Positions 1 through 41,345 of a DNA stretch of 41,345 bases are shown piece after piece. The position numbers were made by a program, and so were the translations under genes. The notes beneath the pieces were generated by a model, which saw only the letters and a program-made list of their open reading frames with translations, was not told where the DNA came from and made no database searches. Location of the stretch: the NCBI GenBank assembly GCA_016288005.1, contig JAEEXY010000022.1, positions 1 through 41,345 on the forward strand. The letters run 5' to 3'. The stretch's first letter is position 1, and each line of letters starts with the position of its first letter. This DNA comes from Lachnospiraceae bacterium. Its GTDB lineage: Bacteria > Bacillota > Clostridia > Lachnospirales > Lachnospiraceae.

Positions 1-56
1 GACTGAAGACCGAGTGGAAGGAGTTCGTGAGCGCGGTCGAAGAGATATTAAGATAA
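1..56 (+). CDS. PadR-type transcriptional regulator, C-terminal fragment
   Basis: Only the last 17 codons are present, read in the frame that stops at TAA 54-56. The tail reads LKTEWKEFVSAVEEILR, which resembles the C-terminal helix of PadR-family regulators. PadR genes commonly sit directly upstream of DUF1700 genes such as the one that follows at 129, and the short 72-base gap fits one transcription unit. The family call rests on this short tail and the neighbour, so it is tentative. Confidence 0.5.
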   Translation, partial: LKTEWKEFVSAVEEILR

Positions 57-128
57 AGCAGTACGATCACAAAAGGGTGGAATTCAGATAAACTACATAT
101 CCCCTACACAGGGAAGAATGGAGGAAAC

Positions 129-1583
129 ATGACAAAGCAGGAATATATGGACAAGCTCAGGGAGAAGCTTGCCGGATTTGATGAGGATATCAGGAACGAG
201 ATATTCACCGATTACGAGGAGCATTTCACCATGGGCGCTGCGAACGGCAAGACCGAAGAGCAGATCTGTGAGGAGCTCGGCAGCATCGATGAGCTGGTAG
301 ATGAGCTGAACAAGCTGACCGGTAAGGAGCAGAAGTCCGGTAAGGGCATCCACATCCAGATCGATGAGGAGCAGTTCAAGCAGGCAGCTGACAATATTTC
401 AAAGACCATGAGCGATACCGCGAAGAATATCGCGGGCTTCCTCGGAAGCTTTGCGGCGACCGTTACGAAGGGCACCACGAAGTTCACTTCGAACGTCGGC
501 GATACCGCAGGTACCGTATTCAATAATATTTCAGACAAGACCGAGGATTTCGCAAAGGCTTTTGCTGAGGGCTTTGAGAAGGTGGCGGGCAAGGTTAAGG
601 ACAAGTCCGGCGCTTTTGCGAAGGAGTTTTCCGACAGTTTTAACCGCAGCATGAACAAGGACGCGGCTGAGGCGGCGACCAAGTCGGCCCCCGAGACAGA
701 GGAGGATCCCTGCGCACCTTTCTTCAATCAGGCAGAGGGCGAGACCGCACAGGATACAGAGGATGCCGGATGTGTTCGCGAGGAGACATCTGATGATGAG
801 GATTCAAAGATCTTTACCGCTGAGAAGTGCGATTCGATCGTGATCCAGACCGACTGCGGCGACGTTGTTGCGGAGGCGAGCGAGGACGGATCCGTACACG
901 TTGAGTACGAGAACGACGGCACCACCAACCAGAAACTGGCTTACGGCTTTGATTTCAGACAGGAAGGCTCGACGATCTACGCCGTAGCGAAAAAACGCCC
1001 CGGCACGAGCAATTTCTTCAAGAGCATGTCCTGCCCCGACATCACCGTTACCGTTCAGATCCCCGAAGGCCTGAAGAATGTTGCGATCAGGACCCTGAGC
1101 GGCGATGTGAACGCTTCGGATATCAATGTTGCGCAGATGAGCATCAGCACCATGAGCGGTGATGTGGATCTGGACAACTGCATCGCGAGCGAGTGCGAGA
1201 TCAGCACCATGAGCGGTGATATAGGCTTCTCGGACTGCAGCTTCGTAGGCGGAAAGTGCAGCACCGTAAGCGGCGATATCAGTTCCGACGATTCGACGCT
1301 TCAGCATTTTGAGGCCAAGACTACCAGCGGCGACATCGACCTCGATGAGACCAACACGCGCGATATGAACGCCGAGACCATCAGCGGAGATATCGACATC
1401 GAGCTGGCAGCAGGCGACGGCTATTTGGCTCATGTTAAGACCACCTGCGGCGATGTAAGGCTCGATTACAATGACGAAACGATCGAGATCATCCGCAGCG
1501 GCAGCTACGTAATGGGCGCCGGCGAGATCAAGCTCAATCTGACGAGCGTGAGCGGCGATATTACCGTTGAAGCAGGCGAGTAA
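129..1583 (+). CDS. DUF1700 (HAAS) and DUF4097 beta-repeat protein
   Basis: This is a protein of 484 residues with GGAGG just before its ATG. Residues 1-65 match the DUF1700/HAAS helical domain that usually partners PadR regulators. Residues 80-185 are a long stretch of amphipathic helix with repeated Lys/Phe/Ala spacing, followed by an acidic linker at 186-230. Residues 235-484 are a DUF4097-type beta solenoid in which an SGD motif recurs at residues 324, 343, 362, 381, 400 and 419, an exact period of 19. Related DUF4097 proteins often carry a membrane helix, but none is obvious here, so it may attach through the amphipathic region or stay soluble. The molecular function is unknown. A role in envelope homeostasis under PadR control is inferred from family context only. 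Confidence 0.8.
   Translation: MTKQEYMDKLREKLAGFDEDIRNEIFTDYEEHFTMGAANGKTEEQICEELGSIDELVDELNKLTGKEQKSGKGIHIQIDEEQFKQAADNISKTMSDTAKNIAGFLGSFAATVTKGTTKFTSNVGDTAGTVFNNISDKTEDFAKAFAEGFEKVAGKVKDKSGAFAKEFSDSFNRSMNKDAAEAATKSAPETEEDPCAPFFNQAEGETAQDTEDAGCVREETSDDEDSKIFTAEKCDSIVIQTDCGDVVAEASEDGSVHVEYENDGTTNQKLAYGFDFRQEGSTIYAVAKKRPGTSNFFKSMSCPDITVTVQIPEGLKNVAIRTLSGDVNASDINVAQMSISTMSGDVDLDNCIASECEISTMSGDIGFSDCSFVGGKCSTVSGDISSDDSTLQHFEAKTTSGDIDLDETNTRDMNAETISGDIDIELAAGDGYLAHVKTTCGDVRLDYNDETIEIIRSGSYVMGAGEIKLNLTSVSGDITVEAGE
1143..1220 (+). repeat. 21-bp exact direct repeat within the DUF4097 solenoid
   Basis: An identical 21-base segment starting ATCAGCACCATGAGCGG occurs at 1143-1163 and 1200-1220. The offset of 57 bases equals one 19-residue turn of the solenoid. 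This suggests a recent in-frame duplication or conversion between neighbouring turns. Confidence 0.8.
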
Positions 1584-1594
1584 AAAAATATATA

Positions 1595-1632
1595 CACGGG
1601 ACGGTTCCCACAACAAACACGGGGACGGTTCC
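1595..1632. repeat. Two degenerate copies of the GGGACGGTTC motif
   Basis: CACGGGACGGTTCCC (1595-1609) and CACGGGGACGGTTCC (1618-1632) are tandem, imperfect copies of the left end of the hairpin at 1635. Mirror-image fragments (GTCCCCATGTC and similar) continue to about 1740. The intergenic region is therefore a pile of partial copies of one repeat family. Confidence 0.7.
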
Positions 1633-1634
1633 GA

Positions 1635-1693
1635 GACATGGGGACGGTTCTTCTGTCTGCGCAGTTCGCAGACAGAAGAACCGTCCCCATGTC
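1635..1693. repeat. Palindromic element D: perfect 26-bp hairpin with a 7-nt loop
   Basis: The left arm 1635-1660 begins GACATGGGGACGGTTC. The right arm 1668-1693 is its exact reverse complement, and the loop is 1661-1667. It lies 52 bases after the DUF4097 stop codon. It is the simplest member of the family seen at 10518, 12633, 18348 and 30859. No T-run follows, so it is not a classical terminator, although so stable a stem could still stop transcription or protect a 3' end. Confidence 0.9.
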
Positions 1694-1846
1694 TGTGTAA
1701 GCCCCTTGTCTGTGGGATCTGTCCCCATGTCGGTGCCCCTTGTCTGCGAATCCTGATTTACTGCGCGCGGATAGTCTGCTAGAATATAATAGACGGACAG
1801 GCAAACGTGCCGGTCCGCAGATGATCATTCATAAGGAGTTTTTTCT

Positions 1847-2881
1847 ATGAGCTGTGAATTAAACACCAAGAGATATTTTGAAGAACTGGAAAAGGAGCTC
1901 GCGATCGATTCGGTCACGGGGCAATATCACGAACTGCAGGACTATCTGATCAAAGAGATCGAAGCGCTCGGCTTTAAGACCTCCACACTCCGCAAAGGCG
2001 GTATCATTGTTGATGCCGGCGGCGAGGGCCATCCGCTGCTCGTTACCGCGCATGGGGACACGATCGGCCTGATGGTCCGTCACATCAATGATGACGGCAC
2101 AGTAAAGGTCTGCAAGGTCGGCGGCCTCTACGCATATCATACCGAGCGTGAGAACGTCCGCGTGCATACCCGCGGCGGCAAGGTCATCACAGGTACCGTT
2201 CAGAGGAAAAATGCGTCGGTGCATGTGACCGAAGACGAGCTCAATAAAGAAGTTGCCGATTTTGACAAGAACTCATTCGTCGTACTCGATGAGGATGTGC
2301 ACTCCGCGGCCGACGTACGCGCACTGGGCATCGAGGTCGGCGATTATGTGGCCGTAGAGCCACGCTTTACCGTATCGAACGGTTACATCAAATCGCATTT
2401 TATCGACGATAAGGCTCTGGTCGCAGTGCTCATGGAGCTGCTTAAAGACATAAAAGACGGGAAGATCACTCTTTCCCGCAAGGTCTATATCTATATATCA
2501 TTCTATGAGGAGATCGGCCACGGCGGATCGATGATCCCCGCGGATGTCGAGGATTTCCTGGCTGTCGACATCGCCTGCATCGGTCCCGAACAGACCAGCA
2601 GCGAGCGCAAAGTCTCGATATTCTGCAAGGATTCGCGGTTCCCGTACAACCTCGACATGACTCACGAGCTCGAAGCCTCCGCCAAGGCTTCCGGCGCCGA
2701 CTACGCGCTCGATATTTTCACGCCTCACTACGGAACGGATGCCGATCCCGCGCTCGTGGCAGGTTTTGACGTACGCCACGCCGCCATCGGCCCCGGCGTC
2801 CGCGCAAGCCACGGCTATGAGAGAACGCATATCGACGCGATCAAGAGTACATATAAGCTGCTCGCGGAGTATGTAGGTTAG
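1847..2881 (+). CDS. M42-family metallo-aminopeptidase
   Basis: This is a cytoplasmic zinc/cobalt aminopeptidase of 344 residues, the usual M42 length. It probably removes N-terminal residues from peptides, acting as a large tetrahedral assembly as known for the family. Visible family motifs are AHGD (H69, D71), the bridging Asp in FIDDKA (D187/D188), the catalytic EE pair at 221-222, a D241 ligand and H322 in SHGYERTH. Residues of about 75-165 form the inserted lid domain. The ATG has AAGGAG nine bases upstream (1833-1838), and a lone TATAAT at 1785-1790 may be its -10 box without a clear -35. Substrate preference (glutamyl, leucyl or another) cannot be read from the sequence. Confidence 0.9.
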   Translation: MSCELNTKRYFEELEKELAIDSVTGQYHELQDYLIKEIEALGFKTSTLRKGGIIVDAGGEGHPLLVTAHGDTIGLMVRHINDDGTVKVCKVGGLYAYHTERENVRVHTRGGKVITGTVQRKNASVHVTEDELNKEVADFDKNSFVVLDEDVHSAADVRALGIEVGDYVAVEPRFTVSNGYIKSHFIDDKALVAVLMELLKDIKDGKITLSRKVYIYISFYEEIGHGGSMIPADVEDFLAVDIACIGPEQTSSERKVSIFCKDSRFPYNLDMTHELEASAKASGADYALDIFTPHYGTDADPALVAGFDVRHAAIGPGVRASHGYERTHIDAIKSTYKLLAEYVG

Positions 2882-2894
2882 TTTTTACAACCCC

Positions 2895-2926
2895 AGACAC
2901 AAGAGGACGGTTCTTCTCCCGTGTCT
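2895..2926. repeat. Degenerate copy F of the palindromic family
   Basis: AGACAC (2895-2900) and GTGTCT (2921-2926) enclose AGGACGGTTCTTCT, a decayed half of the same motif. It lies between the convergent stops of the M42 gene (2881) and the anti-sigma gene (2944). Confidence 0.6.
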
Positions 2927-2943
2927 GTGTATCTGTGGCCCCT

Positions 2944-4401
2944 TTATTTCCTGTACTGCACGGTCTCATCGGTCTCTGCCCGGTCAGCCAGGTTTCCGGC
3001 TTCGTCAAAGGTATAGCGGGACACGCTGCAGGTGCCGCCGATCGTAAATGAGCTGGTTGCCGGCGAAAAGAATGTTGAAACAAAGCTCTCGACATCCCAT
3101 TCCAGCAGGCCGTTGGCGTTGACGTTCAGTTTGCCGCCCATGCAGCCGCTCACTGCGTAGAAGGTTTGCGGGGTACCGCCCTCGCGGTCGCACACCAGCA
3201 ATATCGCGGTGTAATTGTCCCGGACCAGAGGCGTCAGCTCTTCGCTGCTGATGCTCCATCCATGTTTATCAAAAACGTAATCGAGAATGTTCGCTATCTC
3301 GTGGCGTCCGCCTTCATCGTGCTGCAGGGGGACGGCGTATGCGGACGAGAAAACTTTTCCGCCGAACTCGACCGTATCCGTGATGTAGTACTGGCAATCA
3401 TCGGTATTGTAGGAATAATCCTCGAGGATGTTTGCTTCTTTGTCGACCTTAAACAGGTGGGAGGTATCGCCTGTAAACGTGTTGGACAGCTGCACCATGT
3501 ACTCGTCTCCGAGGCGGATGACGTTGCGGATGCCGTAATTCCCGACCTCGGTTTTGTGAAAGCTTAATTCATTGCCTTCGCTGTCATAGCGGCTGAGACA
3601 CAGGTTTGTGACGTCGCCTCTGCTGACCACTTCCCAGGTTCCGTCGCCGTTATCGAGGACAGCCGCGATTTCTTCGATCGAAAATGAATGATCTGTCTTC
3701 TTTTTCCACAATATGTTTCCTGCATCGTTTACACACGCGACCCATCCGCGAAGAGTATCTGTCGAGGAGCGGAGATGGTTCTGTCCCCACACGGCTGTTT
3801 TATCACCTAAGCGTGCATATCCGGAAATATAGAATTCCCTGAACTGTGCGCGCCAGAGAACGCGGTCGTCCGTATAGCATTCGAGTATGCAGATATCTTC
3901 CTGCTCCGCGCCGTCGACAGTATCGTAATCGATCCGGTAGCCGATATCGTTTTGGGGCGCGGGAGTGACACGTGAATTGAGGTTCCACGCAGCGGCCAGC
4001 TCGTCGGGAGAAGGCTCGGACGGCGTGATCTCCCAGCCCTGCACGGAATGTCTGATGACTTCGGCGGTTTTGCTGTAGGTGAAGCTGTTGGTCGTTATGT
4101 CCCGGTAGACCGCTTTTAACTCCGAACGGCTGAGGCCCTCTGAAGGCAGGCCGTTTTCCTCGAAAAACTGCACCGCCTCATTGTACTCTTTGGCCTCTGC
4201 CGAGAGCAAAACGGCGGTCGGGATAATGAGTGCGGTCATGAGCAGGCAGGCGGCCAGAGCGCCCCAGCTCAGGCGGAAGCTGCGTTTTTGCGCGGCACCG
4301 GTTTTTGAGGAACGGACGGGAGCACCGGGTAATGAAGCGGCTTCCCGTATATATTTTTCGTCGATATTGTTTAAGACCTTTGATATATCGTCTTTGTTCA
4401 T
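2944..4401 (-). CDS. Putative membrane anti-sigma factor partnered with the ECF sigma at 4398
   Basis: The protein has 485 residues: a short cytoplasmic N-terminus (1-45), one membrane helix at 46-67 and a large extracytoplasmic part. The start codon overlaps the end of the sigma gene by four bases (ATGA type), so the two are translationally coupled. This layout is typical of ECF sigma/anti-sigma pairs. The N-terminus (MNKDDISKVLNNIDEKYIREA) resembles that of the second such protein at 11405 (MSKDKL...IKDEYIKDA), which suggests both use this segment to hold their sigma factor. The outer part has no family I recognise; its many short beta-like segments could form a sensor domain. Anti-sigma function is inferred from position and topology. 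Confidence 0.6.
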   Translation of the reverse strand: MNKDDISKVLNNIDEKYIREAASLPGAPVRSSKTGAAQKRSFRLSWGALAACLLMTALIIPTAVLLSAEAKEYNEAVQFFEENGLPSEGLSRSELKAVYRDITTNSFTYSKTAEVIRHSVQGWEITPSEPSPDELAAAWNLNSRVTPAPQNDIGYRIDYDTVDGAEQEDICILECYTDDRVLWRAQFREFYISGYARLGDKTAVWGQNHLRSSTDTLRGWVACVNDAGNILWKKKTDHSFSIEEIAAVLDNGDGTWEVVSRGDVTNLCLSRYDSEGNELSFHKTEVGNYGIRNVIRLGDEYMVQLSNTFTGDTSHLFKVDKEANILEDYSYNTDDCQYYITDTVEFGGKVFSSAYAVPLQHDEGGRHEIANILDYVFDKHGWSISSEELTPLVRDNYTAILLVCDREGGTPQTFYAVSGCMGGKLNVNANGLLEWDVESFVSTFFSPATSSFTIGGTCSVSRYTFDEAGNLADRAETDETVQYRK

Positions 4402-4955
4402 AGACCCACCCCTTCCCTGATGAGGTATTTTCTGAGTGACTTTCTGACGCGTGAGAGCCGCACGGATACGTAATGACCGGTCTTGCCGAACATGTTCGCG
4501 ATATCCTCTGTGGTATCGGCGTACCAGTAGCGGCGGACAAACATTATCCTGTCGGTTTCGGGCAATGTTTCCAGAAAACGGTCGATCAGTTTTGCGGTCT
4601 CTTTCGCTTCGACCTCGTCCTCGACCGACGCCGTGGAAGGAAAGCAGTCCGCTATCTCGTCGAGAGCGATGTCGTAGGTGCTGTTTCTCTTTTGCGCCGT
4701 GTTCTCATGATATTTTTTCAGTGCCAGGTTTTTCACGATCCGGCTGAGATACCCCGCCAAAGGATCGGGACGCTGCGGGGGCACGGTGTTCCAGACCGCC
4801 AGATAGGCGTCGTTTACGCACTCCTCGCTATCCTGCCGGTTGTTCAGTATATTTCGGGCTATCCGGTTGCAAAGATTGCCGTATTTACGGGACAGTTCGG
4901 CGATGGCCTGCTCCGAGCGCTCAAAGAACAGGTCGATCAATTTTCCGTCGTCCAA
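4398..4955 (-). CDS. ECF-type RNA polymerase sigma factor
   Basis: This is a sigma-70 family protein of 185 residues with only regions 2 and 4, the normal size for extracytoplasmic-function sigmas. Region 2 includes DSEECVNDAYLAVWN (about 42-56), the core-binding and -10 recognition helices. Region 4 includes LPETDRIMFVRRYW and the helix-turn-helix TTEDIANMFGKTGHYVSVRLSRVR near the C-terminus. It directs RNA polymerase to a small regulon, presumably in response to the membrane protein encoded downstream. It is transcribed away from the leader ORF at 5168, with a SigA-like promoter at 5021-5049. A paralogous pair lies at 10845-12616. Confidence 0.9.
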   Translation of the reverse strand: MDDGKLIDLFFERSEQAIAELSRKYGNLCNRIARNILNNRQDSEECVNDAYLAVWNTVPPQRPDPLAGYLSRIVKNLALKKYHENTAQKRNSTYDIALDEIADCFPSTASVEDEVEAKETAKLIDRFLETLPETDRIMFVRRYWYADTTEDIANMFGKTGHYVSVRLSRVRKSLRKYLIREGVGL

Positions 4956-5020
4956 GCTATCACCGTCCCTTCCGGCCTTACCCGCTGTTTTAAAGCCCTC
5001 TGCTATATATCTACGGTTTT

Positions 5021-5049
5021 ATTATAAAAAATCTCACATATGTTGTACA
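5021..5049 (-). promoter_or_regulatory. SigA-like promoter for the ECF sigma operon
   Basis: On the minus strand, TGTACA (5044-5049) is followed after 17 bases by TATAAT (5021-5026). It lies about 65 bases upstream of the sigma start. Its -35 box is 18 bases from the -35 box of the divergent promoter at 5068. Confidence 0.65.
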
Positions 5050-5067
5050 CAAAAACAGAAAAATGTC

Positions 5068-5096
5068 TTGACAGGAAAAACAAACACGCTTATAAT
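5068..5096 (+). promoter_or_regulatory. Consensus SigA promoter for the leader ORF and efflux operon
   Basis: TTGACA (5068-5073), a 17-base spacer and TATAAT (5091-5096) match the consensus exactly. Transcription would start near 5103, about 65 bases before the leader ORF at 5168. It is the strongest promoter I see in the window. Confidence 0.85.
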
Positions 5097-5167
5097 CCGT
5101 TTACAGTGGACAACCACAAAGGGATCGTCGAAATTAACAGAAACTATAAGAAAGGAGGCAAAAACTG

Positions 5168-5269
5168 ATGATGAAATATCGTACATTTAACGGAAACTTA
5201 TCTGCGGCTCATGGAAAATTCAATATCGTGGATATAAGGTTAGCTTTTGCCTCGGATCGATGCAAATAG
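5168..5269 (+). CDS. Leader peptide ORF of 33 codons upstream of the ABC exporter genes
   Basis: The peptide is MMKYRTFNGNLSAAHGKFN followed by IVDIRLAFASDRCK and TAG at 5267-5269. AAAGGAGG (5151-5158) is an excellent ribosome site nine bases before the ATG, and a consensus promoter lies upstream. The peptide has no signal sequence, membrane helix or recognised family. A terminator-like palindrome begins 27 bases after its stop, and the exporter genes follow. This order matches the bmrB leader of Bacillus subtilis bmrCD, where ribosome stalling on a short ORF prevents termination. I infer a regulatory ORF; a small independently acting peptide is the alternative. A second ATG at 5171 could also be used. 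Confidence 0.7.
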   Translation: MMKYRTFNGNLSAAHGKFNIVDIRLAFASDRCK

Positions 5270-5302
5270 ACTGTGTTTTTATAGTGTATTTTCATAGGCC
5301 GC
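5204..5302 (+). promoter_or_regulatory. Candidate antiterminator pairing inside the leader
   Basis: GCGGCTCATGG (5204-5214, codons 13-16 of the leader ORF) can pair with TCATAGGCCGC (5292-5302) over eleven positions, with two G-U wobbles and one mismatch. The second segment contains the first six bases of the left terminator arm (5297-5302), so the two structures are mutually exclusive. A ribosome on codons 13-16 would block this pairing, while one held earlier would allow it. This was found by eye and not by a folding program. Confidence 0.5.
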
Positions 5303-5326
5303 GGTGCAATTGCACCGCGGCCTTTT
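5297..5326 (+). terminator. Intrinsic terminator (attenuator) before the exporter genes
   Basis: A perfect 26-base palindrome (5297-5322, left half GGCCGCGGTGCAA) is followed by TTTT. It lies between the leader ORF stop (5269) and the first exporter start (5382). No strong second promoter is visible after it, so exporter transcription probably depends on reading through. Confidence 0.75.
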
Positions 5327-5381
5327 CACGTCTTTTTGCATTGTTTCCGGGGATGGGAATAGAGAACGGAAGTGATTATCA

Positions 5382-7118
5382 ATGAAATTAGGGAAGTATT
5401 TATCAAGGTATTGGAAACAATATATATTTGCGATCATATGCCTGATCGTTTATGAAGCACTGGACATGGTATCTCCGCAGGTTGCGAAGAGCCTGGTCGA
5501 TGACGTTATCCGCGGCGGAAAGGTGGAGCTGCTCGTCAATCTCCTCCTGATCCTGCTGATCGTCGGCATCGGACGCGTGCTCGCGGGCTACGGCAGGGAG
5601 TACACCTTTGACAAGGTCAGCTTCCGCGCGGGCTCGGATATCAGAAAGCGGCTGATGGAGCACATTCAGAAGCTCGGAGTCGATTTCTTTGACAGGACTA
5701 ATACCGGCGAGATCATGTCGCGTGTAACGAGCGACGTGGAGGCGGTGCAGTCGGCATTCGGCTACATCGGCATGCTCGCGATCCAGATCGTGCTGCACAC
5801 CGCGATGGTGCTGTATTTCATGTTCAGGATCAGCTGGAAGCTCACGCTTTTCCCGGTGGTCGCGCTGCCGATCTGCGGCGTGCTCGCGATCATTCTCGAG
5901 AAAAAGCTGGACAAGGTATATGACGACATCAGCGAAGAAAACGCGAAAATGAATACCGTTGCGGAGGAGAACCTCGCGGGAGTGCGCGTGGTAAAAGCCT
6001 TCGCGCGTGAGAAGTTCGAGATCGGCAAGTTTCTCGGACACAACAAGACTTATTATGACCTCAACATGAAGATGTCGCTCGAATGGGTGCGCTACGATCC
6101 CATATTTGCAATGGTTTCGAGGCTTCTGCCCATTACCGCGGTCCTCTTCGGAGGCGTGCTCGTGATCAGACAGGAGATCACGCTCGGCGAACTCTCCGCA
6201 TTCGTCGCTTACTGCGAGAACGCAGTATGGCCGATGGAGATGCTCGGCTGGATCGCAAATTCGATCGCTTCGGCATTCGCGTCGAAAAAGAAGATCGACA
6301 AGATCTTTGCCGAGAAGCCTTCGATCGAGGCGCCCGAGGCTTCCGGGGATGAGAAGTTCGAGTTTAAGTCGCTCGAATTCGACCATGTGAGCCTCACGAT
6401 CGGCGACAAGGAGATACTCAAGGACATCTCGTTTAAGCTCGAGGCGGGCAAAACGCTCGGCATTATGGGCGCGACCGGCGCGGGCAAGACCTCGGTCATC
6501 AACCTGATCCTGCGCTTCTACGACCCCACAGAGGGCGTTATCAGGCTGAACGGCACAGACATCAGGGAGCTGCCCTTTGAGACTGTCCGCAGGGCTTCTG
6601 CGGCGGTTATGCAGGATGTTTTCCTGTTCTCCGACACTATAGCGGAGAACGTGCGTCTCGGCAGCAAGGACAGTATCACCGATGAGGACATTGAGACTGC
6701 GCTCGATGCATCCTGCGCGGCAGAATTCGTGGCAGGACTCGAAGAGGGCCGCGAAACGGTCATCGGAGAAAGAGGCGTCGGCCTCTCCGGCGGTCAGAAG
6801 CAGAGGATCAGCATGGCACGTGCATTCGCAAAGCATGCACCGCTGCTGATACTTGACGATTCGACCTCTGCGCTCGACATGGAGACCGAGCATCAGGTAC
6901 AGAAGAATATCGGCGCCATGGGCGGCATGACCAAGATCATCGTTGCCCACAGGATCTCGGCGGTACGCCGCGCGGAAGAGATCATCGTACTCGAGGGCGG
7001 AAAGGTGCTCGAGCGCGGAACTCACGCGGAGCTGATGGACCTGGGCGGCTACTATTACGACACATATCTCGCGCAGTACGGCGAAGCTATGGATTGCGCA
7101 GAGGTACAGACAGCATAA
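5382..7118 (+). CDS. ABC exporter half-transporter, degenerate-site subunit (BmrC-like)
   Basis: A protein of 578 residues: a six-helix type IV (exporter-type) membrane domain (about 1-310) fused to a nucleotide-binding domain. Walker A GATGAGKT is at 363-370, the Q-loop Gln at 411, LSGGQ at 468-472, Walker B LLILDDS at 488-494 and the H-loop His at 523. The residue after the Walker B Asp is Asp493 where the catalytic Glu normally sits. That is the known signature of the non-catalytic subunit in heterodimeric exporters such as BmrC and TM287. Its partner is the next gene, at 7235. Substrates are probably lipophilic drugs or lipids, as for the family. The start has a modest GGAAGTG ribosome site. 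Expression is likely governed by the leader and terminator at 5068-5326. Confidence 0.9.
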   Translation: MKLGKYLSRYWKQYIFAIICLIVYEALDMVSPQVAKSLVDDVIRGGKVELLVNLLLILLIVGIGRVLAGYGREYTFDKVSFRAGSDIRKRLMEHIQKLGVDFFDRTNTGEIMSRVTSDVEAVQSAFGYIGMLAIQIVLHTAMVLYFMFRISWKLTLFPVVALPICGVLAIILEKKLDKVYDDISEENAKMNTVAEENLAGVRVVKAFAREKFEIGKFLGHNKTYYDLNMKMSLEWVRYDPIFAMVSRLLPITAVLFGGVLVIRQEITLGELSAFVAYCENAVWPMEMLGWIANSIASAFASKKKIDKIFAEKPSIEAPEASGDEKFEFKSLEFDHVSLTIGDKEILKDISFKLEAGKTLGIMGATGAGKTSVINLILRFYDPTEGVIRLNGTDIRELPFETVRRASAAVMQDVFLFSDTIAENVRLGSKDSITDEDIETALDASCAAEFVAGLEEGRETVIGERGVGLSGGQKQRISMARAFAKHAPLLILDDSTSALDMETEHQVQKNIGAMGGMTKIIVAHRISAVRRAEEIIVLEGGKVLERGTHAELMDLGGYYYDTYLAQYGEAMDCAEVQTA

Positions 7119-7234
7119 TTATTGAGCGAAGCGAAAGGCAAGCAGAATTGCGAAAGAGGAATTTGCCTCGCAGAGGCAAAACCTCGAAAGCAAACTGCGA
7201 AAGCCCGAAGCGAAGCGAAGGGAAGTGATGAAAT
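7119..7234 (+). other. Purine-rich spacer with GCGAAG tracts and a small hairpin
   Basis: The spacer between the two exporter genes is rich in GCGAAGC and ATTGCGAA strings. It contains one 8-bp hairpin, TTTGCCTC (7162-7169) with GAGGCAAA (7173-7180). Related ATTGCGAA strings occur at about 9057 and 10800. I see no ORF, promoter or T-run, so the genes are probably co-transcribed. GGGAAGTGATG near 7220 may serve the next start. Confidence 0.5.
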
Positions 7235-9013
7235 ATGGCCAGAAACGCCACTAAACAGGACGAGCAGGTGAGCTCGGTTTCCAAGGGGAAAACACTGATC
7301 CGCCTGTTCTCGTACCTGCTCGATTATCGTGGCCTGATCGCCGTTGTTTTCCTGATAATGGCGGCAGCGACCACGATATCGATCATAAATCCGCTCATCA
7401 TCGAACGGGCGATAAACGTAAATATCGCAAACTCCGACACGCGCGGGCTGATCATACTCGGCAGTGTCGGCATCGGACTGAACCTGGTGCTCGTGTTCCT
7501 GATCAAGGCACGTATGTACCTGATGGCAAAGATGTCGAACGACGTCCTCGCCAAGGTCCGCAAGCAGCTCTATGAGCATATTCAGACGCTGGGATTCGGC
7601 TTTTTCGACAGCCGTCCCACCGGCAAGATCCTCTCGAGGATCATGGGCGACGTCAATTCCATGAAGGACGTGCTCTCAAACAGCGTAACCACGCTGATCC
7701 CCGACGCCGTGACCCTGATCGCGGTAGTGATCATCATGATGATGAAGGACTGGAGACTGGGGCTTGCCTCGCTCTGGAGCCTGCCCATCATGATCGTCGG
7801 CATCTGGACCGTCCAGACCCGTTCGCACAAGGGCTGGCAGGATTTCAGAAAGAAGAATTCAAACCTTAACGCATTCATCCATGAGGATGTGGCCGGGATC
7901 AAGATCGTCCAGAGCTTCAATGCGGAAAAGGAGACCCAGAAGACCTTTGACGGTCTGGTAGAGGAGCACTACGGCAGCTTTATCCATGCGGTGCGCTGGG
8001 CGGATCTGTTCGGACCCGTTACTGACATCTGCTGGGCCGTGGGACTCATCGCGATGTATTATGTGGGTGTTAAGGTGCTCGGCATCGAGAATGTGCAGGT
8101 CGGAACCCTCGTTGCATTTGCCTCGTATGTCGGCATGTTCTGGATGCCCGTCATGCACCTGAGCAATCTCTACAATCAGCTCGTGACCAATGTTGCGGGC
8201 GCGGAGCGTATCTTTGAGGTGCTCGATACCGAGCCAGAGATCACGGACGATCAGGCGGACTGTGACCTGCCGGAGGTAAGGGGCGCGGTCGAGTTTGAGC
8301 ATGTCAGTTTCCACTATGACGACGATCCGGATGTGCTGCATGATGTGAACTTCCGCGTAAAGCCCGGAGAGATGATCGCGCTCGTAGGACCTACAGGTGC
8401 GGGAAAATCAACTATTGTAAATCTGATCTCAAGATTTTATGATGTACAGGAGGGCAGGATACTCATCGACGGATACGACATCCGCGAGGTAACGATCGAG
8501 AGCCTTAGACGCCAGCTCGGCGTCATGACGCAGGAGAATTTCCTGTTCACGGGCACGATCCGCGAGAATATCCGCTACGGCAGGCTCGACGCGACCGATG
8601 AGGAGATCGAGGCAGCAGCCAGGGCTGTCAACGCTCACGACTTCATCATGAAGCTCGAAAAGGGCTATGATACCGAGATCGCCGAACGCGGCGCCGGCAT
8701 GAGCGCAGGCGAGAGGCAGCTGATCGCATTCGCGAGAACGATGATCTCGAACCCGAAGATCCTGATCCTCGACGAGGCAACCTCGAGCATCGATACCCAC
8801 ACCGAGATCCTCGTGCAGAAGGGCATCGAGGCGATCCTGCGCGGCAGGACGTCATTCGTCATCGCGCACCGTCTTTCGACGATCCGCAACGCCGACAAGA
8901 TATTCGTCATCGACGACGGCGGCATCAAGGAGGCGGGCACTGCGGAAGAACTCATGGCTCTGCGCGGCGCGTATTACGAATTATATATGGCTCAGTTCGA
9001 ACTCAGTGCGTAA
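7235..9013 (+). CDS. ABC exporter half-transporter, catalytic subunit (BmrD-like)
   Basis: A protein of 592 residues with membrane segments in about 1-320 and a C-terminal ATPase: Walker A GPTGAGKST 385-393, Q433, signature MSAGERQ 489-495, Walker B ILILDEA 509-515 with catalytic Glu514, and H545. The catalytic Glu is intact but the signature loop departs from LSGGQ. The gene at 5382 shows the reverse pattern (normal LSGGQ, no catalytic Glu). Together they make one normal and one degenerate ATP site, as in BmrCD and TM287/288 heterodimers. The final codons and the TAA stop lie inside an 18-bp inverted repeat (8991-9032). Confidence 0.92.
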   Translation: MARNATKQDEQVSSVSKGKTLIRLFSYLLDYRGLIAVVFLIMAAATTISIINPLIIERAINVNIANSDTRGLIILGSVGIGLNLVLVFLIKARMYLMAKMSNDVLAKVRKQLYEHIQTLGFGFFDSRPTGKILSRIMGDVNSMKDVLSNSVTTLIPDAVTLIAVVIIMMMKDWRLGLASLWSLPIMIVGIWTVQTRSHKGWQDFRKKNSNLNAFIHEDVAGIKIVQSFNAEKETQKTFDGLVEEHYGSFIHAVRWADLFGPVTDICWAVGLIAMYYVGVKVLGIENVQVGTLVAFASYVGMFWMPVMHLSNLYNQLVTNVAGAERIFEVLDTEPEITDDQADCDLPEVRGAVEFEHVSFHYDDDPDVLHDVNFRVKPGEMIALVGPTGAGKSTIVNLISRFYDVQEGRILIDGYDIREVTIESLRRQLGVMTQENFLFTGTIRENIRYGRLDATDEEIEAAARAVNAHDFIMKLEKGYDTEIAERGAGMSAGERQLIAFARTMISNPKILILDEATSSIDTHTEILVQKGIEAILRGRTSFVIAHRLSTIRNADKIFVIDDGGIKEAGTAEELMALRGAYYELYMAQFELSA

Positions 9014-9032
9014 TCACTGAGTTCGAACTGAG
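8991..9032. repeat. 18-bp perfect inverted repeat with the stop codon in its loop
   Basis: CTCAGTTCGAACTCAGTG (8991-9008) and its exact reverse complement (9015-9032) flank a six-base loop that includes the exporter stop codon TAA (9011-9013). The left arm encodes the protein C-terminus. No T-run follows. A further partial copy, GAACTCAGTGCATAA, lies at 9066-9080 and repeats 8999-9013 with one change. Confidence 0.85.
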
Positions 9033-9104
9033 AAGATATTATAAGCAGCGAAGCGGATTGCGAATGAACTCAGTGCATAAATATAATTTACAACGGAGAT
9101 TATC

Positions 9105-10517
9105 ATGAACACGGCAGAAAACCGGAGCGGCTTGGGCAAGCTGATAGGAGACAGGAAATTTTACGCAATGGTACTCGGGATCGCAGTCCCGATGATGATA
9201 CAGAACGGCATTACGAATTTCGTGAGCTTTCTGGACAATATCATGGTCGGACAGCTCGGGACCGAGCAGATGTCCGGAGTCGCGATCGTCAATCAGCTCG
9301 TGTTCGTCTACTCGCTCTGCCTGTTCGGCGCCGTTTCGGGCGTCGGGATATTCGGAGCTCAGTATTTCGGACGCAGGGACTGGGAAGGCATGCGGAATAC
9401 GTTCCGCCTCAAACTCATTGTCTGCGTTGCGATAAGCATTATCGCGATACTGGTATTCATTATCGCGGGCGATACACTGATCAATTACTATCTGCTGGGC
9501 GAGGGCAGCGAAGGCGATATAGCCGCTACCTTTGAGTTCGGCAGGAGATATCTGTTCATCATGCTCTGGGGCCTGCCTCCGTTCGCGCTGACGCAGATCT
9601 ACGCGAGCATGCAGAAGGAAATGGGCGATACCAGGATACCGATGATCGCGGGCGTTGTAGCGGTCATCACAAACCTGGGCCTGAACTGGCTGCTGATATT
9701 CGGTCACTGGGGATTTCCGGAACTGGGCGTCGAAGGCGCGGCGCTCGCGACCATCATCTCCCGATATGTTGAGATGCTGATCGTTATGGTCTGGACGCAT
9801 TCCCACGCAAAGAAATACGAATACATCAAAGGCGCGTTCAGGAGCCTGCACGTGCCCGCCCTGCTGGTAAAGCAGGTGGCGATAAAGGGCTTTCCGCTGA
9901 TCATCAACGAAACGCTCTGGTCCGCGGGCATCGCGATGCTCACACAGTGCTATTCGCTGCGCGGCCTCGAGGTTGTAGCCGCGATGAACATTGCGACCAC
10001 GATCACGAATCTGTTCAATGTCGTTTACCTCTCGCTCGGTTATTCCGTAGGAATAGTCGTCGGCCCGATGCTCGGCGCCGGAGACATGGAAGAGGCAAAG
10101 ACGACCGCATACAGGATGATAGCTTTTTCACTCTCGATGGGAGTGCTGATCGGAATTCTCGTATTCGTGCTGGCGCCTCTTTTCCCGAGAGCCTACAATA
10201 CGACCGACAGCGCCAGGGCCATGGCTGCGTCGATCATCAGGATCGGAGCCTGCTTCATGCCGATATTTGCTTTTGAAAATGCGGCATATTTCACGCTCAG
10301 GGCCGGAGGCCGGACAGGCATTACATTCCTGTTCGACAGCGCGTTCATGTGCGTGATCTCGGTACCCGCGGCATTTATCCTGTCGCGTTTCACGGCGCTT
10401 CCGATCCTTCCGCTGTACGCCTGCGTGAACCTGCTGAACCTGCTCAAGTGCACGTTCGGGTTCATACTGGTCAAAAAGGGCGTGTGGATCAACAATATCG
10501 TTAATGAGATAGCATGA
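9105..10517 (+). CDS. MATE-family multidrug efflux transporter
   Basis: An integral membrane protein of 470 residues with about twelve hydrophobic segments, the usual size for MATE (NorM/DinF type) antiporters. These export cationic drugs in exchange for Na+ or H+. Family-typical features are the N-terminal PMMIQNGITNFVSFLDNIMVGQLG segment (about 30-53) and the matching helix pattern in the second half. CGGAGA (about 9093-9098) precedes the ATG. It follows the two exporter genes on the same strand with no T-tailed terminator between, so a three-gene efflux operon is likely. Palindromic element A starts at the base right after its stop codon. Confidence 0.9.
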   Translation: MNTAENRSGLGKLIGDRKFYAMVLGIAVPMMIQNGITNFVSFLDNIMVGQLGTEQMSGVAIVNQLVFVYSLCLFGAVSGVGIFGAQYFGRRDWEGMRNTFRLKLIVCVAISIIAILVFIIAGDTLINYYLLGEGSEGDIAATFEFGRRYLFIMLWGLPPFALTQIYASMQKEMGDTRIPMIAGVVAVITNLGLNWLLIFGHWGFPELGVEGAALATIISRYVEMLIVMVWTHSHAKKYEYIKGAFRSLHVPALLVKQVAIKGFPLIINETLWSAGIAMLTQCYSLRGLEVVAAMNIATTITNLFNVVYLSLGYSVGIVVGPMLGAGDMEEAKTTAYRMIAFSLSMGVLIGILVFVLAPLFPRAYNTTDSARAMAASIIRIGACFMPIFAFENAAYFTLRAGGRTGITFLFDSAFMCVISVPAAFILSRFTALPILPLYACVNLLNLLKCTFGFILVKKGVWINNIVNEIA

Positions 10518-10736
10518 GACATGGGGACGGTTCTTCCGTCCCCTGTTTCTATTATCGGCACGGCGGCGACGAGCAAAACTTCCGGGACTCGTTCTCACTC
10601 CGATTCGGACGCAGCGGTACATAATCGACCTCAATACGGTCGATAAGTACCGGCGTCCTTAACGGGTCCCGGAAGTTTTCTCTGCAGCGCCGTGCTTTGG
10701 ATTACAAAAAAAGGACGGAAGAACCGTTCCCATGTC
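10518..10736. mobile_element. Palindromic element A (about 219 bp, MITE-like, nested stems)
   Basis: The ends are inverted repeats: GACATGGGGACGGTTC... at 10518 pairs with ...GAACCGTTCCCATGTC at 10736, 23 of 24 positions. Inside are P1 GCACGGCG/CGCCGTGC (10558-10565/10688-10695), P2 AAAACTTCCGGGAC/GTCCCGGAAGTTTT (10575-10588/10666-10679), P3 GGACGC/GCGTCC (10607-10612/10653-10658) and P4 GTAC and ATCGACC/GGTCGAT and GTAC (10617-10630/10638-10650). It has no ORF of its own. It is homologous to element B at 18348. It starts right after the MATE stop and fills most of the gap before the sigma gene at 10845. Confidence 0.85.
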
Positions 10737-10844
10737 TTCTCCTCATTTCTTCGCTGTGACCCCGCGCGAAAAAATGGTAGTATATAAACAGAGAGCAAAT
10801 TGCGAAGCAATTCGCGAGATTGACAAGCGAAAGGGGGTGCGTCC
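10737..10844 (+). other. Spacer before the second ECF sigma gene
   Basis: This stretch contains an AT-rich TAGTATATAAA near 10778 without a convincing -35 box, and a small AATTGCGAAGCAATT palindrome near 10799. I cannot assign the promoter of the sigma gene. Confidence 0.35.
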
Positions 10845-11408
10845 GTGGAAGACAGCAGGATCGTCGGTATGTACATGGAGAGGGATGAGTCCGCAATCGC
10901 TGAAACGCAGCGCAAGTACGGGCGGTATTGTTTTGCCGTTGCGCATAATATCCTGAACGACAGGGAAGACGCCGAGGAATGCGTAAACGATACTTTCCTG
11001 GCCGCATGGAACGCCATCCCGCCGCACAATCCGCAGATACTTTCCACGTTTCTCGGGAAGATCACGAGGCGGCTGTCTTTAAAGAAGCTCCGCGCCAGAA
11101 CTGCCGCAAAGCGCGGCGGCAGCGACGGCATCGCCGTTTCGCTGGACGAGCTGGAGGAATGCATCCCTTCGGGACACACGATCGACGAGGCATTGGAAGC
11201 AAAGGAACTGACCGATATCATCAATTCCTTCCTGGACACCCTTTCCGATGAGGAACGGCGCGTTTTTCTGCGCAGATACTGGTTTTTTGACACGATCGAA
11301 GACATCTGCGGGCGTTTCGGCTTCGGGAAGAGCAAGGTCAAAATGATGCTCAAACGCACGCGGGACAAGCTTCGCACGCACCTCGAAAAGGAGGATATCT
11401 GTATATGA
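10845..11408 (+). CDS. ECF-type RNA polymerase sigma factor (second copy)
   Basis: A sigma factor of 187 residues starting at GTG, with AAGGGGG about nine bases upstream. Region 2 contains DAEECVNDTFLAAWNAIPPHNP (about 43-64) and region 4 contains LSDEERRVFLRRYWFFDTIEDICGRFGFGKSKVKMMLKRTR. It is clearly paralogous to the sigma at 4398: EECVND, AWN, FLRRYW and TIEDI blocks align. It overlaps the anti-sigma gene by four bases at 11405, as the first pair does. It therefore probably controls its own small regulon; what is sensed is unknown. Confidence 0.9.
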   Translation: MEDSRIVGMYMERDESAIAETQRKYGRYCFAVAHNILNDREDAEECVNDTFLAAWNAIPPHNPQILSTFLGKITRRLSLKKLRARTAAKRGGSDGIAVSLDELEECIPSGHTIDEALEAKELTDIINSFLDTLSDEERRVFLRRYWFFDTIEDICGRFGFGKSKVKMMLKRTRDKLRTHLEKEDICI

Positions 11409-12616
11409 GTAAGGACAAACTGACAGACGCGATAGGCGAGATCAAAGACGAATATATAAAGGACGCGGAGGATTTTTCCGCAGAGGCAGGCAGCAGAACG
11501 GCAAAAGCGCCGTTTTGCAGGAGGATGATCTGCGGCGTGGCTGCGGCTGCGGCGTGCCTGTGTCTGGTTATTCTCGGGATATATATGATCCCGCGTATCG
11601 GCAAGGGTACTGACGCAGGGACGCAGACCTGGTCTCGGTCCATGACCGCGGCAGATTACTTTAAGAATGCCGGCAAAAAAGAGGAGACCGTATCGAGCAG
11701 CGCAGACCTCGTTATGGGGCCGAGCGCACTGACTGTGCTCATGAACGACAGGCGCGCGGAGTTTGAGGCGGAGGGTATCATCCCCACGATCGCCGACCAT
11801 CCCGAGCAGAGCTTTTCGGCGTCATACAACGGTGACGGCAGCCTGTACAAGGTCGTATTTATGTGGATGAGACGCGGCGAGAGCATAGCGGAATACAGCG
11901 ATCTGACACTGATAGCGGCGCCGAAGGAGCTGCACGAGATCAGCGATGTTATATTTATCCGTGTGGATGACGCGGGCAATGAACTGCCGCCCTATGTCAC
12001 CGAGACTGTGCGCGACGGCGTCCGCATACTTGGGGAAGGCGCCGAGAACGAGAATAAGACCCTGACCTGGCAGACGGATAAGGGCTGGTATCAGATATGC
12101 GGTTCGTTTAAGGACAGTTATGAGTCGATGGTCGGGATGCTTGACTGGTTCTGGGAGCATCCGTTTGACCGGGAGCGGTTTTCCGAACCGCCCGAGGGAT
12201 CGGTCATTTTCTCTACACGGGTAGAATATCCTGACGCGTTTGCGTCCTGCATCCCGGATCTCGCGGCTCTGGGTTATACCGCAGAGAGCGAGAAAGTAAA
12301 TATGGGCATACTCACCGACGCGAGTTTTCCCGCTTATCTGCGTGAGGAGAGCGGCAATCCCTCTCCGATATGGTTTGAGGGCGTTTATACACGCGGCGAT
12401 ACCCGCATCCGCTGGACGGCAGATACCGGCGCCGACGCGGACGCCTGGGCTGAATGCATCGGGCGTGTCCGTGAGATCACCGAAGAAAAACTGACCAATG
12501 CATTGTCGGATAAAAACCACGTCAATATATTCTTCAACACGCCCTGCATGGTCACGCTCACTCTGGAGAGCGGCAGCGCGGCGGACGCATGGGAGATAAT
12601 ACAGTCGATGAAGTAG
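11405..12616 (+). CDS. Putative membrane anti-sigma factor for the sigma at 10845
   Basis: A protein of 403 residues with a cytoplasmic N-terminus, one membrane helix at about 41-63 and a long outer domain. Translational overlap with the sigma gene (ATGA, 11405-11408) and shared topology with the protein at 2944 suggest it holds the sigma factor at the membrane. The N-terminal MSKDKL...YIKDA segment matches that of its counterpart, while the outer domains look unrelated, which fits different signals. No catalytic or zinc-finger (ZAS) motif is seen. The role is inferred from context. Confidence 0.6.
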   Translation: MSKDKLTDAIGEIKDEYIKDAEDFSAEAGSRTAKAPFCRRMICGVAAAAACLCLVILGIYMIPRIGKGTDAGTQTWSRSMTAADYFKNAGKKEETVSSSADLVMGPSALTVLMNDRRAEFEAEGIIPTIADHPEQSFSASYNGDGSLYKVVFMWMRRGESIAEYSDLTLIAAPKELHEISDVIFIRVDDAGNELPPYVTETVRDGVRILGEGAENENKTLTWQTDKGWYQICGSFKDSYESMVGMLDWFWEHPFDRERFSEPPEGSVIFSTRVEYPDAFASCIPDLAALGYTAESEKVNMGILTDASFPAYLREESGNPSPIWFEGVYTRGDTRIRWTADTGADADAWAECIGRVREITEEKLTNALSDKNHVNIFFNTPCMVTLTLESGSAADAWEIIQSMK

Positions 12617-12632
12617 AAGCGTGAAAAAGGGT

Positions 12633-12791
12633 GTCTGGGGACGGTTCTTCCGTCTGTCGGAAAGCAGAATAATACGCGGGCGCCGCAGGGTGTTTTACCG
12701 CAAAACGATAAGCTCTTGTTTTGCGGTGAAATATCCCGTTGCCGCCCGCGTTTTAAGTCATGTGGGCAGACAGAAGAACCGTCCCCATGTC
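12633..12791. mobile_element. Palindromic element C (about 159 bp), inverted and with a different interior
   Basis: The ends are GTCTGGGGACGGTTCTTC (12633) and GAAGAACCGTCCCCATGTC (12791). P1 is ACGCGGGCG/CGCCCGCGT (12674-12682/12743-12751). On the minus strand the 26 bases around the 3' half of P1 are identical to element B (18516-18541). The P2-P4 core is absent and is replaced by a 10-bp hairpin ACCGCAAAAC/GTTTTGCGGT (12697-12706/12718-12727). It sits between the convergent stops at 12616 and 12797. Confidence 0.8.
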
Positions 12792-12796
12792 TTTTC

Positions 12797-13240
12797 TTAT
12801 TTCAGCGCTTCGCCGGCGAGTTTGTCGGCGATGTCGTTGTATTTGTTTCCGGAATGCCCTTTGACCTTCACGAAGGTAATCTTAAGCGTCCGCACCGCCT
12901 CGCGGTAGAAATCGCGGTAGGCCTGTGTACCCAGCTTATTCGCTTTCCAGAGGCCGAGCGGCCACTTTGCGATGCCTTCGTAGTCGTGGTAGATCGTGAG
13001 CTCCTTTACCCCGTGCTCGAGGCAGAAACGGATCGCGGCCTCGGCGCCCTTGATCTCACCGGCCACATTGTGCATGGATGCGAGCTCGGGATCGTCGTCT
13101 GCGGCGGACATCATTGCGACGGTCGTATCGCCGTCGAGCAGGATCACACCGTAGGCGAAACGGGCGGTTTCTTTGTCGAAGCTTCCGTCCACGTATGCAG
13201 AGAGTACGGGAGGGATTGAATTAACATTATTTGTTTCCAT
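12797..13240 (-). CDS. Ribonuclease HI family protein
   Basis: A protein of 147 residues with the RNase H fold, predicted to cut RNA in RNA-DNA hybrids in the cytoplasm. Likely catalytic residues are D18 (AYVDGSF), E62 (GEIKGAEAA), D86 (YHDYEGI) and D139 (NDIADKLA), with the assisting His at H129 (KGHSGNKYN). All positions of the E. coli RNase HI active site are therefore filled. It lacks the separate N-terminal hybrid-binding (viroplasmin-like) domain of many clostridial homologues. GAGG precedes the ATG. It lies 65 bases downstream of the MFS gene on the same strand and may be co-transcribed with it. A substrate beyond R-loops and Okazaki primers is not evident. Confidence 0.88.
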   Translation of the reverse strand: METNNVNSIPPVLSAYVDGSFDKETARFAYGVILLDGDTTVAMMSAADDDPELASMHNVAGEIKGAEAAIRFCLEHGVKELTIYHDYEGIAKWPLGLWKANKLGTQAYRDFYREAVRTLKITFVKVKGHSGNKYNDIADKLAGEALK

Positions 13241-13253
13241 AGTTACCTCATAA

Positions 13254-13290
13254 CGTCCGCAGTATCCCCTGCAGCAGGGAACTACGGACG
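13254..13290. repeat. Nested hairpin between the MFS and RNase H genes
   Basis: CGTCCG (13254-13259) pairs with CGGACG (13285-13290), and CCCTG/CAGGG pairs inside. There is no T-run on either strand, so it is more likely an mRNA processing or stability element than a terminator. Confidence 0.5.
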
Positions 13291-13305
13291 CCGGATGTTT
13301 TATTA

Positions 13306-14742
13306 TCAGTCGCCTTCGATGGCTTCGAGGCCCTTGACGTTGGCGACTTTTTTAGCCTTGATATTCTTAACAAGGCATGTGAATACCGTGCAGCTTAAGA
13401 TCACGAGGATCAGGGCGTACTTGGGCAGCGTGCCCCATGCCAGAGTCCTGCGCAGAACCAGACCAAGCAGTATGGGCGTAACGGTCTGCGCCGACATGCT
13501 GGCCGCGTAGTAGTAGCCGGTAAATTTGCCGATCTTTTTCGAGGAGCAGAGCTCTACGACCATCGGGAATGAGCAGTTATGCACGAGTGCCATGCCGTAG
13601 CCCTTGATAGCCCATACGACAAAGAGGATCACGGGGAACGAGAACTCGCCGTGTTCGCCGGTGACAACTCCCGTAGGCTTTGCGAATATCATAACGATAT
13701 ACGCGAGAACGGTGATCGCCAGACCCGAGGAAATGGTCCATTTTCTGCCGATGCGGTCCGCAATGGAGCCTGCGGTCGCAAAACCGACAACGGAAGCCAC
13801 GCCGCCGAGAATGGTCAGGATCATGGTCTTGCTCGATGAAGACTGCAGATAGTAGATAACGTAGTTGCCGATGTAGGTGCCGATCGCGTTGTCAGCCATG
13901 AACCAGAGGAACTCCGCGCCGAGGATCGCGAGCAGCATGCGTTTGTTGGCGGAGGACATGGGCTTGTCGTCGTCAACGGGAGTCTCGATCGCGGCCATTT
14001 GCTCGCCCAGATCCATCTCATCCTTGAGCTCCGCGGCGAGCTTGTTTTCCTTAATGGTAAAGAACAGCACGAATGCCGAGATAACCATGAGGATCGAAGC
14101 TACGATGAAGGGCAGCTCGATGACCCAGAGCATCTTTGCCCTGTCGGTGTCGGAAGCGTTGATATACTTCGAGAGAACCATGAAGATACCGAGTACGGTG
14201 GCAAACGCGCCGCCGAAATAACCCATGATATTGATGATGCCGTTTGCCTTTGCGCGCAGGGGCTTCGGCGTGATGTCGGGCATCAGCGCGACGGCAGGAT
14301 TACGGTACATCATCATGAACATCAGCACGATGGCCATCATGATGATCATACCGACGATATTATTGTAGTGGAAGAACAGCGGGATGAAAGGGAACGCGAT
14401 CGCCGCAACGAGGGTTCCGGTCAGGATATAGGGCATTCTCTTGCCGATCGGAGTCCTTGTTTTGTCGGAGAGATTACCGAAGATAGGCAGCAGGATGAGC
14501 GCCGCGAGGTTGTCACAGGCCATGATGATGCCGACGATCCACTGTACGTTCAGGATCTTGTCCGGGTCGCTGCTTTTGAGCTGTGCCGAGGACATGTCGT
14601 ACATCCTTCGCGCGAAAATGTCGGTCAGGAAAGTGGGACACCAGGAATCGTAAACCTGCCAGAGCAGCAGTATCCCGAAGAATGCGAAGCCGATCAGCGC
14701 GGTGCGCCTGTAATTTAGCTTCAGAGCTTTTGTTTCAGTCAT
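13306..14742 (-). CDS. MFS transporter, sugar-carrier type (SLC45/GPH-like)
   Basis: A carrier of 478 residues with about twelve membrane helices and a charged central loop (about 215-265). The GNLSDKTRTPIGKRMPYIL loop after helix 2 and the ALMPDITPKPLRAKANGI loop resemble sodium- or proton-coupled sugar symporters of the GPH/SLC45 type. The substrate is unknown. I chose the ATG at 14742, which has AGAGGGG seven bases upstream. In-frame ATGs at 14760 and 14784 lack such a site. A consensus promoter lies at 14796-14824, and a small GGTGC-loop-GCACC hairpin (14772-14785) sits in the leader. RNase HI follows downstream. Confidence 0.82.
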   Translation of the reverse strand: MTETKALKLNYRRTALIGFAFFGILLLWQVYDSWCPTFLTDIFARRMYDMSSAQLKSSDPDKILNVQWIVGIIMACDNLAALILLPIFGNLSDKTRTPIGKRMPYILTGTLVAAIAFPFIPLFFHYNNIVGMIIMMAIVLMFMMMYRNPAVALMPDITPKPLRAKANGIINIMGYFGGAFATVLGIFMVLSKYINASDTDRAKMLWVIELPFIVASILMVISAFVLFFTIKENKLAAELKDEMDLGEQMAAIETPVDDDKPMSSANKRMLLAILGAEFLWFMADNAIGTYIGNYVIYYLQSSSSKTMILTILGGVASVVGFATAGSIADRIGRKWTISSGLAITVLAYIVMIFAKPTGVVTGEHGEFSFPVILFVVWAIKGYGMALVHNCSFPMVVELCSSKKIGKFTGYYYAASMSAQTVTPILLGLVLRRTLAWGTLPKYALILVILSCTVFTCLVKNIKAKKVANVKGLEAIEGD

Positions 14743-14795
14743 TTTAAATACCCCTCTCATATAGTCATACCGGTGCTTTTGCACCCCATATACCG

Positions 14796-14824
14796 ATTAT
14801 ACAACAGTGGGAACCGCTTGACAA
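14796..14824 (-). promoter_or_regulatory. SigA-like promoter for the MFS gene
   Basis: On the minus strand, TTGTCA (14819-14824), a 17-base spacer and TATAAT (14796-14801). It lies about 55 bases upstream of the chosen start. Confidence 0.75.
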
Positions 14825-14889
14825 CAAAGCCCGATTATGACACCATGAATACAGGGAGTATCCCATAAAAAACAAAAGGAGAAAAGGAT

Positions 14890-15327
14890 ATGAAAACAAA
14901 ATTCGGTATCGCCGCAGGGGCTTTTGCAGCAATCGCTTATCTCTGCGGATTTTTCAGCGGCTATCTGGTACTGGCCCTGATCGTAGGTTATGTGTTTATC
15001 GTTGAGGAGAATGACTGGCTTAAGATCAACGTTCTTAAGGCCCTCGTCATCACTCTGTGCTTCAGCGTTCTGAGCGCGCTGATCGGCTTCATCCCCAACA
15101 TCTTCGACCTGATCGCATCACTGTTCAGGATCTGGGGCAAGGGAACCACGATCTCCGGTGCGGAAGCTATCGTAGGCATCAACTCTGCGGTTGCGTTTAT
15201 CCAGACAGTTCTCAACTTCTGCGAGAAGGTTCTTATGCTGCTTCTGGCTCTGTTCGCCACCAAGCTTAAGACCATCAAGATCGGTTTTATCGACAGCATC
15301 ATTGAGAAGGCCATCATTAAGGGATGA
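14890..15327 (+). CDS. Small membrane protein of unknown function, coupled to the FRG gene
   Basis: A protein of 145 residues, mostly hydrophobic, with about four membrane segments: two near 5-40, one near 50-80 and one near 100-125. AAGGAG precedes the ATG. The order of short helices with a charged EENDWLKIN loop recalls the Tic20/DUF4870-type group, but I cannot assign a family. Its stop overlaps the start of the FRG-domain gene by four bases (15324-15327), so the two proteins are probably made together and may work together. No catalytic motif is visible. Confidence 0.7.
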   Translation: MKTKFGIAAGAFAAIAYLCGFFSGYLVLALIVGYVFIVEENDWLKINVLKALVITLCFSVLSALIGFIPNIFDLIASLFRIWGKGTTISGAEAIVGINSAVAFIQTVLNFCEKVLMLLLALFATKLKTIKIGFIDSIIEKAIIKG

Positions 15328-16124
15328 TTAAAGAAGTACTTATAAAAACGGTCGACCAGCTGATGCCGATGCTCTCCGAGCAGGAGTACAGAGCGGATCT
15401 GCACAGGAATCGCAGTCCGTATCTGTACCGCGGACTTCCGGACGTGAGTTATAAGATGTTCACGAGCCTGAGCCGCAACTGCAAGGAGCTGCAGAAAGAG
15501 CTGGAGCCCGCGATCCTTGCGAATTTTGCGAAATACGCAGTCAATGACGAGCCCGGCATCACCGGTTCGGTCTGGAGGCAGATGATCCTAGGACAACACT
15601 ACGGTCTGCCGACGCGTCTGCTGGACTGGTCGCATTCGGTGCTGATCGGACTGCATTTTGCCACGACGGAAGAGAACCTCGGCGAGATGGACAAGCATGA
15701 CTGCGCCGTTTGGCGCATCGACATCAACGAGATGTATTCGCTGCTGCCCGAGAGCTACCGCGACATAGTCAGCCGAAAGCAGACTACGATATTTTCCGTG
15801 GATATGCTGGATGAGGCTGCGGGCAGTCTGGAGCAGTATGACCGCGACATGGGCAAGGAGTCGATGATCATCATCGAGCCGCCGTCCATGAACACGAGGA
15901 TAGTGAACCAGTATTCGTTCTTCTCTCTCGTTCCGATGGAGATGACGGATATCGAGGGTTTCCTCGACGAGAAAACGCAGAACACGGTCAAGTACGTGAT
16001 CGACAAGGATCTGCGATGGCGCGTCCGCGATATGCTCGACCAGCTGAATATCAGCGAAAGGATAGTTTATCCCGGGCTGGGAGGACTGTCGAAGTGGATC
16101 GCAAGACATTACTTTGTTAAGTAA
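15324..16124 (+). CDS. FRG-domain protein
   Basis: A protein of 266 residues with the FRG domain hallmarks: YRGL at 35-38 and QHYGLPTRLLDWS at 91-103, named for the conserved Phe/Tyr-Arg-Gly. FRG proteins are widespread in bacteria, often as accessory genes, and their biochemistry is unsettled. Beyond the FRG region the C-terminus is soluble and unremarkable. Translation is coupled to the membrane protein upstream. A hairpin with a T-run (16141-16188) begins 17 bases after the stop and probably ends the transcript. Confidence 0.85.
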   Translation: MIKEVLIKTVDQLMPMLSEQEYRADLHRNRSPYLYRGLPDVSYKMFTSLSRNCKELQKELEPAILANFAKYAVNDEPGITGSVWRQMILGQHYGLPTRLLDWSHSVLIGLHFATTEENLGEMDKHDCAVWRIDINEMYSLLPESYRDIVSRKQTTIFSVDMLDEAAGSLEQYDRDMGKESMIIIEPPSMNTRIVNQYSFFSLVPMEMTDIEGFLDEKTQNTVKYVIDKDLRWRVRDMLDQLNISERIVYPGLGGLSKWIARHYFVK

Positions 16125-16140
16125 AAAGGATATAGGTATA

Positions 16141-16188
16141 AAGGTGCCTGTCACCATGAAGTTATTCATGGTGACAGGCACCTTTTTT
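16141..16188. terminator. 20-bp hairpin plus T-run, GGTGCCTGTCACC family
   Basis: AAGGTGCCTGTCACCATGAA (16141-16160) pairs perfectly with 16165-16184 around a four-base loop, and six T follow (16183-16188). The shape is an intrinsic terminator for the FRG operon. The same GTGACAGGCACC half occurs at 30921-30941, so this is also a member of a second dispersed palindromic repeat family. Confidence 0.8.
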
Positions 16189-16196
16189 CGTTGTAA

Positions 16197-16293
16197 GGCA
16201 TCTCGCGAGCAGAGCTCGCTCGATGTCGCTAGGCTCAGCTCTCAGCCCGCGGTGGCATCTCGTGAGCAGGGCTCACTCGATGTCGCTAGGCTC
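16197..16293. repeat. Two 40-bp direct repeats, each containing a hairpin
   Basis: 16197-16236 and 16254-16293 match at 37 of 40 positions. Each holds a 6-bp stem: GCGAGC/GCTCGC in the first and GTGAGC/GCTCAC in the second. Two of the three differences preserve the pairing. Confidence 0.8.
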
Positions 16294-16296
16294 GTA

Positions 16297-16405
16297 ACCC
16301 AATAGCAGCCTGACGGCTGCTTAGCTGAAAAAAGACCATCACTGAAAGCAAGCTTTCGTGACGGTCTTCTTTTCATCTATACGCACGCTTCGCGTGCTAT
16401 TGGGT
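16297..16405. repeat. Inverted repeat enclosing three hairpins, including a bidirectional terminator
   Basis: ACCCAATAGC (16297-16306) and GCTATTGGGT (16396-16405) enclose AGCAGCC/GGCTGCT (16304-16321), a longer stem at 16333-16367 and GCACGC/GCGTGC (16383-16397). This fills the gap between two convergent genes. Confidence 0.7.
16333..16371. terminator. Probable bidirectional terminator
   Basis: AGACC-TCAC-GAAAGC pairs with GCTTTC-GTGA-GGTCT, with single mismatches between blocks. It is followed by T-rich TCTTCTTTT on the plus strand and preceded by AAAAAAG, which reads as a T-run on the minus strand. It can serve both the FRG gene and the antiporter gene. Confidence 0.7.
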
Positions 16406-16414
16406 CATCTCGCT

Positions 16415-17470
16415 TTAAGTCGCAAACTGAAAAACGCAGAACCCCGCATATATGCACAGCAGCAGTATTCCCTGCCATCTGTAGATCTTGCCTTTTACGA
16501 GGGCGGGGATGCACATGATGCACATGACGATGAGCATGAGCGGGATCTCGATTATGAGCGAGGAGTTGTAGCCCATGAACATCTTTTCGCAGGGAACCGC
16601 AAAGGGCGAGATCGTGGTGGCTACGCCCGATACGAGGACCAGATTGAAGAGGTTCGCTCCGATGACATTGCCCAGCGACAGGTCGCTGTGGCCCTTGATC
16701 AGCGCGGTGACTGCGGTAACCAGTTCGGGCAGTGAGGTGCCGAGGGCTACGAAGGTGAGGGCGATAACCGTGTGGGGAACCCCGATGGATTCGGCGATCT
16801 TGGTTCCGTTGTCAACGAGGAGCTTTGCGCCTACCGCGATGACTGCGGCACCGAGGACGATCAGCAGGATATCCTTTATCGGGGCGCCTGCTGCTTCGGC
16901 AACTGCTGCGCCCGAAGGATCCGCTTTGATCACGGCATCACCGGCAGTTTTCGCGGGATCTTCGAAGTGACCTGCATTGGCCGCTGTCTTAACCGAAGCT
17001 TCCTTTGCCTGCTTGACCGAAAGAATGATGTAAGCTATAAATGTCGCCAGCAGGATCGCACCGGTCAGTCTGCTGAAATATCCGAAAACGTAAGCTACGG
17101 TGCAGTAGAATGCTGCGGCGATGAAGAAAAATACGATCGGTGTGCGAAGGCTCTTTTTCTCAACCGGAGCGGGCCTGAAGGTCATCGTGATGGCCGCGAT
17201 CAGCGAGGTGTTGCATATGATCGAGCCGATCGCGTTGCCGTAAGCGATGGCCGATCCGCCGTCGCCGCCCGTGATGGCGCCTGTGGCGGAAACCATGACC
17301 TCGGGGATAGTTGTGCCGATCGATACGACGGTCGCGCCGATCAGGATCTCAGGCATGTGAAAACGGTGCGCGATGCCGGTCGAACCGTCAACGAACCAGT
17401 CGCCGCCCTTGACCAGGCAGACAAAACCGACCGCAAACAACAGTATTTCGATCAATAATTCAGTATTCAT
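16415..17470 (-). CDS. Calcium/sodium antiporter (CaCA family, YrbG-like)
   Basis: A membrane protein of 351 residues with two inverted halves of about five helices each, as in NCX-type exchangers. The ion-binding alpha repeats are visible as GTTIPEVMVS (52-61) and GTSLPELVTA (244-253), each with the conserved Pro-Glu. A hydrophilic loop (about 150-200) separates the halves. It probably exchanges Ca2+ for Na+ across the cell membrane. AAGGAG precedes the ATG and a SigA-like promoter lies at 17522-17550, so it is a single-gene unit that ends at the bidirectional terminator. Confidence 0.92.
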   Translation of the reverse strand: MNTELLIEILLFAVGFVCLVKGGDWFVDGSTGIAHRFHMPEILIGATVVSIGTTIPEVMVSATGAITGGDGGSAIAYGNAIGSIICNTSLIAAITMTFRPAPVEKKSLRTPIVFFFIAAAFYCTVAYVFGYFSRLTGAILLATFIAYIILSVKQAKEASVKTAANAGHFEDPAKTAGDAVIKADPSGAAVAEAAGAPIKDILLIVLGAAVIAVGAKLLVDNGTKIAESIGVPHTVIALTFVALGTSLPELVTAVTALIKGHSDLSLGNVIGANLFNLVLVSGVATTISPFAVPCEKMFMGYNSSLIIEIPLMLIVMCIMCIPALVKGKIYRWQGILLLCIYAGFCVFQFAT

Positions 17471-17521
17471 TTTAAGCTCCTTATCCTATACATCGAAACG
17501 CTCGGAAGGGCGTTTTCTTAC

Positions 17522-17550
17522 AATATAACGTAAACGCGGGATATTCGCAA
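17522..17550 (-). promoter_or_regulatory. SigA-like promoter for the antiporter
   Basis: On the minus strand, TTGCGA (17545-17550), 17 bases and TATATT (17522-17527), about 50 bases before the start. Confidence 0.6.
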
Positions 17551-17596
17551 GTGCGCAAAATGTGCACGCAGCGCTGCGATTTTCCCAAAAAAACGC

Positions 17597-17625
17597 TTGA
17601 AACGCCATAAAAAAGGCTATATCAT
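17597..17625 (+). promoter_or_regulatory. SigA-like promoter for the DUF4250/thioesterase unit
   Basis: TTGAAA (17597-17602), 17 bases and TATCAT (17620-17625), followed about 85 bases later by the DUF4250 start. A small GCACC/GGTGC hairpin lies between, near 17677. Confidence 0.65.
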
Positions 17626-17711
17626 ATTCCGTAAATGAGCAAGAGCACCGATGGCAGAATAAGGGGTCTTAATTCGCACCCAGGTGCAAAATAAAAAACG
17701 GAGGGGTTTGC

Positions 17712-17894
17712 ATGATACCTGAGGAACCCGCTATTTTACTGAGTTTTGTTAATCTGAAGCTGAGAGATTTTTATTCGGATGTTGATGATCTGTGCGCGGA
17801 TATGGACATCGACAAAGAGGAACTGTTCAGCCGCCTCGAGGCAGCAGGATATTATTACGATGAGGAAGACAATCAGTTTAAATATAAGGGATAA
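17712..17894 (+). CDS. DUF4250 small protein
   Basis: A protein of 60 residues, full length for DUF4250. The family-typical start MIPEEPAILLSFVNLKLRDFY and the C-terminal GYYYDEEDNQF are clear. It is acidic and soluble, with a predicted helical core and no metal or catalytic motif. GGAGGGG lies about eight bases before the ATG. The thioesterase starts 46 bases downstream with its own ribosome site, and both probably share the promoter at 17597. The function of this clostridial family is unknown. Confidence 0.85.
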   Translation: MIPEEPAILLSFVNLKLRDFYSDVDDLCADMDIDKEELFSRLEAAGYYYDEEDNQFKYKG

Positions 17895-17939
17895 TGCCGG
17901 GTGATCAGCCCAAAGACGGACATTTCCGGAGGAGAGAAA

Positions 17940-18338
17940 ATGAGTACATTTGCCACAACCGAAGAAGCAAGAGAATATTTTATGAACGACCTGTTCGCGT
18001 CGAGAGCGGGTATGCGGCTCGATGAGCTGACCGATGACAGCGCGGTATGCAGTGTCGAGATCACGGAAGCGCTGCAGAACGCGAACGGTGGAGTCATGGG
18101 CGGCGCCATTTTCACACTGGCGGATCTCGCACTGGCCGCGATCGCGAACAATATCCACAAGCCCTCGGTGGCTTCGCAGGTCAGCATCAATTATCTGTCC
18201 GCGCCCAAGGGCACTAAACTGATCGCAAAGGCCGGCGTGGTAAAGAGCGGCAGGACCACGACAGTCATCCGGGTGGATGTGACGGATGATGCCGGCAGAG
18301 ATGTGGCGCTGTTTATAGGGACAGCGTTTAAACTTTAA
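17940..18338 (+). CDS. PaaI-type hotdog-fold thioesterase
   Basis: A protein of 132 residues, the normal size for a single hotdog domain, predicted to hydrolyse acyl-CoA thioesters as a tetramer. The central motif NANGGVMGGAIFTLADLA (about 47-64) contains the conserved Asn, Gly-Gly and Asp. The His of the usual HGG motif is Met, a change I believe is shared by some clostridial relatives. Asp in TLAD remains as the likely catalytic acid. I chose the ATG at 17940 because GGAGGAG lies eight bases upstream; the in-frame GTG at 17901 has no ribosome site. Palindromic element B begins ten bases after the stop. Confidence 0.82.
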   Translation: MSTFATTEEAREYFMNDLFASRAGMRLDELTDDSAVCSVEITEALQNANGGVMGGAIFTLADLALAAIANNIHKPSVASQVSINYLSAPKGTKLIAKAGVVKSGRTTTVIRVDVTDDAGRDVALFIGTAFKL

Positions 18339-18347
18339 GATAAGCAA

Positions 18348-18572
18348 GACATGGGGACGGTTCTTCTGTCTGCACCCAGGTAACCATTACGCGGGCGGCA
18401 ACGAGTAAAACTTCCGGAGACACGCTCTCGCTTCGATTCGGACGTAGCTGTACATAATCGACCCGAATACGGTCGATAAGTACCGACGTCCTCAACGAGT
18501 CCCGGAAGTTTTCTCTGCGGCGCCCGCGTATTATTCTGCTTTTTTGGCAGACAAAAGAACCGTCCCCATGTC
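18348..18572. mobile_element. Palindromic element B (about 225 bp, MITE-like, nested stems)
   Basis: The ends are GACATGGGGACGGTTC (18348) and GAACCGTCCCCATGTC (18572). P1 is ACGCGGGCG/CGCCCGCGT (18389-18397/18521-18529), with AAAACTTCCGG/CCGGAAGTTTT inside it. Then come GGACGT/ACGTCC and ATCGACC/GGTCGAT. Four consecutive P1 base pairs differ from element A with pairing kept. It fills the gap between the convergent stops of the thioesterase (18338) and pepF (18575) almost exactly. It has no ORF. Confidence 0.85.
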
Positions 18573-18574
18573 TT

Positions 18575-20371
18575 TTAGAATCCCAGTTGTTCGGTCAGCT
18601 CGCACATTTCATCGATCAGCGAGCCGATGTATTCGATCGTCTCAAGCAGAGGCCTGTCGGTGGAGATGTCCACACCGGCCATTTTTGCGAATTCCAGAGG
18701 CGTTACCGTGCTGCCTGCGCGGAGCGCCTTTTTCCAGTCTTCGACGGCGGGAGCGCCCTCGGTGAGGATCCTCTTGCTCATCGCGGTCGAGATCGTAAGA
18801 CCGGCCGAGTAGGTGTATGAGTACAGACCCATGTAGTAGTGGGGCTGGCGCATCCAGGTGAGTTCCGCGCCTTCGGTGAGCTCTACGGCATCACCCCAGA
18901 ACCTGGTCAGCACATCTTTAAATATCTCGGAAAGAGTGTCCGCCTGCACGCTCTCGCCGGCATCCACGAGCTTGTAGACCTCGCGCTGGTAAGCGGCCTC
19001 GAGCAGGTGCGTAACGAAATTGTGATAGTAGGTCTTGCCGACCGTGCAGCTGAGAACCCAGCGCCTGAAGCGGGGATCGGGATTGGTCTTTTCGAGATAA
19101 CCCGTGAGCAGCAGCTCGTTGATCGTACTCGGCGACTCAACGAAATAGGACGGAACCTCGGTATCGAAGCAGCCCTGCACCGCGTTGCACTCCTTGAAAT
19201 GTCCCGCGTGTCCGAGCTCGTGAGCCAGCGTGAATACGTCGGCCATGCGGTTCTGCCACGAGAGCAGGATAAATGACGCGGGCACGCCGTAAGGGCTCGA
19301 GCAGAAGCCGCCCGTGCATTTTCCGTCGTTGTTCGCGAAATCGATCCATCTCTCCTTGAACGCCTTTTTGATCATCTCCACATACTCACCGCCCATGACC
19401 GCGAGGCCGTCAACGAGGTACTTTTCAGCCTCCTCGATGCTCACTCTCGGGTCAAAGCCGGGATCCACGGAGAGCTTCAGGTCCGCGTAGGTCATCTTGT
19501 CCAGCTTATGGACCTTTTGCAGGAGCTTCGCGTATTTGCGCATGTGGGGAGCGAGCTTCTCCATGATCACGTCGATCTGCCTGTCGTAGAGATCGCGCGT
19601 AACCTCCTCTTCAAAGAGCAGGTAATCGAACACGTCCTTGTGCCCGCGCAGGTTCGCCATCGTCTTTTCCTTGCGGACGAGGGCGTTGTAAGCGGTCGCG
19701 GTCACATTCTCATACTCTTTGATCTTGTCCGAGAAATGCCTGAATGCGGCGCGTCTTACATCGGTATCCGCCTCATACTCGTACTCATCCTCGAACAGCG
19801 CGTATCCCAGAGGATAGGTCTTGCCATTCACGGTAAAATCGTCAAAACGCATATCCGAGAGCTTTGCCTGATTGTAGACATCGTAAGGCGTGCCCATGAA
19901 CTCGCTCAGAGCCGTCAGAGCCTTTTCGGTCTCGGGGCTCAGATAATGGGCCTTTGCCCTGATGATCTTGCGCAGCTTCTGCGATACCGTGCCGCCGATG
20001 CGCATCGCCTCTTCGAGCACCGCGCTGTCCGCCTCGATGATCTCGGAATCTACAAAGCTGGTCTTTGTATACGCCTCGGTCGCGATGCTGTCTGCCTTGC
20101 CGGAATTAGCTACCTTCTCCGAATCGGAGTAGTCGGTCTCCATGTCAAGGCCAAAATAATTGGCTACGCGGCCCGAGATCTCATCCATCTTTTCGCAAAG
20201 ATGCAGACAGTCTACGATAGACTTCGCATCCTTTAATCTTCCCTTATATTCTGACTCGATCTTATCGCTGAGCGCCGTGAGCTCATCCGCCGCAGCCCAG
20301 GCCTCTTCGGGCGTTTTGTAGATCAGGCCCAGATCCCATGTCATATTAACGGGTACTTCACTTCTTTTCAT
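18575..20371 (-). CDS. pepF: Oligoendopeptidase F (M3 metallopeptidase)
   Basis: A cytoplasmic zinc endopeptidase of 598 residues, the full family length, that trims peptides of roughly 7-17 residues. The active site is HELGH at 384-388, with the third ligand Glu412 in VESPSTINEL. The C-terminal tyrosine-rich PHYYMGLYSYTYSAGL segment, used for substrate binding in M3 enzymes, is present. Its ATG at 20371 lies inside the last codons of the upstream ThpR-DUF4298 gene (14-base overlap), so translation is coupled. The ORF ends next to element B. Confidence 0.95.
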   Translation of the reverse strand: MKRSEVPVNMTWDLGLIYKTPEEAWAAADELTALSDKIESEYKGRLKDAKSIVDCLHLCEKMDEISGRVANYFGLDMETDYSDSEKVANSGKADSIATEAYTKTSFVDSEIIEADSAVLEEAMRIGGTVSQKLRKIIRAKAHYLSPETEKALTALSEFMGTPYDVYNQAKLSDMRFDDFTVNGKTYPLGYALFEDEYEYEADTDVRRAAFRHFSDKIKEYENVTATAYNALVRKEKTMANLRGHKDVFDYLLFEEEVTRDLYDRQIDVIMEKLAPHMRKYAKLLQKVHKLDKMTYADLKLSVDPGFDPRVSIEEAEKYLVDGLAVMGGEYVEMIKKAFKERWIDFANNDGKCTGGFCSSPYGVPASFILLSWQNRMADVFTLAHELGHAGHFKECNAVQGCFDTEVPSYFVESPSTINELLLTGYLEKTNPDPRFRRWVLSCTVGKTYYHNFVTHLLEAAYQREVYKLVDAGESVQADTLSEIFKDVLTRFWGDAVELTEGAELTWMRQPHYYMGLYSYTYSAGLTISTAMSKRILTEGAPAVEDWKKALRAGSTVTPLEFAKMAGVDISTDRPLLETIEYIGSLIDEMCELTEQLGF

Positions 20372-21161
20372 TGTTAAAAACCTCCGTTTCCCTGTACCTC
20401 TCGAGAAGCTCGTAGAGTCCGTCTTCCGAGAGCACGCCGCGCTTCAGTCCTGCCGGAAATGCGCCTTTTTCGTCTGCGGCGAAATCCTCCTTCCACTGTC
20501 TGCCGGAATAGTAGCGATCGAGCCTTTTTATCAGGTTCCCCAGCTCCCCGGCCCCGGCATCCGCCGTGCCTTCTTCGCAGTGTTTCATCAGCTGCAGCGC
20601 TCTGTCAAAATCTTTCTCCATCCGCATGACCCGCTCGATCGCGTCATATCCCTCACACATGACGCTTCCGACCTCTGTGTAGATCATGCCCTGTTTGCCG
20701 CGGTCGGACCGCATCAGTGATACTTTGTACGCAGTCATCGAACCCTTCGGCGGTTCCCCTGCCGGAACAGCCCCGCCACCTCTGTAAGACGCCTTACGGA
20801 TCAGCGTGATATGGGGCGAGAAACGCTTTTTATCGTATGGAATGCCATGTGCGGAGAGCGCCCTTCGAAGCCTCTTCACGTATGCGGCAAGCCCCGGATT
20901 ATCCGCAAGCCCAACCCAGAACAGATCGCCGAAGCTTCCCACGCCGTCCGGCGCGATATCAAACGGTCTGAAGGACACCTGCTCCATCGCATCCAGCACG
21001 TCATCGGGATTCCCGTGATCGCCGATGAACGCGAGCGTGATATGCAGATTCTCCCGCCGGGTGTAGTTTCCCTCCACCCCGCGGGCCATCAGCGACTCCC
21101 GGTAATCCGTGAGCGCGTCAAGCATATCCGCATCAAACTGTATCGCGATAAAAAGTCTCAT
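20358..21161 (-). CDS. thpR: RNA 2',3'-cyclic phosphodiesterase (ThpR/LigT) fused to DUF4298
   Basis: Residues 1-175 are a 2H phosphoesterase domain with both catalytic motifs, HITL at 40-43 and HITL at 117-120. Enzymes of this type open 2',3'-cyclic phosphates at RNA ends. Residues of about 178-262 match DUF4298: a helical start (MEKDFDRALQLM), then LDRYYSGRQWKEDFAADE and the hallmark GVLSEDGLYELLE. DUF4298 is usually a free-standing small protein, so this is a fusion, and its length of 267 exceeds typical ThpR (about 180). AAGGAG precedes the ATG and a promoter lies at 21197-21225. It is the first gene of an operon with pepF. Confidence 0.88.
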   Translation of the reverse strand: MRLFIAIQFDADMLDALTDYRESLMARGVEGNYTRRENLHITLAFIGDHGNPDDVLDAMEQVSFRPFDIAPDGVGSFGDLFWVGLADNPGLAAYVKRLRRALSAHGIPYDKKRFSPHITLIRKASYRGGGAVPAGEPPKGSMTAYKVSLMRSDRGKQGMIYTEVGSVMCEGYDAIERVMRMEKDFDRALQLMKHCEEGTADAGAGELGNLIKRLDRYYSGRQWKEDFAADEKGAFPAGLKRGVLSEDGLYELLERYRETEVFNNEKK

Positions 21162-21196
21162 TTCTTCTCCTTTTGCCGGCAGCCGGCACCTATATC

Positions 21197-21225
21197 ATTA
21201 TGCGACATTTTGATCGTTACGTCCA
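21197..21225 (-). promoter_or_regulatory. Candidate promoter for thpR-pepF
   Basis: On the minus strand, TGGACG (21220-21225), 17 bases and CATAAT (21197-21202), about 35 bases before the thpR ATG. Confidence 0.5.
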
Positions 21226-21269
21226 TTAGTTTCTGCTTAACAAATCGTAATATGTATCTGTAAGCGTAT

Positions 21270-21298
21270 TTGCTAAAACTGCCGCTTGGGTGTATGAT
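21270..21298 (+). promoter_or_regulatory. SigA-like promoter for the metallophosphoesterase
   Basis: TTGCTA (21270-21275), 17 bases and TATGAT (21293-21298). The boxes overlap the upstream in-frame ATG at 21270, which supports the downstream start at 21327. Confidence 0.65.
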
Positions 21299-21326
21299 AT
21301 CAACGTCATTAAAGGAGTTGTTTGAA

Positions 21327-22556
21327 ATGTACAAAGGAGATAATTTCCGGATCATAGATAAAGAGACCTTCGAGTTTCGGATGCCCGAGGACCGGCCGAT
21401 GAAGATCCTGCAGCTGACGGACCTGCATCTGGGGTTTGGATGGATGGCGCGGAACCTCGACAGGAAAGCGATGGAGGATGTTACTACAATAGTAGAAAGA
21501 ACGAAACCGGATCTGATCGTATTGACCGGAGATACGATATTTCCGTTTTTCCTGAGGACCGGCACGGTCAATAATAAAAAACAGGCCGCGAAGTTCATGG
21601 AATTCATGGACATGTTCCGTATTCCCTACGCACTGGTGATGGGGAATCACGACGCGGAAATAGGCTCAAAGCTGAACCGTGAGCAGCTCGGCAATGAGTT
21701 CCGCAAGGGCGAGTATTCGATCTTTGCGCACGGCCCGAAGGATATTTTCGGAGCGGGGAATTATTTCATTCATCTCGTGAAGCCGGATGACTGGGATGCC
21801 CCTCTGCCGAACGGTTACTGCAGGTCGGACATGGCGCTTGTGATGCTGGATTCGAACATGTACGGGAAAGGCTGGCTGACCTCGGGCTTTGACCGCATCC
21901 ATGCGGACCAGACAAAATGGTGCATGGACAGGCTCGAATGGCTTCGTGAGTACAACCCTGACATGCGGGCGATGGCATTTTTCCACATGCCGGTCAAGGA
22001 ATACAAGATCGCCTACGAGAAAATGAAGCTCGGAGACACCTCGGTAAAGTTCCATTTCGGCGGGATCTCGGAAAAGGAGGATTACTTCGGAATCAGCCGC
22101 TACAAGGAGGATTTCTTTGAGAAAGCGCAGAAAAACGGCATGATCAAGGCCATGTTCTGCGGGCACGATCACTTGAACACGATCTCGCTGACCTACAAGG
22201 GAATCCGCCTTACCTACGGAATGTCGATCGATTACGGCGGATACAGCGGGATCAAAAAGAAGCAGACGCAGCGCGGAGGCACGGTGATCACTGTGGATTA
22301 CGACGGCAGCTGGGATGTGAAGCCCGAGCCGCTCTCAGTGGTTGTTACGCCGAAGGTACGCGGACTGAAGCTTTTTACGGAGCGCGTGCAGAAGGAGAGG
22401 GCAAAGCAGCGTGAGAGAGCGCGGGCACGTATCGCCGAGCTGGAGAAGGAACGCGAGGAGCGAAAGAAGGCCAGAAAGGAAGCCGCAGAGCGCAGAAACG
22501 CGAAGATAAAGCAGTTTTACGAGGACAAGATCTCAAAAAACAGGCATACGGATTAA
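21327..22556 (+). CDS. Calcineurin-like metallophosphoesterase with basic C-terminal coiled coil
   Basis: A protein of 409 residues. Metal-binding blocks in order are TDLHLG (31-36), GDT (68-70), GNHD (106-109), FFHMP (218-222) and GHDH (279-282), all intact, so it should be a two-metal phosphatase or nuclease. The arrangement resembles Dcr2-type purple acid phosphatases. Residues 350-400 form a highly charged Arg/Lys/Glu helix that could be a coiled coil or nucleic-acid-binding tail. No signal peptide is seen. I chose the ATG at 21327, with AAAGGAG about ten bases upstream; the longer ORF start at 21270 falls in the promoter. The substrate is unknown. Confidence 0.85.
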   Translation: MYKGDNFRIIDKETFEFRMPEDRPMKILQLTDLHLGFGWMARNLDRKAMEDVTTIVERTKPDLIVLTGDTIFPFFLRTGTVNNKKQAAKFMEFMDMFRIPYALVMGNHDAEIGSKLNREQLGNEFRKGEYSIFAHGPKDIFGAGNYFIHLVKPDDWDAPLPNGYCRSDMALVMLDSNMYGKGWLTSGFDRIHADQTKWCMDRLEWLREYNPDMRAMAFFHMPVKEYKIAYEKMKLGDTSVKFHFGGISEKEDYFGISRYKEDFFEKAQKNGMIKAMFCGHDHLNTISLTYKGIRLTYGMSIDYGGYSGIKKKQTQRGGTVITVDYDGSWDVKPEPLSVVVTPKVRGLKLFTERVQKERAKQRERARARIAELEKEREERKKARKEAAERRNAKIKQFYEDKISKNRHTD

Positions 22557-22618
22557 CCGGTGGATTGCAAAAGAAAAGCCCGGTTAGCAAAGCCACAGAC
22601 TGACAGGAGGGAATTTGC

Positions 22619-24343
22619 ATGAGCTACGATTTCAAAAACAAAGTTGTTTACCAGATCTGGCCCAGATCCTTCAAGGATTCGAACGGCGACGGAATAGGCG
22701 ACCTGGGCGGCGTCATTGAGAAGCTGCCCTATATCAAAAGTCTCGGCGCGGACGTGATCTGGCTCTCACCGGTCTACCCTTCGCACAATCATGATTACGG
22801 CTACGACATCGACGATTACTGCGCGATCAATCCCGAGTTCGGCACGATGGAGGATTTCGACAGGCTCGTTGCTGAGGCAAAGGCTCTCGGGATCGGGATC
22901 GTGATGGATCTGGTCGTAAATCATACCTCATCGCACCATAAATGGTTCCGCGCGGCTGTGGAGGATCCCGCAGGCAAATACCGTGACTATTATATCTTCA
23001 AAAAAGGCAGAAAAGCGGACGCGAATCCCGGATACAAACTGCCCGTGACGACAGGCACGATACCGCCCAACAACTGGCTTTCGGCTTTTGGAGGGAGTGC
23101 ATGGCAGAAGGACGAGAAGACCGGGGAGTACTATCTGACGCTGTTCACGCCGAACCAGTGCGACCTGAACTGGGCAAATCCCGAGGTCCGCGAGGAGGTC
23201 TGGAAGATCATGCGGTTCTGGCTCGATCGCGGGATCGCGGGCTTCAGACTCGATGTGATCAATGCGATCGCGAAGCGCGAGGGACTGCCCGACAGCGGTG
23301 ATCCGAAGAAGCTCAATTTCCCCTTCGAGCATATCGTGAGCCTCCCCAAAACGCACGAGTACCTGAAGGAAATGCACGAAAAGGTGCTTTCGCACTATGA
23401 CTGCTTTACCGTGGGCGAAGGCATGGTAACGCCTCTTGACGCGGTGCTGGGGTATACGGGTCCCGGAACTAACGAGCTCGACATGATGTTCCAGTTTGAT
23501 CTGGCGCTGATCGGCTGTGGACCTCTCGGCAAATTCGACTTCCGGAAGCTCTATCACTGGACGGTCCGGGAGTACAAGGACATATTCGATCGCTGGGAGA
23601 CAGGTGTAGAAAGAGGAGGCGGATGGCTCGGAAATTACATTTCCAATCACGATCAGCCCCGTCCCGTATCGCGTTTCGGCGATGATAAGAAGTACAGGCG
23701 CGAGTCGGCAAAAGCACTCGCGATGATCAATATGACGATGTACGGTACCCCGTTCATGTACCAGGGCGAGGAGATCGGTATGACAAACTGCCCGCTCGAG
23801 CCCGAAGAATGGAAGGATTTCGAGGCGATCAACGATTATGAGATGCTGCAGAGCATGATGCATGTTCCCGCGCCGATCGCGAAAAAGATCGTACAGAAGA
23901 TGACGCGCGACCATGCGCGCACGCCGATGCAGTGGAGCGCGGGTAAGAATGCGGGCTTTACCGACGGTGAAGAGGCGTGGATGAAGATCAATCCGAACTA
24001 TACGGAGATCAATGTCGAGGATGACCTGAAAAATCCCGATTCCGTCATCGATTTTTATAAGCAGCTCATACGCTTAAGGCATCTGAACGACGAGCTCAAT
24101 TACGGCTCCTACCGCATGATCGCGAAGTCAAACCGTCAGGTGATCGCGTTCCTGCGTGAGTATGAGGGCAGGAGGCTGCTGATCGCGGTGAATATGACCG
24201 GGCGCCCCGCGCGCATAGACCTCGGTGAGCTCGAGTACCGCAAGGGCCATATTATCCTCGGCACCCACGGCAGTGAAAAGTATTCACGTTTTCTGACGAT
24301 GCAGCCGTTTGAGGGCAGGATATACCGCGTCGGAGAGGCATGA
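22619..24343 (+). CDS. GH13 alpha-glucosidase, probable oligo-1,6-glucosidase
   Basis: A cytoplasmic glycoside hydrolase of 574 residues, full length for GH13 subfamily 31. The (beta/alpha)8 barrel shows VVNHTS (99-104), nucleophile D212 in GFRLDVIN, acid/base E267 in VGEGM and D345 in SNHDQPR. Val213 after the nucleophile is the residue associated with alpha-1,6 specificity, where alpha-1,4-specific maltases have Thr or Ala. It would release glucose from isomaltose and short branched oligosaccharides after uptake. GGAGGG precedes the ATG. The small hairpin TAACCGG/CCGGTTA (22554-22586) just upstream is not T-tailed. galE follows 145 bases later. Confidence 0.9.
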   Translation: MSYDFKNKVVYQIWPRSFKDSNGDGIGDLGGVIEKLPYIKSLGADVIWLSPVYPSHNHDYGYDIDDYCAINPEFGTMEDFDRLVAEAKALGIGIVMDLVVNHTSSHHKWFRAAVEDPAGKYRDYYIFKKGRKADANPGYKLPVTTGTIPPNNWLSAFGGSAWQKDEKTGEYYLTLFTPNQCDLNWANPEVREEVWKIMRFWLDRGIAGFRLDVINAIAKREGLPDSGDPKKLNFPFEHIVSLPKTHEYLKEMHEKVLSHYDCFTVGEGMVTPLDAVLGYTGPGTNELDMMFQFDLALIGCGPLGKFDFRKLYHWTVREYKDIFDRWETGVERGGGWLGNYISNHDQPRPVSRFGDDKKYRRESAKALAMINMTMYGTPFMYQGEEIGMTNCPLEPEEWKDFEAINDYEMLQSMMHVPAPIAKKIVQKMTRDHARTPMQWSAGKNAGFTDGEEAWMKINPNYTEINVEDDLKNPDSVIDFYKQLIRLRHLNDELNYGSYRMIAKSNRQVIAFLREYEGRRLLIAVNMTGRPARIDLGELEYRKGHIILGTHGSEKYSRFLTMQPFEGRIYRVGEA

Positions 24344-24382
24344 AAAACGCCGCGGAAATCGCATTTTTGCGGAGAATTTATC

Positions 24383-24409
24383 TTGACAAGATGCCCCCGC
24401 GGGTATAAA
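24383..24409 (+). promoter_or_regulatory. Candidate promoter for galE
   Basis: TTGACA (24383-24388), 15 bases and TATAAA (24404-24409), about 80 bases before galE. The spacer is shorter than ideal. Confidence 0.5.
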
Positions 24410-24487
24410 AGTAAGAAGAAACGGTTTTGCATAATAATGCATGACCGCTGCAGGACAGGTGTATAACAGGATTATGGAGGCTATGAA

Positions 24488-25504
24488 ATGAGTATTTTAG
24501 TAACGGGCGGAGCCGGTTATATCGGCAGCCACACCGTGGTCGAGCTGTATAACGCCGGCTACGAAGCGGTGATCGTCGACAATCTCAGCAATTCCAGCAG
24601 GGAGAGCCTGAAGAGGGTCGAGGAGCTCACCGGAAAGCAGATCAAATTCTACGAGGCGGACATCCGCGACAGACAGGCGATGGACAGGATCTTCGAGGAG
24701 AATAAGATCGACAGCGTGATCCATTTCGCGGGTCTTAAGGCAGTCGGCGAGTCGACTGTTAAGCCCATCGAGTATTATGACAACAATATCGGCGGTACGC
24801 TGACACTCGTGCAGTCCATGCGCGACCACGGCGTAAAGAACATCGTTTTCTCGTCATCGGCCACGGTTTACGGCGATCCCGCATTTGTACCGATCACCGA
24901 GGAGTGCCCGAAGGGTGTATGCACGAACCCTTACGGCTGGACCAAGTCGATGCTCGAGCAGATCCTTACCGATATGCAGAAGGCTGATAAGGAGTGGAAT
25001 GTCATCCTGCTCCGTTACTTTAACCCGATCGGTGCTCACAAGAGCGGCCGCATCGGCGAGAATCCGAACGGCATCCCGAACAATCTGATGCCCTATATCA
25101 CTCAGGTTGCGATCGGCAAGCTCGATCATCTGAGCGTATTCGGAAACGACTATAAGACACACGACGGCACAGGCGTGCGCGACTACATCCACGTTGTGGA
25201 CCTCGCGCTCGGCCATGTTAAGGCTATCAAGAAGCTCGCGGACAATCCCGGAACCCGCGTTTACAATCTCGGAACCGGTGTAGGCTACTCGGTACTCGAT
25301 CTCGTAAATGCGTTTGAGAAGGTTACCGGAGTTAAGGTTCCTTACGTTATTACGGCCCGCCGCCCCGGCGACATCGACGCATGCTACTCGGATGCGACGC
25401 GCGCCAAGGAGGAGCTCGGCTGGGAGGCACAGTACGGCATCGAGGACATGTGCAGGGACGCATGGAACTGGCAGTCCAAGAACCCCAACGGATTTGAGGC
25501 ATAA
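24488..25504 (+). CDS. galE: UDP-glucose 4-epimerase
   Basis: A short-chain dehydrogenase-type epimerase of 338 residues that interconverts UDP-glucose and UDP-galactose. It has the NAD-binding GGAGYIGSH at 7-15, the Ser of SSSATVYG (122-129), and Tyr149 and Lys153 in NPYGWTK, matching E. coli GalE numbering. Length and domain order are normal. TGGAGG precedes the ATG. The aldolase-like gene starts 41 bases downstream and probably shares its transcript, which may point to cell-surface sugar synthesis as well as galactose use. Confidence 0.95.
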
Positions 25505-25545
25505 GAGTTTCTTAGCGGACATTTTGAGCACAAACGGAGGAAAGT

Positions 25546-26523
25546 ATGGAAAAAGAACTGACTCAGCTGATGAGCTACAGACCCGGCATCAGGGTGGTTG
25601 ATGCGACACTGCGCGACGGCGGACTTGTAAACGATTTCTTCTTTAAGGATGATTTCGTAAAGGCTCTCTATGAGACCAACATCAAGGCCGGCGTGGACTA
25701 TATGGAATTCGGATATAAGTGCTCAAAGGAAATGTTCGACGTTAAGAAGTTCGGTAAATGGAAGTTCTGCGCGGACGACGATATCCGCGCGATCGTGGGC
25801 GATCAGTCGAAGGGCCCCAAGATCGCCGTAATGGCCGATGTCGGACGCTGCGATTATCAGAACGATATCCTGAAAAAGAGCGAGAGCCCGATCGACATGA
25901 TCAGGGTTGCGACTTATCTGCACCAGATGCCCGCGGCGGTCGCGATGATCGAGGACGCAAAGGACAAGGGCTACGAGGTCAGCTGCAATATCATGGCGAT
26001 CTCGAACGTCCAGGAGTCGGATATCAAGGTCGCTCTCGACCTGCTCGGCAATTCGCCCGTTGATATCATCTACATCGTTGATTCCTACGGCGCGCTCTAT
26101 CCCGAGACGATGTCCCGCGTATGCGACGTTTACCGCGAATATGCGGAGAAATACGGCAAAAAGCTCGGCGTGCACGCGCACAACAACCAGCAGCTCGCGT
26201 TCGCGAACACGATCGAGGCGGTCGGCGACGGCGTGGATTACCTCGACGCGACCTACGCATCGATGGGACGCGGTGCCGGCAACTGCGCGATGGAGCTCCT
26301 GCTCGGCTTCTTAAAGAACCCCAAATATAAGGAGTTCGAGGCCTTCAAGTTCGTCGAGTACCATATGAACAAGCTGAAGGAAGAAGGCACGGTATGGGGG
26401 TACGACCTCCAGTATCTGATGACCGGTCTTTTGAACCAGCATCCCCGTACGGCCATCGAATTCACCAAAAACAAGCGCAAGGATTATGCAGAATTCTACA
26501 AAGAGCTGATACTTTTGGATTAA
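25546..26523 (+). CDS. DRE-TIM aldolase-like protein (HMGL/4-hydroxy-2-oxovalerate aldolase type)
   Basis: A TIM-barrel metalloenzyme of 325 residues. The family motif is DATLRDGG (19-26; R23 and D24), and the metal-binding His pair is in GVHAHNNQQ (H210, H212, with N214). This superfamily cleaves or forms carbon-carbon bonds next to a 2-oxo acid. The protein lacks the C-terminal domain of full 4-hydroxy-2-oxovalerate aldolases and of isopropylmalate synthases. GGAGG precedes the ATG. Linkage to galE may mean a role in polysaccharide or sugar-acid metabolism, but the substrate cannot be read from the sequence. Confidence 0.8.
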   Translation: MEKELTQLMSYRPGIRVVDATLRDGGLVNDFFFKDDFVKALYETNIKAGVDYMEFGYKCSKEMFDVKKFGKWKFCADDDIRAIVGDQSKGPKIAVMADVGRCDYQNDILKKSESPIDMIRVATYLHQMPAAVAMIEDAKDKGYEVSCNIMAISNVQESDIKVALDLLGNSPVDIIYIVDSYGALYPETMSRVCDVYREYAEKYGKKLGVHAHNNQQLAFANTIEAVGDGVDYLDATYASMGRGAGNCAMELLLGFLKNPKYKEFEAFKFVEYHMNKLKEEGTVWGYDLQYLMTGLLNQHPRTAIEFTKNKRKDYAEFYKELILLD

Positions 26524-26559
26524 ATCTGTAAACATAATACCGAAATCTGCCCAACCCTC

Positions 26560-26588
26560 TTGCAAAATGCCGCATTTTTTGGCATAAT
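26560..26588 (+). promoter_or_regulatory. Candidate promoter for the hydrogenase operon
   Basis: TTGCAA (26560-26565), 17 bases and CATAAT (26583-26588). It lies upstream of the terminator-like hairpin at 26613, so a transcript would begin with that hairpin in its leader. Confidence 0.5.
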
Positions 26589-26612
26589 GCAGATGATTGT
26601 GCAACTACGAAG

Positions 26613-26651
26613 GGTCAGACCGTGTTGTACGGTCAGACCTTTTGTTTTTTT
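26613..26651 (+). terminator. Hairpin with T-run before hydABC (terminator or attenuator)
   Basis: GGTCAGACCG (26613-26622) pairs with CGGTCAGACC (26630-26639) except for one A-A mismatch, and TTTTGTTTTTTT follows. It may end the galE-aldolase transcript, or attenuate transcription begun at 26560. GGTCAGACC is itself near-palindromic and occurs twice, so a protein-binding site is also possible. Confidence 0.65.
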
Positions 26652-26682
26652 ACTATTTTCAACAGAAAAAGGAGAGGATTCT

Positions 26683-27165
26683 ATGTCCAAACTAAGTGAA
26701 GCTGCCGTTGCTCAGATCACAGAGATCTGCAGCCGGTACGAAAACGAGCCCACACCGCTCATGATGATCCTGTCCGACATCCAGAAGGAGTATGGTTATA
26801 TTCCGCTGGAGGTTCAGGAGCTGGTTTCCGAGAAGACGGGTATTTCCGTTGCGGAGATCTACGGCGTGGTTACGTTCTACTCTTTCTTTTCCCTCAAGCC
26901 GAAGGGAAAGTATGTTGTCGGATGCTGCTTAGGCACAGCCTGTTATGTAAAGGGCGCGCAGCAGGTTATCGACAAATTCTCTGAGCTCCTCGGGATCAAG
27001 CCCGGCGAGACTTCGGACGACGGTCTCTTTACACTCGATGCTCTGCGCTGCATCGGTGCGTGCGGTATCGCTCCCGCCGTTTCCATTAACGGCCAGGTTT
27101 ATCCCAAGTTAAGCGTATCCGACGTTCCCGGGATCATTGAAAAGTATAAGGCAGGGGAGGCGTAA
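26683..27165 (+). CDS. hydC: [FeFe] hydrogenase NuoE-like subunit (thioredoxin-like [2Fe-2S])
   Basis: A protein of 160 residues, homologous to complex I subunit NuoE. The [2Fe-2S] ligands are C82 and C87 (CLGTAC) and C123 and C127 (CIGAC). In trimeric bifurcating hydrogenases this subunit is called HydC (Thermotoga) or HndA. I chose the ATG at 26683, with GGAGAGG six bases upstream; the frame stays open to 26560 but that region is promoter and hairpin. The NuoF-like gene starts two bases after the stop, so the operon is tightly packed. Confidence 0.92.
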   Translation: MSKLSEAAVAQITEICSRYENEPTPLMMILSDIQKEYGYIPLEVQELVSEKTGISVAEIYGVVTFYSFFSLKPKGKYVVGCCLGTACYVKGAQQVIDKFSELLGIKPGETSDDGLFTLDALRCIGACGIAPAVSINGQVYPKLSVSDVPGIIEKYKAGEA

Positions 27166-27167
27166 AG

Positions 27168-29054
27168 ATGGAAAAGATCAAATCATTCGAACAGCTTGAA
27201 AACGCTACCGGTTCATGTACCAAATGTCTCGAAGACAAGTTAAAGGGTTTCGAGGGCAAGAGAGCCATCGTTCTCTGCGGCGGTACAGGATGTATTTCTT
27301 CACACTCCACCGAGATCATGGAGGAGTTCAAAAAGCAGCTCAAAGCACGCGGCCTCGACAATGACATCACCGTTAACCAGGTCGGCTGCTTCGGTTTCTG
27401 CTCACAGGGTCCTTTCGTTAAGATCTATCCCGAGGACACACTTTACAGACTTGTTAAGATCGAGGATGTTTCCGAGATCGTTGAAAAGGATATCGTAGGC
27501 AAGGAAGTTGTTGACAGACTTCTCTACGTTGATCCCGCGACAGGCGAGAAGGTTGCAAAGCAGGAGGATATCAACTTCTACAAGAAGCAGCGCCGTATCG
27601 CCCTTCACGCATGCGGTCAGATCAATCCCGAGGATATTCATGAGGCACTCGGCGCAGGCGCATTCCAGGGTCTGGCAAAGGCTCTCAAGATGACCCGTCA
27701 GGAGGTCTGTCAGGAGGTACTTGACGCAGGTCTTCGCGGACGCGGCGGTGCAGGATTCCCCACCGGACGCAAGTGGATGTTCGCCATCAACGGCGACGGT
27801 GACAAGTACGTTGTATGTAACGGTGATGAGGGCGACCCCGGTGCATTCATGGATCGTTCCATCCTCGAAGGTAACCCCCTTGCGGTTATCGAGGGTATGA
27901 TGATCGCAGGTTACGCTATCGGCGCACAGAACGGATATTTCTATGTTCGTGCGGAGTACCCGATCGCGGTTAACCGTCTTAAGATCGCTATCAAGCAGGC
28001 TGAGGAGCTCGGACTTATCGGCGACAACATCCTCGGCACAGATTTCAGCTTCAGAGTACATATCAGACTCGGCGCGGGCGCATTCGTCTGCGGTGAGGAG
28101 ACCGCTCTGCTGAACTCCATCCAGGGTCAGCGCGGTATGCCCCGTCCCCGTCCTCCGTTCCCTGCAGTCAAGGGTCTGTGGGATAAGCCCACCGTTGTTA
28201 ACAACGTTGAGACTCTTGCATGCGTTCCCTACATCCTTCGTGAGGGCGCTAAGAAGTTCGCAGAGTGCGGAACCGAGAAGTCAAAGGGCACAAAGGTATT
28301 CGCTCTGGGCGGCAAGGTTAACAATGTCGGCCTCGTAGAGGTTCCCATGGGTACCACCCTTCGCGAGCTTATTTACGATATCGGCGGCGGCATCCCGAAC
28401 GGCAAGAAGTTCAAGGCTATCCAGACCGGCGGACCTTCCGGCGGATGTCTTACCGAGAAGGACCTCGATGCTGAGATCGATTTCGATAACCTTGTAGCAC
28501 GCGGCTCGATGATGGGTTCCGGCGGCGCTATCGTTATGGATGAAGACAACTGTATGGTTGACGTTGCGAAGTTCTACATGGAGTTCATCTGCGACGAGTC
28601 CTGCGGTAAGTGCTCACCCTGCCGTATCGGTACCAGACGCATGCTCGAGATCCTTACCAAGATCACAAACGGCCAGGCTACCATGGATGACCTCGCACAG
28701 CTCGAGGAGATCAGCCAGACCATCAAGGCAGGTTCTCTGTGCGCACTCGGCCAGACCGCTGCAAACCCTGTTCTTTCGACACTCACTCATTTCAGAGACG
28801 AGTACATCGCGCATATCGTTGATAAGAAGTGTCCTTCAAAGGTATGTAAGAACCTTATGCAGTACAAGATCAACAAAGATACATGTATCGGCTGCGGACT
28901 CTGCGAGAGACAGTGTCCCGTTAACGCCATCTCTGCGACCGACTATACTCCCGAGGGCCACAAGAAGCCTTCACGCGAGATCGATCCTCAGAAGTGCGTA
29001 AAGTGCGGATTATGTATGGCATCGTGTAAGTTTAAGGCTATCACAAAAGAATAA
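27168..29054 (+). CDS. hydB: [FeFe] hydrogenase NuoF-like flavoprotein subunit
   Basis: A protein of 628 residues. Domains in order: an N-terminal thioredoxin-like [2Fe-2S] domain (C37, C42, C74, C78), FMN/NADH-binding NuoF core (RGRGGAGFPTGRKW 190-203; CNGDEGDPGAF 217-227), an iron-sulfur site SCGKCSPC (C479, C482, C485) with C525, and two C-terminal [4Fe-4S] ferredoxin motifs (C573-C583 and C610-C620). It carries the flavin where NAD(H) and ferredoxin electrons are thought to be coupled in bifurcating hydrogenases. Codons are strongly biased (GTT, CTT, CGT), unlike neighbouring genes, which fits high expression. It lies between the NuoE-like and HydA genes with tiny gaps. Confidence 0.95.
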   Translation: MEKIKSFEQLENATGSCTKCLEDKLKGFEGKRAIVLCGGTGCISSHSTEIMEEFKKQLKARGLDNDITVNQVGCFGFCSQGPFVKIYPEDTLYRLVKIEDVSEIVEKDIVGKEVVDRLLYVDPATGEKVAKQEDINFYKKQRRIALHACGQINPEDIHEALGAGAFQGLAKALKMTRQEVCQEVLDAGLRGRGGAGFPTGRKWMFAINGDGDKYVVCNGDEGDPGAFMDRSILEGNPLAVIEGMMIAGYAIGAQNGYFYVRAEYPIAVNRLKIAIKQAEELGLIGDNILGTDFSFRVHIRLGAGAFVCGEETALLNSIQGQRGMPRPRPPFPAVKGLWDKPTVVNNVETLACVPYILREGAKKFAECGTEKSKGTKVFALGGKVNNVGLVEVPMGTTLRELIYDIGGGIPNGKKFKAIQTGGPSGGCLTEKDLDAEIDFDNLVARGSMMGSGGAIVMDEDNCMVDVAKFYMEFICDESCGKCSPCRIGTRRMLEILTKITNGQATMDDLAQLEEISQTIKAGSLCALGQTAANPVLSTLTHFRDEYIAHIVDKKCPSKVCKNLMQYKINKDTCIGCGLCERQCPVNAISATDYTPEGHKKPSREIDPQKCVKCGLCMASCKFKAITKE

Positions 29055-29067
29055 GGGGGAATCCGAA

Positions 29068-30843
29068 ATGGCAAAAGTTAATATTAAGATCGAAGGCATT
29101 CCCTATCAGGTAGAGGAAGGCTTAACAATACTCGAAGCCGCAAAGCTTTGCGGTTACAATATCCCTTCTCTGTGCGCGTACAACCACGGAGAATGCTCAC
29201 GCGGTTCATGCCGTGTCTGCCTTGTTGAGGTTAAGGGCGCCAGAGGCCTCGTTGCTTCCTGCGTTTACCCCGTAAACGAGGGCATGGAGATCACCATCTC
29301 CTCACCCGCTGCGGTTGCGGCACGCCGTGCATCCGTTGAGCTCCTTCTTTCAAACCACTCCATGCAGTGCCAGCAGTGCGACAAGAACGAATACTGTGAG
29401 CTGCTCTACGCTGCTAAGGTTACCGGCGCACGTGAGGGTATGTTTGAAGGCGTAAAGACACCCGCTACTATCGACCAGATCACTCCTTCCATCGTCAGGG
29501 ACACTTCCAAGTGCGTACTCTGCGGACGCTGCATCGAGCGCTGCAAGAACGCGCACGGCAAGTCGGTTCTCGGCTTTGAGAAGCGCGGTTTCAACACTAT
29601 CGTAGGACCTGCGGAGAACAGATCTTTCGCAGATTCACCCTGCATCCTCTGCGGTCAGTGTACTACAGTCTGCCCTACCGGCGCTCTTATGGAGAAGTCG
29701 GAGATCGACAAGGTAGACGCTGCGTTCAAGGCAGGCAAGTACGTTGTTGTACAGACAGCTCCCGCTGTTCGTGCGGCACTCGGCGAAGAGTTCGGCATGA
29801 AGATCGGTACACCCGTTACCGGCAAGATGGTCGCAGCTCTCAAGAGACTCGGCTTCAAGAAGGTATTCGATACCAACTACGCGGCTGACCTTACCATCAT
29901 GGAAGAGGCTACAGAGCTGCTCGGCAGGATCAAGAACAAGGGTGTTCTGCCCATGATCACCTCCTGCTCACCCGGATGGATCAACTACGCGGAGATGAAC
30001 TACGGAGATCTTCTCCCTCATCTTTCGAGCTGCAAGTCTCCTCACGAGATGTTCGGCGCCATCCTTAAGAGCTACTACTGCGAGAAGAACGGCATCGATC
30101 CCAAGGATATGTTCGTTGTATCGATCATGCCCTGTACCGCAAAGAAGTTCGAGAAGGACCGCGAGCAGCTGCAGAAGGACGGCATCAAGGACGTTGACGC
30201 TGTTCTTACCACCAGAGAGCTCGGAAAACTCATCAAGCGCTCGGGTATCAACTGGAACATGCTTCCCGACGAGGAGTTCGATAATGACATCGTCGGCGAC
30301 TACACCGGCGCAGGCGTTATCTTCGGTGTTACGGGCGGCGTTATGGAGGCAGCTCTCCGTACAGCTTACTATGTACTTACCGGCAAGGAGCACGATCTGA
30401 TCAAGTTTGAGCAGGTTAGAGGCTTTGACGGCATCAAGGAGGCTTCGCTCGACATCAACGGAACCACCGTCAGCATCGCTGTTGCACACGGCATGAAGAA
30501 CGCTAAGGTTCTGCTCGACGATATCCGCGCAGGCAAGTCGAAGTACCAGTTCATCGAGATCATGGGATGTCCCGGCGGATGTATCAACGGCGGCGGACAG
30601 CCTTATGTAAAGCCTCAGTTCCTTCCCAACGAGGATCCCGATATCCTCGATACCTACAAGGAAAAGAGAGCAAAGGCTCTTTACTCCGAGGACGAGAGAC
30701 AGGCTATCCGTCAGTCTCACAACAATCCTCAGATCAAGGCCCTCTACGATGAGTTCCTCGGCGAGCCCAACTCGCACAAGGCACATGAACTGCTCCACAC
30801 CTCCTACCAGGCAAGAGAAGCGTTCAAGACCATTAAGAAATAA
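29068..30843 (+). CDS. hydA: [FeFe] hydrogenase catalytic subunit
   Basis: A protein of 591 residues, group A modular type. Cluster ligands in order: [2Fe-2S] C36, C48, C51, C65; His-ligated [4Fe-4S] H97, C101, C104, C110; two [4Fe-4S] at C149-C159 and C192-C202. The H-cluster loops are TSCSPGW (C300), MPCTAKK (C355) and GCPGGCINGGGQP (C501, C505). All catalytic positions are filled. It reduces protons or oxidises H2 in the cytoplasm. With the two partner subunits it likely couples NADH and reduced ferredoxin oxidation to H2 release, important for redox balance in fermentation. The maturases HydEFG are not in this window. A strong hairpin (element E) follows the stop. Confidence 0.96.
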   Translation: MAKVNIKIEGIPYQVEEGLTILEAAKLCGYNIPSLCAYNHGECSRGSCRVCLVEVKGARGLVASCVYPVNEGMEITISSPAAVAARRASVELLLSNHSMQCQQCDKNEYCELLYAAKVTGAREGMFEGVKTPATIDQITPSIVRDTSKCVLCGRCIERCKNAHGKSVLGFEKRGFNTIVGPAENRSFADSPCILCGQCTTVCPTGALMEKSEIDKVDAAFKAGKYVVVQTAPAVRAALGEEFGMKIGTPVTGKMVAALKRLGFKKVFDTNYAADLTIMEEATELLGRIKNKGVLPMITSCSPGWINYAEMNYGDLLPHLSSCKSPHEMFGAILKSYYCEKNGIDPKDMFVVSIMPCTAKKFEKDREQLQKDGIKDVDAVLTTRELGKLIKRSGINWNMLPDEEFDNDIVGDYTGAGVIFGVTGGVMEAALRTAYYVLTGKEHDLIKFEQVRGFDGIKEASLDINGTTVSIAVAHGMKNAKVLLDDIRAGKSKYQFIEIMGCPGGCINGGGQPYVKPQFLPNEDPDILDTYKEKRAKALYSEDERQAIRQSHNNPQIKALYDEFLGEPNSHKAHELLHTSYQAREAFKTIKK

Positions 30844-30855
30844 TAACCGGATATA

Positions 30856-30920
30856 AAAGACACGGGGACGTTTCTTCTGTCTGCGCATTTAGCAGACAGA
30901 AGAAACGTCCCCGTGTCTTT
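30856..30920. repeat. Palindromic element E: 26-bp hairpin with compensatory changes
   Basis: The arms 30859-30884 and 30892-30917 are perfectly complementary around a seven-base loop, with AAA/TTT extending the stem. Relative to element D, two arm positions differ (GACACGGGGACGTTTC against GACATGGGGACGGTTC), and the other arm carries both matching changes. It lies between the convergent stops of hydA (30843) and the acyltransferase (30946). Confidence 0.88.
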
Positions 30921-30941
30921 ATGGTGACAGGCACCTTTTTT
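30921..30941. repeat. Half copy of the GTGACAGGCACC palindrome with T-run
   Basis: ATGGTGACAGGCACC followed by six T matches the right arm of the hairpin at 16141-16188. It abuts element E, so two palindrome families lie side by side. Together with E it could help end hydA transcription. Confidence 0.7.
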
Positions 30942-30945
30942 AATT

Positions 30946-32208
30946 TTACTTATGCATCTTATACGCTTCCTCGGCCGCGAGGCGGGCCTTTGCCACATTT
31001 ACGGACTTATCCTTAGGGAAGCAGTAATATTGCATATTCTTGTCGCCGATCGAGATCACATCCCCGATCTCGTACCAGAAATAATCGGCGTAGAGGCTGT
31101 AGGAAGCGGAGGCCGCCTGGCTGTATTCGAGCGCTCCGTCGCACCCGGTGAGGGTAAAGCCATCGCGGGTGTGGGTCAGATGTCCGCTGCCGACGCGGTA
31201 CATGCTGTTCATGTCTTTGAGGATGAGGATGTCCACATCGGTATCGAGCCTGTATTCCCCGCTCTCCAGCTCACTGCGGACGCATTCGCGCTCCCAGCGG
31301 TACCAGTCGGAAACGAAGCGGAAACGGGTGTCACCTTCATTTTTGTTTTTCAGCGATCCGTCGGGCAGGAGCTCGTGCTCGTCGCCGCAGTTACCGCATT
31401 TGACGGATATGCCCTTGCCGAGCATATGCCCCTCTTTGCCGCATTTCGGGCATTTGTACAGGACGCGGTGCAGGCCGTCCGCGCGGAAATCCTCGGTGAT
31501 CGGGACGCCGTGCGCGTACTGGGCTTTCCAGTGGTCGTATCTGAAAGCATCGGCGAGGATGCCGTTGATCTCATCGGCGCTCTTCGCTTCAGCGTCCTTC
31601 GGGGAGATCAGATATGTAACGCGGGCCCTGACCTTAACCTTGCGCTTCTGCAGATTGTTGTAGAGGGGATCGCGCAGGAACGCGCCCTCGGTCTTGACCA
31701 TGATCACAGGCACCTTCAGGAGCTTTACGCATTTGCCGAGGCTCACCGGCAGAGGTGTTTCGGTACCGTCAAAGCTGTAGCTCGCCTCGGGAAACATCAT
31801 GACGGAGCTTTTGAGAGCGTGCAGGACGTAGTTCATGTCCTTGACCAGAGTCGCCTCGGGGACGAATTTCCTCGTGGGGATGCAGCCGATCGCGCGCATC
31901 AGGCCCTCCTTGCCCACGAAACCGTCGTTGGTACAGACGATATTGTAAGGTCTGTTCTTAAATATCGTACCGACGATCTGCAGATCGGTAAAGCTCGAAT
32001 GGTTCATCAGGATCAGCGCGGGCTCCTTTTTCCCGAGCTTTTCCATACCGTCTTCTTCGTATGTAAAATCTATATCCTTCAGTTCTTTCTTTGAAAGCGT
32101 CGCGATCAGACTCCTCCAGACCTTCAGCTGCCTCATCGGTCTTTTGTGCGCGGCCTTCGGCAGAGCGAGCACCTCTTCGTAGGACTTATCCGTAACTTTT
32201 ATCTTCAT
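30946..32208 (-). CDS. PlsC-type acyltransferase with C-terminal zinc ribbon
   Basis: A protein of 420 residues. The N-terminal half has the acyltransferase motifs NHSSFTD (H70, D75) and FPEAS (E141), as in 1-acyl-glycerol-3-phosphate acyltransferases. The second half contains a four-Cys zinc ribbon (C253, C256, C271, C274) and an unassigned beta-rich tail, making it far longer than plain PlsC (about 240). It has no clear membrane helix. I chose the ATG at 32208, with GGAGGTG seven bases upstream; the much longer open frame reaching 32571 crosses promoters and is not used. The acceptor could be a lysophospholipid or another molecule. Confidence 0.82.
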   Translation of the reverse strand: MKIKVTDKSYEEVLALPKAAHKRPMRQLKVWRSLIATLSKKELKDIDFTYEEDGMEKLGKKEPALILMNHSSFTDLQIVGTIFKNRPYNIVCTNDGFVGKEGLMRAIGCIPTRKFVPEATLVKDMNYVLHALKSSVMMFPEASYSFDGTETPLPVSLGKCVKLLKVPVIMVKTEGAFLRDPLYNNLQKRKVKVRARVTYLISPKDAEAKSADEINGILADAFRYDHWKAQYAHGVPITEDFRADGLHRVLYKCPKCGKEGHMLGKGISVKCGNCGDEHELLPDGSLKNKNEGDTRFRFVSDWYRWERECVRSELESGEYRLDTDVDILILKDMNSMYRVGSGHLTHTRDGFTLTGCDGALEYSQAASASYSLYADYFWYEIGDVISIGDKNMQYYCFPKDKSVNVAKARLAAEEAYKMHK

Positions 32209-32238
32209 CCGATACACCTCCGGAAACCGTTTTATACC

Positions 32239-32267
32239 ATTATACCATTGTGCGGGCGGGATGGGAA
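32239..32267 (-). promoter_or_regulatory. Extended -10 promoter for the acyltransferase
   Basis: On the minus strand, TTCCCA (32262-32267), 17 bases and TATAAT (32239-32244) preceded by TGG, the extended -10 form. It lies about 30 bases before the start. Confidence 0.6.
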
Positions 32268-32307
32268 CTTGCGTCTGTCTGACATTCTGAAAAAAATATA
32301 AGATAAA

Positions 32308-32327
32308 ATGTAAATTATACTTGACAT
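32308..32327. promoter_or_regulatory. Candidate operator overlapping the -35 box
   Basis: ATGTAAATTATACTTGACAT is an imperfect inverted repeat (16 of 20 positions, pattern ATGTNAANTATANTTNACAT) that covers TTGACA of the promoter. A third half-site, ATGTAA, lies at 32329-32334. It is a natural site for the XRE regulator encoded last in this operon. Confidence 0.5.
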
Positions 32328-32349
32328 AATGTAAGACAGGTGTTATAGT
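32321..32349 (+). promoter_or_regulatory. SigA-like promoter for the membrane protein/XRE operon
   Basis: TTGACA (32321-32326), 17 bases and TATAGT (32344-32349), about 55 bases before the ATG at 32408. Confidence 0.75.
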
Positions 32350-32407
32350 GGTCATCGTAGCAAGGCAAGACAATGGCTTCCGGAAACTATCAAAGGAGGA
32401 TTCAGTC

Positions 32408-33418
32408 ATGAAAAAAAAGAGTAAAGCGGTGATTGCACTGGTGTTGACTTCTTTAGCGGTGTTTGTGCTCATGATCGTATTTATGCCCGAGGGCAGCCTC
32501 AGGGAAAAACTGAGCACGGCAGTTACCGTTGAGAACGGAAAGGCATCTCCGGAGTATTCGCAGATAGTCATAGAGATAGATAACAGCGGGGAATATGTAA
32601 TTAACCCCGACTGGTATAAGAACGACAGGCCCGGGTTCCTGACCGGTTTCAGTGTTATCGACGGATCGGGAAGGACCGTTTACAGTACGGTCGGAGGCCT
32701 GCTTAAGATCGAGTCGAAGCCTTTGGAGCTCGCAGCCGGTAAATATATCTGCAGGATCGATCATCTGAGCAATGCGGACGCGCTTGACGCTTTCCTTGCC
32801 GCGCATCCCGCTGCCGGCCCGATCCCCGGAGCCGCGGAGTGGTTCAATGACGGAAAATGGGAGATGACATATTCTCTCAGGGTCTTCGAAGCGGACAGCG
32901 GATTTGGAGATATCATCGTCATCGCAGCGGGCGCGGTCCTTGGGATACTGCTCGCAGCCCTGATAGTAACGCTCTCACGTGACTGGAACACAAAGACAGG
33001 TCAGTACGATGAGCGCCAGATCGCAGAGCAGGGCAAGTCCTATAAGCTCGCGTTCTACACTTTCCTAGCCTGCTTTACCGTTATGATCGTCATTTCGGAT
33101 GTACTCACTAAGTACGTAGAGATGAGACTGCAGTTATTCATCGTTTTCCTGATCGTTGCCTGCGTGATGCTGACTCATTCGGTCATGCACGACGCTTACT
33201 TCAGGATGGACGAGAGCAGAAGGTTTTATGTGATATTCTTCTCATTCCTTACCGTGTTCAATATCGGCATCGGCATACGCCACCTGATCGCAGGCGAAGC
33301 GATCGTCGACGGAGTGTTCACCTTTATAGGATTCGCAAACCTCCTGTGCGGAGTATTGTCGGGATATCTGCTGCTCCTCATCTTTATAAAGAAGCTGCGT
33401 GACAGAGAGGAGGACTGA
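32408..33418 (+). CDS. Membrane protein of the XRE-paired DERQ type, unknown function
   Basis: A protein of 336 residues. A first membrane helix (7-25) is followed by an extracytoplasmic beta-rich domain (about 45-160), a second helix (167-189), a cytoplasmic loop and four more helices (about 213-232, 241-258, 273-290, 304-326). The loop contains GQYDERQ (198-204), a motif I associate with small membrane proteins encoded next to YozG-like XRE regulators. AAGGAGG lies eight bases before the chosen ATG; a longer frame from 32348 has no ribosome site. The regulator starts one base after this stop, so the two act as a cassette. The function is unknown. Confidence 0.72.
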   Translation: MKKKSKAVIALVLTSLAVFVLMIVFMPEGSLREKLSTAVTVENGKASPEYSQIVIEIDNSGEYVINPDWYKNDRPGFLTGFSVIDGSGRTVYSTVGGLLKIESKPLELAAGKYICRIDHLSNADALDAFLAAHPAAGPIPGAAEWFNDGKWEMTYSLRVFEADSGFGDIIVIAAGAVLGILLAALIVTLSRDWNTKTGQYDERQIAEQGKSYKLAFYTFLACFTVMIVISDVLTKYVEMRLQLFIVFLIVACVMLTHSVMHDAYFRMDESRRFYVIFFSFLTVFNIGIGIRHLIAGEAIVDGVFTFIGFANLLCGVLSGYLLLLIFIKKLRDREED

Positions 33419-33419
33419 C

Positions 33420-33614
33420 ATGAAGAACCTCAGACTAAAGGCGGCGCGTGCCTCGCTCGATATGTCGCAGCAGGACCTCGCGGACAGGGTCGGAGTGTCC
33501 AGGCAGACGATAAACGCCATTGAAAAAGGCGATTACAACCCTACGATCAACCTATGCATAGCGATATGCAAGGTGCTGAACAAAACACTCGACGAGCTGT
33601 TTTGGGAAACGTGA
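33420..33614 (+). CDS. XRE-family HTH regulator (YozG/Cro-CI type)
   Basis: A protein of 64 residues consisting of almost nothing but a helix-turn-helix. The recognition region QQDLADRVGVSRQTINAIEKG spans residues 17-37, and the typical tail PTINLCIAICKVLNKTLDELFW follows. GAGGAGG precedes the ATG, and the gene begins one base after the membrane protein stop. Such minimal regulators usually repress their own operon, and the inverted repeat over the -35 box at 32308 is a good candidate site. A longer start at 33399 is possible but overlaps the upstream gene. Confidence 0.88.
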   Translation: MKNLRLKAARASLDMSQQDLADRVGVSRQTINAIEKGDYNPTINLCIAICKVLNKTLDELFWET

Positions 33615-33786
33615 ATACCGTGTCCGGTTTCTTTATGGTTCATGGGATTGCGCAATCGTTTGAGTTGTGGTATTTTAGACGGTAAAGGTGCCAAACGGGT
33701 ACCGCGGGTTTCTCAAAATCCGCAGAAAAAAAGTATTTTTCGACACGAAAGGCGAATTAAGTGTCCGTAATTCCGCCCGGCTGTCG
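33615..33786. other. Intergenic region with no recognised gene
   Basis: I see no ORF with a ribosome site, no T-tailed terminator for the upstream operon, and only a weak GCGG/CCGC hairpin near 33705-33725. The natAB promoter follows at 33787. Confidence 0.4.
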
Positions 33787-33815
33787 TTGAAAAATAAACC
33801 GCGTGAGCGGATAAT
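33787..33815 (+). promoter_or_regulatory. SigA-like promoter for the NatAB-like operon
   Basis: TTGAAA (33787-33792), 17 bases and GATAAT (33810-33815). The spacer contains a palindrome, CCGC-GTGA-GCGG (33799-33810), placed where a repressor or MerR-type activator could bind. Confidence 0.65.
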
Positions 33816-33865
33816 GCAAGTGTAACAATCAAAGGCACACGTAATAGGGAATGAAAGGAGCAAAA

Positions 33866-34639
33866 ATGATCAAGATCAACAATCTGACCAAGGTTTACAA
33901 GCTTGGAAAGAAAAAGATGATGGAGCTGAAGACCACCAATCCGGAAAAGATAGCGGTCAACGGTCTTTCGCTCGAGACAAGGGAGGGAGAGATCTTCGGT
34001 CTCTTAGGACCGAACGGCGCAGGCAAGACTACGACTCTCCGCTGTGTGGCGACACTTTTAAAGCCCACGGACGGCGATGTCAGCGTCTGCGGTTTTGACA
34101 CTGTCAAGCAGGGTGCGGATGTACGTGAGAATATCTGCTTCCTGACCAACGAGATCAAGCTGGACACCAATTTTACGGCGGACTACATGTTCAAATTCTT
34201 CGGCGAGCTGCACGGCATGACCCCCGAGGCCATCGAAAAGAGGCAGGAAGAGCTCTTTACGCAGTTCGGCATCAACGAGTTCAAGGACAAAAAGATCGAA
34301 GAGCTCTCGACCGGTATGAAGCAGAAGGCAGCCATTGCCGTCAGCCTTGTACACGATCCCAAGGTAGTCATCTTCGACGAGCCCACCAGCGGACTTGACA
34401 TCATCACGGCCAGAGTGGTTACCGATTATCTGAAGACCTTAAAGGAGCAGGGTAAGACGGTCATCATCTCGACTCATATCATGAGTGAGGCAGAGAAGCT
34501 CTGCGACAGGATCGCCGTTATCATCAACGGTCAGAAGGCCTGTGAGGGAACCCTGCCCGAGATACTAGAGAGTACCGGCGCGGATGATCTTGAGGAAGCA
34601 TTCTTCAGGTTGTACAAGCAGTACAATCATGAGAATTAA
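33866..34639 (+). CDS. natA: ABC transporter ATP-binding protein, NatA-like
   Basis: An ATPase of 257 residues with Walker A GPNGAGKT (48-55), signature LSTGMKQ (147-153), Walker B VVIFDEP (167-173) and H-loop His204. The short insert near 13-29 ([16 protein letters not shown]) before the first core strand is typical of NatA, the ATPase of Bacillus Na+ exporter NatAB. The start at 33866 has AAAGGAG six bases upstream; the frame extends to 33851 without one. The permease gene follows after 12 bases. Na+ export is the best guess, but ABC-2 systems also move drugs and peptides. Confidence 0.85.
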
Positions 34640-34651
34640 GGAGGTGGAGTC

Positions 34652-35881
34652 ATGAAAGGTGCAGGAATCATTATTCGTAAAGAGCTCAAGCGCGTATTCG
34701 GCGACAGAAAGCTCGTATTCAGTTTATTCATTCTTCCCGCTATCCTGATGATCGGTATCTACAGCCTGATGGGCAATCTGATCAAATCGATGGAGAGCGA
34801 TATCACGGAGCATGTCTCCGAGGTGTATATTGTCAATGCGGATCAGGGCTTTAAGAAGACCGCGGACCAGATGGATTACGCAATGACTGCCAACATTACT
34901 TATCTGACCGATGCCGAGTATGCTTCGCAGAAGGCCGATCTCGAAGATAAGGTGCTGAACGGCAACGCCGAGCTGATCGTCGTATTCGACAAAGATTTTG
35001 AGAATACGGTTGCCGCTTACACCAAGGCAGGAGATGCGACTCCTACAGTCAATGTATTTTTTAACGATTCGGAAAACTACTCGTCACAGGCTTACAGCGT
35101 ATTCTCGGGCGTGCTCTCATCTTACCGCACGAACCTGCTCGCGCAGCGTCTCGGCGATCTCGACCAGCTGAACGTATTCACACAGAACGATCAGCGCATC
35201 GTAAAGGAAGAAAAGGCCAACAACAGATTCATCTCGATGATGCTGCCTTACCTGATCACCATGCTCCTGTTCGCAGGCGCGATGAGTGTCGGTGTTGACG
35301 CGATCGCCGGTGAAAAGGAGAGAGGAACTCTCGCTTCGATGCTCCTGACTCCCGTAAGCCGCGATGCTATCGTAGTCGGCAAACTCGTTTCGATGGCGAT
35401 CCTTTCGAGCCTCTCGGCTATCGTTTATGCGGTTTCGATGATCGTAGCGATGAGCGTTATGGGTTCGACGATGGGCGAGCTCGCGGAGAACGGCTTCGGC
35501 AACGTATCCTTCGGCCCCACACAGTGCCTGATGCTGCTCGCGATCATGCTGGTAATGGTTTACCTCTATGTAGCGATCATCGGTCTCCTGGCTGTTCTCG
35601 CGAAGGACACCAAGACAGCGAGCACATACATCTCACCTGTATACATCGTTGTAATCATCGCAGGCATGCTTACGATGTTTAACTCGGGCAAGTCTATCCC
35701 CACCGTCAGATACGGTATCCCGATCTACGGCAATGCGCTTGCGATCGCGGATCTGTGCAGCAATGAGCTCACTACGGTAAACTTCCTCGCTTCGATAGGC
35801 GGAACGCTCCTGCTGGCGATCATCATCACCGTTGCGGTGGGACGCGCGTTCAACAGTGAAAAGATCATGTTCAATGCATAA
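34652..35881 (+). CDS. natB: ABC-2 type permease, NatB-like
   Basis: A protein of 409 residues. It has one membrane helix near 22-40, a large extracytoplasmic domain (about 45-180), and then about five or six helices from 195 to 400, the layout of NatB and other ABC-2 exporters. AAGGAGG precedes the ATG, and natA ends 12 bases upstream. A T-tailed hairpin at 35920 ends the unit. The internal SVGVDAIAGEKERGTLASMLLTP segment is a family hallmark of the coupling region. Confidence 0.85.
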   Translation: MKGAGIIIRKELKRVFGDRKLVFSLFILPAILMIGIYSLMGNLIKSMESDITEHVSEVYIVNADQGFKKTADQMDYAMTANITYLTDAEYASQKADLEDKVLNGNAELIVVFDKDFENTVAAYTKAGDATPTVNVFFNDSENYSSQAYSVFSGVLSSYRTNLLAQRLGDLDQLNVFTQNDQRIVKEEKANNRFISMMLPYLITMLLFAGAMSVGVDAIAGEKERGTLASMLLTPVSRDAIVVGKLVSMAILSSLSAIVYAVSMIVAMSVMGSTMGELAENGFGNVSFGPTQCLMLLAIMLVMVYLYVAIIGLLAVLAKDTKTASTYISPVYIVVIIAGMLTMFNSGKSIPTVRYGIPIYGNALAIADLCSNELTTVNFLASIGGTLLLAIIITVAVGRAFNSEKIMFNA

Positions 35882-35919
35882 TGCGGCATTGATTTAAAAG
35901 AGAATATCTGAAATAATGA

Positions 35920-35957
35920 ATACCGTGGAGGCAAAGAGCTTCCACGGTATTTTCTTT
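35920..35957 (+). terminator. Intrinsic terminator after natB
   Basis: ATACCGTGGA (35920-35929) pairs with TCCACGGTAT (35941-35950) around an 11-base loop, followed by TTTCTTT. Confidence 0.85.
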
Positions 35958-36024
35958 AATGGGTAATATTTTCGTCCCGCGGAGTTTGCGGGGTTAACTA
36001 TAAGCGAAGGGTGTGTTACAGATT

Positions 36025-36963
36025 ATGTCGTTTGAGATAAGAACCGGTTATTTTGATGCACGGAAAATCGCCGCCAGCGGGCAGGTCTTCAGGATGTACG
36101 AGGCTGCGCCCGGTAAGTTTGATATTTATTCCGCAGACAAACATCTGCGGCTGTGTGAACTGAGAGACTCCGCAGCCGAGAGTAATGACCGCGGGGGATG
36201 TGGGTATAGTGACTGTCCGGGGAGTCTGGTACCGGAGACTGTCATACTGCGCCTGTATTGCCCCGAAAAAGACCTCCGGTACTGGAGACGGTATCTGGAC
36301 CTCGACAGGGACTATGAGGCCGTTATAAGGCTTGTGGACGCGAAAGACGGGTATCTGAGATCGTGCTGCGAGGCAGGACGCGGGATCAGGATACTGAGAC
36401 AAAATACCTGGGAGATGATGATCAGTTTTATCATTTCCCAGCAAAAGCAGATCCCTTCGATCAGGAAATGCATCGAGGGCCTCTGCGCAAAGCTCGGGAG
36501 CAGGATGGAATCCCGCTACGCCTTCCCCACCGCGGAGCAGATCGCGGCAGCGGGGCCCGCGGGCGTACAGGGCCTGTCTTTAGGCTACCGCGAGCGCTAC
36601 ATCTATGAGACCGCGGTGCAGTTTCTCGATCATGGCATCCCCGACGAAACACTTGCCGCCATGCCCTACGAGGACGCGAAGAAGTATCTGCTCTCCTTTA
36701 CCGGTATCGGCGAAAAGGTCGCGAACTGCATACTCCTCTTCGGAGCAGGTTTTGTGGACGCATTTCCGATCGATACCCACATTAAGGACATCCTCTACCG
36801 CGAGTATTATCTGCCTAACCTCGACGGAAAAACACCCGTCCCGCAGGACAAACTCACCATGCGCGATTACGAGCGTCTGACAGAGGAGCATTTTGCGCGT
36901 TACAGCGGTGTCCGGGGCATCGTGCAGCAGTGGATATTTGCAAATGAAGTTGCTCCGAAATAG
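36025..36963 (+). CDS. ogg: 8-oxoguanine DNA glycosylase, Ogg1 type
   Basis: A protein of 312 residues with an OGG N-terminal domain (about 1-115) and the helix-hairpin-helix GPD domain. Catalytic Lys231 sits in TGIGEKVANC and Asp250 in FPIDTHI, matching Lys249 and Asp268 of human OGG1. ISQQKQIPSIRKCIEGLC corresponds to the minor-groove QNNN-type loop. It should excise oxidised guanine and cut the resulting site. The start is uncertain: ATG 36025 has AAGGGTG 12 bases upstream, while GTG 36013 would lie directly on that site. It is a single-gene unit between two terminators. Confidence 0.9.
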   Translation: MSFEIRTGYFDARKIAASGQVFRMYEAAPGKFDIYSADKHLRLCELRDSAAESNDRGGCGYSDCPGSLVPETVILRLYCPEKDLRYWRRYLDLDRDYEAVIRLVDAKDGYLRSCCEAGRGIRILRQNTWEMMISFIISQQKQIPSIRKCIEGLCAKLGSRMESRYAFPTAEQIAAAGPAGVQGLSLGYRERYIYETAVQFLDHGIPDETLAAMPYEDAKKYLLSFTGIGEKVANCILLFGAGFVDAFPIDTHIKDILYREYYLPNLDGKTPVPQDKLTMRDYERLTEEHFARYSGVRGIVQQWIFANEVAPK

Positions 36964-36976
36964 AAATGAAACAGAA

Positions 36977-37012
36977 ACGGCAGCCCCTTTTCGGGCTGCC
37001 GTCAATTTTTTG
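36977..37012 (+). terminator. Intrinsic terminator after the glycosylase gene
   Basis: ACGGCAGCCC (36977-36986) pairs with GGGCTGCCGT (36993-37002) around a six-base loop, followed by a run of T to 37012. Confidence 0.88.
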
Positions 37013-37086
37013 ACAGTGGCGGAAAACCGCAGAAATATGCGGAAAATCGGGGTTTTATGTCTTTTTTTCGGATGGGCGAAAAAAAT

Positions 37087-37136
37087 AATTGCAATTAGCG
37101 AAAATGCTGATATAATTGCATTGTTTGAACGCAATT
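37087..37136 (+). promoter_or_regulatory. pot promoter with four AATTGC half-sites
   Basis: TTGCAA (37089-37094), 16 bases and TATAAT (37111-37116). AATTGC occurs at 37087-37092 and 37114-37119, and its complement GCAATT at 37091-37096 and 37131-37136. The first pair forms the palindrome TAATTGCAATTA over the -35 box, and the second pair flanks the start site. A regulator of polyamine uptake may bind here. Confidence 0.6.
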
Positions 37137-37161
37137 CAAAATAAACTTTAGGAGGCAGCGA

Positions 37162-38739
37162 ATGAAAAAACTGATCCAGTTTAAGAATATCGTTAAGTAC
37201 TTTGACGGACAGCTCATCTTGAAGGGTATCAACCTCGATATCTACGAGAACGAGTTTGTTACACTGCTCGGCCCTTCGGGCTGCGGCAAGACCACGCTAC
37301 TTAGGATACTCGGCGGTTTCCTCGAGCCCGATGAAGGTACCGTGGTATTTGACGGAGAGAATATCACCGAGCTTCCGCCGCATAAGAGGGACTTAAACAC
37401 GGTATTCCAGAAATATGCGCTGTTCCCTCATCTGAACGTATATGACAATGTCGCTTTCGGTCTGAAGCTTAAAGGTGAGCCCGCCGACATCATCGAGCAG
37501 AAGGTTACGCGTATGCTCAAACTCGTGGGCCTCGCGGATTTCGGAAAGCGCGGAGTGCATGAGATGTCGGGCGGACAGCAGCAGCGTGTGGCGATCGCGC
37601 GCGCACTGGTCAACGAGCCCAAGGTCCTGCTGCTCGACGAGCCGCTCGGAGCACTCGATGCAAAGCTGCGCAAGGAGATGCAGAAGGAGCTGAAAAAGAT
37701 CCAGAAGGAAGTAGGCATCACCTTCATTTTCGTAACGCACGATCAGGAAGAAGCACTCACGATGTCTGACAAGATCGTAGTAATGAAGGAGGGCGAGATC
37801 CAGCAGATCGGCTCTCCCACGGATATATACAATGAGCCTGCAAACCGCTATGTAGCTAACTTCATCGGAGCATCGAACATCGTCGACGGCATCATGGTCG
37901 ATGATTATAAGGTCATCTTTGAGGATAAGCAGTTTGAGTGCGTGGATCACGGTTTTGCTCCGAACGAGAGGGTAGACGTGGTCATCAGGCCCGAGGATCT
38001 GGATATCGTGGTACCCAGCAAGGGCAAACTGAAGGGCATCGTAAAGTCCGTCCTCTTCAAGGGCGTGCACTATGAGACAGTTGTAGAAACAAAGGCAGGT
38101 ACCTCGATCAAAGTCAAGATGATCGTTGATGAGGATAAACCTGTCGTGAATGAAGCGGCAGGCGAGATGATGTCCGCCGATGATTTCTACCTCGACGCCG
38201 AGGATATAGATACCCTGACCGACGCGATCATCATCGACCGTGCCGACGCTCAGGCCTGGAACCCCGAGACTGACGAACGTATATCGATCAGCAGGGTTGA
38301 GTACGAGATATCAAAGCAGAACGGGACATACCCGGTTACATTCTTTACATCGGCCGGGACCTGCGTTACCTCGAACATGATCGTGGACGATGTCAACCGC
38401 GATGTAAACGAGGACTACGGAGAAGAGATCTACGCCGTTAATATCTTCAAGACCGTTGATGACATACAGGAGAGCATCGCGTTAAAGACAGACCTGAAGA
38501 TCTGGGCGAACGCCGTTGCATTCGACCTCGAGGACGGCAGCCCCGTTGAGATCACCGATGTTATTTATGATTTCGATCCCGCGACCATCACTCCGGGTGA
38601 GTACTATGTGACCTTCAAAACGACAGGTTATACCTACAGAGTGGACACGACCGATAAATCCGAGGTCGGAGCCGCCGTGGGACTGGCATTCACACCCGAG
38701 GATCTGCACATCATGTCGAAGACCCAGGGTGAAGATTGA
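37162..38739 (+). CDS. potA: Spermidine/putrescine ABC transporter ATPase with enlarged TOBE region
   Basis: A protein of 525 residues, about 150 longer than usual PotA. The ATPase core is standard: Walker A GPSGCGKT (37-44), Q-loop Q83, signature MSGGQQQ (135-141), Walker B LLLDEP (156-161) and H193. A TOBE region begins near 272 ([11 protein letters not shown]) and appears to resume at about 501-517 ([18 protein letters not shown]). Between them, about 318-500, lie two related units of roughly 85 residues. Each starts MIVD.....VNE (320 and 406) and ends (T)Y.VTF.T.G (390 and 482). The insert may regulate the complex or bind a ligand. AGGAGG precedes the ATG. It is the first gene of potABCD. 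Confidence 0.93.
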
Positions 38740-38789
38740 CTCTATTGTCCAAACTTAATCTCATGCGAAAGGCAGGGTTAACCGTTTAG

Positions 38790-39629
38790 ATGAAATCATA
38801 CAGAAAAATGACGTATCCGTACGTTGTATGGATCGCGATAATGATCGTGCTGCCCATGATCCTGATAATGTTCTACGCATTTACCAAGACGGGCAACTCG
38901 GTAGTACAGTTCAAGTTTACGCTGGAGAATTTCGCGAGATTCTTCAGCGACAGGATATTCCTCGAGGTACTCGGCAGGTCTCTGCGGGTAGCGCTCATCA
39001 CCACGGTCGTCTGCATACTCCTCGGATATCCCGCGGCCTATTACATCGCGAAATGCAGTGAAGGCCTGAAAATGAAATGGGTCCTGATCATCACCTTCCC
39101 GACCTGGATCAATATGCTCGTGCGTACCTACGCATGGATCGGCATCCTCCAGGACGACGGCGTGATCAACAAGTTCCTCGGATTCTTCGGCATCGGCCCC
39201 GTCACTATGATGTACACGGAATTTGCGGTAATACTGGGAATGGTCTATAACTTCATCCCCTTTATGATCCTGCAGATATATACTTCGCTCACGAAAATGG
39301 ATTACAGCCTGATCGAGGCGGCACAGGACCTCGGCGCGGACCGTCTCCGCTGCTTTACGAAGGTTACGCTCCCGCTCTCGCTCCCGGGCGTTATCAGCGG
39401 CATTACGCTGGTCTTCCTGCCCGCGGTATCGAGCTTCTGCATACCTAAGCTCCTCGGCGGCGGACAGTACGTGCTCGTCGGCAACGTTATCGAGTCCCAG
39501 TTCCTGACTTCGGGCGACTGGAGCTTCGGCAGCGCGATCTCGCTGATCATGGCGATCATCATCATGATCTCCCTCTATGTCACCAAAAAGCTTGACAGGT
39601 CGGAGATTCAGGAAAGGAGCGCGAGCTGA
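38790..39629 (+). CDS. potB: Spermidine/putrescine ABC transporter permease PotB
   Basis: A permease of 279 residues with six membrane helices. The cytoplasmic EAA loop that docks on PotA is EAAQDLGADRLRCFTKVTLP at about 176-195. AGGCAGGG about 13 bases upstream is a weak ribosome site. The stop codon overlaps the potC start by one base (39629), so the two permeases are translated together and form the transmembrane channel. Confidence 0.93.
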   Translation: MKSYRKMTYPYVVWIAIMIVLPMILIMFYAFTKTGNSVVQFKFTLENFARFFSDRIFLEVLGRSLRVALITTVVCILLGYPAAYYIAKCSEGLKMKWVLIITFPTWINMLVRTYAWIGILQDDGVINKFLGFFGIGPVTMMYTEFAVILGMVYNFIPFMILQIYTSLTKMDYSLIEAAQDLGADRLRCFTKVTLPLSLPGVISGITLVFLPAVSSFCIPKLLGGGQYVLVGNVIESQFLTSGDWSFGSAISLIMAIIIMISLYVTKKLDRSEIQERSAS

Positions 39630-40438
39630 TGAAGAAAAAGAAGCGTATCCTTTCGAGCATATTTATGGGCCTGCTCGTGATATTTTTCTATGCGCCCATA
39701 CTCTACACGATAGTTTTCTCGTTCAATGACAGCAGGTCGCTCACAAAGTTCGCGGGCTTCTCGCTGCAGTGGTACGAGAAGATGTTCAGCAACAGGACCA
39801 TGATGGAGTCCGTATTCTACACGATCGTTACGGCAGTTATCGCTACCGCCGTATCGACCTTTGTCGGAACCGTCACGGCCATCGGTCTTTCGAAGTCAAA
39901 GGCCGTCCTGCGCGCGATCGTTGAGCAGGTGAACAACCTGCCCATCATGAACCCCGAGATCGTTACGGCCATCGGCCTGCTGATGTTCTACAGCGCGATC
40001 CATTTCCGCAAGGGGTTTCTTACGATGCTGCTCGCGCACATCATGTTCTGTATCCCCTACGTGATACTGAGCATTGCGCCAAAGCTGCGCACACTGGACC
40101 AGAACCTTGCGGACGCCGCGATGGACCTCGGATGCACGCCCTGGCAGGCGCTGATCAAGGTCATCGTGCCCCAGATCAAGCCCGGCATCGTCAGCGGCGC
40201 GCTCATCGCTTTCACGATGAGTTTTGACGATTTCGTCATCTCGTATTTCGTAACGGGAAACGGTGTATCCAATATCTCGATCCTGGTATACACCATGTCG
40301 AAGCGCATCAATCCTTCGATCAATGCGCTCTCGACACTGATCATAGTGATCATATCGGTATTCCTGCTGCTCTATAACCTGATCCCCGCGATCGCCGAGA
40401 AGCGTAATTCGAAGCGTATCAAGGCCACAGAGGACTAG
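39629..40438 (+). CDS. potC: Spermidine/putrescine ABC transporter permease PotC
   Basis: A permease of 269 residues with six membrane helices and an EAA-type loop, DAAMDLGCTPWQALIKVIVP, at about 162-181. The SFDDFVIS motif (198-205) after it is characteristic of PotC-like subunits. The gene follows potB with a one-base overlap. AAAGGAG-like sequence inside the potB end serves as ribosome site. The lipoprotein gene starts 90 bases later, without a terminator between. Confidence 0.93.
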   Translation: MKKKKRILSSIFMGLLVIFFYAPILYTIVFSFNDSRSLTKFAGFSLQWYEKMFSNRTMMESVFYTIVTAVIATAVSTFVGTVTAIGLSKSKAVLRAIVEQVNNLPIMNPEIVTAIGLLMFYSAIHFRKGFLTMLLAHIMFCIPYVILSIAPKLRTLDQNLADAAMDLGCTPWQALIKVIVPQIKPGIVSGALIAFTMSFDDFVISYFVTGNGVSNISILVYTMSKRINPSINALSTLIIVIISVFLLLYNLIPAIAEKRNSKRIKATED

Positions 40439-40528
40439 ACCGGCAGAGCCGTTATGCATATTTAATCAGCGGCCGGCAGCAGAGGAGACTGCGCACGGAT
40501 CGTTTCTACACAGGAGGGAAAGTAAAGA

Positions 40529-41345
40529 ATGAAGAATGTTAAGAGAATTGCGGCAGCAGTGCTGATCGTTGTTATGTGCCTTTCGGCGGCTGCATGCTCG
40601 AAAAAGGGAAGCGCCGATGCAAAAGAGAAGTACGGATCGACCGTGCTCAAGGTTTTTCTTCCCGGTGAATATATTGCCGACAACCTGATCCCCGATTTCG
40701 AAAAGGAATTCGGCGTGACCGTTATCCCCGAGCTTTTTGACTCGAACGAGATGATGTACACCAAGTTCAGCGCGGGCGAGACCTACGACGTGCTGATCCC
40801 TTCGGACTACATGATCGAGCGTCTGATCAAGGAGGAACAGCTGCAGAAGCTCGACCACAGCCTGATCCCCAACATGAAGAATCTGGCCGACGAGGTTAAG
40901 AATGCGGCATATGACAGCGACAATTCCTACTCCGTTCCCTATTTCTGGGGCACCGTGGGCATCGTTTACAACAAGAACAATGTTCCGCTCTCGGAGCTCG
41001 AGAGCAAGGGCTGGGACATCTTCCGCGACAGCAAGTACGCAGGCAAAGCTTATTTCTACGATTCGGAGCGCGACGGCTTCATGATCGCCGCAAAGCAGCT
41101 CGGCTACTCGGCAAACAGCAGCGACGAGGCTGAGATCAACGCTGAGTATGAGTGGCTGCTCGACATGAAGGCGGCTACCGATCCCGTATTCGTTACCGAC
41201 CAGGTTATCGACGGCATGATCAACGGCACCAAGGACCTCGCGGTAGTTTACAGCGGCGATGCGGTTACCATTCTTTCGGAGAATGAGGACATGGGCTACT
41301 ACACACCCGCTTCCGGAACCAACAGATGGTACGATGCGATGGTAG
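40529..41345 (+). CDS. potD: Spermidine/putrescine-binding lipoprotein PotD, 3' end cut by the window
   Basis: The first 272 codons are present and the frame is open at the window end. A signal peptide (KR then a hydrophobic stretch) ends in a lipobox-like SAAAC with Cys23, so it should be a lipid-anchored receptor outside the membrane. The mature part is a periplasmic-binding-protein fold: YDVLIPSDYMIERLI, the PYFWGTVGIVYNKNNV hinge segment and VYSGDA are typical of PotD. CAGGAGGG lies about ten bases before the ATG. It delivers polyamines to PotBC. Confidence 0.92.
   Translation, partial: MKNVKRIAAAVLIVVMCLSAAACSKKGSADAKEKYGSTVLKVFLPGEYIADNLIPDFEKEFGVTVIPELFDSNEMMYTKFSAGETYDVLIPSDYMIERLIKEEQLQKLDHSLIPNMKNLADEVKNAAYDSDNSYSVPYFWGTVGIVYNKNNVPLSELESKGWDIFRDSKYAGKAYFYDSERDGFMIAAKQLGYSANSSDEAEINAEYEWLLDMKAATDPVFVTDQVIDGMINGTKDLAVVYSGDAVTILSENEDMGYYTPASGTNRWYDAMV

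Follow-up and report, generated by a model that had tools for sequence, protein, structure and literature searches.

The Shine-Dalgarno sequence of a leader ORF as a proposed anti-antiterminator ahead of BmrC/BmrD-like drug exporter genes

We propose, with a probability of about 60%, that the leader in front of a BmrC/BmrD-like drug exporter in a Lachnospiraceae bacterium attenuates transcription in a ribosome-dependent way, with the Shine-Dalgarno sequence (SD) of the leader's own ORF acting as the anti-antiterminator. The analysed stretch of DNA, hereafter the window, is 41,345 nucleotides long (assembly GCA_016288005.1, contig JAEEXY010000022.1). The SD pairs with a complementary strand (anti-SD) near the end of the same ORF, a central element that an earlier note on this DNA had missed. 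This pairing is conserved and co-varying among leaders, and co-evolution between the anti-SD and the 5' arm of the terminator is seen at family level; together, the two co-evolving pairings suggest a three-way switch. The result gives a sizeable group of drug-exporter leaders a specific anatomy that is backed by covariation. Its predicted logic is that the ribosome-binding site doubles as a switch strand, and that the RNA would answer to ribosomes that have loaded and then become stuck.

Layout of the leader region and exporter genes

The features of the window, with what each assignment rests on, are the following.

5068..5096, + strand: sigma-A type promoter TTGACA-17-TATAAT (12/12 consensus matches)
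5151..5158, + strand: SD of the leader ORF, AAAGGAGG (read directly from the sequence)
5155..5169, + strand: 5' strand of the SD:anti-SD helix, GAGGCAAAA + CUGAU (MFE fold, window shuffles, covariation)
5168..5269, + strand: leader ORF, 33 codons, peptide MMKYRTFNGNLSAAHGKFNIVDIRLAFASDRCK (translation; second ATG at 5171)
5202..5217, + strand: window-specific alternative antiterminator strand, codons 13-16 extended (partner 5289-5304)
5239..5253, + strand: anti-SD strand, GUUAG-C-UUUUGCCUC (MFE fold; complements own SD in relatives)
5242..5263, + strand: anti-SD side of the proposed composite antiterminator (partner 5292-5308; duplex −10.9 kcal/mol)
5261..5294, + strand: small hairpin in the interval between anti-SD and terminator (MFE fold)
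5296..5326, + strand: intrinsic-terminator-like hairpin and short U-tract (direct reading; hairpin kept in relatives)
5382..7118, + strand: exporter subunit A, BmrC-like ABC half-transporter (Pfam; LDDS at Walker B by eye)
7235..9013, + strand: exporter subunit B, BmrD-like ABC half-transporter (Pfam; LDEA at Walker B by eye)
9105..10517, + strand: next gene, MATE-family transporter (MatE 5.8e-43)

The consensus promoter, the strong ribosome site with its 33-codon ORF and the perfect palindrome had all been described in the earlier note, and direct reading and translation bore them out. The palindrome GGCCGCGGTGCAATTGCACCGCGGCC is exact over 26 nt (5297-5322) and is followed by TTTT (5323-5326); it begins 27 nt past the leader stop codon (ORF end 5269, hairpin start 5296), and the U-tract behind it is short and weak (TTTTCACG). 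A simple terminator scan did not list this perfect 26-nt hairpin with its short U-tract; in the relatives of the window leader, the hairpins are followed by T-runs. A terminator in front of the exporter gene implies transcription attenuation, whereas the title of the earlier note has the word "translational".

The helix strand at 5155-5169 spans the leader SD and the start codon, and is the proposed anti-antiterminator; its partner is provided by the final codons of the leader ORF. The small hairpin is also part of the folds of L004 and L012, the two leaders nearest to this one, where both sides of the stem are altered, as judged by eye. Every pairing proposed here is short. The leader RNA folds at −75.4 kcal/mol against −51.7 kcal/mol for shuffles (sd 4.4, z −5.3), a far more stable structure. 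A sigma-A-like promoter (up to 3 mismatches) precedes 54/57 leaders, compared to 29/57 shuffled upstream regions.

No Rfam family reached its gathering score in the window, nor was there any match at that score in 16 relatives. With a relaxed threshold, positions 4990-5450 gave 11 matches, all below gathering and of unrelated types, which were rejected.

On sequence grounds, the genes downstream form a BmrC/BmrD-like pair, as the earlier note had read from them. YheI (BmrC) chains come first among the half-transporter matches listed for subunit A, and YheH (BmrD) is among the matches of subunit B without being the best.

Conservation and covariation of the SD:anti-SD pairing

A total of 106 upstream regions entered the analysis, and 71 passed a filter using the SD:ORF duplex. 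Eleven of these (L045, L060, L062, L079, L088, L091, L097, L102, L107, L029, and L033) looked false by eye and were discarded. With sites placed by hand, L045, L057, L062, and L069 were then restored or newly included, which brought the set to 64 leaders in 57 clusters; the window leader is one of the 64, and L063 and L067 were left out. Six anti-SD sites and eight terminators of this set were placed by hand.

In the window, 0/300 shuffled ORFs paired with the SD equally well. Among the 64 leaders, the SD:anti-SD duplex averaged −13.1 kcal/mol when matched, −10.2 when mismatched and −5.7 when shuffled, and none of 10,000 permutations was as low as the matched value. This comparison carries a bias, as pre-selection of the set by the SD:ORF duplex favours the result. 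As the filter relied on the very pairing being tested, we repeated the analysis with leaders chosen by SD strength alone. The same ORF was returned in 54/57 clusters, the pairing was significant (p ≤ 0.05) in 48/57, and matched duplexes reached −14.67 against −11.26 for mismatched ones (z −11.2). With this choice, 8/36 regions outside the 64-leader set were significant too, as were 5/13 same-genus regions. The score was 7.78 for leaders (n = 57) and 5.04 for ordinary genes (n = 396).

Double changes were found at several pairs across the leaders. The anti-SD lies in reading frame 0, 1, or 2 in 42, 8, and 7 of the 57 clusters, respectively, and its distance from the start codon ranges from 47 to 111 nt. 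Its presence in all three frames suggests that it is kept as RNA and not as peptide; a conserved leader peptide was thus set aside as the kept element, though 42/57 clusters are in frame 0. SD:anti-SD is by far the best-supported pairing, and this helix is the proposed counterpart of the anti-antiterminator in a bmrB-type attenuator.

Co-evolution of the anti-SD with the terminator and the proposed switch

The pairing between the anti-SD and the 5' arm of the terminator averaged −8.6 when matched, −6.45 when mismatched and −6.24 when shuffled, with 0/10,000 permutations as low. When the leaders were scanned along their length (57 clusters), co-evolution with the terminator 5' arm peaked at the anti-SD (z −9.6), and leader segments clear of the anti-SD gave none. 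Taken individually, the pairing was significant in only 17/57 clusters. In the window, the duplex 5242-5263/5292-5308 was no better than shuffles (p 0.71), and the anti-SD:arm pairing was within chance, both when the anti-SD 21-mer was taken (p 0.95) and when the whole ORF was (p 0.25); use of this pairing by the window leader is an inference.

We then masked the SD in silico in transcripts ending in the terminator loop. Anti-SD:arm pairing rose by more than one pair in 38/57 clusters and fell by more than one pair in 0/57; in the window it did not rise (0.93 to 0.43 pairs). With a ribosome placed at the stop codon, the same pairing averaged 0.02 pairs. With a ribosome at codon 8, SD:anti-SD re-formed on average, thus the stall would have to be early.

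In the proposed mechanism, the leader would move among three states: SD:anti-SD (off), anti-SD:terminator arm (on), and terminator (off). On a nascent RNA without a ribosome, the SD would pair with the anti-SD, the terminator would fold and transcription would end. Under free translation, a ribosome at the end of the ORF would cover the anti-SD and the terminator would fold again. A ribosome loaded but stuck at or near the first codons, for example by an antibiotic, would instead mask the SD, while the anti-SD stayed available to the terminator 5' arm; with these two paired, RNA polymerase could read through and the exporter be made. The RNA would in this way compute "ribosome loaded and not at the end", separating stalled ribosomes from absent ones.

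Distribution of the layout

A second set comprised Bacillales BmrC-type exporters and one Listeria locus. Here SD:anti-SD gave z −7.6 and anti-SD:arm z −6.7 (n = 32/35), after manual re-setting of 10 terminators, each to the first hairpin, and exclusion of L189; before re-setting, the values were −7.5 and −4.1 (n = 33/35). L167 and L125 had been without a leader or without a terminator in an earlier run of this set. When leaders were chosen by SD strength, 22/35 loci of the set were significant, and the layout of SD, anti-SD, and terminator is present at a BmrC-like Listeria locus (L126). Among 17 further Bacillales loci (L132-L148), which are closest to Listeria L125, only one was significant, and in the 10 inspected no leader was seen by eye. 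Judged from sequence, the layout is shared by several groups of Gram-positive bacteria: it is seen in Lachnospiraceae and Clostridium, ahead of BmrC-type exporters of Bacillales, and in a single Listeria leader; such exporters without a leader also exist, and the layout is not universal.

Furthermore, we carried out two exact-pattern searches blind to the exporter, and their signal was weak. The pattern GGAGGTAA-N53..83-TTACCTCC matched in 4 of 299 genomes, against 12 for the reversed control, and GAGGTAAT-N52..82-ATTACCTC in 14 of 397, against 8 for the control. Both patterns together gave 19 places, of which 16 were inspected (all except L193, L195, and L196) and nine were leader-like by eye. 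Six of the nine sit ahead of BmrC-like exporters, and anti-SD:arm was significant in three; one leader copy stands ahead of an RsgA-type GTPase gene. As a negative control, 12 stretches upstream of other exporters of the window's genome (25 ABC_membrane hits) yielded one candidate, a 52-codon ORF (L158) picked by score alone.

Alternative explanations

The earlier note had drawn a bmrB-like attenuator in which codons 13-16 disrupt the terminator. In the corresponding alternative, an early stall would free codons 13-17 for the terminator 5' arm, and SD:anti-SD would be a side feature damping leader translation. This helix exists in the window. There it reaches 15 pairs, interrupted by one mismatch, between 5202-5217 and 5289-5304, and no other antiterminator is as stable (−20.9 kcal/mol; p 0.017 relative to shuffles); when a ribosome is placed at codon 2, 5, or 8, the MFE fold contains it. 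Neither of the two closest leaders (L004 and L012) has it, however (p 0.32 and 0.66), the region does not co-evolve with the terminator over the 57 clusters (z about −1.3), and a helix of this kind outside the anti-SD reached p ≤ 0.05 in 2/57 clusters, about the chance rate. We rejected it as a family feature and regard this alternative as unlikely. Of the earlier proposal, the leader ORF before a BmrCD-like exporter stands and is conserved in relatives, while the named antiterminator does not; in relatives, the terminator hairpin is kept and the SD:anti-SD and anti-SD:arm pairings co-vary.

The strength of SD:anti-SD relative to every other pairing, and the window's own terminator pairing that is not significant alone, would also suit a leader limited to translational self-restraint: SD:anti-SD would curb leader translation or protect the RNA, and the hairpin would be a constitutive leaky terminator setting a low basal level, with no drug-sensing switch. 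Against it stand the two sets in which anti-SD and terminator 5' arm co-evolve (z −9.6 and −6.7) and the induction of Bacillus subtilis bmrB by ribosome-targeting drugs, reported by Reilman 2014 (PMC4191407), and we hold it to be quite improbable. The strong fold would also suit direct sensing of the exporter substrate, by a riboswitch or by a leader that binds a protein, the ORF being incidental. Against this, the Rfam searches of the window and 16 relatives were negative at gathering score, and what is conserved is complementarity to the SD, across a strand spacing that varies. We consider it very improbable, and keep the SD-based attenuator as the preferred reading.

Comparison with known attenuators

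In ermC-type translational attenuation, stalling on a leader ORF re-pairs a helix containing an SD, as proposed here; unlike here, the sequestered SD is the resistance gene's own, and translation is controlled instead of transcription.

The remaining comparisons refer to excerpts of the cited papers. In vmlR of B. subtilis, an ABC-F gene, a 3-codon uORF lies inside the anti-antiterminator hairpin and the SD is single-stranded, before the hairpin; similarly to our model, a ribosome stalled on the uORF blocks the anti-antiterminator, so that the antiterminator forms (PMC9226507). Listeria Rli53/lmo0919 combines a terminator, antiterminator and anti-antiterminator with a 3-codon uORF (PMC7154746, PMC8079631), the same elements as proposed for the window, whose leader ORF has 33 codons compared to about three in the vmlR/Rli53 type. 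In Rli59/lmo1652, a small ORF likewise lies ahead of an ABC transporter gene, and the response is to several translation inhibitors, with details of its regulation stated to be missing in a review (PMC7154746, PMC8079631). In patAB of Streptococcus pneumoniae, a terminator with predicted antiterminator and anti-antiterminator also precedes an ABC exporter pair, whereas the excerpts describe no leader ORF or SD role and name fluoroquinolones and DNA damage as inducers (PMC4319486). An SD used as a switch strand is not described in these excerpts on related attenuators.

The layout proposed for the window closely resembles bmrB/bmrCD: a short translated ORF, an intrinsic terminator, a predicted antiterminator and anti-antiterminator, and a BmrC/BmrD exporter behind them. 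In bmrB all three RNA elements lie within the ORF (nt 60-162 of 162), whereas the palindrome of the window follows the stop codon. The authors call the role of the anti-antiterminator unclear, and the excerpted text does not mention "Shine-Dalgarno" and uses "RBS" only for constructs and ermC (PMC4191407). Read-through fell, instead of rising, in a bmrB construct that had lost its start codon and carried four alterations in the 5'-UTR, some of them directed at potential RBSs (PMC4191407); this would speak against the SD switch if the SD is among the changed bases. Our model proposes a role for this anti-antiterminator, and possibly one for the Rli59 leader.

A broader reading, for which we see even odds, is a class of attenuators whose leader SD is the anti-antiterminator and whose terminator 5' arm mimics the SD, with members in Lachnospiraceae, Clostridium, Bacillales, and Listeria; bmrB of the B. 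subtilis group would belong to it, and the module would be portable to other genes, as with the copy before the RsgA-type GTPase gene. The earlier note had considered the window attenuator "independent or diverged" from bmrB; as Bacillales BmrC-type exporters share the layout, it is probably not independent. One of these loci, with a BmrC-like protein that shares 93% identity with the solved YheI (BmrC) chain, carries an SD-region:anti-SD helix, AGGAGGGUUUGCUAUG / CGGCAAACCCUA.

Leader architecture and exporter genes

Re-reading of the sequence located the promoter, Shine-Dalgarno sequence (SD), open reading frame (ORF), palindrome and exporter genes at the coordinates that an earlier note had assigned to them. 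The features are as follows.

Leader features in the window
5068-5096: promoter, 12/12 consensus
5151-5158: leader SD, AAAGGAGG
5155-5169: SD and start codon strand, paired with 5239-5253 in the minimum-free-energy fold
5168-5269: leader ORF, 33 codons
5239-5253: GUUAG-C-UUUUGCCUC, last codons of the leader ORF
5297-5322: perfect palindrome of 26 nt, then TTTT
from 5382: two ABC half-transporter genes

The minimum-free-energy fold of the leader has a z of -5.3 against shuffles. Since 5155-5169 pairs with 5239-5253, the leader contains a strand complementary to its own ribosome-binding site, an anti-SD that the earlier note overlooked. The U-tract after the palindrome is short, and the hairpin at 5297-5322 was absent from the output of a terminator scan of the window. 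Neither the window nor any of 16 relatives yielded an Rfam family at or above its gathering score. A small hairpin (5261-5294) spans the leader stop codon and recurs when L004 and L012, the two nearest relatives having the leader, are folded.

Among the solved relatives of subunit A (5382-7118), the first half-transporter chains were those of YheI, the BmrC chain. For subunit B (7235-9013), YheH was among the matches, with other matches better. A MATE gene lies downstream of the exporter pair. Two ECF sigma factor genes, 4398-4955 (-) and 10845-11408 (+), flank the exporter and MATE genes; they are related (82/187 aligned positions identical), and each is then overlapped by a longer ORF.

Occurrence of the leader

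The leader layout is real and conserved, and its best description is a variant form of ribosome-mediated transcription attenuation not described before. To assess its occurrence, subunit A relatives were taken from genomes close to that of the window (42/99 matching at E<=1e-100, paralogues counted) and from named genomes (best 80 of at least 588 loci), the latter mostly Lachnospiraceae, plus Clostridium, Bacillus sp. EAC, Treponema and others. After hand-checking, a usable leader was found in 64/106 upstream regions, grouped into 57 clusters. Among the best 80 loci of the named genomes, it was present in 34/40 with at least 50% identity and in 8 of the remaining 40 (L081, L083, L086, L087, L089, L092, L093, and L099); upstream DNA is short or absent at three of the six leaderless loci of the former group (L041, L076, and L084). 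Across the 57 clusters, the anti-SD starts 47-111 nt past the start codon and ends 12-57 nt short of the ORF end.

Upstream of L067, promoter, SD and anti-SD appear by eye nearly adjoining, as though most of the leader ORF were deleted. In L004 (G005:C37), where the leader is well kept, codon 6 of exporter subunit A is an in-frame TAA; the assembly carries a second subunit A copy on a different contig.

Covariation of the SD:anti-SD helix

Covariation demonstrates the SD:anti-SD helix. The duplex energy was -13.1 kcal/mol for matched pairs, -10.2 across leaders and -5.7 for shuffled sequences, with 0/10,000 permutations equally low. Two biases were controlled. The anti-SD is located through its match to the SD; giving mismatched pairs the same freedom left a z of 8.4. 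In addition, leaders were chosen through the SD:ORF duplex. Choice by SD strength alone, scored on the 16S tail, recovered the same ORF in 54/57 clusters, with 48/57 beating shuffled ORFs at p<=0.05 (51/57 with the biased choice) and a z of -11.2 for matched versus mismatched pairs. Under this choice, 32/38 regions of the set with at least 50% identity were significant, as were 5/13 of the genus, so the signal is weak in genus members whose anti-SD has six pairs; 8/36 regions outside the 64 leaders were also significant, thus the background is above zero. The mean score was 7.78 in leaders (n=57) versus 5.04 in ordinary genes with a GAGG-type SD (n=396), 9 of which reach the level of the window.

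Double changes occur at the base after GAGG (U-A in 38/57 clusters, C-G in 9/57) and two bases further on (A-U in 30/57, G-C in 17/57). Before GAGG, A-U, C-G, G-C and U-A are all found, with a standard pair in only 27/57. The anti-SD lies in reading frames 0, 1 and 2 in 42, 8 and 7 clusters, respectively; because it is found in all three frames, it looks to be maintained as RNA, with a bias toward one frame.

The proposed antiterminator in the family and in the window

For the family, the comparison supports an antiterminator between the anti-SD and the 5' arm of the terminator, which is often SD-like. Examples are L059 (SD GGAGGUAAU, anti-SD AUUACCUCC, arm GUGGUAAU), L087 (anti-SD AAUAGCCC, arm GGGCUAUU) and L089 (anti-SD AAUAACC, arm GGUUAUU). 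Matched energy was -8.6, versus -6.45 for mismatched and -6.24 for shuffled pairs, with 0/10,000 permutations equally low; individually, only 17/57 clusters were significant. Scanning the leader against the arm in 16-nt windows gave its maximum at the anti-SD (z -9.6); scan windows 50-55 nt past the start reached -4.1 and -4.3 and overlap the anti-SD in many leaders, and those free of such overlap stayed within z +/-1.7. In equilibrium folds (not kinetics) of transcripts ending in the terminator loop, naked RNA had a mean of 6.2 SD:anti-SD pairs and 0.9 anti-SD:arm pairs. Masking the SD and first codons brought the latter to 3.8, with a rise of more than one pair in 38/57 clusters and an equal fall in 0/57. 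With the ribosome at codon 8 the value was 1.0, and at the stop codon 0.02.

In the window, the anti-SD:arm switch is less clear than in its family. The composite helix has -10.9 kcal/mol in the window, and -13.4 and -12.8 in relatives, with p of 0.71, 0.33 and 0.46 against shuffled sequence, as the GC-rich arm pairs equally with shuffles. With the SD masked, the window showed no rise (0.93 pairs before, 0.43 after). The earlier note had proposed instead that codons 13-16 pair with 5292-5302. That helix does exist in the window (15 pairs, -20.9 kcal/mol, p 0.017) and is much stronger than anti-SD:arm there, but it has no counterpart in the two nearest leaders. As a family trait it fails: a comparable helix occurs in 2/57 clusters, and the codons 13-16 region scores a z of about -1.3 against the arm. 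Either the window acquired a private antiterminator or the codons 13-16 helix is a chance find; the SD:anti-SD helix is retained under both readings.

Leaders beyond the Clostridia

BmrC-type exporters from the order that holds Bacillus sp. EAC, from Neobacillus (L128) and from a single Listeria (L126) have the same layout upstream. Pairings include those of L182 (anti-SD CGUAACCUGU, arm ACAGGUUACG) and L174 (anti-SD GUGACCUGU, arm ACAGGUCAC). In this second set, 32 of 35 loci were used, with leaders chosen by duplex and ten terminators re-set by hand. For SD:anti-SD and anti-SD:arm, respectively, matched versus mismatched z values were -7.6 and -6.7 (n=32), -6.2 and -5.4 when each distinct anti-SD was represented by a single leader (n=21), and -7.5 and -4.1 before hand re-setting (n=33). 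By SD-strength choice, 22/35 loci were significant. The same test was significant in 1/17 further Bacillales loci (L132-L148), whose exporters are closest to that of Listeria L125, so related exporters differ in carrying the leader. The genome of L165 encodes a BmrC-like protein 93% identical to the solved chain, and the L165 leader sets AGGAGGGUUUGCUAUG against CGGCAAACCCUA.

Relation to known leaders

Passages of PMC4191407 describe read-through at bmrB as drug-induced and translation-dependent; there, all three helices lie inside bmrB and the role of the anti-antiterminator is left open. We infer that the present leader responds to drugs. As described in part of PMC9226507, vmlR shares the anti-antiterminator logic but has a 3-codon upstream ORF with a single-stranded SD, whereas the window ORF has 33 codons. 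In excerpts of two reviews (PMC7154746 and PMC8079631), Rli53 is described and Rli59 is mentioned without detail. ABC-leaders are catalogued in PMC2965389, in which the term "Shine-Dalgarno" has 0 matches. Titles, abstract starts and cited passages, a scope outside which Dar 2016 and most subscription papers fall, gave no account of this exporter-leader family in which the anti-antiterminator strand is the SD of the leader itself.

Leaders at other genes

The pattern GAGGTAAT-N52..82-ATTACCTC matched 14 of 397 family genomes versus 8 for the reversed control, and GGAGGTAA-N53..83-TTACCTCC matched 4 of 299 genomes versus 12. Together they gave 19 places, and 9 of the 16 examined were leader-like by eye: six before BmrC-like exporters, one (L203) before an RsgA-type GTPase gene (TIGR00157, 148.5 bits, cut-off 100) and two before other ORFs. 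Anti-SD:arm was significant in 3/9, with p 0.18 in L203.

In L203 (G672:C59, minus strand), SD, ORF MTKMKKSFYQNLIKHMITSKKYQK, anti-SD and terminator lie directly 5' of the RsgA-type gene, with no exporter. Relatives of this gene (upstream regions L212 and L217-L223) have a different leader, with an AACCUUUCGUGAAUA-like anti-SD in 8/13 loci and a CGAAAGGAG-like SD partner in 5 of those 8, possibly a second kind of SD:anti-SD leader. At L201 (G467:C5), a leader built like that of the window is followed by a 54-codon ORF and then by an ORF resembling, by eye, the FbpA/RqcH family.
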